Source of the DNA: an uncultured Oscillospiraceae bacterium
Lineage (GTDB): Bacteria; Bacillota; Clostridia; Oscillospirales; Oscillospiraceae
Assembly (NCBI GenBank): GCA_947626785.1
Contig: CANQTO010000022.1
Location: forward strand, 1 to 38,545
Reading direction: 5' to 3'
Length of the DNA: 38,545 bases
Shown: piece after piece, positions 1 through 38,545 of the stretch
Position numbering within the stretch: the stretch's first letter is position 1
How the letters are laid out: every line of letters begins with the position of its first letter
Position numbers and translations under genes: made by a program
Notes under the pieces: model-generated
Database searches by the model: none
Seen by the model: only the letters and a program-made list of their open reading frames with translations
What the model was told of the DNA's origin: nothing

Positions 1-63
1 TCTGGGGGTAAGGGGTAGTATACGCTCTTTTCCATAATCCCGCCAGTTTTCCACACAAAAATT

Positions 64-118
64 CGGGGCTGTGAAATTCCGAGCCGTCTGCGGCTCTTTT
101 TTTCACAGCCCCGGTTTT
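64..118. terminator. Nested hairpin, probable terminator
   Basis: A 13-bp perfect stem (64-76 with 101-113, CGGGGCTGTGAAA) encloses a second 6-bp hairpin (GAGCCG at 81-86 with CGGCTC at 91-96) and is followed by GTTTTAT. It would end transcription entering from the left edge; the gene it serves is outside the window. The rest of 1-316 holds only the promoter and repeats upstream of the ATPase gene. Confidence 0.6.
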
Positions 119-206
119 ATAAGAATGAGCATGGCAGGTATGCAAGTATAATACTGCTCTCAAGGGGTATATATTGAGAAGAGAATAGCACGGTAACGGA
201 TTTTTG

Positions 207-294
207 AGAAAGTCGGAAAAATTCGGCTTGATTCCCTATGAGATATAGTGTAAACTATAGATAACGAAAAAATAAGAAAGTCGAGAAAATTCGG
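207..294 (+). promoter_or_regulatory. Promoter region of the DUF4143 ATPase gene
   Basis: TTGATT (228-233), a 17-bp spacer and TAAACT (251-256) give a plausible sigma-A promoter. It is bracketed by two imperfect direct copies of a 20-bp sequence (207-226 and 275-294, 18/20 identical, both ending AAATTCGG). These could be regulator-binding sites; no regulator is identified. A GGAGG-type ribosome-binding site precedes the ATG at 317. Confidence 0.45.
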
Positions 295-316
295 AGGCAG
301 GGAGGTAAACGCGCAG

Positions 317-1627
317 ATGATACCCAGAAACCTTTATCTTGACAGGCTCAAGTCCAGGATGCACAACGGAAAGGTCAAAATCATCACGGGGATCAGGCGC
401 TGCGGAAAGTCCTATCTGTTGAGTTATATCTTTAAGGACTATCTGCTCGGACAGGGCGTTTCTGCGGATCATATTATTGAGATCGCCCTGGACCGAAAGC
501 AATTTGAACGTCTGCGGGACCCAAACGAGCTCTATGAATATGTTGCCGGCCGTATCGGCGGGACGGGAGAGTATTATCTGTTTATCGATGAAATACAGCT
601 TTCCTACAGAGTTCGGCGAAAGGATATCAATATAAACGACATCGCTGAAGAGGACCGCGATCTGGCCTACACGACCTTTTACGATGTCCTCAACGACCTG
701 ATGGCCAGGCCAAATCTCAATATTTATGTGACTGGGTCCAATTCCAGGATGCTGTCTAAAGACATTGCCACAAATTTTCGGGACCGGGGCGATGAGATCC
801 GAATGTTCCCTTTGAGCTTTGGAGAGTACTGTGCCGCAGCCGGACTGGAAAAGGCTGACGCCTGGGCAGAGTACCTGGTCTACGGGGGAATGCCGCTGGC
901 TGTACTGGAGAAAGACGAAAATGAGAGAGCCCGCTATCTGGCGGGGCTGTTCGAGAAGGTCTATGTAGCGGATGTTGTGGAGCGTTACGGCGTGCAGGAC
1001 AGCTACCTGGAGAATCTCATCGACGTGGTGGCGTCCGGCGTGAGCTCTTTGACAAATCCCTCCAAGCTGGCAAATACCCTCAATTCAGTCAATCATGCGG
1101 GTACTACGGATAAGACGGTAAAAAAGTACCTTGATGCGCTGGAGGACGCCTTCATTTTTGAAAAGGCCCGGCGCTTTGATATCAAGGGAAAAGCGTACCT
1201 GGATTCTCCGGTAAAGTATTATGCGACGGATGTAGGGCTCCGCAATGCCCGACTCGGCTTCCGGCAGATCGAAGAGACTCATCTGATGGAGAATATATTG
1301 TACAACGAACTGATCTTGCGCGGGTACAGCGTAGATGTAGGGACAGTGCGCTATGCGGAGACAAAAGACGGGGTCAAACTGGAGCGGCAGCATGAGATCG
1401 ATTTTGTTGTCAACCGGGGCATGAAGCGGATATACATCCAGTCGGCGTTCAGTGTAGAGAGCGTGGAAAAGAGAAAACAGGTAATAATGCCATTGCTGAA
1501 AAGCGGTGATTTTTTCAAGAAAATGGTCATAACAGCGGGCAACGCCAAAGCGCATCTGGATGAAAACGGTATCCTGTATATGGGCGTTATTCCGTTTCTG
1601 TTAGACCCAAACAGCCTGGATGCGTAA
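317..1627 (+). CDS. AAA family ATPase with DUF4143 C-terminal domain
   Basis: A 436-residue cytoplasmic protein. The N-terminal AAA_14 domain has a Walker A motif (GIRRCGKS, residues 25-32), a Walker B strand with acidic pair (LFIDEIQ, about 88-94), a sensor-like strand (YVTGSNSRML, about 138-146) and the family signature FPLSFGEY (164-171). The rest matches DUF4143, which often ends in a nuclease-like fold. These ATPases are common, variably present genes in gut anaerobes; no biochemical role is established. The length is normal and the frame intact. The GC content is visibly lower than in the metabolic genes further right, and a toxin-antitoxin remnant and integrase remnant follow, which fits horizontally acquired DNA. 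Confidence 0.85.
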   Translation: MIPRNLYLDRLKSRMHNGKVKIITGIRRCGKSYLLSYIFKDYLLGQGVSADHIIEIALDRKQFERLRDPNELYEYVAGRIGGTGEYYLFIDEIQLSYRVRRKDININDIAEEDRDLAYTTFYDVLNDLMARPNLNIYVTGSNSRMLSKDIATNFRDRGDEIRMFPLSFGEYCAAAGLEKADAWAEYLVYGGMPLAVLEKDENERARYLAGLFEKVYVADVVERYGVQDSYLENLIDVVASGVSSLTNPSKLANTLNSVNHAGTTDKTVKKYLDALEDAFIFEKARRFDIKGKAYLDSPVKYYATDVGLRNARLGFRQIEETHLMENILYNELILRGYSVDVGTVRYAETKDGVKLERQHEIDFVVNRGMKRIYIQSAFSVESVEKRKQVIMPLLKSGDFFKKMVITAGNAKAHLDENGILYMGVIPFLLDPNSLDA

Positions 1628-1766
1628 GAGCGTTGCAAAAGGCACACTTTGAAGGTTAAAATAATTTTTTAATCGTCTTCTATCACCAGGGTAGTTCAGT
1701 TTATAATTTGGGCATCTGGTCGATGGTGTTTTACTTACACTAAAAACTTCACTGATTCATAATGTA

Positions 1767-1794
1767 GAAATGTGTTCACCGCAAAACACATTTC
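1767..1794. other. Isolated hairpin between ATPase and antitoxin
   Basis: GAAATGTGTT (1767-1776) pairs perfectly with AACACATTTC (1785-1794) across an 8-nt loop. There is no U-run after it, so it is not a convincing terminator. The rest of 1628-1857 is AT-rich and, apart from the promoter at 1806, shows nothing recognisable. Confidence 0.35.
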
Positions 1795-1805
1795 AACCCG
1801 GCTGG

Positions 1806-1836
1806 TTGATAATTAGCATAATTTTCATGTAATAAT
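1806..1836 (+). promoter_or_regulatory. Promoter of the toxin-antitoxin pair
   Basis: TTGATA (1806-1811), an 18-bp spacer and TAATAAT (1830-1836) lie just upstream of an AAGGAGG ribosome-binding site and the antitoxin ATG at 1858. Antitoxins of this family usually repress their own promoter, but no clear palindrome is visible here. Confidence 0.5.
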
Positions 1837-1857
1837 GCTGAGTAAGGAGGTGGGCTT

Positions 1858-2145
1858 ATGCCTAACATTCGCCCGGTGTCAGACCTGCGGAACCATTTCG
1901 CGGAGATTACAAGGGAAGTGCAGCTCAGCGGCGAACCGGTTTTTCTGACGAAGAACGGCGTGGGCTCCATCGTTGTGATGAGCATGGAGAGCTACGAGCA
2001 AAACCGCTATGACAGTATGGTATATGACAAGCTCCGGGAGGCCGAGCTCCAGGCGGCCAGTACCAAAGAACGCCTGAGCCACGACGAGGTGATGGACAAA
2101 GCCCGCAAGCTGCTTGACCATGCGGAGGGGAAAGAGCATGCATAA
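1858..2145 (+). CDS. Type II antitoxin, Phd/YefM family
   Basis: A 95-residue protein. The N-terminal half matches the Phd/YefM DNA-binding fold: PVSDLRNHF (about 6-14), a basic helix and the strand GVGSIVVMSMESYE that closes the domain. The charged C-terminal tail is the part expected to wrap around and neutralise a ParE/RelE toxin. The start is fixed by a strong AAGGAGG site. The reading frame overlaps the toxin gene by 8 nt, the usual coupling in these operons. The antitoxin is intact although its partner is shortened, so it may now act only as a regulator of its own promoter. Confidence 0.88.
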   Translation: MPNIRPVSDLRNHFAEITREVQLSGEPVFLTKNGVGSIVVMSMESYEQNRYDSMVYDKLREAELQAASTKERLSHDEVMDKARKLLDHAEGKEHA

Positions 2146-2386
2146 GATCGCTTACTTGCCCTTGGCAGAGAGCGACTTGATGGAGGCGCTGTACTATATC
2201 GCGACCAAGATGGACGCACCCCAGGCGGCACACGATCTGCTGGCCGCCTTTGACGAAACGGTACGCAGGATAGCCCAATTCCCTTATGCCTACGAGTTGT
2301 ATCGGACGGACCGGCCTATGCGGGACGAGATCCGCAAGGTGCCGTTGAAGATACAATGCTGCACAACTGCCTGGGCCGGGCGGTAA
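2138..2386 (+). pseudogene. ParE/RelE-family toxin, C-terminally truncated
   Basis: From the ATG at 2138 (preceded by GGAGGGGAAAG) the frame encodes 82 residues beginning MHKIAYLPLAESDL, matching ParE/RelE toxins through the strand RDEIRKVPLK. Family members continue with a strand of type NYxVFYxVD and a final strand carrying catalytic or interface residues, reaching about 95-110 residues. Here the similarity stops after VPLK and runs into unrelated CCTTAWAGR and a stop. The missing final strands make loss of toxicity likely. The break lies close to hairpin repeat DNA and an integrase remnant, suggesting rearrangement. An upstream in-frame ATG at 2114 is rejected because it lies deeper in the antitoxin gene with a poorer ribosome-binding site. 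Confidence 0.7.
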
Positions 2387-2403
2387 AAAGCGCTTTACTG
2401 GGT

Positions 2404-2508
2404 CCCCGGCAAGGGCTTGTCCCTTGCCGGGGAGAAGGAAGAAGGAGGGAGCGGATATGCAGCTTTCCGCTTTAGCGGGAAGCGGAATGGAGCGAGCTTC
2501 TTCTGACG
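2404..2508 (-). repeat. Modular hairpin repeat, family I, copy 1
   Basis: Read on the minus strand this copy runs: CGTCAGAAGAAG (2508-2497), a variable hairpin (2482-2475 with 2470-2463), the block CCTCCTTCTTCCTTCTC (2448-2432) and a second variable hairpin of 12 perfect base pairs (CCCCGGCAAGGG, 2404-2415 with 2421-2432, 5-nt loop). The same two constant blocks flank different hairpins at 23298-23399. The GAAGAAG and CTTCTTC parts can pair with each other to form a constant base stem. No open reading frame is present. Confidence 0.6.
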
Positions 2509-2521
2509 TAAGCCGGAGGAC

Positions 2522-3189
2522 ATGGCCGCATATCTGAGGGAAGCGGAAAACCGGGGCGTGCTGCCCATGTTCTGCTCTGCACCGGACTGCGGCGGGGAGA
2601 GATCTCGGCGCTCCAATGGGAGGACCTGGACATAGAGAGAAAGATACTCACCGTCAACAAGCAGGCAGCGGCAGCGAAAGGGGGCGGGGTCAAGGTAGTG
2701 CCGCCCAAGACGGATACCTCCGTCCGGCAGATCTCCGTCTCCCAGCAGGTGATCGACCTGCTCAAACAGGAACACGAAAAGCACCCGGATAATCCCGTCA
2801 TGTTCCCGTCCCCGGTGAACGGCGGGATGTGGTACCCGGATGCCATCAATCGCCTGCACCAGAGGATATTAAAGAGCGCGGGACTGGAGCGCGTCAGACT
2901 GACTATGAGGATGCCAGGCCCACACAAGTGTGGTCCCGGCCATCGGTCATGGTCAGTCTTCCTTTTCCCATAAAAGCTTCCGCTTTTATGGGAGCCCTTT
3001 TAGCTGCACGATTTGAGGCATACCTTCGCCTCGGTCGCACTGCAAAACGGCGTGGACATCAAGACTGTCTCCAGTATGTTGGGACACTTCGACGCGGGCT
3101 TCACTCTGCGGACCTACACCCACGTCACGACCAGATCGCAGGAACAGGCGGCGGACACTATGGGAGCGTTCGTGGCTGGGAGGATGTAG
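2522..3189 (+). pseudogene. Tyrosine recombinase (phage/ICE-type integrase), decayed
   Basis: Three pieces of one integrase catalytic domain are seen. 2522-2569 encodes a stretch like the start of the domain (AAYLREAENRGVLPMF). A short deletion shifts the frame before 2571-2901, which carries the box I arginine (TGLRRGEISALQWEDLD) and ends LKSAGLERVRL. After a 105-bp insertion, 3004-3189 resumes with box II (HDLRHTFASVAL), SSMLGHFD and the tyrosine nucleophile segment TYTHV, ending at the natural stop. The N-terminal arm and core-binding domains are missing. It belongs to the Tn916/ICE-like integrases of Firmicutes and marks a former mobile element whose other genes are not recognisable here. 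Confidence 0.85.
2899..3006 (+). repeat. Modular hairpin repeat, family I, copy inserted in the integrase
   Basis: Removing 2902-3006 (105 bp) restores the integrase reading frame across ERVRL-HDLRHT, and CTG stands at both junctions (2899-2901 and 3004-3006) as a possible 3-bp target duplication. The insert holds hairpin A (2913-2924 with 2929-2940, imperfect, loop CAAG), the linker TCTTCCTTTTC (2957-2967) and hairpin B (CCCATAAAAGC, 2967-2977 with 2982-2992, perfect 11 bp). An in-frame stop at 2971 ends translation. The order hairpin-linker-hairpin matches the copy at 23298. Confidence 0.6.
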
Positions 3190-3193
3190 GAAT

Positions 3194-3285
3194 GAACCTC
3201 ACCGTTTGCGGCGCAGTAACCAAAGAATAAGCCGGCCGCTACAACAAGAGGACCACAGTCAGAGCGTTATTGCTCCGACTGTGGT
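3194..3285. repeat. Family II repeat, copy 1: 42-bp block plus hairpin
   Basis: 3194-3235 matches 15066-15107 at 40 of 42 positions; the last 32 bp (3204-3235, starting GTTTGCGGCGCAG) are identical. The block starts 5 bp after the integrase stop. It is followed by a long hairpin unlike that of the other copy: ACCACAGTC (3252-3260) with GACTGTGGT (3277-3285), extended by GAGC/GCTC around a GTTATT loop. The hairpin could also act as a terminator. It may be an attachment-site remnant or a dispersed repeat. Confidence 0.6.
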
Positions 3286-3377
3286 TCTGTCTCTCCCGCA
3301 CATTTAAGTAAATAACCACAAAAATATTCAAACTTTGAATAACGAAAGAACCCTTAAAAAGCCAGAAAAATTACCTC

Positions 3378-3406
3378 TTGTAATTCCTTCGCTTTTTTGA
3401 TATAAT
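3378..3406 (+). promoter_or_regulatory. Promoter of the c-di-AMP riboswitch transcript
   Basis: TTGTAA (3378-3383), a 17-bp spacer and a consensus TATAAT (3401-3406) place the transcription start near 3413, just before the riboswitch aptamer. Confidence 0.75.
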
Positions 3407-3424
3407 ACTTTCAATCGTAATATT

Positions 3425-3552
3425 AGACGCACGATGATGCGCAAATGTCGAGTGGCGTTCGGCGCCAGCGGGAGAACCAATTTTTGGGGTGTATCTGTAT
3501 AGAAGGGGGCCTCCCCCTAACCCGTCAGCTAATCCCGTCAGGCAGAGGAGAA
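3425..3552 (+). promoter_or_regulatory. Cyclic di-AMP riboswitch (ydaO/yuaA class) aptamer
   Basis: The conserved core of the ydaO/yuaA class is plain: GGGAGAACCAA (3470-3480), then UUUUUGGGGUG, a short variable hairpin with GGGGGCC/CCCCC, then the hallmark CCCGUCAGCUAAUCCCGUCA ending at 3540 and GGCAGAGGAG. A further hairpin (TGGCG/CGCCA, about 3453-3467) precedes the core. The class binds c-di-AMP and usually switches off osmolyte and ion transport or wall genes when the ligand is high. It sits in the leader of a sodium:solute symporter gene. Edges are approximate. Confidence 0.92.
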
Positions 3553-3634
3553 GTGTATGCGCTGTTTTTGCTATCTCTATCTATAGACCTAAAGCTTTAG
3601 CCGCTCTCTGCTTCGGTTTCTTTCATAGGGCCTT

Positions 3635-3669
3635 TCCTCTGCCATCCGGTAGGATGGCATTTTGCGTTT
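3635..3669 (+). terminator. Riboswitch-controlled terminator (expression platform)
   Basis: TGCCATCC (3640-3647) pairs with GGATGGCA (3652-3659), followed by TTTTGCGTTT. The 5' arm overlaps TCCTCTGCC (3635-3643), an exact complement of GGCAGAGGA (3541-3549) at the aptamer 3' edge. That gives mutually exclusive antiterminator and terminator folds. Ligand binding should hold 3541-3549 in the aptamer and let the terminator form. Confidence 0.7.
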
Positions 3670-3702
3670 ATTGGGCGAACATCAAAAAAGGAGGAATGAC
3701 CT

Positions 3703-5121
3703 ATGAGTGAAGTAACTGTTCTGGACATGTTGATCGTGGGGGCCTATCTGCTGGGCATGCTGCTGATTGGCGTGCGCTTCATGAAGCGGGTGAAAAACCG
3801 GGAGGATTTCTACGCGGCGGACCACTCCCTGGGCACCCCTGTCCTGCTGGCCACCGTCTGCGCCACCATCATCGGCGGCAGCTCCATGATGGGCCGGGCC
3901 GGCCTGGGCTACACCAGCGGCATCGAGTGCCTGATGACCGCCCTGCCCTACATGGTGGGCATGTTCCTGTTCTCGGCCTACGCCGGGCGCATCTATGACG
4001 TGGGGGAGAAGCACGGCATCTCCTCCATCCCGTCCCTGTTCGAGTTTCGCTTCGGGAAAAAAGCCAAGGTGCTGATCGCCATTCTCATCGCCTTTGCCAT
4101 GATGGGGACCGTTGCCTCCCAGGTCACCGCCACGGCCACCATCATCAAGCTCCTGGGGAGCAACATCGGCCTGTCCTATGAGGCGGGCGCCCTGATCGCC
4201 ACGGTGATCTTCATTATCTACACCGGCGCTTCGGGCCTCTTTGGCGTGGTGTACACCGACGTACTCCAGTTCTTCATGCTGGTGCTGTTCGTGTACATCA
4301 TGGTGCCCATCTCCAGCATCACCAGCATCGGCGGCCTGGGGAAGTTTCTCTCCCAGATCGATACCCAATATCTCATCCCCAAGGTGGACGGGCGGCTGCT
4401 GGGGGACATTTTAAGCTATCTGGTCATCACCATGGCCGGGGCGGAGATGTGGCAGCGGGCCTTTGCCGCCAAGAATCGGAAGGCCGCCAAGCGGGGCATG
4501 TTTCTGGGCACCGCGGTATACGCCGTGTGCGTGTGCATGATTTTGGTCATGGCCCTGGCCGCCCAGCAGCTGCTGCCCAACCTGGTCGAGACCTACGGCA
4601 GCTCGGAAGCGGTCATCCCGGCGCTCACCGTCGTCAGCCTGCCCGCCGGGCTGACAGGGCTGGCCCTGGCCGGGGTCTTCTCGGTGATGATGAGCACGGC
4701 GGACAGCTACCTGCTGGTCTCCATGCAGACCGTGGTGGAGGACATTGCCAAGACCGCCAAGCCGGATATGAGCGAGAAAACAGAGCTGCTCCTGTCCCGG
4801 CTCATGAGCGTGGTGCTGGCCTTCTCCGCTCTGGCCATCGCCCTGTATGTCCAGAGCGCCTATACGATCCTGACCACCATCTACAACTTCTACGCCGCGG
4901 CGGCGGGCATCCCGGCCTTGGCCGCTCTGTACTGGAAGAAGGCTACCAGCGCAGGGATCATCGCCTCAGTGACGGGCGGCTTTCTCACCTGTGCCTTATG
5001 GCGGGCGGCCGGGTCCCCGCTGGGCCTGGGACCCACCCTGCCCGGCGCGGCGGTCTGCCTGATCCTGCTGGTCTCCGTCAGCCTGCTGACCTACAAAAAG
5101 CACCCCAGTCGTATGGCGTGA
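3703..5121 (+). CDS. Sodium:solute symporter (SSS family)
   Basis: A 472-residue membrane protein with about 13 hydrophobic segments, the usual size for the SSS family (TC 2.A.21, PutP/OpuE/PanF-like). The first helix (LIVGAYLLGMLLIGV) is followed by the family's early loop FYAADHSLG. A glycine/serine-rich second helix (IIGGSSMMGRAG) and the late signature AGVFSVMMSTADSYLLVS (about residues 321-338) carry the residues that form the sodium site in known members. The substrate cannot be read from sequence; c-di-AMP control argues for an osmolyte (proline, betaine or similar) rather than a sugar. The ATG follows an AAAGGAGG site. The gene is monocistronic between the riboswitch and a hairpin at 5141. 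Confidence 0.9.
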   Translation: MSEVTVLDMLIVGAYLLGMLLIGVRFMKRVKNREDFYAADHSLGTPVLLATVCATIIGGSSMMGRAGLGYTSGIECLMTALPYMVGMFLFSAYAGRIYDVGEKHGISSIPSLFEFRFGKKAKVLIAILIAFAMMGTVASQVTATATIIKLLGSNIGLSYEAGALIATVIFIIYTGASGLFGVVYTDVLQFFMLVLFVYIMVPISSITSIGGLGKFLSQIDTQYLIPKVDGRLLGDILSYLVITMAGAEMWQRAFAAKNRKAAKRGMFLGTAVYAVCVCMILVMALAAQQLLPNLVETYGSSEAVIPALTVVSLPAGLTGLALAGVFSVMMSTADSYLLVSMQTVVEDIAKTAKPDMSEKTELLLSRLMSVVLAFSALAIALYVQSAYTILTTIYNFYAAAAGIPALAALYWKKATSAGIIASVTGGFLTCALWRAAGSPLGLGPTLPGAAVCLILLVSVSLLTYKKHPSRMA

Positions 5122-5140
5122 TTTTAGAACTTATATAGAC

Positions 5141-5178
5141 AAGCGAACCGCACGGCTCAAAAACCGTGCGGTTCGCTT
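5141..5178. terminator. Bidirectional hairpin between converging genes
   Basis: A perfect 15-bp stem (AAGCGAACCGCACGG, 5141-5155, with 5164-5178) around an 8-nt A-rich loop separates the symporter gene from the converging minus-strand operon. Its right half overlaps the last codons of the minus-strand gene. U-runs are short on both strands. Confidence 0.65.
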
Positions 5179-6008
5179 TGCCCGTCTGTGACAGATCCAC
5201 TCTCCGGTGCCTCTGCCGCTCCCGCGGGGGTAGGGATAAAGCCTTCAATCATCCTTTTGCGCTCCGGGTGGCGAATACAGAAATAACCGGCCACGGAGAA
5301 GACCGCCGCGCCGATGAAGTTCACAAACAGGTCCTCCATGGTGTCAATCAGGCCGATATCCAGGTAACCGCCCAGGCCCAGGTCCTGCCCGTTGACCAGC
5401 ACCTCCTGGATGCCCGTCAGCCCCACGCTGATGTTCTGCCCCGTGGGGTCCAGCATCACAGAATAAATGCTTGTGACCACGGTGTCCTTCTGCATATCCA
5501 TGAGAAGCAGCCGGTCGGCGGCGTACTCGATAAATTCCCACAGCACCCCAATGGTCATGGAAAAGCAGAAGGCCACCAGCGCCACAAACAGCGGCGACAG
5601 GTCAAACTGGAACCGGCTCTCCCGGTTCAGCAGCCCCACCAGAGAGAAGCCGATGGCCGCGCAGAGAAAGCCGTTGACGGTGTGCAGCACGGTGTCCCAA
5701 TGGGGAAACTGGATAAAAAACGCGCTGATCTCACCCAGGATCTCTGCGGCAAACACGAAGATGAGCAGAATGATCTCCAACGTGGAGGGAAACGATACGC
5801 GGAAGGCGGCCTGTACCACGCTGGGCAGGATCATCAGCACCAGGGTCAACAGGCAGAGAAAGACATTTTCATAATGGCCGTCTATGAGCTGCCGGATCAG
5901 CACCAGCAGGACCAGCAGCCTCAATCCGATATAGACCAGAAAGCTGCTCCTGTGTTCCGTCAGCTCCCGGAGTACCGCCCGGTAAAAACGGCGCCCTTTC
6001 TCCCTCAT
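5157..6008 (-). CDS. Integral membrane protein resembling YjdF (DUF2238)
   Basis: A 283-residue protein with about seven hydrophobic helices between residues 22 and 250. Polar residues embedded in the membrane part are striking: HWDTVLH (103-109) and GVLWEFIEYAAD (154-165). This pattern of histidines and acidic residues in helices recalls the YjdF/DUF2238 membrane family, whose function is unknown. The C-terminal tail after about residue 255 is polar and low in complexity. It is the last gene of a minus-strand operon behind the TetR regulator and a DUF308 protein, 15 nt after the latter, and so probably responds to the same signal as the lipid-type operon on the other side. Family assignment is by pattern only. 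Confidence 0.55.
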   Translation of the reverse strand: MREKGRRFYRAVLRELTEHRSSFLVYIGLRLLVLLVLIRQLIDGHYENVFLCLLTLVLMILPSVVQAAFRVSFPSTLEIILLIFVFAAEILGEISAFFIQFPHWDTVLHTVNGFLCAAIGFSLVGLLNRESRFQFDLSPLFVALVAFCFSMTIGVLWEFIEYAADRLLLMDMQKDTVVTSIYSVMLDPTGQNISVGLTGIQEVLVNGQDLGLGGYLDIGLIDTMEDLFVNFIGAAVFSVAGYFCIRHPERKRMIEGFIPTPAGAAEAPESGSVTDGQSEPHGF

Positions 6009-6023
6009 CTCAAGTCACCCGAA

Positions 6024-6617
6024 TCAAAGGAAGCTGTCGAAGAAATCGTCGTCGATCTTGTCCGGGAACTGATTGCGGATGATCTTGACGGTGAAGAGGA
6101 CCGTGATCAAATTCAGCGCCCCGTCCAGGAATAGGGAAATGCCCAGGAACATGGTCAAAAACCGGGCGCTCTCTGCCGGGGCGAAGATCATCGTCAGGCC
6201 CGCCGCCGAGGACAGAACGGCGATGCTCAGGATCAGCCACCACTGGGGGATGCCAAAGCTACGGGCATCCAGCGAGATCTGGATCTTCAGCAGACCGTCT
6301 GTCAGGAAGGACAGGCCGATGGCGATAAACAGGGTACGGGTCATGACCTCCGGCCGGAGCAGGACCATGATCCCCAGCACCACCAGCAGCCCGCCAAAGG
6401 CCAGGTCATACTGAAAGGCCAGCCGGTACAGATCCCTGGACAGATAGCCGATGATCCGGATCACGCCGAAGGCGATCATAGCGACGCCCACCATCTCGCT
6501 GAACACCGTCAGGGACAGACTGGGCATCGCCAGCAGCAGAGCGCCAAACAGGCAGAGCGCGGCGGAAAGCACGATATAGCCGGTCTTGGCGATACGCATG
6601 GGAACGACAGAACGCAT
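6024..6617 (-). CDS. DUF308 / HdeD-like membrane protein
   Basis: A 197-residue protein with six regularly spaced hydrophobic helices, glycine-rich in the middle of each (GVAMIAFGVIRIIGY, GGLLVVLGIMVLL, LGISLFLDGALNLI), arranged as the repeated pairs typical of DUF308. HdeD of this group is linked to acid-stress resistance in enterobacteria, but most members are uncharacterised. The start at 6617 is supported by AAAAGGAAG 9 nt upstream. It lies between the TetR gene and the YjdF-like gene on one transcript. An envelope-stress or membrane-organising role would suit the neighbouring lipid genes; that is inference. Confidence 0.75.
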   Translation of the reverse strand: MRSVVPMRIAKTGYIVLSAALCLFGALLLAMPSLSLTVFSEMVGVAMIAFGVIRIIGYLSRDLYRLAFQYDLAFGGLLVVLGIMVLLRPEVMTRTLFIAIGLSFLTDGLLKIQISLDARSFGIPQWWLILSIAVLSSAAGLTMIFAPAESARFLTMFLGISLFLDGALNLITVLFTVKIIRNQFPDKIDDDFFDSFL

Positions 6618-6656
6618 GAAGAAGCACTTCCTTTTAAAATTTTATTCTCAACAATA

Positions 6657-7232
6657 TTACGAATCGATCGGATTTTCCTGGCTCCGGCGGATCAGCGCCT
6701 CCAGAGAGCCCATTTTCAGAAAACAGAGCCGGTCGATATCCTCGACGACCTCCTCCTTCATGCCGTTGCCGATCCAGTCGATCAGCAGGCCGAAGCAGGC
6801 GCATTTGTGATAGTGGATGATGATGGCCTTATCCTTCTCACAGCAGGGGGACCCGGCCATAATGGCGTTCACATAGAGGGAGGCGGCATGATCGCAGATA
6901 CGCCAAAGAGTATCCACGTAGATCCGCCGGTCATCGGAGTGATAGATGTGCATGACCACCCGCTTGCTCTTCAGAGCAAACTCCATCACAGAGTTCAGAC
7001 ATTCTGTTATAGAACGGATGTTGGGGTACTCCCGGACAAACCGGTCCACTTCGCTGATGCACAGCTCCTCCAACAGATCGGGGATGCTTTGATAATGATA
7101 ATAAAAGGTATTGCGGTTGACACCGCAGCGGTCCGTGATGTCCCTGACCGTGATCTTGCTCAGGGACCGTTCGTTGAGAAGCTCAACGAACGCGCTCTGT
7201 ATCAGACGCTTTGTCAACTCCGTGGTGGCCAT
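6657..7232 (-). CDS. TetR-family transcriptional regulator
   Basis: From the ATG at 7232 the product is 191 residues, beginning MATTELTKRLIQSAFVELL. The helix-turn-helix is clear (ITVRDITDRCGVNRNTFYYHY, about residues 27-47), followed by a helical ligand-binding region with several cysteines and histidines (CCEKDK, HYHKCACF). This N-terminal layout resembles the DhaS-type TetR branch. The frame is open up to an upstream ATG at 7280, but that overlaps the predicted start of transcription. The gene heads a minus-strand operon and is divergent from the radical SAM operon; a perfect palindrome at 7301-7313 overlapping its own -35 element is the obvious operator, so autorepression and control of the divergent operon are likely. 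Confidence 0.85.
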   Translation of the reverse strand: MATTELTKRLIQSAFVELLNERSLSKITVRDITDRCGVNRNTFYYHYQSIPDLLEELCISEVDRFVREYPNIRSITECLNSVMEFALKSKRVVMHIYHSDDRRIYVDTLWRICDHAASLYVNAIMAGSPCCEKDKAIIIHYHKCACFGLLIDWIGNGMKEEVVEDIDRLCFLKMGSLEALIRRSQENPIDS

Positions 7233-7286
7233 GGTTCTTTCAGCCCTTTGCATTGAAATAAACGGGTGCCCTGCAATCATTGTACC

Positions 7287-7314
7287 ATAATATCATTTTC
7301 TGACTATTAGTCAA
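7287..7314 (-). promoter_or_regulatory. TetR gene promoter with overlapping operator
   Basis: On the minus strand TTGACT (7314-7309), a 16-bp spacer and TATTAT (7292-7287) form a good promoter. The -35 element lies inside the perfect 13-bp palindrome TGACTATTAGTCA (7301-7313), a typical size and position for a TetR-family operator. Confidence 0.7.
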
Positions 7315-7324
7315 TTTCTCGACT

Positions 7325-7418
7325 TTGCCTAAAAAACAGGCAATTTTGCTGTTTTCCCTATTTTTTAGATAGGGTCCCGCTTTTGCCTAATGAACGTTTT
7401 TTTAGATGCCGGTATAAT
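7325..7418 (+). promoter_or_regulatory. Upstream region of the radical SAM operon
   Basis: A TATAAT (7413-7418) gives a likely -10; no strong -35 is seen at the right distance, so an activator may be needed. Upstream are an inverted repeat TTGCCT-N7-AGGCAA (7325-7343), a second inverted repeat CCCTAT-N7-ATAGGG (7356-7374) and another TTGCCT copy (7383-7388). These differ from the TetR palindrome and suggest a second regulator. Confidence 0.45.
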
Positions 7419-7455
7419 GGGAGCATCCAAAGAAAAATACAAGGAGGTCCTCATC

Positions 7456-8808
7456 ATGGATGTTTCCACCACCCTGAAAAAATACGGTATCAGCAAAGCG
7501 ATCCAATATGTGTATAAGGACCCGGACGAGAATCTGAAAACCCTGATCGACTGGGCGGACAAGTTCTCCAAGGGACAGTTTGAGAGCCAGCGCAGGACCA
7601 TCCGGGCGGCCTTTACGGATCCGGACAATGCCTATTATCCCTTCGTGCGCCATATGCTCCGGGACGTGGATCAGAAGGTGCTGACCACGGCTGCGGTCAA
7701 CTTCTTCGTTAACGCCAACCTGGTGGGCTGGGAGCGGCAGGAGGAGCTGCGCAAACAATATAACTGTAACATCCCCTGGGCCATCCTTCTGGACCCCACC
7801 TCCGCCTGCAACCTCCACTGCGTGGGCTGCTGGGCCGCCGAGTACGGCAACCGGCTGAACCTGAGCTTTGAGGAGATCGACGACATCATCCGCCAGGGCA
7901 AGGACATGGGCGTCTATCTGTACATCTACACCGGCGGCGAACCCCTGGTGCGGAAAAAGGACCTGATCCGCCTGTGCGAGAAGCACTCCGACTGCGTTTT
8001 CCTCTGCTTCACCAACGGCACCCTCATTGACGAGGCCTTTGCCGATGAGATGCTGCGGGTGAAAAACTTTGTCCCCGCCCTCTCCCTGGAGGGCTTCGGC
8101 GAGGCCACCGACAGCCGCCGGGGAGGCGGGGTCTATGAAAAGGTCCTGGCCGCCATGGACCTGATGCACCGGAAAAAGCTGCTCTACGGCATCTCCTCCT
8201 GCTACACCAGCGCCAACTGGGACTCCATCACCTCGGAAGCGTACTACGATATGCTGATCGAGAAGGGCGCCTACTTCATCTGGTATTTCCACTATATGCC
8301 TGTGGGTAACGACGCCTCCCCGGAGCTGCTGCCTACGCCGGAGCAGCGGGCGGAGGTGTTCCGCCGCATCCGGGATTACAGGACCCGCAAGCTGCTGTTT
8401 GCCATGGACTTTCAGAACGACGCGGAATTTGTAGGCGGCTGCATCGCCGGCGGACGGCGTTATCTGCACATCAACGCCAACGGCGACGTGGACCCCTGCG
8501 TCTTTGTCCACTATTCCGACTCCAACATCCGGGAGAAGAGCCTGCTGGATGTGATGCGCTCGCCTCTGTTCATGGCCTACCATGACGGGCAGCCCTTCAA
8601 CGAGAACATGCTCCAGCCCTGCCCCATGCTGGAAAACCCGGACACCCTGCGGGAGATGATCCGCAAGACCGGGGCCAAGTCCACGGATATGCAGTCCCCG
8701 GAGACGGCGGAGCACCTGTGCGCCAAGTGCGACTCCTACGCCGCCTGCTGGCAGCCCACGGCGGAGAACCTCTGGGCAAAGCGCAAGGTAGAGAAGGGGC
8801 AGAAATAA
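7456..8808 (+). CDS. Radical SAM enzyme with SPASM-like C-terminus, function unknown
   Basis: A 450-residue protein. Residues 1-105 form an alpha-helical N-terminal extension. The radical SAM core begins at NIPWAILLDPTSACNLHCVGC: C118, C122 and C125 form the CX3CX2C site for the 4Fe-4S cluster, and TGGEP (159-163) is the SAM-binding GGE motif. Six further cysteines (C329, C348, C389, C422, C425, C431) suggest one or two auxiliary clusters in a SPASM/twitch-like domain. I recognise this as a conserved family of strict anaerobes without an assigned reaction. The ATG at 7456 follows AAGGAGG. It is the first gene of an operon with SAM synthetase, acyltransferase and glycosyltransferases, so a lipid or glycolipid substrate is an attractive inference; a peptide substrate is less likely because no small precursor gene is visible. 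Confidence 0.85.
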   Translation: MDVSTTLKKYGISKAIQYVYKDPDENLKTLIDWADKFSKGQFESQRRTIRAAFTDPDNAYYPFVRHMLRDVDQKVLTTAAVNFFVNANLVGWERQEELRKQYNCNIPWAILLDPTSACNLHCVGCWAAEYGNRLNLSFEEIDDIIRQGKDMGVYLYIYTGGEPLVRKKDLIRLCEKHSDCVFLCFTNGTLIDEAFADEMLRVKNFVPALSLEGFGEATDSRRGGGVYEKVLAAMDLMHRKKLLYGISSCYTSANWDSITSEAYYDMLIEKGAYFIWYFHYMPVGNDASPELLPTPEQRAEVFRRIRDYRTRKLLFAMDFQNDAEFVGGCIAGGRRYLHINANGDVDPCVFVHYSDSNIREKSLLDVMRSPLFMAYHDGQPFNENMLQPCPMLENPDTLREMIRKTGAKSTDMQSPETAEHLCAKCDSYAACWQPTAENLWAKRKVEKGQK

Positions 8809-8847
8809 AGACGAGTTCAACAGCGTACAGGAGGAAATGCAGAAGCT

Positions 8848-9996
8848 ATGGAGAAACGAATTTTTACTTCTGAGTCCGTTACAAGAGGACATCCTGATAA
8901 GATCTGCGACCAGATTGCTGACCGGATACTCGATGAGGCGCTTTGGCAGGACCCAAACTCCCGCGTGGCCTGCGAGGTCACCTGCGCCACCGACCAGGTG
9001 CATATCTTTGGAGAGATCACGACCCAGGCAGAGCTGGATTACGAGGCTCTGGCCAGAAAGGTGATCGCGGAATGCGGGTATACCAGGCGGGGGAAAGGCT
9101 TTGACGCGGCAAGCTGCCGGGTCCGGGTGGATCTGCACCGGCAGTCCCCGGACATCGACCGGGGTGTCTCCCGGAGTGAGGATGCGGACCCATTGGACAG
9201 CGGTGCCGGGGATCAGGGCCTGATGTTCGGCTATGCCTGCCGGCAGACGCCGTCGCTCATGCCCTTCCCCATAGAGATGGCCCACGCTCTGGCCAAGCGT
9301 TTGGAGCAGACCCGCACCTCCGGCCGGCTGCCCTGGCTCCTGCCGGACGGAAAGACCCAGGTGACGGTGGAGTATGACGGCGAGACGCCTGTCCGCATCG
9401 CCACCGTAGTGGTGTCTGCCCAGCATGAGGAGGATATCGGCCTCCAGCAGCTGCGGGACGACATCCTCTCCCATGTGATCCTGCCGGTGCTGCCGAAGGA
9501 GCTGACGGATGAGAGGACCGAGTTTTATATCAATCCCACAGGGCGCTTCGTGGAGGGCGGCCCCGCGGCGGATTCGGGGCTGACCGGGCGCAAGCTGATC
9601 GTGGACAGTTACGGCGGCTATGCCCGCCACGGGGGCGGCGCACTTTCCGGGAAGGACGCCACAAAGGTGGACCGCAGCGGCGCTTACATGGCCCGGTACC
9701 TGGCGAAAAACATTGTGGCCGCCGATCTGGCCGACCGCTGCGAGGTGCAGCTGAGCTATGCCATCGGCCTGGCGGAGCCCACTTCCGTGCTGGTGGAGAC
9801 CTTCGGAACGGCCAAGGTCAACCAGCAGGCGATCCAGGCGTTTATCCACTCCTCGGTGGATCTGCGCCCGGCGGCCATCATCCGGCGCTTCGGCCTGAAC
9901 CGGCCCATTTTCTCAGAGGTCTCCTGCTACGGGCACTTTGGGAGCAACGCTTCGCGTATGCCCTGGGAGCAGACAGACCTGTGCGGCGCCGGCTGA
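8848..9996 (+). CDS. metK: S-adenosylmethionine synthetase
   Basis: A full-length 382-residue enzyme that makes SAM from methionine and ATP in the cytosol. Active-site motifs are present: GHPDK (14-18), HRQSPDIDRGV (98-107), GAGDQG (119-124), LPDGKTQVTVEY (165-176), and GGGALSGKDATKVDRS (262-277), where most enzymes have GGGAFSGKDPTKVDRS. No catalytic residue appears lost. AGGAGG lies 13 nt before the ATG, rather far. It follows the radical SAM gene by 39 nt in the same operon. A metK placed among specialised genes suggests a second copy dedicated to SAM supply for its neighbour; whether another metK exists elsewhere cannot be seen here. Confidence 0.93.
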   Translation: MEKRIFTSESVTRGHPDKICDQIADRILDEALWQDPNSRVACEVTCATDQVHIFGEITTQAELDYEALARKVIAECGYTRRGKGFDAASCRVRVDLHRQSPDIDRGVSRSEDADPLDSGAGDQGLMFGYACRQTPSLMPFPIEMAHALAKRLEQTRTSGRLPWLLPDGKTQVTVEYDGETPVRIATVVVSAQHEEDIGLQQLRDDILSHVILPVLPKELTDERTEFYINPTGRFVEGGPAADSGLTGRKLIVDSYGGYARHGGGALSGKDATKVDRSGAYMARYLAKNIVAADLADRCEVQLSYAIGLAEPTSVLVETFGTAKVNQQAIQAFIHSSVDLRPAAIIRRFGLNRPIFSEVSCYGHFGSNASRMPWEQTDLCGAG

Positions 9997-10015
9997 AGGT
10001 ACGGAGGATGACCCT

Positions 10016-10987
10016 ATGAAACATACTGTGAAGGATGCGGCCCGGACTGCCGCCATGACGGCCGCCGCGGTCACCGCGGCCTCCGTGACCTCCTTTGCCG
10101 CGACCAAATACATGGTCCGCATGGCGCTGGACCGGGAGCCCCCCAAAGCGCCGGAGGCGGCCCGTCGACTCATTGCCGGGGCGATCCCCCATGAGGAATT
10201 CTTCAAGGCGGTGACAGAGGCAGGGGAAAAGCTGGCCGCCAAACCCAATGAAACGGTGGAGATCACGGCCTCCGACGGAACGCCCCTGGTGGGACATTGG
10301 AGGCCGGTCCCCAACGCCCGGCGGGTACTTGTCGCCATGCACGGCTGGCGTTCCACCTGGTACGGGGACTTTGGCCTGATCGCGGATTTCTGGGAGAAAA
10401 ACGGGTGCAGCGTCCTCTATGCCGAGCAGCGGGGGCAGAACAACAGCGGCGGCGATTATATGGGCTTCGGCCTGATGGAGCGCTATGACTGCCAGGACTG
10501 GGTGAGATGGGTCAACAGCCGCACTGGGGCGGCCCTGCCCGTCTATCTCTGCGGCGTATCCATGGGCGCTACCAGCGTACTGATGGCGGCTGGACTTGAT
10601 TTGCCGGGGAATGTACACGGTATCGCCGGGGATTGCGGCTTCACCTCCCCGGACGCCATCTGGCGGCATATCGCCAACGACAATCTGCATATCCCTTATG
10701 GTCTGCGCTCCATGCTGGTGGAGGCCCTGGTGAAGAAAAAGATCCAGGTGGGACCGGAGGATTACTCCACGGTGGACGCCCTGAGCCAGAGCAGGATCCC
10801 CGTGCTGCTGATCCACGGCACTGACGACAGCTTTGTGCCGGTGGAGATGAGCTTTGAAAACTATAAAGCCTGCGCCGGACCGAAAAAGATCTTTGTGGTG
10901 CCCGGAGCCGACCACGGCATGAGCTACTATGTGGACAGAGAAGGGTATGAGGCGGCCGCCAGAGATTTCTGGCAGCAATTTGACTGA
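10016..10987 (+). CDS. Alpha/beta hydrolase, membrane-anchored
   Basis: A 323-residue serine hydrolase. Residues 5-36 form an alanine-rich hydrophobic segment that probably anchors the protein in, or exports it across, the membrane. The fold shows the oxyanion HG (109-110), nucleophile elbow GVSMG with S182, acid residue in HGTDD (D270/D271) and H300 in ADHGM. These are the marks of the BAAT/DUF1749-like peptidase and acyl-ester hydrolases common in Firmicutes. The ATG at 10016 follows GGAGG; the open frame upstream overlaps metK and is rejected. In this operon a lipid ester or acyl chain is a likely substrate, but that is inferred from neighbours only. Confidence 0.85.
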   Translation: MKHTVKDAARTAAMTAAAVTAASVTSFAATKYMVRMALDREPPKAPEAARRLIAGAIPHEEFFKAVTEAGEKLAAKPNETVEITASDGTPLVGHWRPVPNARRVLVAMHGWRSTWYGDFGLIADFWEKNGCSVLYAEQRGQNNSGGDYMGFGLMERYDCQDWVRWVNSRTGAALPVYLCGVSMGATSVLMAAGLDLPGNVHGIAGDCGFTSPDAIWRHIANDNLHIPYGLRSMLVEALVKKKIQVGPEDYSTVDALSQSRIPVLLIHGTDDSFVPVEMSFENYKACAGPKKIFVVPGADHGMSYYVDREGYEAAARDFWQQFD

Positions 10988-11038
10988 CCGGCCCGCGCAT
11001 CCCTTCCGCGGCAAAAAGAGGATCGAGGAGGATAGGAT

Positions 11039-11632
11039 ATGAAAACCACCGCCCTGTTTGCCCTGCTGGGCTATGCCTCCGGCAGCGTATTATACGCGCT
11101 CGTCTTTGCGCGGCTGTTTCATAAGGATATCCTGACAGACACCCGGGACCAAAACCCGGGGGTGGCCAACGCCTTTCAAAAGGGAGGCTTTCTCTGCGGG
11201 CTGCTGACCTTGTGCTGTGAGCTGCTGAAGGGATTTCTGCCGGTCGCGCTCTATCTCCGGCAGGGCGGCAGCGAGGCCGGACTGCTGCTGGTGCTGGCGG
11301 CGCCTGTGCTGGGGCATGTGTTTCCGGCCTGGCGGCGTTTTCACGGCGGAAAGGGCATTGCCGTCAGCTTCGGCTGCCTGCTGGGCCTGGCGCCGGATCT
11401 GCTGCCTGTGCTGATCTTCGCGGGGATCTTCATCCTGTTCTCCACCGTGATAAAGATCTCCCCGCACTTTTACCGGACCCTGGCGGCCTTTTTGTGCGCC
11501 TGCATCGCCATGCCCCTTCTGGGGGTTGGAGAGCCGGTCTGCCTGGGCTTTTTCCTCATGACGCTTACGGTGTTTTTCCGTTTCCAGCTCAGTCAGGAGG
11601 AACGGGAAAAAATGGAGGTAAAATGGCTATGA
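11039..11632 (+). CDS. PlsY-family glycerol-3-phosphate acyltransferase
   Basis: A 197-residue membrane protein of the size and topology of PlsY, which transfers an acyl group from acyl-phosphate to glycerol-3-phosphate. The three conserved loops are recognisable but divergent: SGSVLYALVFAR (about 14-25), DQNPGVANAF (37-46, usually SGNIGATNVLR-like) and GHVFPAWRRFHGGKG (92-106). It is therefore probably a paralogue with an altered substrate rather than the housekeeping enzyme. GAGGAGGATAGG precedes the ATG. Its stop codon overlaps the next gene, so the acyltransferase and glycosyltransferase are translationally coupled. Confidence 0.82.
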   Translation: MKTTALFALLGYASGSVLYALVFARLFHKDILTDTRDQNPGVANAFQKGGFLCGLLTLCCELLKGFLPVALYLRQGGSEAGLLLVLAAPVLGHVFPAWRRFHGGKGIAVSFGCLLGLAPDLLPVLIFAGIFILFSTVIKISPHFYRTLAAFLCACIAMPLLGVGEPVCLGFFLMTLTVFFRFQLSQEEREKMEVKWL

Positions 11633-12762
11633 ATGTTTTGCTGCTGTCCTGCGGTACCGGCGGAGGCCATGACGCCGCCTGTGCCGCCTGCGCCGAGGCC
11701 CTCGAAAGCAGAGGGCACAGGGTCACTACTCTGAACCCCTATACCCTCAAAAGCGCCGGCCTGGCCCGGGGCGTGGACAAGGCCTATATTTCCATGGTCC
11801 AGAAGGTCCCCGCCGCATTTGGGGCCGTGTACCGGCTGGGAGATGCCTACCGCCATCTGCCGGTCAAGTCCCCGGTATACGGGCTGAACCGGCGCATGGG
11901 GCCGGAGCTGGACGCTTACCTTTTGGGCGGACAGTTTGACGCGGTGCTCACCACCCACCTTTTCCCGGCGGAGATCCTGACGGGCTTAAAAAGAAAAGGC
12001 GTTCCTCTGCCCCCGGTCGTTTACATCGCCACGGACTACACCTGCATCCCCTTTACCGAGGAGACGGACTGCGACGCTTATGTGGTCCCCTGGAATGCCT
12101 CATGGGAATTTATACGGCGGGGCCTGCCGCCGGAGCGAGTCTTTGCCCTGGGCATTCCGGTGAGCGCCCGGCTGTCACAGCCGGTGGACCGGGCAGAGCT
12201 CCGGCAGGAACTGGGGCTCTATCCGGAGAAAAAGCTGATCCTCCTGACCGGCGGCAGCATGGGGGCGGGCTGTCTGGAGCAGGCGGTCTCTCTGCTGGTG
12301 GAGCAGGGGGACCGGAACTGGCAGCTGGTAGCCGTCTGCGGCCGGAACCCGGAGCTGGTGGACCGGCTGCGGTCGGTCTACGGCAGCTTCTGTACGGTGC
12401 TGGGCTATACGGACCGTTTTGCCGATTATATGCGGGTGAGCGATCTGTTGGTCTCCAAGCCGGGAGGGCTGTCCTCCACGGAGGCGGCGGTCTGCGGTGT
12501 GCCGCTGATCCACATCTCGCCCATCCCTGGCTGTGAGACGGCCAATATGCGGTGCTTTTCCGCTCAGGGGATGAGCCTGGCGGTCACAGACCCGGAGGTG
12601 CAGCTGCTGGACGCCTGCCGGCGGCTGCTGAACGGCCCGGAGCGGGAGATCATGCTGGAAAACCAGCGGCGGGGCATTTCTGCCGATTCGGCAGAGATAA
12701 TCTGCCGCCTTGCGGAACACCTGGCACGGGAGCGCGATGATGCCCTGCAAATGTCCTCCTGA
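11623..12762 (+). CDS. MGDG-synthase-type glycosyltransferase (GT28-like)
   Basis: A 379-residue GT-B glycosyltransferase. The N-terminal GTGGGHDAA (11-19) is the acceptor-side motif of monogalactosyldiacylglycerol synthase and processive diacylglycerol glucosyltransferases (UgtP type). The C-terminal half carries LLTGGSMGAG and the nucleotide-sugar site SKPGGLSSTEAAVCGVP (about 277-293). The expected reaction is transfer of a hexose from UDP-sugar to a diacylglycerol-like lipid at the inner membrane face. The ATG at 11623 lies 4 nt after GGAGG; an in-frame ATG at 11629 would give an ATGA overlap with plsY and is nearly as likely. The long open frame upstream lies in plsY. Confidence 0.88.
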   Translation: MAMNVLLLSCGTGGGHDAACAACAEALESRGHRVTTLNPYTLKSAGLARGVDKAYISMVQKVPAAFGAVYRLGDAYRHLPVKSPVYGLNRRMGPELDAYLLGGQFDAVLTTHLFPAEILTGLKRKGVPLPPVVYIATDYTCIPFTEETDCDAYVVPWNASWEFIRRGLPPERVFALGIPVSARLSQPVDRAELRQELGLYPEKKLILLTGGSMGAGCLEQAVSLLVEQGDRNWQLVAVCGRNPELVDRLRSVYGSFCTVLGYTDRFADYMRVSDLLVSKPGGLSSTEAAVCGVPLIHISPIPGCETANMRCFSAQGMSLAVTDPEVQLLDACRRLLNGPEREIMLENQRRGISADSAEIICRLAEHLARERDDALQMSS

Positions 12763-13429
12763 GAAAAAGCCCCCGTCCCGCCTGAGTAAAGCTCGCCGGG
12801 CAGCGTTTCTATGCTTCTGGGCAGGGTTTATCGTCCTCTGTGTGGTCTATCGGGATGAGATCACGGTAGAGAACATTTTGAGCTATACGCCCGAACAGCC
12901 TTTTCTGGCGGCTCTTGTGCTGCTGCTCTTGTTTGCTGGGAAAAGCCTGTCTGTGGTGCTGTACAGCGGCATCCTGTACGCGGCCGGAGGGCGGATGTTT
13001 CCGCTCCCCGCCGCGCTGCTGGTCAACAGCCTGGGGAGCGCCGTCATGCTGACCCTGCCCTTTTTCGTAGGCAGGCATATGGGGAAGGAGGCCATGGAGA
13101 ATCTTCTTGAGAAAAATCCCAAGCTCAGAAGCCTTCAGAGCTGGTCTAAGCAAAATGAAGGCTTTCTGATGATGTTTATCCGGATCATCGGGCTGCTGCC
13201 CTCCGATCTGGTCAGTATGTTTTTCGGGGCCTCCGGCGTCTCTTACGGCCGGTATCTCTTTTGGTCGCTGCTGGGGATGCTGCCGTCTGTTATCACGTTC
13301 ACCGTGATGGGGAGAAACCTGCATGACCCGGGCTCTCCGGCCTTTCTGATCGCTGCGGGCTGTGAGCTGGCGATGATGCTCCTGTCTCTGCTTGTCACCA
13401 TCCGAAAGAGGAAAAGGCATGACACATAA
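12737..13429 (+). CDS. VTT-domain (TVP38/DedA-like) membrane protein
   Basis: A 230-residue protein with a charged N-terminus and about five hydrophobic segments. The VTT (SNARE-associated) signature region is present: a glycine-rich re-entrant part (YSGILYAAGGRMFPLPAALL) and RIIGLLPSDLVSMFFGASG in the second half. Proteins of this superfamily are linked to transbilayer movement of lipids and lipid carriers. It begins with two ATG codons at 12737 and 12740 inside the glycosyltransferase gene and overlaps it by 26 nt. In this operon a role in moving the glycolipid product between leaflets is a reasonable inference. Confidence 0.8.
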   Translation: MMPCKCPPEKKPPSRLSKARRAAFLCFWAGFIVLCVVYRDEITVENILSYTPEQPFLAALVLLLLFAGKSLSVVLYSGILYAAGGRMFPLPAALLVNSLGSAVMLTLPFFVGRHMGKEAMENLLEKNPKLRSLQSWSKQNEGFLMMFIRIIGLLPSDLVSMFFGASGVSYGRYLFWSLLGMLPSVITFTVMGRNLHDPGSPAFLIAAGCELAMMLLSLLVTIRKRKRHDT

Positions 13430-14243
13430 ACTGAATATCCTTGTAACGCTGGACGAGAACTATCTCCCCCGGCTGAATGTGATGCTGTATTCGCTGCTCC
13501 GCTCGAACCCGGACTGCTCTTTTGACGTATATCTTCTCCACGGCTCCATCCGGTCGGCGGCGCTGGCGCGGACAAGGGCACTTCTGGCGGGCAGGGGGCG
13601 TCTCTGCCCCATACAGGTCACGGAGCCCCAGCTGGCGGACGCGCCTACCACGGACCGCTATCCCCAGGAGATCTATTACCGGATCTTTGCGGCCCGGTAT
13701 CTGCCCCGGGAGCTGGACCGGGTGCTGTACCTGGACCCGGACCTGATCGTCAACGGCAGCCTTTGGCCCCTGTATACGCTGGATATGACGGACTATTATT
13801 TTGCCGCGGCCTCCCATGTGGGGGCGCTGATGCTGAAGATCAATGACCTTCGCTTGGACATGGACGAGACGGCGCCCTACATCAACTCAGGGGTCATGCT
13901 GATGAACTTAGAGCTTCTCCGCCGGGAGCAAAAGGTGGAGGATGTGTTCCGCTTTATCCGGGAGCGGAAGAATCTGCTGGTGCTGCCGGATCAGGACATC
14001 ATCAGCGGCCTCTACGGCCGGCGGATCTACGCGCTGGACCCCTTCCGCTACAACATGACGGAGCGGCTTTTCCAGGCCCACGCCCCCTTTGACATGGAGC
14101 TGGACCTGGACTGGGTGCGGAAGAACTCCGTCATCATCCATTACTGCGGCCGGAACAAACCCTGGAAAAAGCACTATCTGGGGCAGCTGGATGTGTTTTA
14201 TCTGGAGGCAGAGTCCGGTTTGGAGAAGGTAAAAGGAATATAA
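13419..14243 (+). CDS. Glycosyltransferase family 8 protein
   Basis: A 274-residue GT-A enzyme. LNILVTLDENYLPRLNVMLYS opens the nucleotide-binding fold, LYLDPDLIVNGS (104-115) holds the metal-binding DxD (D106-D108), and NSGVMLMNLELLR and the late HYCGRNKPWK are standard GT8 motifs. Such enzymes transfer hexoses from UDP-sugars onto lipopolysaccharide, glycogenin or glycolipids. The ATG at 13419 overlaps the VTT gene by 11 nt and follows AGAGGAAAAG. A second sugar on the glycolipid begun by the upstream transferase is the simplest reading. This is the last gene of the packed operon. Confidence 0.88.
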   Translation: MTHKLNILVTLDENYLPRLNVMLYSLLRSNPDCSFDVYLLHGSIRSAALARTRALLAGRGRLCPIQVTEPQLADAPTTDRYPQEIYYRIFAARYLPRELDRVLYLDPDLIVNGSLWPLYTLDMTDYYFAAASHVGALMLKINDLRLDMDETAPYINSGVMLMNLELLRREQKVEDVFRFIRERKNLLVLPDQDIISGLYGRRIYALDPFRYNMTERLFQAHAPFDMELDLDWVRKNSVIIHYCGRNKPWKKHYLGQLDVFYLEAESGLEKVKGI

Positions 14244-14267
14244 AAAATATCTGGGAGAACAGGCGAA

Positions 14268-15053
14268 ATGAATCTGTGGGTAAAAGCTTTAGTCTGTTTT
14301 ATAGCTGGCATCGGAGCGGGGCTGGGAACCGGTTTTGCCGGAATGAGCGCCGCCGCGGTCATCAGCCCCATGCTGATCACATTTTTGGATATGCCGGCTT
14401 ATGAGGCGGTAGGAATCGCTCTGGCCAGCGACGTGCTGGCAAGTGCTGTCAGTGCCTATACCTACGGTAAAAATAGAAATCTTGATATAAAAAACGGTCT
14501 TGTTATGATGGTGACCGTCTTGCTTTTTACCTTGGTAGGCAGTTGGGTAGCAAGTCTGGTCCCCAACACCACAATGGGCAGCTTCTCAGTCTTTATGACG
14601 ATGCTTTTGGGCATCAAATTCATTGTAAAACCCGTTATGACCACGAAAGAAGCGATGGCGGACGTAAGCGCGAAAAAGCGAGTGCTCCAATCTATTGTCA
14701 GCGGTATGTTTGTAGGTTTTATCTGTGGCTTTGTGGGCGCGGGCGGCGGAATGATGATGCTGCTCCTGCTGACCAGCGTTTTGGGATATGAATTGAAGAC
14801 CGCTGTCGGTACAAGTGTCTTTATTATGACCTTTACCGCACTGACCGGCGCTGTCAGTCATTTTGCCATCGGCGGTGTTCCCGATTTGTGGTGTCTAATC
14901 TTCTGCGTGGCATTTACTCTGCTGTGGGCAAGGATCGCCGCGTTGTTCGCAAACAGGGCCAGCGCCAAAACGCTCAACAGGGCTGTGGGTGTGGTTCTGA
15001 CGGTCTTGGGCGTGGCAATTCTTTCTGTTAATGTTTTCAGCGGGAGAGGCTAA
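14268..15053 (+). CDS. TSUP-family (TauE/SafE) anion transporter
   Basis: A 261-residue membrane protein with eight hydrophobic helices in two repeated halves; each half opens with the family glycine motif (GAGLGTGFAGMSAA near 16-29 and GFICGFVGAGGGMM near 152-165). TSUP proteins export or import sulfite, sulfoacetate or other sulfur and organic anions; the substrate cannot be told here. It starts 24 nt after the GT8 gene with only a weak GGGAG site, so it may or may not belong to the operon. Its base composition is visibly less GC-rich than the genes before it and a family II repeat lies 13 nt after its stop, so it may have been acquired separately. Confidence 0.88.
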   Translation: MNLWVKALVCFIAGIGAGLGTGFAGMSAAAVISPMLITFLDMPAYEAVGIALASDVLASAVSAYTYGKNRNLDIKNGLVMMVTVLLFTLVGSWVASLVPNTTMGSFSVFMTMLLGIKFIVKPVMTTKEAMADVSAKKRVLQSIVSGMFVGFICGFVGAGGGMMMLLLLTSVLGYELKTAVGTSVFIMTFTALTGAVSHFAIGGVPDLWCLIFCVAFTLLWARIAALFANRASAKTLNRAVGVVLTVLGVAILSVNVFSGRG

Positions 15054-15065
15054 AAGTTATCATTT

Positions 15066-15165
15066 GAACCGCACGGTTTGCGGCGCAGTAACCAAAGAAT
15101 AAGCCGGGAACGCAAACCAGGGAGGCCGCGGACGAATGAAGAATCGTCTGCGGCCTCCCTGGTTT
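15066..15165. repeat. Family II repeat, copy 2: 42-bp block plus hairpin
   Basis: 15066-15107 matches 3194-3235 at 40 of 42 positions. Seven bases later comes a large hairpin: 16 perfect pairs (AAACCAGGGAGGCCGC, 15114-15129, with 15150-15165). The hairpin sequence is unrelated to that following copy 1. It is well placed to end transcription of the TSUP gene, although only TTTGGG follows it. Confidence 0.6.
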
Positions 15166-15303
15166 GGGTGAAGTGGGTCAGATTTTCCCGTTTTCGGGCA
15201 GGGGATCGGTTTATTTCCCGTGTGGGTCTTGTGTGGGTCAGGGCCGATTTCAGGGGAGAAAGGATAGGACAGTGGTCCACGGGGATGGGGCAGTTTTGTA
15301 CAG
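15166..15303. other. Non-coding stretch between repeats
   Basis: No gene is seen. It contains a short hairpin CCCG-TTTT-CGGG (15187-15198) and two direct copies of TGTGGGTC (15221-15228 and 15232-15239). The long minus-strand open frame covering this stretch and tRNA-Tyr is an artefact. Confidence 0.4.
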
Positions 15304-15389
15304 GTGGATTCGCCCGCTTGCGAGCGGGCCGGGTCGCGGGGCAAACGTGCCACCGGCACGTTTGCTAACACCGCTCCCTTCGAATCCAC
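15304..15389. repeat. Cruciform-like repeat with two inner hairpins
   Basis: An outer 9-bp inverted repeat, GTGGATTCG (15304-15312) and CGAATCCAC (15381-15389), encloses two perfect hairpins: GCCCGCT-TGCG-AGCGGGC (15312-15329) and an 11-bp stem GCAAACGTGCC (15341-15351 with 15355-15365). The outer arms resemble a tRNA T-arm sequence, so it may be a decayed tRNA-derived element; no full tRNA can be folded. Confidence 0.45.
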
Positions 15390-15398
15390 AACATATTT

Positions 15399-15455
15399 CC
15401 ACCAAAAAGTACCCATTCGAACCAAATAATGGTTCGAATGGGTACTTTTTGGTGG
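15399..15455 (-). terminator. 25-bp perfect inverted repeat, terminator of the tRNA operon
   Basis: 15399-15423 and 15431-15455 are perfect reverse complements (25 bp) around AAATAAT. On the minus strand, directly after tRNA-Tyr, the second arm carries a TTTTT run (15407-15403), as in an intrinsic terminator. The first arm includes the CCA end and discriminator of the tRNA (15450-15455), so the structure competes with the mature tRNA end. Confidence 0.65.
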
Positions 15456-15534
15456 GGGAAGGTGGATTCGAACCACCGAAGGCATTGCCAGCAGATTTAC
15501 AGTCTGTCCCCTTTGGCCACTCGGGAATTCCCCC
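15450..15534 (-). tRNA. tRNA-Tyr (GUA)
   Basis: On the minus strand an 85-nt class II tRNA folds with acceptor stem GGGGGAA/TTCCCCC, T-arm GGTGG-TTCGAAT-CCACC, a long variable arm and the anticodon loop CTGTAAA with anticodon GUA. The discriminator is A and CCA is encoded (15452-15450). It is the second gene of the tRNA operon, 30 nt after tRNA-Thr. Confidence 0.95.
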
Positions 15535-15564
15535 ATATTCAATTCTGCCTGCCTGGCGTTGGTC

Positions 15565-15640
15565 TGGAGCTGGTGGACGGACTCGAACCCCCGACCTGCT
15601 GATTACAAATCAGCTGCTCTACCGACTGAGCTACACCAGC
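15565..15640 (-). tRNA. tRNA-Thr (UGU)
   Basis: A 76-nt minus-strand tRNA: acceptor stem GCTGGTG/CACCAGC, D-arm AGCTCAGTCGGTAGAGC, anticodon stem GCTGA/TCAGC with loop TTTGTAA giving UGU, T-arm GGGGGTTCGAGTCC and an encoded CCA. It is the first gene after the promoter at 15658-15686. Confidence 0.95.
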
Positions 15641-15657
15641 ATTTAACCGGCTTGACT

Positions 15658-15686
15658 ATAATAGCAAACGAGGGGACGTTTGTCAA
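15658..15686 (-). promoter_or_regulatory. Promoter of the tRNA-Thr/tRNA-Tyr operon
   Basis: Minus strand: TTGACA (15686-15681), a 17-bp spacer and TATTAT (15663-15658), 17 nt before the tRNA-Thr 5' end. The spacer contains the inverted repeat CAAACG/CGTTTG (15665-15682). Confidence 0.8.
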
Positions 15687-15756
15687 CAAAAATCTTTAAA
15701 CCAAACGCAGTTTTGTGAAGAATTCTTAAGAACGTCCCTGTCCTCGGGTCCGGTGA

Positions 15757-15785
15757 TTGAAAAAAAGCGCGAACCGTGGTATGAT
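15757..15785 (+). promoter_or_regulatory. Promoter of the GH25 gene
   Basis: TTGAAA (15757-15762), a 17-bp spacer and TATGAT (15780-15785). This places the transcript start after the upstream in-frame codons, which supports the ATG at 15831 as the true start. Confidence 0.7.
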
Positions 15786-15830
15786 AAGCCGTCGGCTGGA
15801 GCCGAACTACCGCGGAAAATGGAGAATCGC

Positions 15831-16718
15831 ATGAAAACTGCCGTTAGATCGAAACTCATCGTCCTGCTCGTCGCCGTCGTGCTGCTGGGCCTGGTGTCGG
15901 TGCTGCTGATTCAGCTGTTCCGGCCGGAGCCGGTGGACCCCCATGCGGGACAGGTTTACATAAATGACGGATTTGGCATGGTGTGGATGACGCCGCTGGA
16001 GGGCGTGGACGTGAATCCCCTGGGCCAGACGGACTTTCGGACCGTGAACGGCCGGCCCGAATACAAGGGGCAGGATTTTGAGACGCGCCGGGGCGTGGAC
16101 GTGTCGGAGCACCAGAACGAGATCGACTGGAGCCAGGTGGCTCAGGGAGATGTGGACTACGCCTTTATCCGCGCCGGCCGCCGGGGCTACACCGAGGGAG
16201 GGCTTTTTGAGGACCTCTATTATAAACAGAACATCGAGGGAGCTCTGGCCAACGGGCTGGACGTGGGGGTCTATTTCTTCTCCCAGGCCATCAATGTGCA
16301 GGAGGCCATCGAGGAGGCGGAGTACGTCCTGGACCTGCTCAAGGGCTACCGGATCGAGCTGCCGGTGGTGTACGACTGGGAGAAGATCGAGGGCGGCGGC
16401 GCCCGGACCGACGGCCTGTCCACAACGACCTTGACCGACTGCGCCGTGGCCTTCTGCCAGACGGTGAAGAACGCGGGCTATGAGCCGGCGGTGTACTTCA
16501 ACCGCTACCTGGGCTACTACGGCTACGACCTGTCCCGGCTGACGGACTACCAGTTCTGGGCGGCGGTGCCGGGGGATTTCCCGGACTTCTACTACGCCAG
16601 CGACATCTGGCAGTACAGCTTCTCCGCCTCGGTGCCCGGCATCCAGACGGAGGCAGATATGGATCTGATATTTATTCCGAAGGTGACGGCCACGCCGGCA
16701 CCGGAGGGGGAGGAGTGA
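15831..16718 (+). CDS. Glycoside hydrolase family 25 (lysozyme-like), membrane-anchored
   Basis: A 295-residue protein. Residues 8-29 form a single N-terminal transmembrane anchor or signal, then a linker, then a GH25 domain from about residue 86. GVDVSEHQNEIDW (88-100) is the opening beta-strand with the catalytic-site aspartate D90; VVYDWE (179-184) holds the second acidic pair D182 and E184, the usual catalytic residues of this muramidase family. It should cleave the glycan of peptidoglycan outside the membrane, probably in wall remodelling. The start follows GGAG 8 nt upstream. It is co-directional with the next gene, 4 nt away. Confidence 0.9.
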   Translation: MKTAVRSKLIVLLVAVVLLGLVSVLLIQLFRPEPVDPHAGQVYINDGFGMVWMTPLEGVDVNPLGQTDFRTVNGRPEYKGQDFETRRGVDVSEHQNEIDWSQVAQGDVDYAFIRAGRRGYTEGGLFEDLYYKQNIEGALANGLDVGVYFFSQAINVQEAIEEAEYVLDLLKGYRIELPVVYDWEKIEGGGARTDGLSTTTLTDCAVAFCQTVKNAGYEPAVYFNRYLGYYGYDLSRLTDYQFWAAVPGDFPDFYYASDIWQYSFSASVPGIQTEADMDLIFIPKVTATPAPEGEE

Positions 16719-16722
16719 AACT

Positions 16723-17229
16723 ATGAGTATCGTAAAAAACGAACCGAAGATCAAGAACCCGCTGATCGTGGCCATCCGGGAACAGCTGGAGCACCGGGCG
16801 CTGTGGATGTATCTGCTCTGCGACGAGGCCAAGAAGAAGGGCCTGGACGCGGCGGACTACGCCCCAGCGGCCATCCGGCGCTGCGGCCTGTACCAGGGTG
16901 GCCTGCTCCGGGCCAAGGCCGGGGGGAAGGACTCCCTGAAGGGCCTGAAGAGGACCCTGTTCACCAAGCCCGCCCAGTGGGTCTTTGAGATGGATGTGAA
17001 GCGCTGCACCCGGGACCACCTGGACATCGACTTCCACTACTGCCCGCTGGTGAAGGCTTGGCAGAAGCAGGGCTGCTCCGACGAGGAGCTGAAGACCCTG
17101 TGCGACTACGCCATGTGCGGGGACCGGGGGATCGCCGAGAGCTTCGGCTGCCGGCTGGAGCTGCCCTCCACCATTGCCTCCGGCGGCGAGGTGTGCCAGA
17201 TCCGCTTCGTGCGGGAGGGGAAGAAATAA
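16723..17229 (+). CDS. L-2-amino-thiazoline-4-carboxylic acid hydrolase family protein
   Basis: A 168-residue soluble protein matching the ATC-hydrolase-like family (PF14196 type): an N-terminal helical part, then FHYCPLVKAWQKQGCSDEEL and LCDYAMCGDRGIAESFGCRLEL, with conserved cysteines and the HYCPL motif. The founding enzyme opens L-ATC to cysteine-related products in Pseudomonas, but most clostridial members are uncharacterised and the true substrate may differ. It begins 4 nt after the GH25 gene and ends at a strong terminator, so the two form one operon without an obvious functional link. Confidence 0.75.
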   Translation: MSIVKNEPKIKNPLIVAIREQLEHRALWMYLLCDEAKKKGLDAADYAPAAIRRCGLYQGGLLRAKAGGKDSLKGLKRTLFTKPAQWVFEMDVKRCTRDHLDIDFHYCPLVKAWQKQGCSDEELKTLCDYAMCGDRGIAESFGCRLELPSTIASGGEVCQIRFVREGKK

Positions 17230-17234
17230 GAGAG

Positions 17235-17267
17235 ACTGGCAGGGGGGATTCCTCTGCCAGTTTTTTT
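17235..17267 (+). terminator. Intrinsic terminator
   Basis: ACTGGCAG (17235-17242) pairs with CTGCCAGT (17254-17261), with extra pairs inside, followed by seven T residues (17261-17267). It ends the GH25/ATC-hydrolase operon. Confidence 0.85.
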
Positions 17268-17343
17268 GCCTTGCGGAGAGAGGGCCGTGGGTGTATGATG
17301 GAGCCGGAAAGCGTATGCCCGCGGGGAGGAGGGGAGGCGGCCG

Positions 17344-18477
17344 ATGGAAAAGCAGAAGGAAAAGCGCAAACTGGGGGCCTGGTTCCGGCTCTGCCCGGCG
17401 CGGCATCTGCTGTGCCTGCTCAGCGCCGCTGTGATCACGGGCCATCTGCTGACGAGAGGCAGCCGCGGCCTGAACGCCGCCATATCAGAGAACTTTGTCC
17501 GGCCCGCCCACCGGGTCCTCTGCCAGCTCACGGCGGCGGTGCCCTTCTCGGTAGCGGAGCTGCTGATCGCCGCCGCTGTGTTGGCGCTGCTGGCGGACCT
17601 GGTCTACACCGCCCTGACGGCCCGGCGCAAGGGCCTGGGGCGGCAGCTCTACCGGGCCTTCGTCAGCCTGTGCACGGCGGGTCTGGTGTTCTACGGGGGC
17701 TTCTGCCTGCTCTGGGGCGCCTACTTCTATGCGGACGACTTTACGGCCAAGGCCGGGCTCAGTACGGAGAAGATCAGCGTGGAGCAGCTGCGGACGGTGA
17801 CGGCCTGGTTTGCAAGGCTGTCCAACGAGTACGCGCCCCAGGTGCCCCGGGACGAGAACGGCGTCTGCGCCACGGACCGGGCGGCGGTGCTGGCCCGGTC
17901 GCCGGAGCTGTACCGGCGGGCGGTGGAGCGCTTCCCCTGTCTGGACTGGCCGGAGGTGCCGGCCAAGCCGGTGCTCTGCTCCCGGATCATGAGCTATCTG
18001 GATTTTACCGGCTTCTTCTTTCCCCTCACCGCCGAGGCCAATGTGAACACCGACTACCCGCCCAGCCTCTTCGCCTCCACCGTGGCCCACGAGCTGGCCC
18101 ACCAGAGGGGCGTGGCCAAGGAGCAGGAGGCCAATTTCACGGCGGTACTGGCCTGCCTGGAGGACGGGGACCCGGAGTTCGTGTACTCGGCCTGTCTGCT
18201 TGCCTATACCCACCTGGGCAACGCCCTCTATGAGGCCGACCGGGCGGCCTGGGAGCCGATCTACGACAGCCTCAGCGAAGGCGTCCTGCGGGATTTCGCC
18301 GCCAACAGGGCCTACTGGAGCCAATTCGACACGCCGGTGCAGACGGTGTCCAACACGGTGTACGAGAATTTCCTGTACAGCTATGACCAGGACCTGGGGT
18401 TGAAGAGCTACGGGGCCTGCGTGGATCTGCTGGTGAACTACTATTATGAGACGGCGCTGGCTGAGACTGCGCCATAA
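17344..18477 (+). CDS. DUF3810 membrane metalloprotease-like protein
   Basis: A 377-residue protein. Hydrophobic segments at about 23-37, 68-90 and 108-128 form an N-terminal membrane domain; the rest is soluble. VAHELAHQRG holds an HExxH zinc site (H249, E250, H253) and KEQEANF offers a third ligand (E262), the gluzincin-like arrangement of DUF3810. The family is assumed to be a membrane-bound zinc peptidase; no substrate is known. The first codon is ATG inside a GC-rich leader with GGAGG 12-16 nt before it. It stands alone between two terminators. Confidence 0.82.
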   Translation: MEKQKEKRKLGAWFRLCPARHLLCLLSAAVITGHLLTRGSRGLNAAISENFVRPAHRVLCQLTAAVPFSVAELLIAAAVLALLADLVYTALTARRKGLGRQLYRAFVSLCTAGLVFYGGFCLLWGAYFYADDFTAKAGLSTEKISVEQLRTVTAWFARLSNEYAPQVPRDENGVCATDRAAVLARSPELYRRAVERFPCLDWPEVPAKPVLCSRIMSYLDFTGFFFPLTAEANVNTDYPPSLFASTVAHELAHQRGVAKEQEANFTAVLACLEDGDPEFVYSACLLAYTHLGNALYEADRAAWEPIYDSLSEGVLRDFAANRAYWSQFDTPVQTVSNTVYENFLYSYDQDLGLKSYGACVDLLVNYYYETALAETAP

Positions 18478-18482
18478 GGTAA

Positions 18483-18507
18483 GACCTCCCGCATACCGCG
18501 GGAGGTC
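18483..18507. terminator. Hairpin terminator after the DUF3810 gene
   Basis: GACCTCCCGC (18483-18492) pairs perfectly with GCGGGAGGTC (18498-18507) around ATACC. The following sequence is only modestly T-rich. Confidence 0.6.
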
Positions 18508-18511
18508 GTGC

Positions 18512-18539
18512 TTGTATTTCCCGGAAAGTGTGGTAGAAT
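18512..18539 (+). promoter_or_regulatory. Promoter of the nucleoside/galactose operon
   Basis: TTGTAT (18512-18517), a 16-bp spacer and TAGAAT (18534-18539), followed by an AGGAGG site and the ATG at 18573. Confidence 0.55.
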
Positions 18540-18572
18540 GGGCTTGTTTTAAGGAATCATCAGGAGGCGGAT

Positions 18573-19505
18573 ATGGAGAGACAGAAGCTGATCCTGGACT
18601 GCGATCCGGGGCATGACGACGCGGTGGCGATCCTGCTGGCGGGCCGGGCCCCCGGCCTGGAGCTGCTGGGGATCACCGTCACCGCCGGGAACCAGACTTT
18701 GGAGAAGACGGCCCAGAACGCCCTGCGGGTGGTCCAGTGGCTGGGCCTGGACACGCCGGTCTACGCCGGCTGCGACCGGCCCCTGGTCCGGGACAAGATC
18801 GTCGCCGGGAATATCCACGGAGAGACGGGCCTGGACGGCCCCGTGTTTCCTTCCTTGGAGCGCACTCTCCGGCCGGAGCACGCGGTGCAGTACCTGATCC
18901 GGACGCTGCTGGCCTCTGAGGGGGACATCACGGTGGTCACCACCGGGCCCATGACCAACCTGGCCATGGCCCTGCGCCTGGAGCCCAGGATCGCGGAGAA
19001 AATCCGGCGCATCGTCCTCATGGGCGGCTCCTACACCAACGGCAACGTGACCCCCGCCGCGGAGTTCAACATCCTGGCGGACCCGGAGGCGGCCCATATC
19101 TGCTTCAGCGCCGGCCGGCCGGTGTCTATGATCGGGCTGGACGTGACGCGGAAGGTGCTGTGCCTGCCGGAGATCGTGGAGCGGATGGCGCGGGTCAACA
19201 CCGGCGCCTCCCGGCTGTTCGTGGACCTGATGGGCCACTTCTGCCGGACCCAGAAGGAGGTCTTCGGCTGGGACGGGGCCCCGCTCCACGACCCGGTGAC
19301 CGTCGCCTCCCTGCTGGACCCGGACCTGGTGCGCTTCAAGCCCATGAACGTGCGGATTGACCTGCGCTCGGAGCAGTCCTACGGCCGGACCAACTGCGAC
19401 TATTTCGGCTATCTGGGCCTGCCCGCCACGGCGGATGTGGCCGTGGATATCGACGTGCCCCGCTTCTGGGACATCGTGGAGGAAGCGCTGAGGCGCTATG
19501 AATAG
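18573..19505 (+). CDS. Inosine-uridine-preferring nucleoside hydrolase
   Basis: A 310-residue enzyme that splits ribonucleosides into free base and ribose in the cytosol. The calcium-binding N-terminal motif DCDPGHDDA (D9, D11, D15, D16) is complete, TGPMTNLA and MGG are the ribose and calcium loop motifs, and HDP near residue 240 supplies the third aspartate site. Full length. It leads an operon whose second gene is a ribokinase-type enzyme, so released ribose can be phosphorylated at once. Base specificity cannot be told. Confidence 0.92.
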   Translation: MERQKLILDCDPGHDDAVAILLAGRAPGLELLGITVTAGNQTLEKTAQNALRVVQWLGLDTPVYAGCDRPLVRDKIVAGNIHGETGLDGPVFPSLERTLRPEHAVQYLIRTLLASEGDITVVTTGPMTNLAMALRLEPRIAEKIRRIVLMGGSYTNGNVTPAAEFNILADPEAAHICFSAGRPVSMIGLDVTRKVLCLPEIVERMARVNTGASRLFVDLMGHFCRTQKEVFGWDGAPLHDPVTVASLLDPDLVRFKPMNVRIDLRSEQSYGRTNCDYFGYLGLPATADVAVDIDVPRFWDIVEEALRRYE

Positions 19506-19516
19506 GGGAGGGTGAG

Positions 19517-20416
19517 ATGAAAGCTCTCTGTTTCGGCTCCCTGAATATCGACTATACCTACCGGGTGCCCCGCTTCGTCGCCCCCGGAGAGACCCTGGCC
19601 AGCCTGGAGCTGGAGACCTTCAGCGGCGGCAAGGGGCTCAACCAGTCCGTGGCCCTGGCCCGGGCGGGGGCGAAGGTCTGGCACGCCGGGGCCGTGGGCC
19701 CGGAGGGGCGCTTCCTGCTGGCAGAGCTGGAGAGCGCCGGGGTGGATGTGAGCCTGGTGGCCGTCCGGCCGGAGCTGCGGACCGGCCACGCCGTCATCCA
19801 GACTGACCCTGCCGGGCGCAACTGCATTTTGCTGTACGGTGGGGCCAACCAAAGCATCGGGGAAGAGCAGATCGACGCCGCCCTGGCCGCCTTTGGGCCG
19901 GGGGACCTTCTGCTGCTGCAAAACGAGATCAGCGGCCTGGAGCTTTTGCTGGAAAAGGCTGCGGCCCGGGGCCTGCGGGTGGCTCTGAACCCCTCGCCCA
20001 TGGACGAAAAGCTGGCCGCCCTGCCCCTGGACAAGCTGAACTGGCTGATCCTCAACGAGGTGGAGGCCGGGCAGCTGCTGGGCTGGGACCCCCAGGGGCG
20101 GAGCGGGCCGGAGCTGGCCCGGGCCCTGCGCCGGCGCTGCCCCGGCTGCGCCGTGGTGCTGACTTTGGGGGAGCAGGGCTCCGTCTACTGGGACGGGGAG
20201 CTGCTGCATATGCAGAAGGCCCAGCGGGTGCAGACCATAGACACCACCGCCGCGGGGGATACCTTTACCGGCTATTTCCTGGCGGGGATCCTGGAGGGCC
20301 TGGCCCCGGCAGGGGCTATGGATCTGGCCTCCCGGGCGGCGGCTATCGCCGTCACCCGGCCGGGCGCGTCCCCCTCCATTCCCACACGGGCCGAAGTGGA
20401 GGCCCGGAACTTCTGA
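19517..20416 (+). CDS. rbsK: PfkB-family sugar kinase, ribokinase-like
   Basis: A 299-residue kinase. FGSLNIDYTYRVP opens the fold, FSGGKGLNQSVALARAG is the PfkB first signature, and DTTAAGDTFTGYF (about 241-253) is the second signature with the catalytic aspartate and anion hole. The closest well-known type is ribokinase (ribose to ribose-5-phosphate), which fits its place 11 nt after the nucleoside hydrolase. Other PfkB sugars remain possible. Confidence 0.85.
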   Translation: MKALCFGSLNIDYTYRVPRFVAPGETLASLELETFSGGKGLNQSVALARAGAKVWHAGAVGPEGRFLLAELESAGVDVSLVAVRPELRTGHAVIQTDPAGRNCILLYGGANQSIGEEQIDAALAAFGPGDLLLLQNEISGLELLLEKAAARGLRVALNPSPMDEKLAALPLDKLNWLILNEVEAGQLLGWDPQGRSGPELARALRRRCPGCAVVLTLGEQGSVYWDGELLHMQKAQRVQTIDTTAAGDTFTGYFLAGILEGLAPAGAMDLASRAAAIAVTRPGASPSIPTRAEVEARNF

Positions 20417-20427
20417 GCGAGGTGAGC

Positions 20428-21612
20428 ATGATGTACGAGAGACTGAAGGAAGCCTTTGCCGCCCGATTCGGCGGGCGGCCCCGGCTGCTGTTTTCCGCCC
20501 CCGGCCGCACGGAGCTGGGCGGGAACCACACCGACCACCAGCGCGGTCTGGTGCTGGCAGCGGCGGTCAGCGCCGAGACCCTGGCCGCCGTGGCCCCCAA
20601 CGGGCGGCGGGAGATCCGCCTGCTCTCAGAGGGCTACCCCCTCTGCACCGTCGGGCTGGACTCCCTGGAGCCCCGGCCCGAGGAGCGGGAGAGCAGCGCG
20701 GCCCTCATCCGGGGCGTGGCGGCGGGCTTTGCCCGCCGGGGCTTTACCGTTCCCGGCTTTGACGCCTGCCTGACCAGCACGGTGCTGCCCGGCAGCGGCC
20801 TGTCCTCCTCGGCGGCCTTTGAGGTGCTGCTGGGGACGGTGATCGACCGGCTGTGCGGCGGCGGCCTGGACCCGGTGGAGATCGCCCGGATCGGCCAGAC
20901 GGCGGAGAACGACTACTTCGGCAAGCCCTGCGGCCTGCTGGACCAGACCGCCTGTGCGGTGGGCGGCATTATCGCCGTGGACTTCGCCGGCCCCGCCCGG
21001 CCCCAGGTGGAGAAGATCGACTTCGATTTTGACGCGGCGGGCTACGCCCTCTGCTTTGTGGACAGCGGGGCCTCCCACGCGGACCTGACGGCGGACTACG
21101 CCGCCGTACCCGGGGAGCTGGGGACCCTCTGCCGGGCCCTGGGCCGGGAGGTCCTGCGCCAGGTCCCGGAGGAGGAATTCTACGCCCGGCTGCCGGAGGC
21201 ACGGGCAGCCGCGGGGGACCGGGCGGTGCTGCGGGCCATTCACATCTATGAGGAGAACCGGCGGGTGCGGAAGCAGGCCGCGGCTCTGAGGGCCGGGGAC
21301 TTCGACGCCTTCTTAGAGCTGGTGACCCAGTCCGGCCGCTCCTCCTGGATGCTGCTGCAAAACGTGATCCCCCAGGGGAGTGCCGCCCATCAGGAGCTGG
21401 CCGTGGCTCTGGCGGTGACGGAGAAGCTGCTGGCGGGCCGGGGGGCCTGCCGGGTCCACGGCGGCGGCTTTGCCGGGGCCATCCAGGCCTATGTGCCCCT
21501 GGACGCCCTGGAGAGCTTCCGCGCCGGGACCGAGGCTGTCTTCGGCCCGGGGAGCTGCCACTGCCTGTCGATCCGGCCCCAGGGAGGGGTCCTGTTGGAG
21601 GAGCTGCCATGA
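20428..21612 (+). CDS. galK: Galactokinase
   Basis: A 394-residue GHMP kinase that phosphorylates galactose at C1. The signature APGRTELGGNHTDHQRG is the clostridial version of the usual GRVNLIGEHTDY motif; LPGSGLSSSAAFEV is the ATP loop and VHGGGFAGAIQ the C-terminal GHMP motif. Three starts lie close together (GTG 20422, ATG 20428, ATG 20431) after a GAGG site; the ATG at 20428 is chosen, with 20431 equally spaced for ribosome binding. It overlaps galT by ATGA and forms the Leloir branch of the operon. Aldose 1-epimerase and GalE are not in the window. Confidence 0.92.
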   Translation: MMYERLKEAFAARFGGRPRLLFSAPGRTELGGNHTDHQRGLVLAAAVSAETLAAVAPNGRREIRLLSEGYPLCTVGLDSLEPRPEERESSAALIRGVAAGFARRGFTVPGFDACLTSTVLPGSGLSSSAAFEVLLGTVIDRLCGGGLDPVEIARIGQTAENDYFGKPCGLLDQTACAVGGIIAVDFAGPARPQVEKIDFDFDAAGYALCFVDSGASHADLTADYAAVPGELGTLCRALGREVLRQVPEEEFYARLPEARAAAGDRAVLRAIHIYEENRRVRKQAAALRAGDFDAFLELVTQSGRSSWMLLQNVIPQGSAAHQELAVALAVTEKLLAGRGACRVHGGGFAGAIQAYVPLDALESFRAGTEAVFGPGSCHCLSIRPQGGVLLEELP

Positions 21613-23105
21613 GAAAGTACATCGATGCTCTGTTAGATTACGCCATTGAAAAGAAACTCATCGAGCCGGAGGACCGGACCTGGGCCTTCAACCGGCTGCT
21701 GGAGGCCCTGGGCCTGGACGCCGCTGAAGAGGGGAGCGGGGAAGCGCTCCGGCTGCCCCTGGAGGAGATCCTCTCCGCTCTGACGGAGGACGCGGTAGCC
21801 CGGGGCATTGTCCGGGACAGCGGCGCCGCCCGGGACCTGTTCGACACCAAGCTCATGGGCCTGCTGACCCCCGCGCCCCACGAGGTGCGGGCCAAATTCG
21901 CCGCCCTCTACGCCCGGAGCCCGGAGGCGGCCACCGATTGGTACTACCGCTTCAGCGAGGACACCAACTATATCCGCCGGGACCGGATCAAAAGGGACCT
22001 GCGCTGGGTCTGCGACAGCGCCTACGGCCCGGTAGACATCAGCATCAACCTGTCAAAGCCCGAGAAGGACCCCCGGGACATCGCCGCGGCCCGGCTGGCC
22101 CCCCAGGGCGGCTACCCCGCCTGCCAGCTCTGCGCCTCCAACGAGGGCTACGCCGGGCGCATCGACCACCCGGCCCGGCAGAATCTGCGGCTCATCCCCC
22201 TGAGCATCAACGGGGACCCCTGGTTCTGGCAGTATTCCCCCTACGTGTACTACAACGAGCACTGCATCGTCCTCAATTCCCGGCACACGCCCATGAAGAT
22301 CGACCGGAGCACCTTTGAAAAGCTCTTCGACTTTATCAGCCTGTACCCCCACTATTTCCTGGGCTCCAACGCCGACCTGCCCATCGTGGGCGGCTCCATT
22401 TTGAGCCACGACCACTTCCAGGGCGGGCGCTACGAATTCGCCATGGCCAAGGCCCCGGTGGAGCGGGAGCTGGTCTTCAAGGGCTTTGAGGAGGTCCGGG
22501 CCGGGACCGTCCGCTGGCCCATGTCGGTCCTGCGCCTGACGGGGCCGGACCGGGGGCGGCTGACGGACCTGGCGGAGAAGATCCTGCGGGTCTGGCGGGG
22601 CTACTCGGACGAGACGGCCGGGATATACGCCTTTACCGGCGGCACGCCCCACAACACCATCACCCCCATCGCCCGCCGCCGGGGGGAGGATTTCCAGCTG
22701 GACCTGGTGCTGCGCAACAACCGGACCACGGAGGAGTTCCCTCTGGGGCTCTTCCACCCCCACCCGGAGCTGCACCACATCAAGAAGGAGAACATCGGCC
22801 TCATAGAGGTCATGGGCCTGGCGGTGCTGCCCTCCCGGCTCAAGACGGAGCTGGACGCGGTGGAGCAGGCTCTGCTGGCCGGGGCGGATCTGCGCGCCGA
22901 CAAACGCACCGCCGCCCACGCCGACTGGGCGGAGGAGCTGATGGCCCGGCGGCAGCCCGCGCCGGAGGAGCTGGGGGAGGTCCTGCGGCAGGAGGTGGGC
23001 GCGGTGTTCATCCGGGTGCTGGAGGACGCCGGGGTCTACAAGCGGACGCCAGAAGGCCAGGAGGCCTTCATGCGATTTGTAGAGGCGGTCAACGGAACGG
23101 AATAG
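21609..23105 (+). CDS. galT: UDP-glucose-hexose-1-phosphate uridylyltransferase (GalT, class 2)
   Basis: A 498-residue enzyme, the size of the Firmicutes GalT type (GalT2), which swaps UMP between UDP-glucose and galactose-1-phosphate. CQLCASNEGY, NEHCIVLNSRHTPM and GGSILSHDHFQGGRYEF show the conserved blocks, with the active-site histidines in SHDHFQGG. It overlaps galK by 4 nt (ATGA). The N-terminal 110 residues form the helical extension typical of this class. No T-rich terminator follows directly; a strong hairpin lies at 23174. Confidence 0.93.
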   Translation: MRKYIDALLDYAIEKKLIEPEDRTWAFNRLLEALGLDAAEEGSGEALRLPLEEILSALTEDAVARGIVRDSGAARDLFDTKLMGLLTPAPHEVRAKFAALYARSPEAATDWYYRFSEDTNYIRRDRIKRDLRWVCDSAYGPVDISINLSKPEKDPRDIAAARLAPQGGYPACQLCASNEGYAGRIDHPARQNLRLIPLSINGDPWFWQYSPYVYYNEHCIVLNSRHTPMKIDRSTFEKLFDFISLYPHYFLGSNADLPIVGGSILSHDHFQGGRYEFAMAKAPVERELVFKGFEEVRAGTVRWPMSVLRLTGPDRGRLTDLAEKILRVWRGYSDETAGIYAFTGGTPHNTITPIARRRGEDFQLDLVLRNNRTTEEFPLGLFHPHPELHHIKKENIGLIEVMGLAVLPSRLKTELDAVEQALLAGADLRADKRTAAHADWAEELMARRQPAPEELGEVLRQEVGAVFIRVLEDAGVYKRTPEGQEAFMRFVEAVNGTE

Positions 23106-23173
23106 AGAAAAGAAAGATTATCTTAAAAAAGCCGCTCTGTTTAAAGCAGGAAAAGGACATAGCTGGTCCGCTC

Positions 23174-23247
23174 GTCCACTTTCTCTTTGTTCGGCCAAAG
23201 AGAAAGTGGACAGAAAGAGAAACGCCGCCCGGGGAAGTCTCCCCGGG
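23174..23247. repeat. Two strong hairpins downstream of galT
   Basis: First a perfect 16-bp stem (GTCCACTTTCTCTTTG, 23174-23189 with 23196-23211, loop TTCGGC). Then CCCGGGGA (23228-23235) with TCCCCGGG (23240-23247, loop AGTC). Neither has a proper U-run. They stand just before the modular repeat at 23298 and probably belong to the same repeat island. No coding region is visible in 23106-23574. Confidence 0.5.
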
Positions 23248-23297
23248 ACCCCTCCAGGGAGGAGTGTACACAACAAACTTCTTTTTAGGTCGCCCTG

Positions 23298-23399
23298 CGT
23301 CAGAAGAAGGCTGTAAAGCCACCTGGCGGCACAAGTGCCGTCAGGTCGGCGGACAGCCTCCTTCTTCCTTCTCAACTCAAAGCGTACGCTTTGAGTTGA
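23298..23399 (+). repeat. Modular hairpin repeat, family I, copy 3
   Basis: Order on the plus strand: CGTCAGAAGAAG (23298-23309); an outer stem AGGCTGT/ACAGCCT (23308-23314 with 23353-23359); hairpin A of 11 bp with loop CAAG (23321-23331 with 23336-23346); the block CCTCCTTCTTCCTTCTC (23357-23373); hairpin B, a 28-bp palindrome without loop (23372-23399). The constant blocks are identical to those of copy 1 in inverted orientation, while both hairpin stems differ. Confidence 0.6.
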
Positions 23400-23574
23400 A
23401 GAGGACGAGCAGCGGCGTGAACGAGCTTTCGGCTTTTAGACGGAAGCGAGTGAATGAAGCTTGCGAGGACGACGCACGCACAAGACCAACAAGGCTCGCC
23501 GGGTGATCGACGAACTGCGCTTATATGCCAAAAGAGCTCTGAAAAGTTTTTTCAAAGCTCTTTTTCTCTATCTA

Positions 23575-23739
23575 TTATTCCTCGCCCGCGCCGGAGATGT
23601 AAGTCTCCTCTGCCTCCTGCTGGGCTGCCATTAAAAGCTGGGCGGCTTCGACCGCATTCCCACGCTGGATCTCCTCAATGGCTTCCGTCACCTGATTGAA
23701 CAGACGGTAATACATGGCCTTATAGATGGAAACAGTAAT
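23575..23739 (-). CDS. Conserved-looking small protein, non-ATG start likely
   Basis: Minus strand, stop at 23575. The frame reads ITVSIYKAMYYRLFNQV followed by an acidic helix (TEAIEEIQRGN) and ends SGAGEE, about 54 residues. An AGGAGG site lies 8 nt before an ATT codon at 23739, the best-placed start; GTG at 23748 or ATG at 23715 are alternatives. Proteins of this look are, to my recollection, often found beside small XRE regulators in Clostridia, but no function is known. A consensus promoter with a large palindrome precedes it, and the XRE gene is divergent, so it is very likely a regulated target of that protein. Confidence 0.55.
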   Translation of the reverse strand: MTVSIYKAMYYRLFNQVTEAIEEIQRGNAVEAAQLLMAAQQEAEETYISGAGEE

Positions 23740-23785
23740 ACGCGACACCTCCTCTCATAACTAATTGAATTGTACCACTGGGACA

Positions 23786-23814
23786 ATTATACATAATTTA
23801 ATTATGTATGTCAA
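23786..23814 (-). promoter_or_regulatory. Consensus promoter with 21-bp operator palindrome
   Basis: Minus strand TTGACA (23814-23809), a 17-bp spacer and TATAAT (23791-23786): both elements are perfect consensus. The spacer is filled by a perfect palindrome, ATACATAATT-T-AATTATGTAT (23789-23809), which touches both promoter elements. A bound repressor would block RNA polymerase completely. Confidence 0.8.
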
Positions 23815-23895
23815 CAAAATATATAGTAGGATTATCTAAAACTGCCTGCCCTACATAGTAAAATTGAAGAAAATAATCTTTGAAGCGGTGATACT

Positions 23896-24204
23896 GTGGA
23901 GCAGGCGGAATTCATCAAGAGACTTGTACAACTCAGAATGAACAAAGGCGTCTCGGCCAGAGATATGAGCCTGTCTCTGGGGCAGAGCGAAAGCTATATC
24001 AGCACTCTGGAGAACGGCAAGGGCTATCCCTCCATGCCGGTGTTCTTCTATATCTGCGAGTACTTCGGCATCACGCCCAAGGAGTTCTTCGACCTGGAGA
24101 CCACCAACCCCCAGAAGACCAGCAGGCTGGCCGAGCTCTCCCGCTCGCTGAACAACGAACAGCTGGATCTGCTCATTGCCCTGGTCAAGGAGATGAAAAA
24201 GTAG
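23896..24204 (+). CDS. XRE-family small DNA-binding regulator
   Basis: A 102-residue protein starting at GTG. The helix-turn-helix (GVSARDMSLSLGQSESYISTLENGKGYP, about residues 18-45) is of the Cro/CI type, followed by FFYICEYFGITPKEFFD and a short C-terminal helix that may form dimers. It is divergent from the small ORF and is the natural candidate to bind the 21-bp palindrome at 23789-23809. The start has only a weak GCGG-type site 8 nt upstream, suggesting low expression. It converges on larC with six bases between the coding regions. Confidence 0.88.
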   Translation: MEQAEFIKRLVQLRMNKGVSARDMSLSLGQSESYISTLENGKGYPSMPVFFYICEYFGITPKEFFDLETTNPQKTSRLAELSRSLNNEQLDLLIALVKEMKK

Positions 24205-24210
24205 TTTACT

Positions 24211-25404
24211 CTATTGCTCTTTCCGGGCCTGTTCCTCCGCCTGACGGAGGGAGAGGCCCTTTTCCCGCGCCAGGCGGGCTAAGTCCTCATACTCCGGCTT
24301 CTCCCGGCACACGCCCCAGCCCTGGGCCTGCTTGAAACGCACCGGCCCCAGGGCCGTCTCTTTTGTATATGCGCTCCGCTCCAGCACCGCCCGGCGGCAC
24401 CGGTTCTCCCGGACGCCGAGAGTGCTGGTGTGCAGGAACAGCGCCTTGAGCAGCGCTTCCCGCTGCTCCGGGCGGCACAGGCAGCTCAGCTTCAGGCCGG
24501 GCCTGCCTTTTTTCATGCCGATGGCCTCGGTCCACACGTCCAGGGCCCCGGCCTTGAAGAGCTCCTCCGAGGCGAAGGCAAGGGCCTCCGCCGTCATGTC
24601 GTCCAAGTTGCAGCTGAGCTCTAAAACCTCATCCTCCATCTGTTCCTCCGTCTGACCCAGGAGGGCCCGGAGGAGGTTGGCGGTCTCAAAATCTTTTGTG
24701 CCGGTGCCGCAGCCGGCGGCCTCCACCCGCAAGAGGGGCAGGGGGCCGAATCCGTCCGCAAAGTGCCGAAGCAGAGCCGCCCCCGTGGGGGTGCACATCT
24801 CGCCCTGAATCTCCCCGGCGTAGATGGGCAGGCCCCGGAGCAAGAGCTCCGTGGCCGGGGCGGGAACGGGCAGGATGCCGTGGGCGCACTTCACCGTGCC
24901 GCTGCCCACCCGGATGGGGGAGCAGAACACCTTCTCCGGCCCGATGCGCTCCATCAGCAGGCACACGCCCAGGATGTCCGCCAGGGCGTCCAGGGAGCCC
25001 AGCTCGTGGAAGTGGATGTTTTCCACCGGCTGGCCGTGGACCCGGCTCTCCGCCTGGGCCACCAGGCCGTAAACGGCTTTGGCGTTGGCCTTTACCCGCT
25101 CCGGCAGGGACAGCGCGTCGATCTTTTCAGCCAGCTCCGCCGCGGTGACGTGATGGTGGTGATGGTGGTGGACAGGCTCCTCCGGGGGCTCCGCCCCCTC
25201 CTCGCGCCCGCCGATGAGCACGCGCATATGGGTGCCCCGGATGCCCCGCTTGCTGTCCGGCTCCGCGCTGACCTCCGCCAGACCCGCCAGAGCGCCGTTT
25301 AAGTCACGGAGAAAGCCCTCCCTGTCCGGGCAGAGCTCGTAGAGCGCGCCCATGAGCATGTCGCCCGCCGCGCCCATGGCGCAGTCGAAATATAAGACCT
25401 TCAT
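24211..25404 (-). CDS. larC: LarC, nickel insertion protein for the NPN cofactor
   Basis: A 397-residue protein. MKVLYFDCAMGAAGDM is the LarC start, FHELGSLDALADILG and CNLDDMTAEALAFASEEL are core motifs, and a run of seven histidines (79-85) provides a metal-rich loop. LarC inserts nickel into the pyridinium-dithiocarboxylate mononucleotide cofactor of lactate racemase-type enzymes. In Lactobacillus the gene is split by a programmed frameshift (larC1/larC2); here it is one open frame. It follows larB by 12 nt. LarA and LarE, the apoenzyme and sulfur transferase, are not in the window. Confidence 0.93.
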   Translation of the reverse strand: MKVLYFDCAMGAAGDMLMGALYELCPDREGFLRDLNGALAGLAEVSAEPDSKRGIRGTHMRVLIGGREEGAEPPEEPVHHHHHHHVTAAELAEKIDALSLPERVKANAKAVYGLVAQAESRVHGQPVENIHFHELGSLDALADILGVCLLMERIGPEKVFCSPIRVGSGTVKCAHGILPVPAPATELLLRGLPIYAGEIQGEMCTPTGAALLRHFADGFGPLPLLRVEAAGCGTGTKDFETANLLRALLGQTEEQMEDEVLELSCNLDDMTAEALAFASEELFKAGALDVWTEAIGMKKGRPGLKLSCLCRPEQREALLKALFLHTSTLGVRENRCRRAVLERSAYTKETALGPVRFKQAQGWGVCREKPEYEDLARLAREKGLSLRQAEEQARKEQ

Positions 25405-25416
25405 TGTTCGCCTCTC

Positions 25417-26169
25417 TCAGTCCAGATGGTTGATCATACTGGCCATATAGCCCGCGCCGAAGCCGTTGTCGATGTTCACCACCGACACGCCGCTGGCGCA
25501 GGAGTTGAGCATGCTCAGCAGGGCGGCGATACCGCCTAAAGAGGCTCCATAGCCCACGCTGGTGGGCACGGCGATCACCGGACAGTCGGCCAGGCCGCCG
25601 ATGACGCTGGGCAGCGCCCCCTCCATGCCCGCCACGGCCACGATGACCCGGGCGCTCATGATCTGGTCCATGTGGCTCAAAAGCCGGTGGATGCCGGAGA
25701 CGCCCACGTCGTACAGCCGGTGGACCTCATTTCCCAGCACCTCCGCCGTGATAGCGGCCTCCTCGGCCACAGGGATATCGCTGGTGCCGCCGGTGGTGAC
25801 CACGATCTTGCCCTTTCCCGTGGGCTGGGGCAGCCTGCCCACCACGCCGGTCTTGGACAGGGACTCGTAGCTCAGGGGCAGCTCTTTCTCCACCAGCTCC
25901 GCCGCCTCCCGGCTCATCCGGGTTATGAGCACCGTCTCCTGGCCGCTCTCCCGCATGGCCCGGGCGATGCCTAAGATCTGCTCCGGGGTCTTGCCCGCCC
26001 CGTAGATGATCTCCGGCGTGCCCTGGCGCAATCCCCGGTGGAGGTCTACTTTGGCGTAGTCCCCCAGCTCCGCGATGGGCTGCATCTTTAATTGCAGCAG
26101 CGCCTCGTCTACTCCGGTCTCTCCCCTGGCCACGCTCTCCAGCAGCAGCCGGATCTCCCGCTTGTCCAT
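25417..26169 (-). CDS. larB: LarB, nicotinate dinucleotide carboxylase for NPN cofactor
   Basis: A 250-residue protein homologous to the PurE-like AIR carboxylase fold. LarB carboxylates and hydrolyses nicotinic acid adenine dinucleotide, the first step of nickel-pincer cofactor synthesis. Visible motifs are VVTTGGTSDIPVAEEA (123-138), DVGVSGIHRL and GMEGALPSVIGGL, with VPTSVGYGASLGG in the C-terminal part. Full length; the start follows GAGGGTG. It is the first gene of a larB-larC operon. Confidence 0.93.
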   Translation of the reverse strand: MDKREIRLLLESVARGETGVDEALLQLKMQPIAELGDYAKVDLHRGLRQGTPEIIYGAGKTPEQILGIARAMRESGQETVLITRMSREAAELVEKELPLSYESLSKTGVVGRLPQPTGKGKIVVTTGGTSDIPVAEEAAITAEVLGNEVHRLYDVGVSGIHRLLSHMDQIMSARVIVAVAGMEGALPSVIGGLADCPVIAVPTSVGYGASLGGIAALLSMLNSCASGVSVVNIDNGFGAGYMASMINHLD

Positions 26170-26201
26170 GCGCTCACCCTCTCTGTAAAATAGATTGCCT
26201 T

Positions 26202-26230
26202 ATCATATCAGATTCTTGGCCCCGCCGCAA
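26202..26230 (-). promoter_or_regulatory. Promoter of larB-larC
   Basis: Minus strand TTGCGG (26230-26225), a 17-bp spacer and TATGAT (26207-26202), about 33 nt before the larB start. A small hairpin GCCGC/GCGGC at 26259-26275 separates it from the polymerase gene. Confidence 0.5.
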
Positions 26231-26284
26231 GTCAAAAATGGAAAACCGGCCTATTTGCCGCTTTTTCGGCGGCTTTTGTCTGTT

Positions 26285-27472
26285 TCAGTCGGAAACTCTC
26301 AAAGGATCGCCGCCGCGGATGATGCTGTTTTTGCCGTATTTGCCCCGGATGGCGTCCAGGGTCCGGTCCAGGGAGCGCCGCTTGGCCTCCAGGACCGGGT
26401 CGGAGAAGAGGCTCAGCTGCCGGGGGGCGCCGGCGGGGCAGAGCTCGCAGCAGCGCAGGCCCAGGCCCCGCAGAGGACCGGGCCAGCGGTGGACCTGCCG
26501 GAAGAGGCCCATGGCCTGCTCTAAAAGCTCCCGGTTGGAGTCGCTGGGGCTCTCCAGGCGGACCCGGTGGCTGGTCCAGCTCAGGTCCGTGGAGCGCAGC
26601 TCGATCTCCAGGGTGCGGCAGCAATACCCCGCTTCCCGGAGCCGGGCCCCCACGCTCTCGGACAGGGCCGTGAAGGTCCGCAGCACGTCCCGCTCGCAGA
26701 GCAGGTCCCGGGGGGCGGTGGTGCTGTTGCCGATGGACTTGGGCGGGGGAAACTCCTCCTCCCGGCGCACCGGGCTCTGGTCCAGGCCATTGGCCCAGGC
26801 GTGGAGGGTGGGGCCCGCTTTGCCCAGCCGCCGCCGGAGCAGCTCCGGCTCCGCCGCCGCCAGCTGGCCGATGCGGAGGATGCCCATGCCCTCCAGCCGG
26901 GCGGCGGTGTGGGGGCCCACCATCAGCAGGTCGGACACCGGCAGGGGCCAGACCAGGGAGCGGAAGTTCTCCCGGCTGATGGCCGTCACCGCGTCGGGCT
27001 TTTTGTAGTCGGAGCCCAGCTTGGCGAAGACCTTGTTCCAGGACACGCCCACGCTGACGGTCAGCCCCGTCTCCCGGCGGACCTGCCGCCGGAGCTCCTG
27101 GGCCGCCGCCTCCCCGTCGGCCCGGCCCAGGCAGCCGGTCAGGTCCAGCCAGCTCTCGTCCAGGCCGAAGGGCTCGCAGCGGTCGGTGTAGCGCTCATAG
27201 ATCTGCCGCACCAGGCGGGAGTATTTCTCGTAGCGGTCAAAATGGGGCGGCACCAGCTCCAGGGCGGGGCAGAGCTGCCGGGCCTGCCAGATGGCCATGC
27301 CGGTCTTGACCCCGGCCCGCTTGGCCAGCTCGTCCTTGGCCAGGACGATGCCCCGCCGGGTCGCCGCGTCCCCGCAGACGGCCATGGGCTGCCCCCGCAG
27401 CCGGGGCTCGTAGAGCAGTTCGATGTTGGCGTAACAGGCGTTGATGTCCGAGTGAAGAATGACGCGGTCCAT
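26285..27472 (-). CDS. dinB: DNA polymerase IV, Y-family
   Basis: A 395-residue translesion polymerase. The catalytic acids are present: D9 in LHSDINAC and D105-E106 in FGLDESWLD. SVGVSWNKVFAKLGSDYKKPDA (about 140-161) is the family signature, GPHTAARLEGMGI a helix-hairpin-helix, and QLSLF (352-356) a sliding-clamp-binding motif, here 39 residues before the end. Steric-gate position C13-Y14 follows the family. It lies divergent from a LexA-like repressor with shared operators, so expression is probably induced by DNA damage. Confidence 0.92.
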   Translation of the reverse strand: MDRVILHSDINACYANIELLYEPRLRGQPMAVCGDAATRRGIVLAKDELAKRAGVKTGMAIWQARQLCPALELVPPHFDRYEKYSRLVRQIYERYTDRCEPFGLDESWLDLTGCLGRADGEAAAQELRRQVRRETGLTVSVGVSWNKVFAKLGSDYKKPDAVTAISRENFRSLVWPLPVSDLLMVGPHTAARLEGMGILRIGQLAAAEPELLRRRLGKAGPTLHAWANGLDQSPVRREEEFPPPKSIGNSTTAPRDLLCERDVLRTFTALSESVGARLREAGYCCRTLEIELRSTDLSWTSHRVRLESPSDSNRELLEQAMGLFRQVHRWPGPLRGLGLRCCELCPAGAPRQLSLFSDPVLEAKRRSLDRTLDAIRGKYGKNSIIRGGDPLRVSD

Positions 27473-27486
27473 GGCATTTCTCCTGA

Positions 27487-27593
27487 TCCGATAATAAGGC
27501 CATTATAATACGCCTATTAAGATAAGTAAAGAGGAAATAATATCCGATCAGGAGAAAATCGGACTTGCAATCGGACGCCGGAAGGTGTATACT
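27487..27593. promoter_or_regulatory. Divergent promoters with TCCGAT operators
   Basis: Plus strand: TTGCAA (27565-27570), 17 bp, TATACT (27588-27593) drives the S24 repressor. Minus strand: TTTACT (27530-27525), 17 bp, TATAAT (27507-27502) drives dinB. The half-site TCCGAT or its complement occurs four times: 27487-27492, 27543-27548, 27558-27563 and 27570-27575. The middle two form TCCGAT-N9-ATCGGA; the last overlaps the plus -35; the first sits next to the dinB ribosome-binding site. Confidence 0.7.
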
Positions 27594-27626
27594 ATAGCAA
27601 AAAGAATACAGGATGAGGAGAGAACT

Positions 27627-28325
27627 ATGGAATTCGGAGAGATCATCGCCCGGCGGCGCAGGGAGCTGCGCCTGAGCCAGGCGGAGCTGGCTGCCCGGCT
27701 GACGGCGGCGGGCTGGCCGGTGACCAATCAGGCTTTGTCCAAATGGGAGAAGGGGGCCACGCTCCCCAACGCCCGGCAGTTTTTGTCTTTGTGCGAAGCC
27801 CTGGAGATCGAGGACATCCGGGGCGCCTTCTGCGAGGGCGGCGGCGAGGGGCTGCTGGCCCGGCTCAACCGGGAGGGCCGCCGGAAGGCCCTGGACTATA
27901 TCCAGCTGCTGCGGGACAGCGGGCGCTACGGCCTGCCCCGGGAGCCGGAGGAGCTCCCGGCCCGCTGCCTGCCGCTGTACTCCCTGGCCGTCTCCGCCGG
28001 TACCGGCCAGTTTCTGGACGGGGAGGACTACGAGATGGTGGAGGTGGGCGCGGAGGTCCCCGAGGGGGCCAATTTCGGCGTCCGCGTGGCCGGGGACAGC
28101 ATGGAGCCGGAATTTCACGACGGGCAGACCGTCTGGGTGCGCCAGCAGCGGAGCCTGATGACCGGGGAGATCGGCATCTTCCTCTACGACGGCAGCGCCT
28201 ACCTGAAAAAGCTGGTGGCCCTGGAGGGCTCCATGGCCCTGCGCTCCTTGAATCCCAAGTACCCGGATATCGTCATTTCCCCGGAGCTGCCCCTGCGGGT
28301 GCTGGGGAAGGTGCTGCGGCAGTAA
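27627..28325 (+). CDS. LexA/CI-like repressor: XRE HTH plus S24 peptidase domain
   Basis: A 232-residue regulator. Residues 5-60 form an XRE helix-turn-helix (LSQAELAARL, TNQALSKWEKG). Residues 117-225 form the S24 domain: cleavage-site-like A124-G125 in AVSAGTGQF, nucleophile S158 in GDSMEPEF, and general base K194 in AYLKKL. It should cut itself when RecA filaments form, like phage CI and HdiR, and release its targets. It is probably not the housekeeping LexA because the HTH is of the XRE type. The ATG follows GAGGAG. No phage genes adjoin, so it seems to be a chromosomal damage switch for dinB. Confidence 0.88.
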   Translation: MEFGEIIARRRRELRLSQAELAARLTAAGWPVTNQALSKWEKGATLPNARQFLSLCEALEIEDIRGAFCEGGGEGLLARLNREGRRKALDYIQLLRDSGRYGLPREPEELPARCLPLYSLAVSAGTGQFLDGEDYEMVEVGAEVPEGANFGVRVAGDSMEPEFHDGQTVWVRQQRSLMTGEIGIFLYDGSAYLKKLVALEGSMALRSLNPKYPDIVISPELPLRVLGKVLRQ

Positions 28326-28347
28326 CCGACAGAAAGGGGAATTTTCT

Positions 28348-29157
28348 GTGTCTGTTTTGATCTTTTTTATGGCGCTGGGCATTTTCGCGGCGGCGCTGCT
28401 GGTCTCTGTGGGCGGGGCCGCCTGGTGGCAGGGCCTGCTGCTGGCCCTGGGGGTCTACCTGCTGCTGCATGTATTGTACCTGGTGGCGCTCTACTTGGCC
28501 GCCCTGACGGTGGACCGGGAGAAGCCCCTGGAGAAGCAGGTCGCCTTCTGCCGGGACGGCTGCGGCCGGGTGATCGGCGCGCTGAACGCCTACTGCGGCT
28601 TAAAGCCCCGGCTGATCGGGCTGGAGAAGCTGCCGGAGGACCGGCGCTTCCTGCTGGTGTGCAACCACCGGTCCATGTTCGACCCCTGCCTGGTCATCGA
28701 CCGGCTGCGGCACTGGAACATCGCCTTCGTCTCCAAGCCCTCCAACCTGGAGATCCCCCTCATCGGCCGCATCGCTTACGCCTCCGGCTTCCTGGCCATC
28801 GACCGGGAGAACGACCGGAACGCCCTGCGCACCATCCTCCAGGCAGCGGACTATCTGAAGCGGGGCGTCTGCTCCATCGGCGTGTACCCGGAGGGCACCC
28901 GGGGCAAGGGCGGGGAGCTGCTGCCCTTCCATCCGGGCTGCTTCAAGATCGCCCAGCGGGCCGGAGCGCCCCTGGTCATCGCCGCCGTCCGGGGCACGGA
29001 GAATATACGGAAGGACCTGCCCTTCCGGCGCACAGAGGTGACCATGGAGATCCTGGAGGTGCTGGAGCCGGAGCGGGTCAAGGCCATGAGCACCAATGAG
29101 CTGTCGGACTACACCCGGCAGAGGATCGAAGCCTGGCTTCGGGAGACGGCGGCATGA
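28348..29157 (+). CDS. plsC: 1-acyl-sn-glycerol-3-phosphate acyltransferase
   Basis: A 269-residue membrane-bound enzyme starting at GTG after AAAGGGGA. Two hydrophobic helices (2-23 and 28-53) precede the acyltransferase domain. NHRSMFD (106-112) holds the catalytic H(X4)D pair H107/D112, and PEGTRGKGG (181-189) is the glycerol-phosphate-binding motif. It adds the second acyl chain to lysophosphatidic acid. It overlaps the next gene by ATGA, tying it to fatty-acid reduction. Confidence 0.88.
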   Translation: MSVLIFFMALGIFAAALLVSVGGAAWWQGLLLALGVYLLLHVLYLVALYLAALTVDREKPLEKQVAFCRDGCGRVIGALNAYCGLKPRLIGLEKLPEDRRFLLVCNHRSMFDPCLVIDRLRHWNIAFVSKPSNLEIPLIGRIAYASGFLAIDRENDRNALRTILQAADYLKRGVCSIGVYPEGTRGKGGELLPFHPGCFKIAQRAGAPLVIAAVRGTENIRKDLPFRRTEVTMEILEVLEPERVKAMSTNELSDYTRQRIEAWLRETAA

Positions 29158-29882
29158 GAGACGTGGCTTTGGTGACAGGCTCCTCCCGGGGCATCGGGGC
29201 GGCGGTGGCCGAGGCCCTGGCCCTGGAGGGCTGGGACCTGTGCATCAATTACATTGAACGGCAGGATCTGGCCGAGGCCCTGAAGGCAAAGCTGAAGAGC
29301 CGGGGCTGCCGGGTGATGAGCTGCCAGGCCGATGTGGCCGACGCCGGGGCTGTGGCGGCCATGTTCCGCCGGATCGAGGCGGAGCTGGGGCCGGTGACGC
29401 TGCTGGTGAACAACGCGGGCATCGCCAAACAGATGCAGTTTCAGGACATCGCCCCGGAGAGCTGGCGGCGGATGTTCGACGTGAACCTGGGCGGCTGCTA
29501 CAACTGCGTCCAGGAGGCGCTGCCTCATATGCTCCATGAGCACGCCGGCTGCATCATCAACATGAGCTCCATCTGGGGCACCCACGGGGCCTCCTGCGAG
29601 GCGGCCTATTCCTCCACCAAGCACGCCATCGTGGGCCTGACCAAGTCCTTGGCGGCGGAGCTGGCCCCTACCGGCATCCGGGTCAACTGCGTGGCCCCCG
29701 GCGTCATCGACACCGATATGGTCCAGGTCCTGGGGCAGGAGACTTTGGAGCAGCTGGCGACCGAGATCCCCCTGGGCCGCCTGGGCAGGCCTGAGGAGAT
29801 CGCCCAGGCGGTGCTGTATCTGGCCCGGGCTGCGTATACCACCGGCCAGGTGCTCACCGTGGACGGGGGATTCATGCCTTAA
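29154..29882 (+). CDS. Short-chain dehydrogenase, FabG-like 3-oxoacyl-ACP reductase
   Basis: A 242-residue SDR enzyme. TGSSRGIG (8-15) is the NADP-binding loop, NNAG (86-89) and N111 are conserved, and the catalytic triad is S139, Y152, K156 (YSSTK). [11 protein letters not shown] and the end [13 protein letters not shown] are FabG hallmarks. It may be the fatty-acid synthesis reductase or a paralogue; no acyl-carrier or fab genes adjoin. It is translationally coupled to plsC. Confidence 0.85.
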
Positions 29883-29985
29883 AATTCAGATGAGCCTGTA
29901 TAATTTCACATCCGGGTTGGGAGAATATTCTCAGCACCCTACATATATTGTATTGGGCGACACTTTTCCGGAGTGTGAAAACAGC

Positions 29986-30336
29986 ATGGTCAAACGAGGA
30001 GATATCTATTACGCCGACCTGAGCCCGGTGGTGGGCAGCGAGCAGGGGGGCATGCGCCCCGTGCTCATCGTACAGAACGACACCGGAAACCGGCACAGTC
30101 CCACGGTGATCGCCGCGGCCATCACCAGCCAGACCGGCAAGGCCCGCCTGCCCACCCACATCAGCCTGTCCGGGCAGAGCGTGGGCCTGAACCGGGACAG
30201 CGTGATCCTTTTGGAGCAGATCCGGACCATCGACAAATCCCGCCTGCGGGAGCGGATGGGCCGGCTGGACGAGGGGACCATGAGCGCTGTGGACAGCGCC
30301 TTGGCTGTCAGCTTCGGTCTGGGCACCATTTCCTGA
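29986..30336 (+). CDS. mazF: MazF/PemK-family endoribonuclease toxin, no antitoxin adjacent
   Basis: A 116-residue protein with the full MazF fold: [29 protein letters not shown] at the N-terminus (arginine and glycine of the active loop), [10 protein letters not shown], and the C-terminal [10 protein letters not shown]. It resembles Bacillus NdoA/EndoA, which cuts mRNA at short sequence motifs. The ATG at 29986 is used; earlier in-frame codons give sequence unlike MazF. No MazE-like gene precedes it. It ends at a strong terminator and probably has its own weak upstream promoter (TATAAT at 29899). Confidence 0.9.
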
Positions 30337-30348
30337 AAGAATAAGTGC

Positions 30349-30386
30349 GCCACCCTGTTCATAAGGTATGGACAGGGTGGCTTTTT
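30349..30386 (+). terminator. Intrinsic terminator after mazF
   Basis: GCCACCCTGT (30349-30358) pairs perfectly with ACAGGGTGGC (30372-30381), followed by five T residues. Confidence 0.88.
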
Positions 30387-30416
30387 GCGTCTGGCAGCAC
30401 GGGGAAGGGAGGAAAA

Positions 30417-30890
30417 GTGGTCTATCCGATACAGGGCTATGCCCCGGAGGAGGGCTGGCTCCGCCTGGAGCGGGCGGGGCTCTATACGCTCCTGGAGGCC
30501 CGGCTCCCTGCCTCCGGACAGCTGACCCGGCTCTGGGCCGTGGGCCGGGGAGGGGACCGGGCCTATCTGGGGCTGCTCGTTCCGGAGGGGGACGGGCTGT
30601 ACCTGCGCCGCCGCCTGTCGGCTGCGGAGATGAAAAAGTTCCCGGCAGAGCTGGCCTATGCCAGTACCCGGGAACCGGAGGCGGAAACGGCTGCGGAAAC
30701 GGGACCGGAACCGGAGCCGGAAGAGGCGGGGGAGGACGGGCTGCTGTGGTTTGCCCGGCCCGACGGGAGCCTGACCGCCTTCAATGGCCGGGGGATCCTG
30801 CTGGCCCTGCCCGCCCAGCTCCGCCGGACGCCGCCTGGGGTCCGGCTGGCGCGCATCGAGGGGAGAGATTATCTGATATTCCGGGCTTGA
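30417..30890 (+). CDS. Unrecognised 157-residue protein
   Basis: The GTG at 30417 follows GGGAGG by four bases; earlier in-frame codons lie in the mazF terminator. The product starts MVYPIQGYAPEEGWLRLERAG, a beta-rich N-terminal part (residues 1-70) followed by an acidic linker of alternating proline, glutamate and alanine (about 84-105), and a second small globular part ending GRDYLIFRA. There is no signal peptide or membrane segment. The two similar-sized halves around the linker could be a duplicated small domain, but I cannot support this by clear repeats. The promoter of the next gene overlaps its stop. Confidence 0.6.
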   Translation: MVYPIQGYAPEEGWLRLERAGLYTLLEARLPASGQLTRLWAVGRGGDRAYLGLLVPEGDGLYLRRRLSAAEMKKFPAELAYASTREPEAETAAETGPEPEPEEAGEDGLLWFARPDGSLTAFNGRGILLALPAQLRRTPPGVRLARIEGRDYLIFRA

Positions 30891-30915
30891 GAAACGCAGT
30901 GAAATGGTATATAAT
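30887..30915 (+). promoter_or_regulatory. Promoter of pyrimidine-nucleoside phosphorylase
   Basis: TTGAGA (30887-30892), a 17-bp spacer and consensus TATAAT (30910-30915). It overlaps the end of the preceding gene; GAGAGGAGAG lies before the ATG at 30960. Confidence 0.75.
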
Positions 30916-30959
30916 GGATATAAACTAATCAATCCTAATACCTGAGAGGAGAGAGAACG

Positions 30960-32264
30960 ATGCGTATGACAGATCTGATCGCCGTCAAGCGGGACGGCGG
31001 CCGGCTGAGCACGGAGCAGATCGATTTTATGGTCCAGGGCTACACCAGGGGGGAGATCCCGGACTACCAGATGTCCGCCATGTGCATGGCCATCCTGCTG
31101 CGGGGGATGGACGAGCAGGAGACGCTGGATATGACCATGTCCATGGTCCGCTCCGGCGAGACCATCGACCTGAGCCCCATCCAGGGCCTGAAGGCGGACA
31201 AGCACTCCACCGGCGGCGTGGGGGACAAGACCAGCCTGGTCCTCTGCCCCATGGTGGCCGCCTGCGGGCTGAAGATCGCCAAGATGTCCGGCCGGGGCCT
31301 GGGCCACACCGGCGGCACCATCGACAAACTGGAGAGCTTCCCCGGCTTCTCGGTGGATATCTCCGAGGAGCAGTTCTTTGAAAACGTCAACAAGATCGGC
31401 ATCGCCATCATCGGCCAGACGGCGGATCTGGTGCCGGCGGACAAGAAGATCTACGCCCTGCGGGACGTGACGGGGACCGTCCCCTCCATCCCACTGATCG
31501 TCAGCTCCATCATGTCCAAGAAGCTGGCCTCCGGCTCAGATATCATCGTGCTGGATGTCAAGTGCGGCAGCGGGGCCTTTATGAAGACGGTGGACCAGGC
31601 CCGGGAGCTGGCCCAGGGCCTGACCCGGATCGGCCGCCTGGCCAAGCGCCGCTGCGCCGCCGTTATCACGGATATGGACCAGCCTCTGGGCCACGCCGTG
31701 GGCAACGCCCTGGAGGTGAAGGAGGCCATCTCGGTGCTGAGAGGGGAGAAGGAGGGCGACCTGCTGGAGCTCTGCCTGACCCTGGGCGGCCTGATGCTCA
31801 CCGAGGCGGGCATGGCGGCGGACCTGGAGGCGGCCCGGGCGCTGCTGCTGGAGAGCATCCGCAGCGGCGCGGCCCTGCGGAAGCTGGCGGAGATGGTGGA
31901 GGCCCAGGGGGGCGACAGCCGCCCGGTCTTCCAGCCGGAGCTGCTGCCCAAGGCTCCGGTGCAACTGCCGGTCTACGCCGGCAGGAGCGGCACCGTCAGC
32001 CGCATCCAGGCGGAGAAGGTGGGCCTGGTCTCCATGCACCTGGGCGGCGGCCGGGTGGACAAGGAGAGCCCCATCGACCTGTCTGTGGGCGTGGTGCTGG
32101 AGAAAAAGGTGGGCGAGCGCGTACAGGCGGGGGACTGCCTGGCCGTGCTCCACGCCCCCTCCCAGGCGAAGGCCGAGGAGGCGGCGGAGCTGCTGAAGGC
32201 CTGCTTCGAATTCTCTGACGGAGAGGTCGAGAAGCCCAGCTTCATCAAGGAGATCGTGCGGTAA
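30960..32264 (+). CDS. pdp: Pyrimidine-nucleoside phosphorylase
   Basis: A 434-residue enzyme that converts uridine, thymidine and related nucleosides plus phosphate to base and (deoxy)ribose-1-phosphate. KADKHSTGGVGDKTSLVL is the phosphate-binding and signature loop, MSGRGLGHTGGTIDKLE the substrate loop, and VKCGSGAFMK a further conserved block. The C-terminal domain (about 345-434) is the beta-barrel typical of the family. It is monocistronic. Together with the nucleoside hydrolase it points to nucleoside salvage. Confidence 0.92.
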   Translation: MRMTDLIAVKRDGGRLSTEQIDFMVQGYTRGEIPDYQMSAMCMAILLRGMDEQETLDMTMSMVRSGETIDLSPIQGLKADKHSTGGVGDKTSLVLCPMVAACGLKIAKMSGRGLGHTGGTIDKLESFPGFSVDISEEQFFENVNKIGIAIIGQTADLVPADKKIYALRDVTGTVPSIPLIVSSIMSKKLASGSDIIVLDVKCGSGAFMKTVDQARELAQGLTRIGRLAKRRCAAVITDMDQPLGHAVGNALEVKEAISVLRGEKEGDLLELCLTLGGLMLTEAGMAADLEAARALLLESIRSGAALRKLAEMVEAQGGDSRPVFQPELLPKAPVQLPVYAGRSGTVSRIQAEKVGLVSMHLGGGRVDKESPIDLSVGVVLEKKVGERVQAGDCLAVLHAPSQAKAEEAAELLKACFEFSDGEVEKPSFIKEIVR

Positions 32265-32283
32265 AAGTATCTTTTAAAATGTG

Positions 32284-32318
32284 ACCTCCCCGAAAACGGC
32301 TGTTTTCGGGGAGGTTTT
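32284..32318 (+). terminator. Intrinsic terminator after pdp
   Basis: A perfect 14-bp stem, ACCTCCCCGAAAAC (32284-32297) with 32302-32315, loop GGCT, followed by TTTTGTTTT. Confidence 0.9.
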
Positions 32319-32337
32319 GTTTTGAGCTTTCTCAGCT

Positions 32338-32712
32338 TTATTTTAGGACGTATTTGGATATGGATTGACCAATCGCGGTGATATCACAATTGCCGTGAAA
32401 TTCAAATTTAACTTTGCCGACGCCAGAGAAATACAACTCCAGCTCGCTGTCCAGATCAAGGACGCCGGCGGTCTCTACGGAGAACACGGACACTTTGCTG
32501 TAGGGCATGGAAGTGTAGTCTTTTTTCGCTCCGGTCAGGCCCTGGACGTTCACTGAGATAATGCGCTTGTTTGTGAAAACAACATAATCCCGCAGAGCGG
32601 TATAGCTGCCGATGACTTCCTCTCCGTCGATGAGCAGAGCGGCAACATCCGCATCGCGGATCGAATTATCTTTTTTCAACTTGAACAACAGTCCATTTTT
32701 AAAGTCTACCAT
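32338..32712 (-). CDS. PH-domain-like protein (bPH family)
   Basis: A 124-residue soluble protein matching bacterial PH-like domains: EEVIGSYTALRDYVVFTNKRIISVNVQG is the typical strand pattern with the FTNKRI motif, followed by further strands ending KFEFHGNCDI and a final helix (IGQSISKYVL). These proteins are common in Firmicutes; none has a firm function. The ATG follows GAAGGAGAAAAAG. It is transcribed with the coiled-coil gene upstream, 70 nt away. Confidence 0.8.
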   Translation of the reverse strand: MVDFKNGLLFKLKKDNSIRDADVAALLIDGEEVIGSYTALRDYVVFTNKRIISVNVQGLTGAKKDYTSMPYSKVSVFSVETAGVLDLDSELELYFSGVGKVKFEFHGNCDITAIGQSISKYVLK

Positions 32713-32782
32713 CTTTTTCTCCTTCTTTCTTTTGTCTTATTTTACGGCGCTGAACAATATCAGCAAACCGCCTTTCCAAAAA

Positions 32783-33094
32783 TCACTCCGCCTTTTTCAA
32801 CTCCGCCACATCCTGGGCCAGATTCTTGACGATAGACTTGAGAAAAACGACCTCTTCCTCCAGAGCATCCACCCGGCTTTTCGGTGCCAGGGTTTCTAAA
32901 ATGGTCTGCTGGCCCTCGGCCAGTAACTGGAGCTGGGGCTGGATGGCGGACTCATAGAAGGTCATCCACCGGTCTTCCGCAGCCCTGATCTCGGCGCGGA
33001 CGGCGCCAATCTCGGCATGGGTGCGTTCCTCGGAGGCGGAGATGGATGTGTCGATCAGGTCCTTGATGGCTTGCAGATCCTGTTTGTCTAACAT
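32783..33094 (-). CDS. Small coiled-coil protein, unknown function
   Basis: A 103-residue, highly charged, almost wholly helical protein (LQAIKDLIDTSISASEER..., VDALEEEVVFLKSIVKNLAQDVAELKK). Heptad-like hydrophobic spacing over the last 35 residues suggests a coiled coil. There is no signal or membrane segment. AAAGGAG precedes the ATG. It resembles small phage-derived or scaffold-type helical proteins, but I do not recognise it. Confidence 0.65.
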   Translation of the reverse strand: MLDKQDLQAIKDLIDTSISASEERTHAEIGAVRAEIRAAEDRWMTFYESAIQPQLQLLAEGQQTILETLAPKSRVDALEEEVVFLKSIVKNLAQDVAELKKAE

Positions 33095-33166
33095 GGGGTG
33101 CTCCTTTCGATATACGGTCCGTTCCTAAAATCTGCGGTATTCAGCACACCGCCCTTCTTATAAGAA

Positions 33167-33195
33167 AGTATAGCCGATTGACAGCAAAATTTCAA
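33167..33195 (-). promoter_or_regulatory. Promoter of the coiled-coil / PH-domain operon
   Basis: Minus strand TTGAAA (33195-33190), a 17-bp spacer and TATACT (33172-33167). The leader is about 65 nt. Confidence 0.7.
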
Positions 33196-33269
33196 GGAGA
33201 AGAAATAAGAAGGACAATAAAAAGTCAAACATGGGGAGAGTTTGAGAGGGGATGGGTTTCCCCTTATTC

Positions 33270-33348
33270 CACTTCTTCACTGTTCACTATTATCTATTAC
33301 CTCCAAAAAACGGCAAGGCGATTTTTGAGTGAAGAGTGAAAAGTGAAG
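33270..33348. repeat. GTGAA-rich inverted repeat region
   Basis: CACTTCTTCACTGTTCACT (33270-33288) is roughly complementary to AGTGAAGAGTGAAAAGTGAA (33328-33347). Between them lies CGGCAAGGCGATTTTT (33311-33326), a rearranged copy of the neighbouring tRNA-Leu terminator arm. No gene is present in 33095-33385. Confidence 0.4.
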
Positions 33349-33352
33349 AGGT

Positions 33353-33386
33353 AAAAATCGGCAAGGCTGACGCCTTGCCGATTTTT
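33353..33386 (-). terminator. Terminator of tRNA-Leu
   Basis: A perfect 15-bp stem AAAAATCGGCAAGGC (33353-33367) with 33372-33386, loop TGAC. On the minus strand the second arm ends in TTTTT, the standard form of an intrinsic terminator. It begins at the tRNA CCA end. Confidence 0.85.
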
Positions 33387-33470
33387 GGTGCGAGAGAGGA
33401 GACTTGAACTCCCACGTCGGTTGACACACGCACCTCAAACGTGCCTGTCTACCTATTCCAGCACTCTCGC
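33386..33470 (-). tRNA. tRNA-Leu (GAG)
   Basis: Minus strand, 85 nt, class II. Acceptor stem GCGAGAG/CTCTCGC, anticodon stem CACGT/GCGTG with loop TTGAGGT giving GAG, a long variable arm, T-arm GGGAGTTCAAGTCTCC, discriminator A and an encoded CCA (33388-33386). Confidence 0.95.
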
Positions 33471-33496
33471 ATACACGTATTTTTTGAGCATCCCTG

Positions 33497-33524
33497 ATTA
33501 TATCAGATAATCAGCATTTGTCAA
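33497..33524 (-). promoter_or_regulatory. Promoter of tRNA-Leu
   Basis: Minus strand consensus TTGACA (33524-33519), a 16-bp spacer and TATAAT (33502-33497). It overlaps the stop codon of the membrane glycosyltransferase gene. Confidence 0.85.
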
Positions 33525-34741
33525 GACGCAATTTCGCTTCCGGGCTCCTTTTCGGCCAGAGCGCGGCCAAAAAAGACGGCGGCGGCCAGCAGGGCCAGGA
33601 TCAGGGCCAGCGCGCCCCGGCTCATGGGCAGCAGGTAGCGCATCTTCAGATAGGCGTGGTAGCCCAGCAGGGAGGCGAACTGGACCAGGACCGCGGTGAA
33701 GGCGTAGCGGCAGTCCACAAAGGCCAGGATCAGGAACAGAATATCGGCGGCAAAAAAGTACCGGTCGTGCATGTGGGGCAGCAGGAAGGGGACGCCCAGG
33801 CACAGCAGCAGCGCCGCGCCCAGCACCGCCCGGCCGTTCAGGCGGCGGCGGTAGATCAGGCACAGCTCCAGCACCGCCAGCATGAAGCAGAAGGCGGCGG
33901 CCACGGCGAAGCGGGCTGCCCCAGCCGGGTCCCGGACCTCCCGGAAAAAGGCGAAGACGGAGGGGGAGTTGTAATTGAGCCCGTCGCCCACGCTGCCGGT
34001 CTGGCTCAGATACAGGGTCAGCGTGTCCAAAAAGGGCCGGCCCAGCAGTACCGCCGGCAGCACCAGGGCCACATAGGCCGCCGGGAAGACCAGAAAGTGC
34101 TTCCACTGGAATTTCCCCTGCATCCACAGCACCGCGTACACCGGCAGGAGGAACACAGCCTGGAGCTTGAAGCCGAAGGACAGGGCCGCGCAGACCATGG
34201 ACAAAACCGGCCGGTCCGACAGGGCCAGATAGAGGCCCAGGACTCCGAAGGCCACATAGATACTGTCGCACTGGCCCCAGACCGCGCCGTTGAGGTACAC
34301 CGTGGGCAGAAAGAGCACCGCGAAAAAGCAGCCCAGACGGGCGCCCCGGCGGGGCGTATAGAGCCCGGCCAGCTGCATGCAGGCCCAGGCCAGGACCACG
34401 TCAAAGAAAATGCTCAGCAGCTTGATGAGGTACAGGTCCCGGATATTCGCATAGGAGAAGAGGGCCAGAAAATAGAGGTAGGGGATGTTGTAATTCCCCA
34501 CCGGGACGGCCAGGGCCCGAAAGCCCCCGTTCTCCCGAAAAAAGGTCACCCATTTGGTGAGAAAGTTCTGGTAGTCCAACGTCTCATAGGGCAACACCGC
34601 CAGGCGCAGGCCAAAGGCCAGGGCAAGCAGCAGCGCGCTGCCCACGGCGGCGGCCCGCTTCTCCAGCAGTCCGGCCCTGCGCAGCAGCCCGAAGGCGAAC
34701 AGCGCCTCCGCCAGCAGGAGGATCAGCACACGAAGGTCCAT
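33521..34741 (-). CDS. Gpi18-like polytopic membrane glycosyltransferase
   Basis: A 406-residue protein with about ten hydrophobic helices. The first large outer loop carries DYQNFLTKWVTFFRENGGF (about 56-74), with the acidic residue expected for catalysis in GT-C enzymes. VYLNGAVWGQCDSIYVAFG and LLPHMHDRYFFAADI are typical of the COG5542 (Gpi18-related mannosyltransferase) group. Such proteins use polyprenyl-phosphate sugars to glycosylate wall polymers or lipids on the outer side of the membrane. No partner gene adjoins. The tRNA-Leu promoter overlaps its 3' end. Confidence 0.78.
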   Translation of the reverse strand: MDLRVLILLLAEALFAFGLLRRAGLLEKRAAAVGSALLLALAFGLRLAVLPYETLDYQNFLTKWVTFFRENGGFRALAVPVGNYNIPYLYFLALFSYANIRDLYLIKLLSIFFDVVLAWACMQLAGLYTPRRGARLGCFFAVLFLPTVYLNGAVWGQCDSIYVAFGVLGLYLALSDRPVLSMVCAALSFGFKLQAVFLLPVYAVLWMQGKFQWKHFLVFPAAYVALVLPAVLLGRPFLDTLTLYLSQTGSVGDGLNYNSPSVFAFFREVRDPAGAARFAVAAAFCFMLAVLELCLIYRRRLNGRAVLGAALLLCLGVPFLLPHMHDRYFFAADILFLILAFVDCRYAFTAVLVQFASLLGYHAYLKMRYLLPMSRGALALILALLAAAVFFGRALAEKEPGSEIAS

Positions 34742-34772
34742 ACAATGTTCCGCTCCAACAAAAACAAAAAAA

Positions 34773-34860
34773 GCGGGTCCAAAGGCCGCTTCAGACTGTA
34801 GACAAACCTCATGCTACACATGAGAAGTGAGTGAGCAGCGGGGGGTGCGCGAGGGGGCAA
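34773..34860. other. Non-coding stretch upstream of the hairpin cluster
   Basis: It contains AGCGGGTCCAAAGGCCGCT and TGTAGACAAA, words found again at 34975-35030, plus a small hairpin CTCATG-CTACA-CATGAG (34809-34825). It appears to be an imperfect partial copy of the cluster that follows. No gene is seen. Confidence 0.35.
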
Positions 34861-35036
34861 GGCCCCATCGCGTTTGGATCGCGCCAGCAAAATGCCCGGC
34901 TTGCCGGGCTTTTGCCGAGCGTAGCGAGTTTTTTCGGAAGGGCAAGCCCTTCTGAAAAAAGTGGCGCAGAAGCTTGTAGACAAAGTCCAAAGGACTTTGT
35001 CTACAAGCTGAAGCGGGTCCAAGCCCCGCTTCGCAA
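34861..35036. repeat. Tandem hairpin cluster upstream of rpoB
   Basis: Successive hairpins: GCCCGG-CTTG-CCGGGC (34900-34915); a stem TTTTTTCGGAAGGG/CCCTTCTGAAAAAA with loop CAAG (34930-34961); a perfect 16-bp stem CTTGTAGACAAAGTCC with loop AAA (about 34973-35007); and GAAGCGGG/CCCGCTTC (about 35010-35032). All stems differ. Loops CAAG or CTTG recur as in the family I repeats. No coding sequence is present. Confidence 0.55.
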
Positions 35037-35054
35037 AAATTAACAAAATACTTC

Positions 35055-35083
35055 TTGACACCGCCCGCCCGGCGGTGTTAAAA
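35055..35083 (+). promoter_or_regulatory. rpoB promoter
   Basis: TTGACA (35055-35060), a 17-bp spacer and TTAAAA (35078-35083). The spacer holds an inverted repeat CACCGCC-N5-GGCGGTG (35059-35077). Confidence 0.75.
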
Positions 35084-35089
35084 TGGCTT

Positions 35090-35301
35090 GCTCTGTGTGT
35101 TGGGAAGGGGGCGCTATACCCTCCCTCTAACAAAAACAGTATAGCATCCTTCCCCCGCAAAAGCAACACCGTCAAAAGAAATTTTAGCAACTTATCCGGG
35201 CGTTCACAAAAAACGCCTGTTCCCCTGCGGCAAGGAAACGCAGCTGCCCGCGAAAGGGCGTTTCGCGGACAGCCAAATGAAACGACAAGGAGAGTGCGCC
35301 A
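35090..35301 (+). other. Structured leader of rpoB
   Basis: About 210 nt of untranslated leader. Hairpins: GGGAAGG and GCTATAC (35102-35119) with GTATAGC and CCTTCCC (35139-35154); GGCGTT/AACGCC (35199-35217); CCGCGAAA/TTTCGCGG (35248-35268) with GCTG/CAGC outside. It does not resemble the L10(L12) leader and encodes no ribosomal protein. AAGGAG at 35287-35292 is the ribosome-binding site. It may regulate rpoB expression. Confidence 0.5.
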
Positions 35302-38300
35302 ATGCCAAAAGATGTCCTTTACGGCAAGACTCTGCGCAAGAGCTTTGCCCGTACCGAGGAGATCCGGGAGATGCCCAATCTGCTGGAGATCCAGAAGAGC
35401 TCCTACAAGTGGTTCCTGGAGACCGGCCTGCGGGAGGTCTTCCGGGACGTGGATTCCGTGTCCGACTACTCGGGCAACCTGGAGCTGAGCTTCATCGACT
35501 ACTCCATGAACGAGAAGCCCAAGTACACCGAGGAGGAGTGCAAGGCCCGGGACGCCACCTACGCCGCCCCCCTGAAGGTCCGGGTCCGCCTGCGCAACAA
35601 GGAGACCGAGGTCATCAAGGAGCAGGAGATCTTCATGGGAGATTTCCCCATCATGACCGACGGTGGCACCTTCATCATCAACGGCGCGGAACGCGTCATC
35701 GTCTCCCAGATCGTCCGTTCCCCCGGCGTCTATTTCGACAAGACCACGGACAAGTCCATGATCAACATCTACGCCTCCACCGTGATCCCCTATCACGGTG
35801 CCTGGCTGGAGTACGAGACCGACGCCAACGACGTTTTCAATGTCCGCATCGATAAAAACCGCAAGCTGCCCATCACCTGGTTCCTGAAAGCCATGGGCGC
35901 TTACAACGCCGACCAGCCCGCCACCTGGCTCAGCTGTGTGGAGGACCCCTATGTGGGCGCCGTCACAAACGAGCGCATCAAGGAGATCTTCGGCGACGAC
36001 GACCGGATCCGGGCCACCTTCGAGCGGGACACCGCCTTCACGCGCGAGGAGTGCCTGATGGAGATCTACCGGAAGCTGCGCCCCGGCGATCCCCCCACGG
36101 TGGAGTCCGCCGAGAGCCTGCTGGACGGCCTGTTCTATGACCGCCGGCGCTACGAGCTGTCCAATGTGGGCCGCTATAAGTTCAACAAGAAGCTGTCCCT
36201 CTATCCCCGCATCGCGGGCTTCGAGCTGGCCGCCCCCGTGGCCGACCCCTTCACCGGCGAGATCATCGCCGAGGCGGGGGAGGTCCTCACCCGGGACAAG
36301 GCCCGCCAGATCGACAGCGCGGGCGTGGTGTCCGTGACCCTGAAGGTCGAAGGCAAGGACGTGCGCGTCTTCTCCAACGGCATGGTGGACATCGCCCGCT
36401 TCGTGGACTTTGACGCCCGGCCCCTGGGCGTCACCGAGAAGGTCCGGGGCATCGTCATGCGGCAGCTCTGCCAGCAGTACGAGGGCGAGGCCCTGAAGGA
36501 CGCCATCCGGGAGAGCATCGACCTGCTGATCCCCCGGCACATCATCGCCGACGACATCTTCTCCTCTGTCAACTACCTCAACGCCCTGGCAAACGGCATC
36601 GGCGAGGCCGACGATATCGACCATCTGGGCAACCGGCGCGTCCGCTGCGTGGGCGAACTGCTGCAAAACCAGTTCCGCATCGGCTTCTCCCGCATGGAGC
36701 GGGTCATCCGCGAGCGCATGACCCTCCAGGACCTGGACATCGTCACCCCCCAGAGCCTGATCAACATCCGGCCCGTGACCGCGGCCATCAAGGAGTTCTT
36801 CGGATCCTCGCCTCTGAGCCAGTTCATGGACCAGACCAACCCCCTGGCCGAGCTGACCCACAAGCGGCGTATGTCCGCCCTGGGCCCCGGCGGCCTGTCC
36901 CGCGAGCGCGCCAGCTTCGACGTGCGCGACGTGCATTACAGCCACTACGGCCGCCTCTGCCCCATCGAGACCCCTGAAGGCCCCAACATCGGCCTGATCT
37001 CCTATCTGGCCTCCTACGCCCGGGCCAATGAGTACGGCTTCCTGGTGGCCCCCTACCGGAAGGTGGAGAAGGGTACCTGCCGGGTCACCGACGAGGTGGA
37101 GTATATGACCGCCGACCAGGAGGACCAGTACATCGTAGCCCAGGCCTCCGAGCCTGTGGACGAGAACGGCTGCCTGATCCGCAAGCGTATCACCTGCCGC
37201 CACCGGAACGACACCATCGAGGTCAACCGGGAGGACGTGGACTATGTGGACATCAGCCCCAAGATGATGGTCTCCATCGCCACGGCCATGATCCCCTTCC
37301 TGGAGAACGACGACGCCAACCGTGCCCTGATGGGCGCCAACATGCAGCGCCAGGCCGTGCCTCTGATGACCACTCAGGCCCCCATCGTGGCCACCGGCAT
37401 CGAGCACAAGTGCGCGGTGGACTCCGGCGTCTGCATCCTGGCCGAGGGCGACGGCGTGGTCACCCGCGTGGACGCAAACTATGTCTCCGTCCGGTACGAT
37501 TCCGGCGAGAGCAAGGACTATAAGCTCATCAAATTTGCCCGCTCCAACCAGGGCACCTGCATCAACCAGCGGCCCATCGTCTCCGCAGGGGACCGGGTGG
37601 CCAAGGGCGATGTGATGGTGGACGGCCCCAGCACCAGCAACGGCGAGATCGCACTGGGCAAGAACATCCTGGTGGGCTATATGAACTGGGAAGGCTACAA
37701 CTACGAGGACGCCATCCTGCTCAACGAGCGCCTGGTCATGGAGGACGTGTTCACCTCCCTGCACGTGGAGGAGTACGAGTGCGACTCCCGGGACACCAAG
37801 CTGGGCCCCGAAGAGATCACCCGGGACATCCCCGGCGTGGGCGACGACGCGCTGAAGTATCTGGACGAGCGGGGCATCATCATGGTGGGCGCCGAGGTCA
37901 CCGCCGGCGACATCCTGGTGGGCAAGGTCACCCCCAAGGGCGAGACCGACCTGACCGCTGAGGAGCGCCTGCTGCGGGCCATATTCGGCGAGAAGGCCCG
38001 TGAGGTCCGTGACACCTCTCTGAAGGTCCCCCACGGCGAGAGCGGCATCATCGTGGACGTGAAGGTCTTTACCCGGGAGAACGGGGACGAGATGAACCCC
38101 GGCGTCAACCAGGTGGTCCGGGTCTACATCGCCCAGAAGCGGAAGATCTCCGTGGGCGACAAGATGGCCGGCCGCCACGGCAACAAGGGCGTCGTCTCCC
38201 GCATCCTGCCCCGTGAGGATATGCCCTACCTGCCCGACGGCACCCCGCTGGACATCGTGCTGAACCCCCTGGGCGTGCCCTCCCGTATGAACATCGGTCA

Positions 38301-38545
38301 GGTGCTGGAGGTCCACCTGGGCTACGCCGCCCAGGCCCTGGGCTGGAAGGTGGCCACCCCCATCTTCAACGGCGCCAACGAGACCACCATCCGGGAGACC
38401 CTGCGTCAGGCGGGGCTCCGGGAGGACGGTAAGAGCGAGATGTACGACGGCCGCACCGGCGAGAAGTTTGACAACGACGTCACCGTGGGCTGGGTGTACT
38501 TCCTCAAGCTCCACCACCTGGTGGACGACAAGATCCACGCCCGCT
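35302..38545 (+). CDS. rpoB: RNA polymerase beta subunit (5' part, runs off the window)
   Basis: The first 1081 codons of RpoB, start ATG after AAGGAG, no stop before the window end. The rifampicin region (about residues 499-530) reads [30 protein letters not shown], with the usual Asp, His and Ser at the resistance positions, so it looks rifampicin-sensitive. [17 protein letters not shown] and [13 protein letters not shown] are the conserved active-site blocks. In most bacteria rplL lies just upstream; here the preceding genes are unrelated and rpoB has its own promoter. rpoC is expected downstream, outside the window. Confidence 0.97.

Follow-up and report, generated by a model that had tools for sequence, protein, structure and literature searches.

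A radical SAM enzyme with a linked SAM synthetase and a separable PlsY-like/GT28 pair in a composite locus of an uncultured Oscillospiraceae bacterium

Introduction

Bacteria and archaea are separated by a "lipid divide", which membrane-spanning lipids bridge; the same lipids underlie palaeothermometers. The bacterial membrane-spanning lipid synthases (Mss) were reportedly described by Sahonero-Canavesi and co-workers in 2022. Such enzymes have been sought as radical SAM (rSAM) membrane proteins that carry a CxxxCxxC motif (PMC11767167). Mss together with Ger is listed for many families of Clostridia, including 277 species of Oscillospiraceae, and iso-diabolic acid has been reported from C. 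subterraneus, M. thermoacetica and others (PMC13274423). The mss gene reported to have been expressed comes from the thermophile T. maritima; it was tested earlier in E. coli, where co-expression with ger yielded no membrane-spanning lipid (PMC11604127). For the archaeal enzyme, the use of two SAM per biphytanyl chain has been proposed (PMC9433317).

Here we analyse a stretch of 38,545 nt (the window) from an uncultured Oscillospiraceae bacterium whose genome assembly comprises 2.75 Mb in 98 contigs. A preliminary description had presented seven genes at 7456..14243 as an undescribed lipid or glycolipid operon headed by an rSAM enzyme. For the rSAM step "undescribed" is too strong a word, since accounts of bacterial Mss enzymes have been published (PMC13274423, PMC11604127). 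What is new here is a lineage of rSAM-linked SAM synthetases and, in relatives, an rSAM paralogue that lacks the cluster cysteines. Within a limited open library and with chosen search words, no relevant joint mention of radical SAM, metK and membrane lipid was found, nor anything relevant for membrane-spanning lipid with SAM synthetase or for oleate hydratase with radical SAM.

Organization of the locus

All seven plus-strand open reading frames of 7456..14243 are present, closely packed and in the families first named for them, with the best start codons chosen by eye. The run opens with an Mss-like rSAM/SPASM enzyme of 450 residues (7456..8808; Radical_SAM and SPASM families), whose ATG at 7456 is preceded by a good ribosome site, AAGGAGG at 7441-7447, and by TATAAT at 7413-7418 (both by eye). 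After gaps of 39, 16 and 51 nt, respectively, there follow an S-adenosylmethionine synthetase (MetK; 8848..9996; TIGR01034), an alpha/beta hydrolase, possibly a lipase or esterase (10013..10987; Pfam family match), with a hydrophobic N-terminal segment and a GVSMG nucleophile motif (both by eye), and a PlsY-like membrane acyltransferase of an aberrant subfamily (11039..11632; G3P_acyltransf/PlsY). A GT28 glycosyltransferase resembling MGDG synthase and UgtP (11629..12762; MGDG_synth/GT28) overlaps the PlsY-like gene by 4 nt, or starts at 11623; a VTT-domain (DedA/TVP38-like) membrane protein (12737..13429; Pfam family match) overlaps the GT28 gene by 26 nt, and a GT8 glycosyltransferase (13419..14243; family match) overlaps the VTT gene by 11 nt. 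A scan for terminator-like sites listed some inside genes and none in the gaps between the seven.

The bounds first proposed need two corrections. On the same strand, only 24 nt past the end of the GT8 gene, lies a further membrane-protein gene (14268-15053), TauE-like by eye and without a match in an NCBIfam search, which leaves the run without a clear 3' boundary. On the other side, the picture must be corrected for three divergent minus-strand genes at 5157-7280, which encode a TetR-family regulator (6657..7280; Pfam TetR_N and TetR_C_8), a DUF308/HdeD-like membrane protein (6024..6617; Pfam PF03729, 4.9e-20) and a membrane protein without Pfam family (5157..6008). Relatives of these occur beside the rSAM gene elsewhere, in 42, 10 and 4, respectively, of the 206 loci introduced below.

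The divergent promoter/operator region between the TetR and rSAM genes (7281..7455) shares about 107 nt of homologous sequence with the corresponding region of a second PlsY-like/GT28 locus on contig C11 of the same genome, where the pair adjoins a TetR 59% identical to that of the window. The local alignment between the two regions scores 54, as compared with a mean of 26 and a maximum of 50 in 200 base-composition shuffles. The 12-mer TTTTGCCTAATG, a candidate operator (7381..7392, plus strand), is found exactly twice in the genome, each time between a TetR gene and its divergent operon, and its reversed pattern is found 0 times; descent from one ancestral region could account for the shared word without any function. 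The pattern is limited to this genome. Its 7-mer core TGCCTAA was considered as a family-wide operator and rejected: it lies upstream of the rSAM gene in 8 of 206 loci, with no excess over controls (9 for the reversed word; a mean of 4.5 for permuted words, 16 of 100 reaching 8). Two of the eight loci, L067 and L184, are close to the clade of the window.

The radical SAM enzyme

The genome carries one copy of the rSAM gene (E<=1e-5). Relatives of the enzyme, with the window's own genome included in each count, were detected at order level in 65 of 394 genomes (E<=1e-90), at class level in 75 of 293 (E<=1e-75) and at phylum level in 140 of 299 sampled genomes (E<=1e-60). Within the genus an orthologue is present in 4 of 37 genomes, the other three proteins being 77-80% identical to that of the window. 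A scan of named genomes confirmed at least 596 relatives, of which the best 80 were taken; among their carriers are Caldanaerobacter subterraneus, Moorella mulderi, a Thermoanaerobacter, Caloramator, Tepidanaerobacter, Fournierella, Odoribacter, a Cloacimonadota, Spirochaetota and others. When 51 of these 80 are aligned with the window enzyme, the three cysteines of the CxxxCxxC motif at residues 118-125 (C118, C122 and C125) are invariant in 52 of 52 rows, as are Cys 329, 348 and 389. In a structural model, the N-terminal domain is predicted to be helical, with helices only and no strand before residue 109. Fold comparison was tried as proof of identity with Mss or the archaeal Tes and was set aside, as it had no discriminating power.

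By comparison with published accounts, the enzyme is most likely of the Mss type. This reading draws on its occurrence in C. subterraneus, a listed producer of iso-diabolic acid, and on its position, at times, among lipid genes; the first suggestion, that the enzyme acts on lipids or fatty acids in the manner of Mss or Tes, is probable. In C. subterraneus, the one producer species checked, a single relative of the window enzyme is present (E<=1e-12), in a strain that differs from the paper's. Sixteen of the 18 named Bacillota families of the rSAM loci appear in Table 2 of the Mss survey (PMC13274423), counting Neomoorellaceae as Moorellaceae, and Mahellaceae and Ca. Fermentithermobacillaceae are missing from it; because the table is broad, the overlap lends weak support to an Mss assignment. 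The genus also contains, in 14 genomes, a sister rSAM that matches the window protein in the core only, at 31-36% identity, and hence the published Mss cut-off (E<=1e-30, >30% identity) can span more than one subfamily. As for a Ger/PlsA-type gene, the genome has one DUF2229 match, in an open frame of 1007 residues as against 1415-1614 in twelve listed relatives; a partial reading of that frame gives DUF2229 and BcrAD domains.

A dedicated SAM synthetase

To survey neighbours of the rSAM gene, we used 206 loci, namely 126 stretches from other genomes and the 80 named loci (best of at least 596), with the window excluded. Relatives were counted within 5 kb (tblastn E<=1e-8; raw counts, some loci being cut by contig ends). 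Besides the three divergent families given above, the neighbours are a second rSAM-type gene (23 loci), DegV (18), PF06541 (16), wHTH (15), MetK (14), oleate hydratase (8), MMPL (6), VTT (6), the hydrolase (4), patatin (4), a second hydrolase type (2), GT8 (1), FabH (1) and PlsC (1), the names MMPL, patatin, FabH and PlsC, like TauE above, having been assigned by eye. A TetR relative lies within 400 nt in 21 of the 206, and relatives of the hydrolase lie 3' of the rSAM gene on the same strand at three loci (L067, L312 and L328). Collapse at 99% identity leaves 202 loci and the same picture.

In 12 of the 206 loci, metK is directly 3' of the rSAM gene on the same strand; Fournierella massiliensis is one cultured carrier of the pair. 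Counted within 400 nt, the association persists in 10 of 202 loci at 99%, 7 of 181 at 90% and 4 of 153 at 80% identity collapse, so the independent cases number fewer than 12. The window MetK scores 533 bits against TIGR01034 (cut-off 309), and its stretches GHPDK and SGKDATKVDRS, which we take to be active-site motifs, align with the solved SAM synthase 7ll3. In a tree with 12 linked rows (the window and 11 of the 12 linked loci, L326 being omitted and L317 long-branched), the rSAM-linked proteins form one side of a branch with support 98/94, apart from housekeeping MetK. The genome has a second metK, at the edge of contig C37, 59% identical to that of the window over the available part, and this copy groups with the housekeeping genes of the genus. 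That the rSAM enzyme has a SAM synthetase of its own, as first proposed, is thus borne out.

Among the 37 genomes of the genus, a second metK is present in the four that carry the orthologous rSAM, one of which (G034) has a third metK at 44% identity. Elsewhere in the genus, G004 has two overlapping contig-end pieces and may hold a second copy, while the two pieces in each of G013 and G015 are different parts of one gene. A quick rSAM tree (LG+G4, midpoint root) was built from 89 rows of the 206 loci and the window, in which the metK-linked and the pseudo loci were joined by every third of the remaining loci and from which rows that were identical or shorter than 380 residues had been removed. 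On it, the metK-linked state changes at least three times, two of the changes being forced by starred branches, which implies more than one gain or loss of the rSAM-metK pair. A private supply of SAM would fit, by analogy, an rSAM enzyme that uses SAM stoichiometrically.

A cluster-less paralogue in relatives

At 18 distinct loci (20 before two duplicates were removed), a divergent rSAM paralogue gene lies 45-242 nt from the rSAM gene. The paralogue keeps the N-terminal region but lacks GGEP and the six conserved cysteines, apart from single Cys residues that three rows have at three of these positions. A search of the window's genome did not detect it (E<=1e-5). To judge from these sequences, its retention of the N-terminal region suggests a binding role for the corresponding domain of the rSAM enzyme.

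A separable PlsY-like/GT28 unit

The PlsY-like protein is indeed divergent, as was first said, with 86 bits against the TIGR00023 cut-off of 137. It is homologous to the PlsY glycerol-3-phosphate acyltransferase 5xj5 (5e-13) and keeps the GGKG loop. In motif 1, however, where the stretches GSGNVGATNVTR and RDQNPGVANAFQ are aligned, Ser and Arg of 5xj5 correspond to Asp and Gln of the window protein, at what we presume are substrate-binding positions; the acceptor may therefore not be glycerol-3-phosphate. The resulting DxNPG motif is shared by four relatives whose printed start covers it (L178, L180, L181 and L182). The best solved relatives of the GT28 protein are UgtP/MGDG synthases (9wde, 4e-26; 4wyi, 4.4e-15); it differs from these in being coupled to an aberrant PlsY, and it falls far short of the cut-offs for diglucosyl-DAG synthases (112 of 500 bits).

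This pairing recurs. The copies on C11 are 84% (PlsY-like) and 78% (GT28) identical to those of the window, and adjacent pairs are also found in G008, G012, G042, G045 and G058, as well as in G049, where by eye the pair is cut by a contig end. No member of the rSAM family is present in the stretches read around the pairs in these six genomes. Nor was a PlsY-like or GT28 relative found within 5 kb of the rSAM gene at any of the 206 loci. In the other 36 genomes of the genus, many of them incomplete, rSAM-metK occurs in three (G024, G032 and G034), which have no GT28 (E<=1e-20), and the PlsY-like/GT28 pair occurs in two (G008 and G012), which have no rSAM orthologue; both units together occur in none. 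The locus is therefore composite. A single conserved pathway made up of all seven genes is not supported by these counts or by the sparse GT8, VTT and hydrolase neighbours listed above, and the seven-gene operon was rejected as a conserved unit on the synteny of relatives.

Discussion

The reading that we favour, with a probability of roughly 60%, is that an Mss-type rSAM and a private MetK form the core of the locus, to which a separate PlsY-like/GT28 head-group cassette is joined. The helical N-terminal domain of the model would hold the acyl chains of two membrane lipids. Cleavage of SAM at the CxxxCxxC cluster would give a 5'-deoxyadenosyl radical, which would abstract a hydrogen close to the terminus of one chain; the chain radical might be held for a time, possibly by an auxiliary cluster with three Cys, before coupling to the second chain to yield a membrane-spanning diacid lipid. 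Since each C-C bond would consume SAM as a reagent, the dedicated MetK would be accounted for. The PlsY-like and GT28 proteins, with VTT and GT8, would constitute a separate glycolipid head-group cassette, the pair having been fused behind rSAM-metK-hydrolase in the window, where the glycolipid genes look like later arrivals. In the simplest history, a TetR-promoter-PlsY-GT28 unit was duplicated and rSAM-metK-hydrolase was then inserted behind one copy of the promoter; the reverse, a loss from C11, may have occurred instead. The TetR of the second pair is a paralogue of the one in the window, so that related TetR proteins may control both loci.

Tight packing, overlapping genes, gaps that contain no terminator-like site (some lie inside genes) and the homology of the promoter region with its counterpart at the second PlsY-like/GT28 locus could all be taken to mean that the seven genes are a single true glycolipid pathway that came together recently in this lineage and makes a membrane-spanning glycolipid. 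We think this quite improbable, as the combination recurs in 0 of 206 other rSAM loci and the two units sit in different genomes of the genus. It is unlikely, too, that lipids or fatty acids are altered by the rSAM without tail-to-tail coupling, for example by methyl branching, desaturation or ring formation or by chemistry on the hydroxy fatty acids that oleate hydratase provides. An oleate hydratase gene (MCRA, 1.5e-221) does lie directly upstream of the rSAM gene in 7 of 206 loci, but five of the seven are near-copies; and most gut-type rows stand apart from the Caldanaerobacter/Thermoanaerobacter rows on the quick, midpoint-rooted tree, so that function may have shifted, yet the two groups agree without exception in the catalytic Cys and in many positions of the motifs.

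That the enzyme is a peptide-modifying (RiPP) SPASM maturase or a cofactor enzyme strikes us as very improbable. Among solved structures it comes closest to SuiB, SkfB and anSME, and its weak NCBIfam matches include NirJ2 and sactipeptide maturases, but the 25 of 51 matches inspected are all far below their cut-offs, the best reaching 71 of 500 bits. The model assigns no strand to the N-terminal region before residue 109, where an RRE-like domain would lie. No recurring small same-strand ORF lies within 700 nt of the rSAM gene in the 206 loci and the window, the largest small-ORF clusters (5-6 loci) being on the metK side or among near-copy loci. A peptide maturase was rejected on this absence of a nearby precursor ORF; the association with peptide precursors that was named at the outset as counting against the operon was not seen within this range.

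Rather more speculatively, and with doubt on our part, the composite reading might be extended to a distinct membrane-spanning lipid system of gut Clostridia, in which an Mss-like rSAM and a co-inherited private MetK stand under TetR control, about one locus in ten has a divergent cluster-less partner, and, in the lineage of the window, fusion to the acyltransferase/glycosyltransferase cassette would lead to a membrane-spanning glycolipid. If true, a version from a gut anaerobe, equipped with a SAM supply of its own, would offer a tractable mesophilic system. The linked MetK, being a separate clade, offers a sequence marker for lineages in which the radical step may be heavily used, and the two separable units warn against equating a seven-gene run with one pathway.

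Comparison with known systems

Set beside the SPASM maturases SuiB, SkfB and anSME, the window enzyme differs in having no nearby precursor ORF and an N-terminal region that is helical in the model. The archaeal Tes/GDGT-MAS (7tol) has rubredoxin and N-terminal auxiliary cluster domains (PMC9433317), unlike the window enzyme, to which its sequence similarity is weak and confined to the rSAM core. The Mss enzymes, as described in four papers (PMC13274423, PMC11868695, PMC11604127, PMC11767167), are CxxxCxxC radical SAM proteins, as is the window enzyme, and their range overlaps that of its family in Clostridia families, Cloacimonadota, Spirochaetota and Bacteroidota. Unlike Mss as described there, the window rSAM is accompanied by a private MetK, a TetR and a DUF308 protein and, in its own genome, by a glycolipid cassette.

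Radical SAM Paralogue and Sister Family

Some relatives of this Mss-like radical SAM enzyme have beside them a paralogue that lacks the cluster. At all 18 of 18 distinct loci in other genomes (L320:3682-4737, L314:3761-4801, L333:3751-4818, L340:2209-3270, L344:927-1943, and 13 more), this paralogue is transcribed divergently from the radical SAM gene at a distance of 45–242 nt, and it retains the N-terminal region while having lost the six cysteines and the GGEP motif.

Neighboring Genes

In L071, L322, L323, L325, and L326, and likewise in L331 and L349, the radical SAM gene is immediately preceded by an oleate hydratase gene. Because the L322, L323, L325, and L326 hydratases are 98–99% identical to the L071 copy, in records placed in Oscillospiraceae, in Lachnospiraceae, and, for one, without a family, sequence comparison suggests recent transfer of an oleate hydratase-radical SAM-metK island. 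Relatives of a winged-helix-like protein (by eye; 218–264 aa where it adjoins the radical SAM gene, in L253, L254, L257, L259, L265, and L266) lie within 5 kb at 15 of 206 radical SAM loci. One member, from L253, has no Pfam match; the protein is a candidate regulator in place of TetR. At L258:6207-9299, genes that by eye are FabH-like, radical SAM, and PlsC-like run consecutively on one strand. Elsewhere, two overlapping small ORFs (window 1858-2386) resemble, by eye, a Phd/YefM antitoxin and a RelE/ParE-type toxin.

A sister radical SAM family (loci L008, L010, L011, L013, L014, L018, L019, and L021) occurs in 14 same-genus genomes, at 31–36% identity over the core, its cluster motif being CYSRC in the three sequences examined for it. 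Homology cut-offs near 30% may mix Mss and sister-type families.
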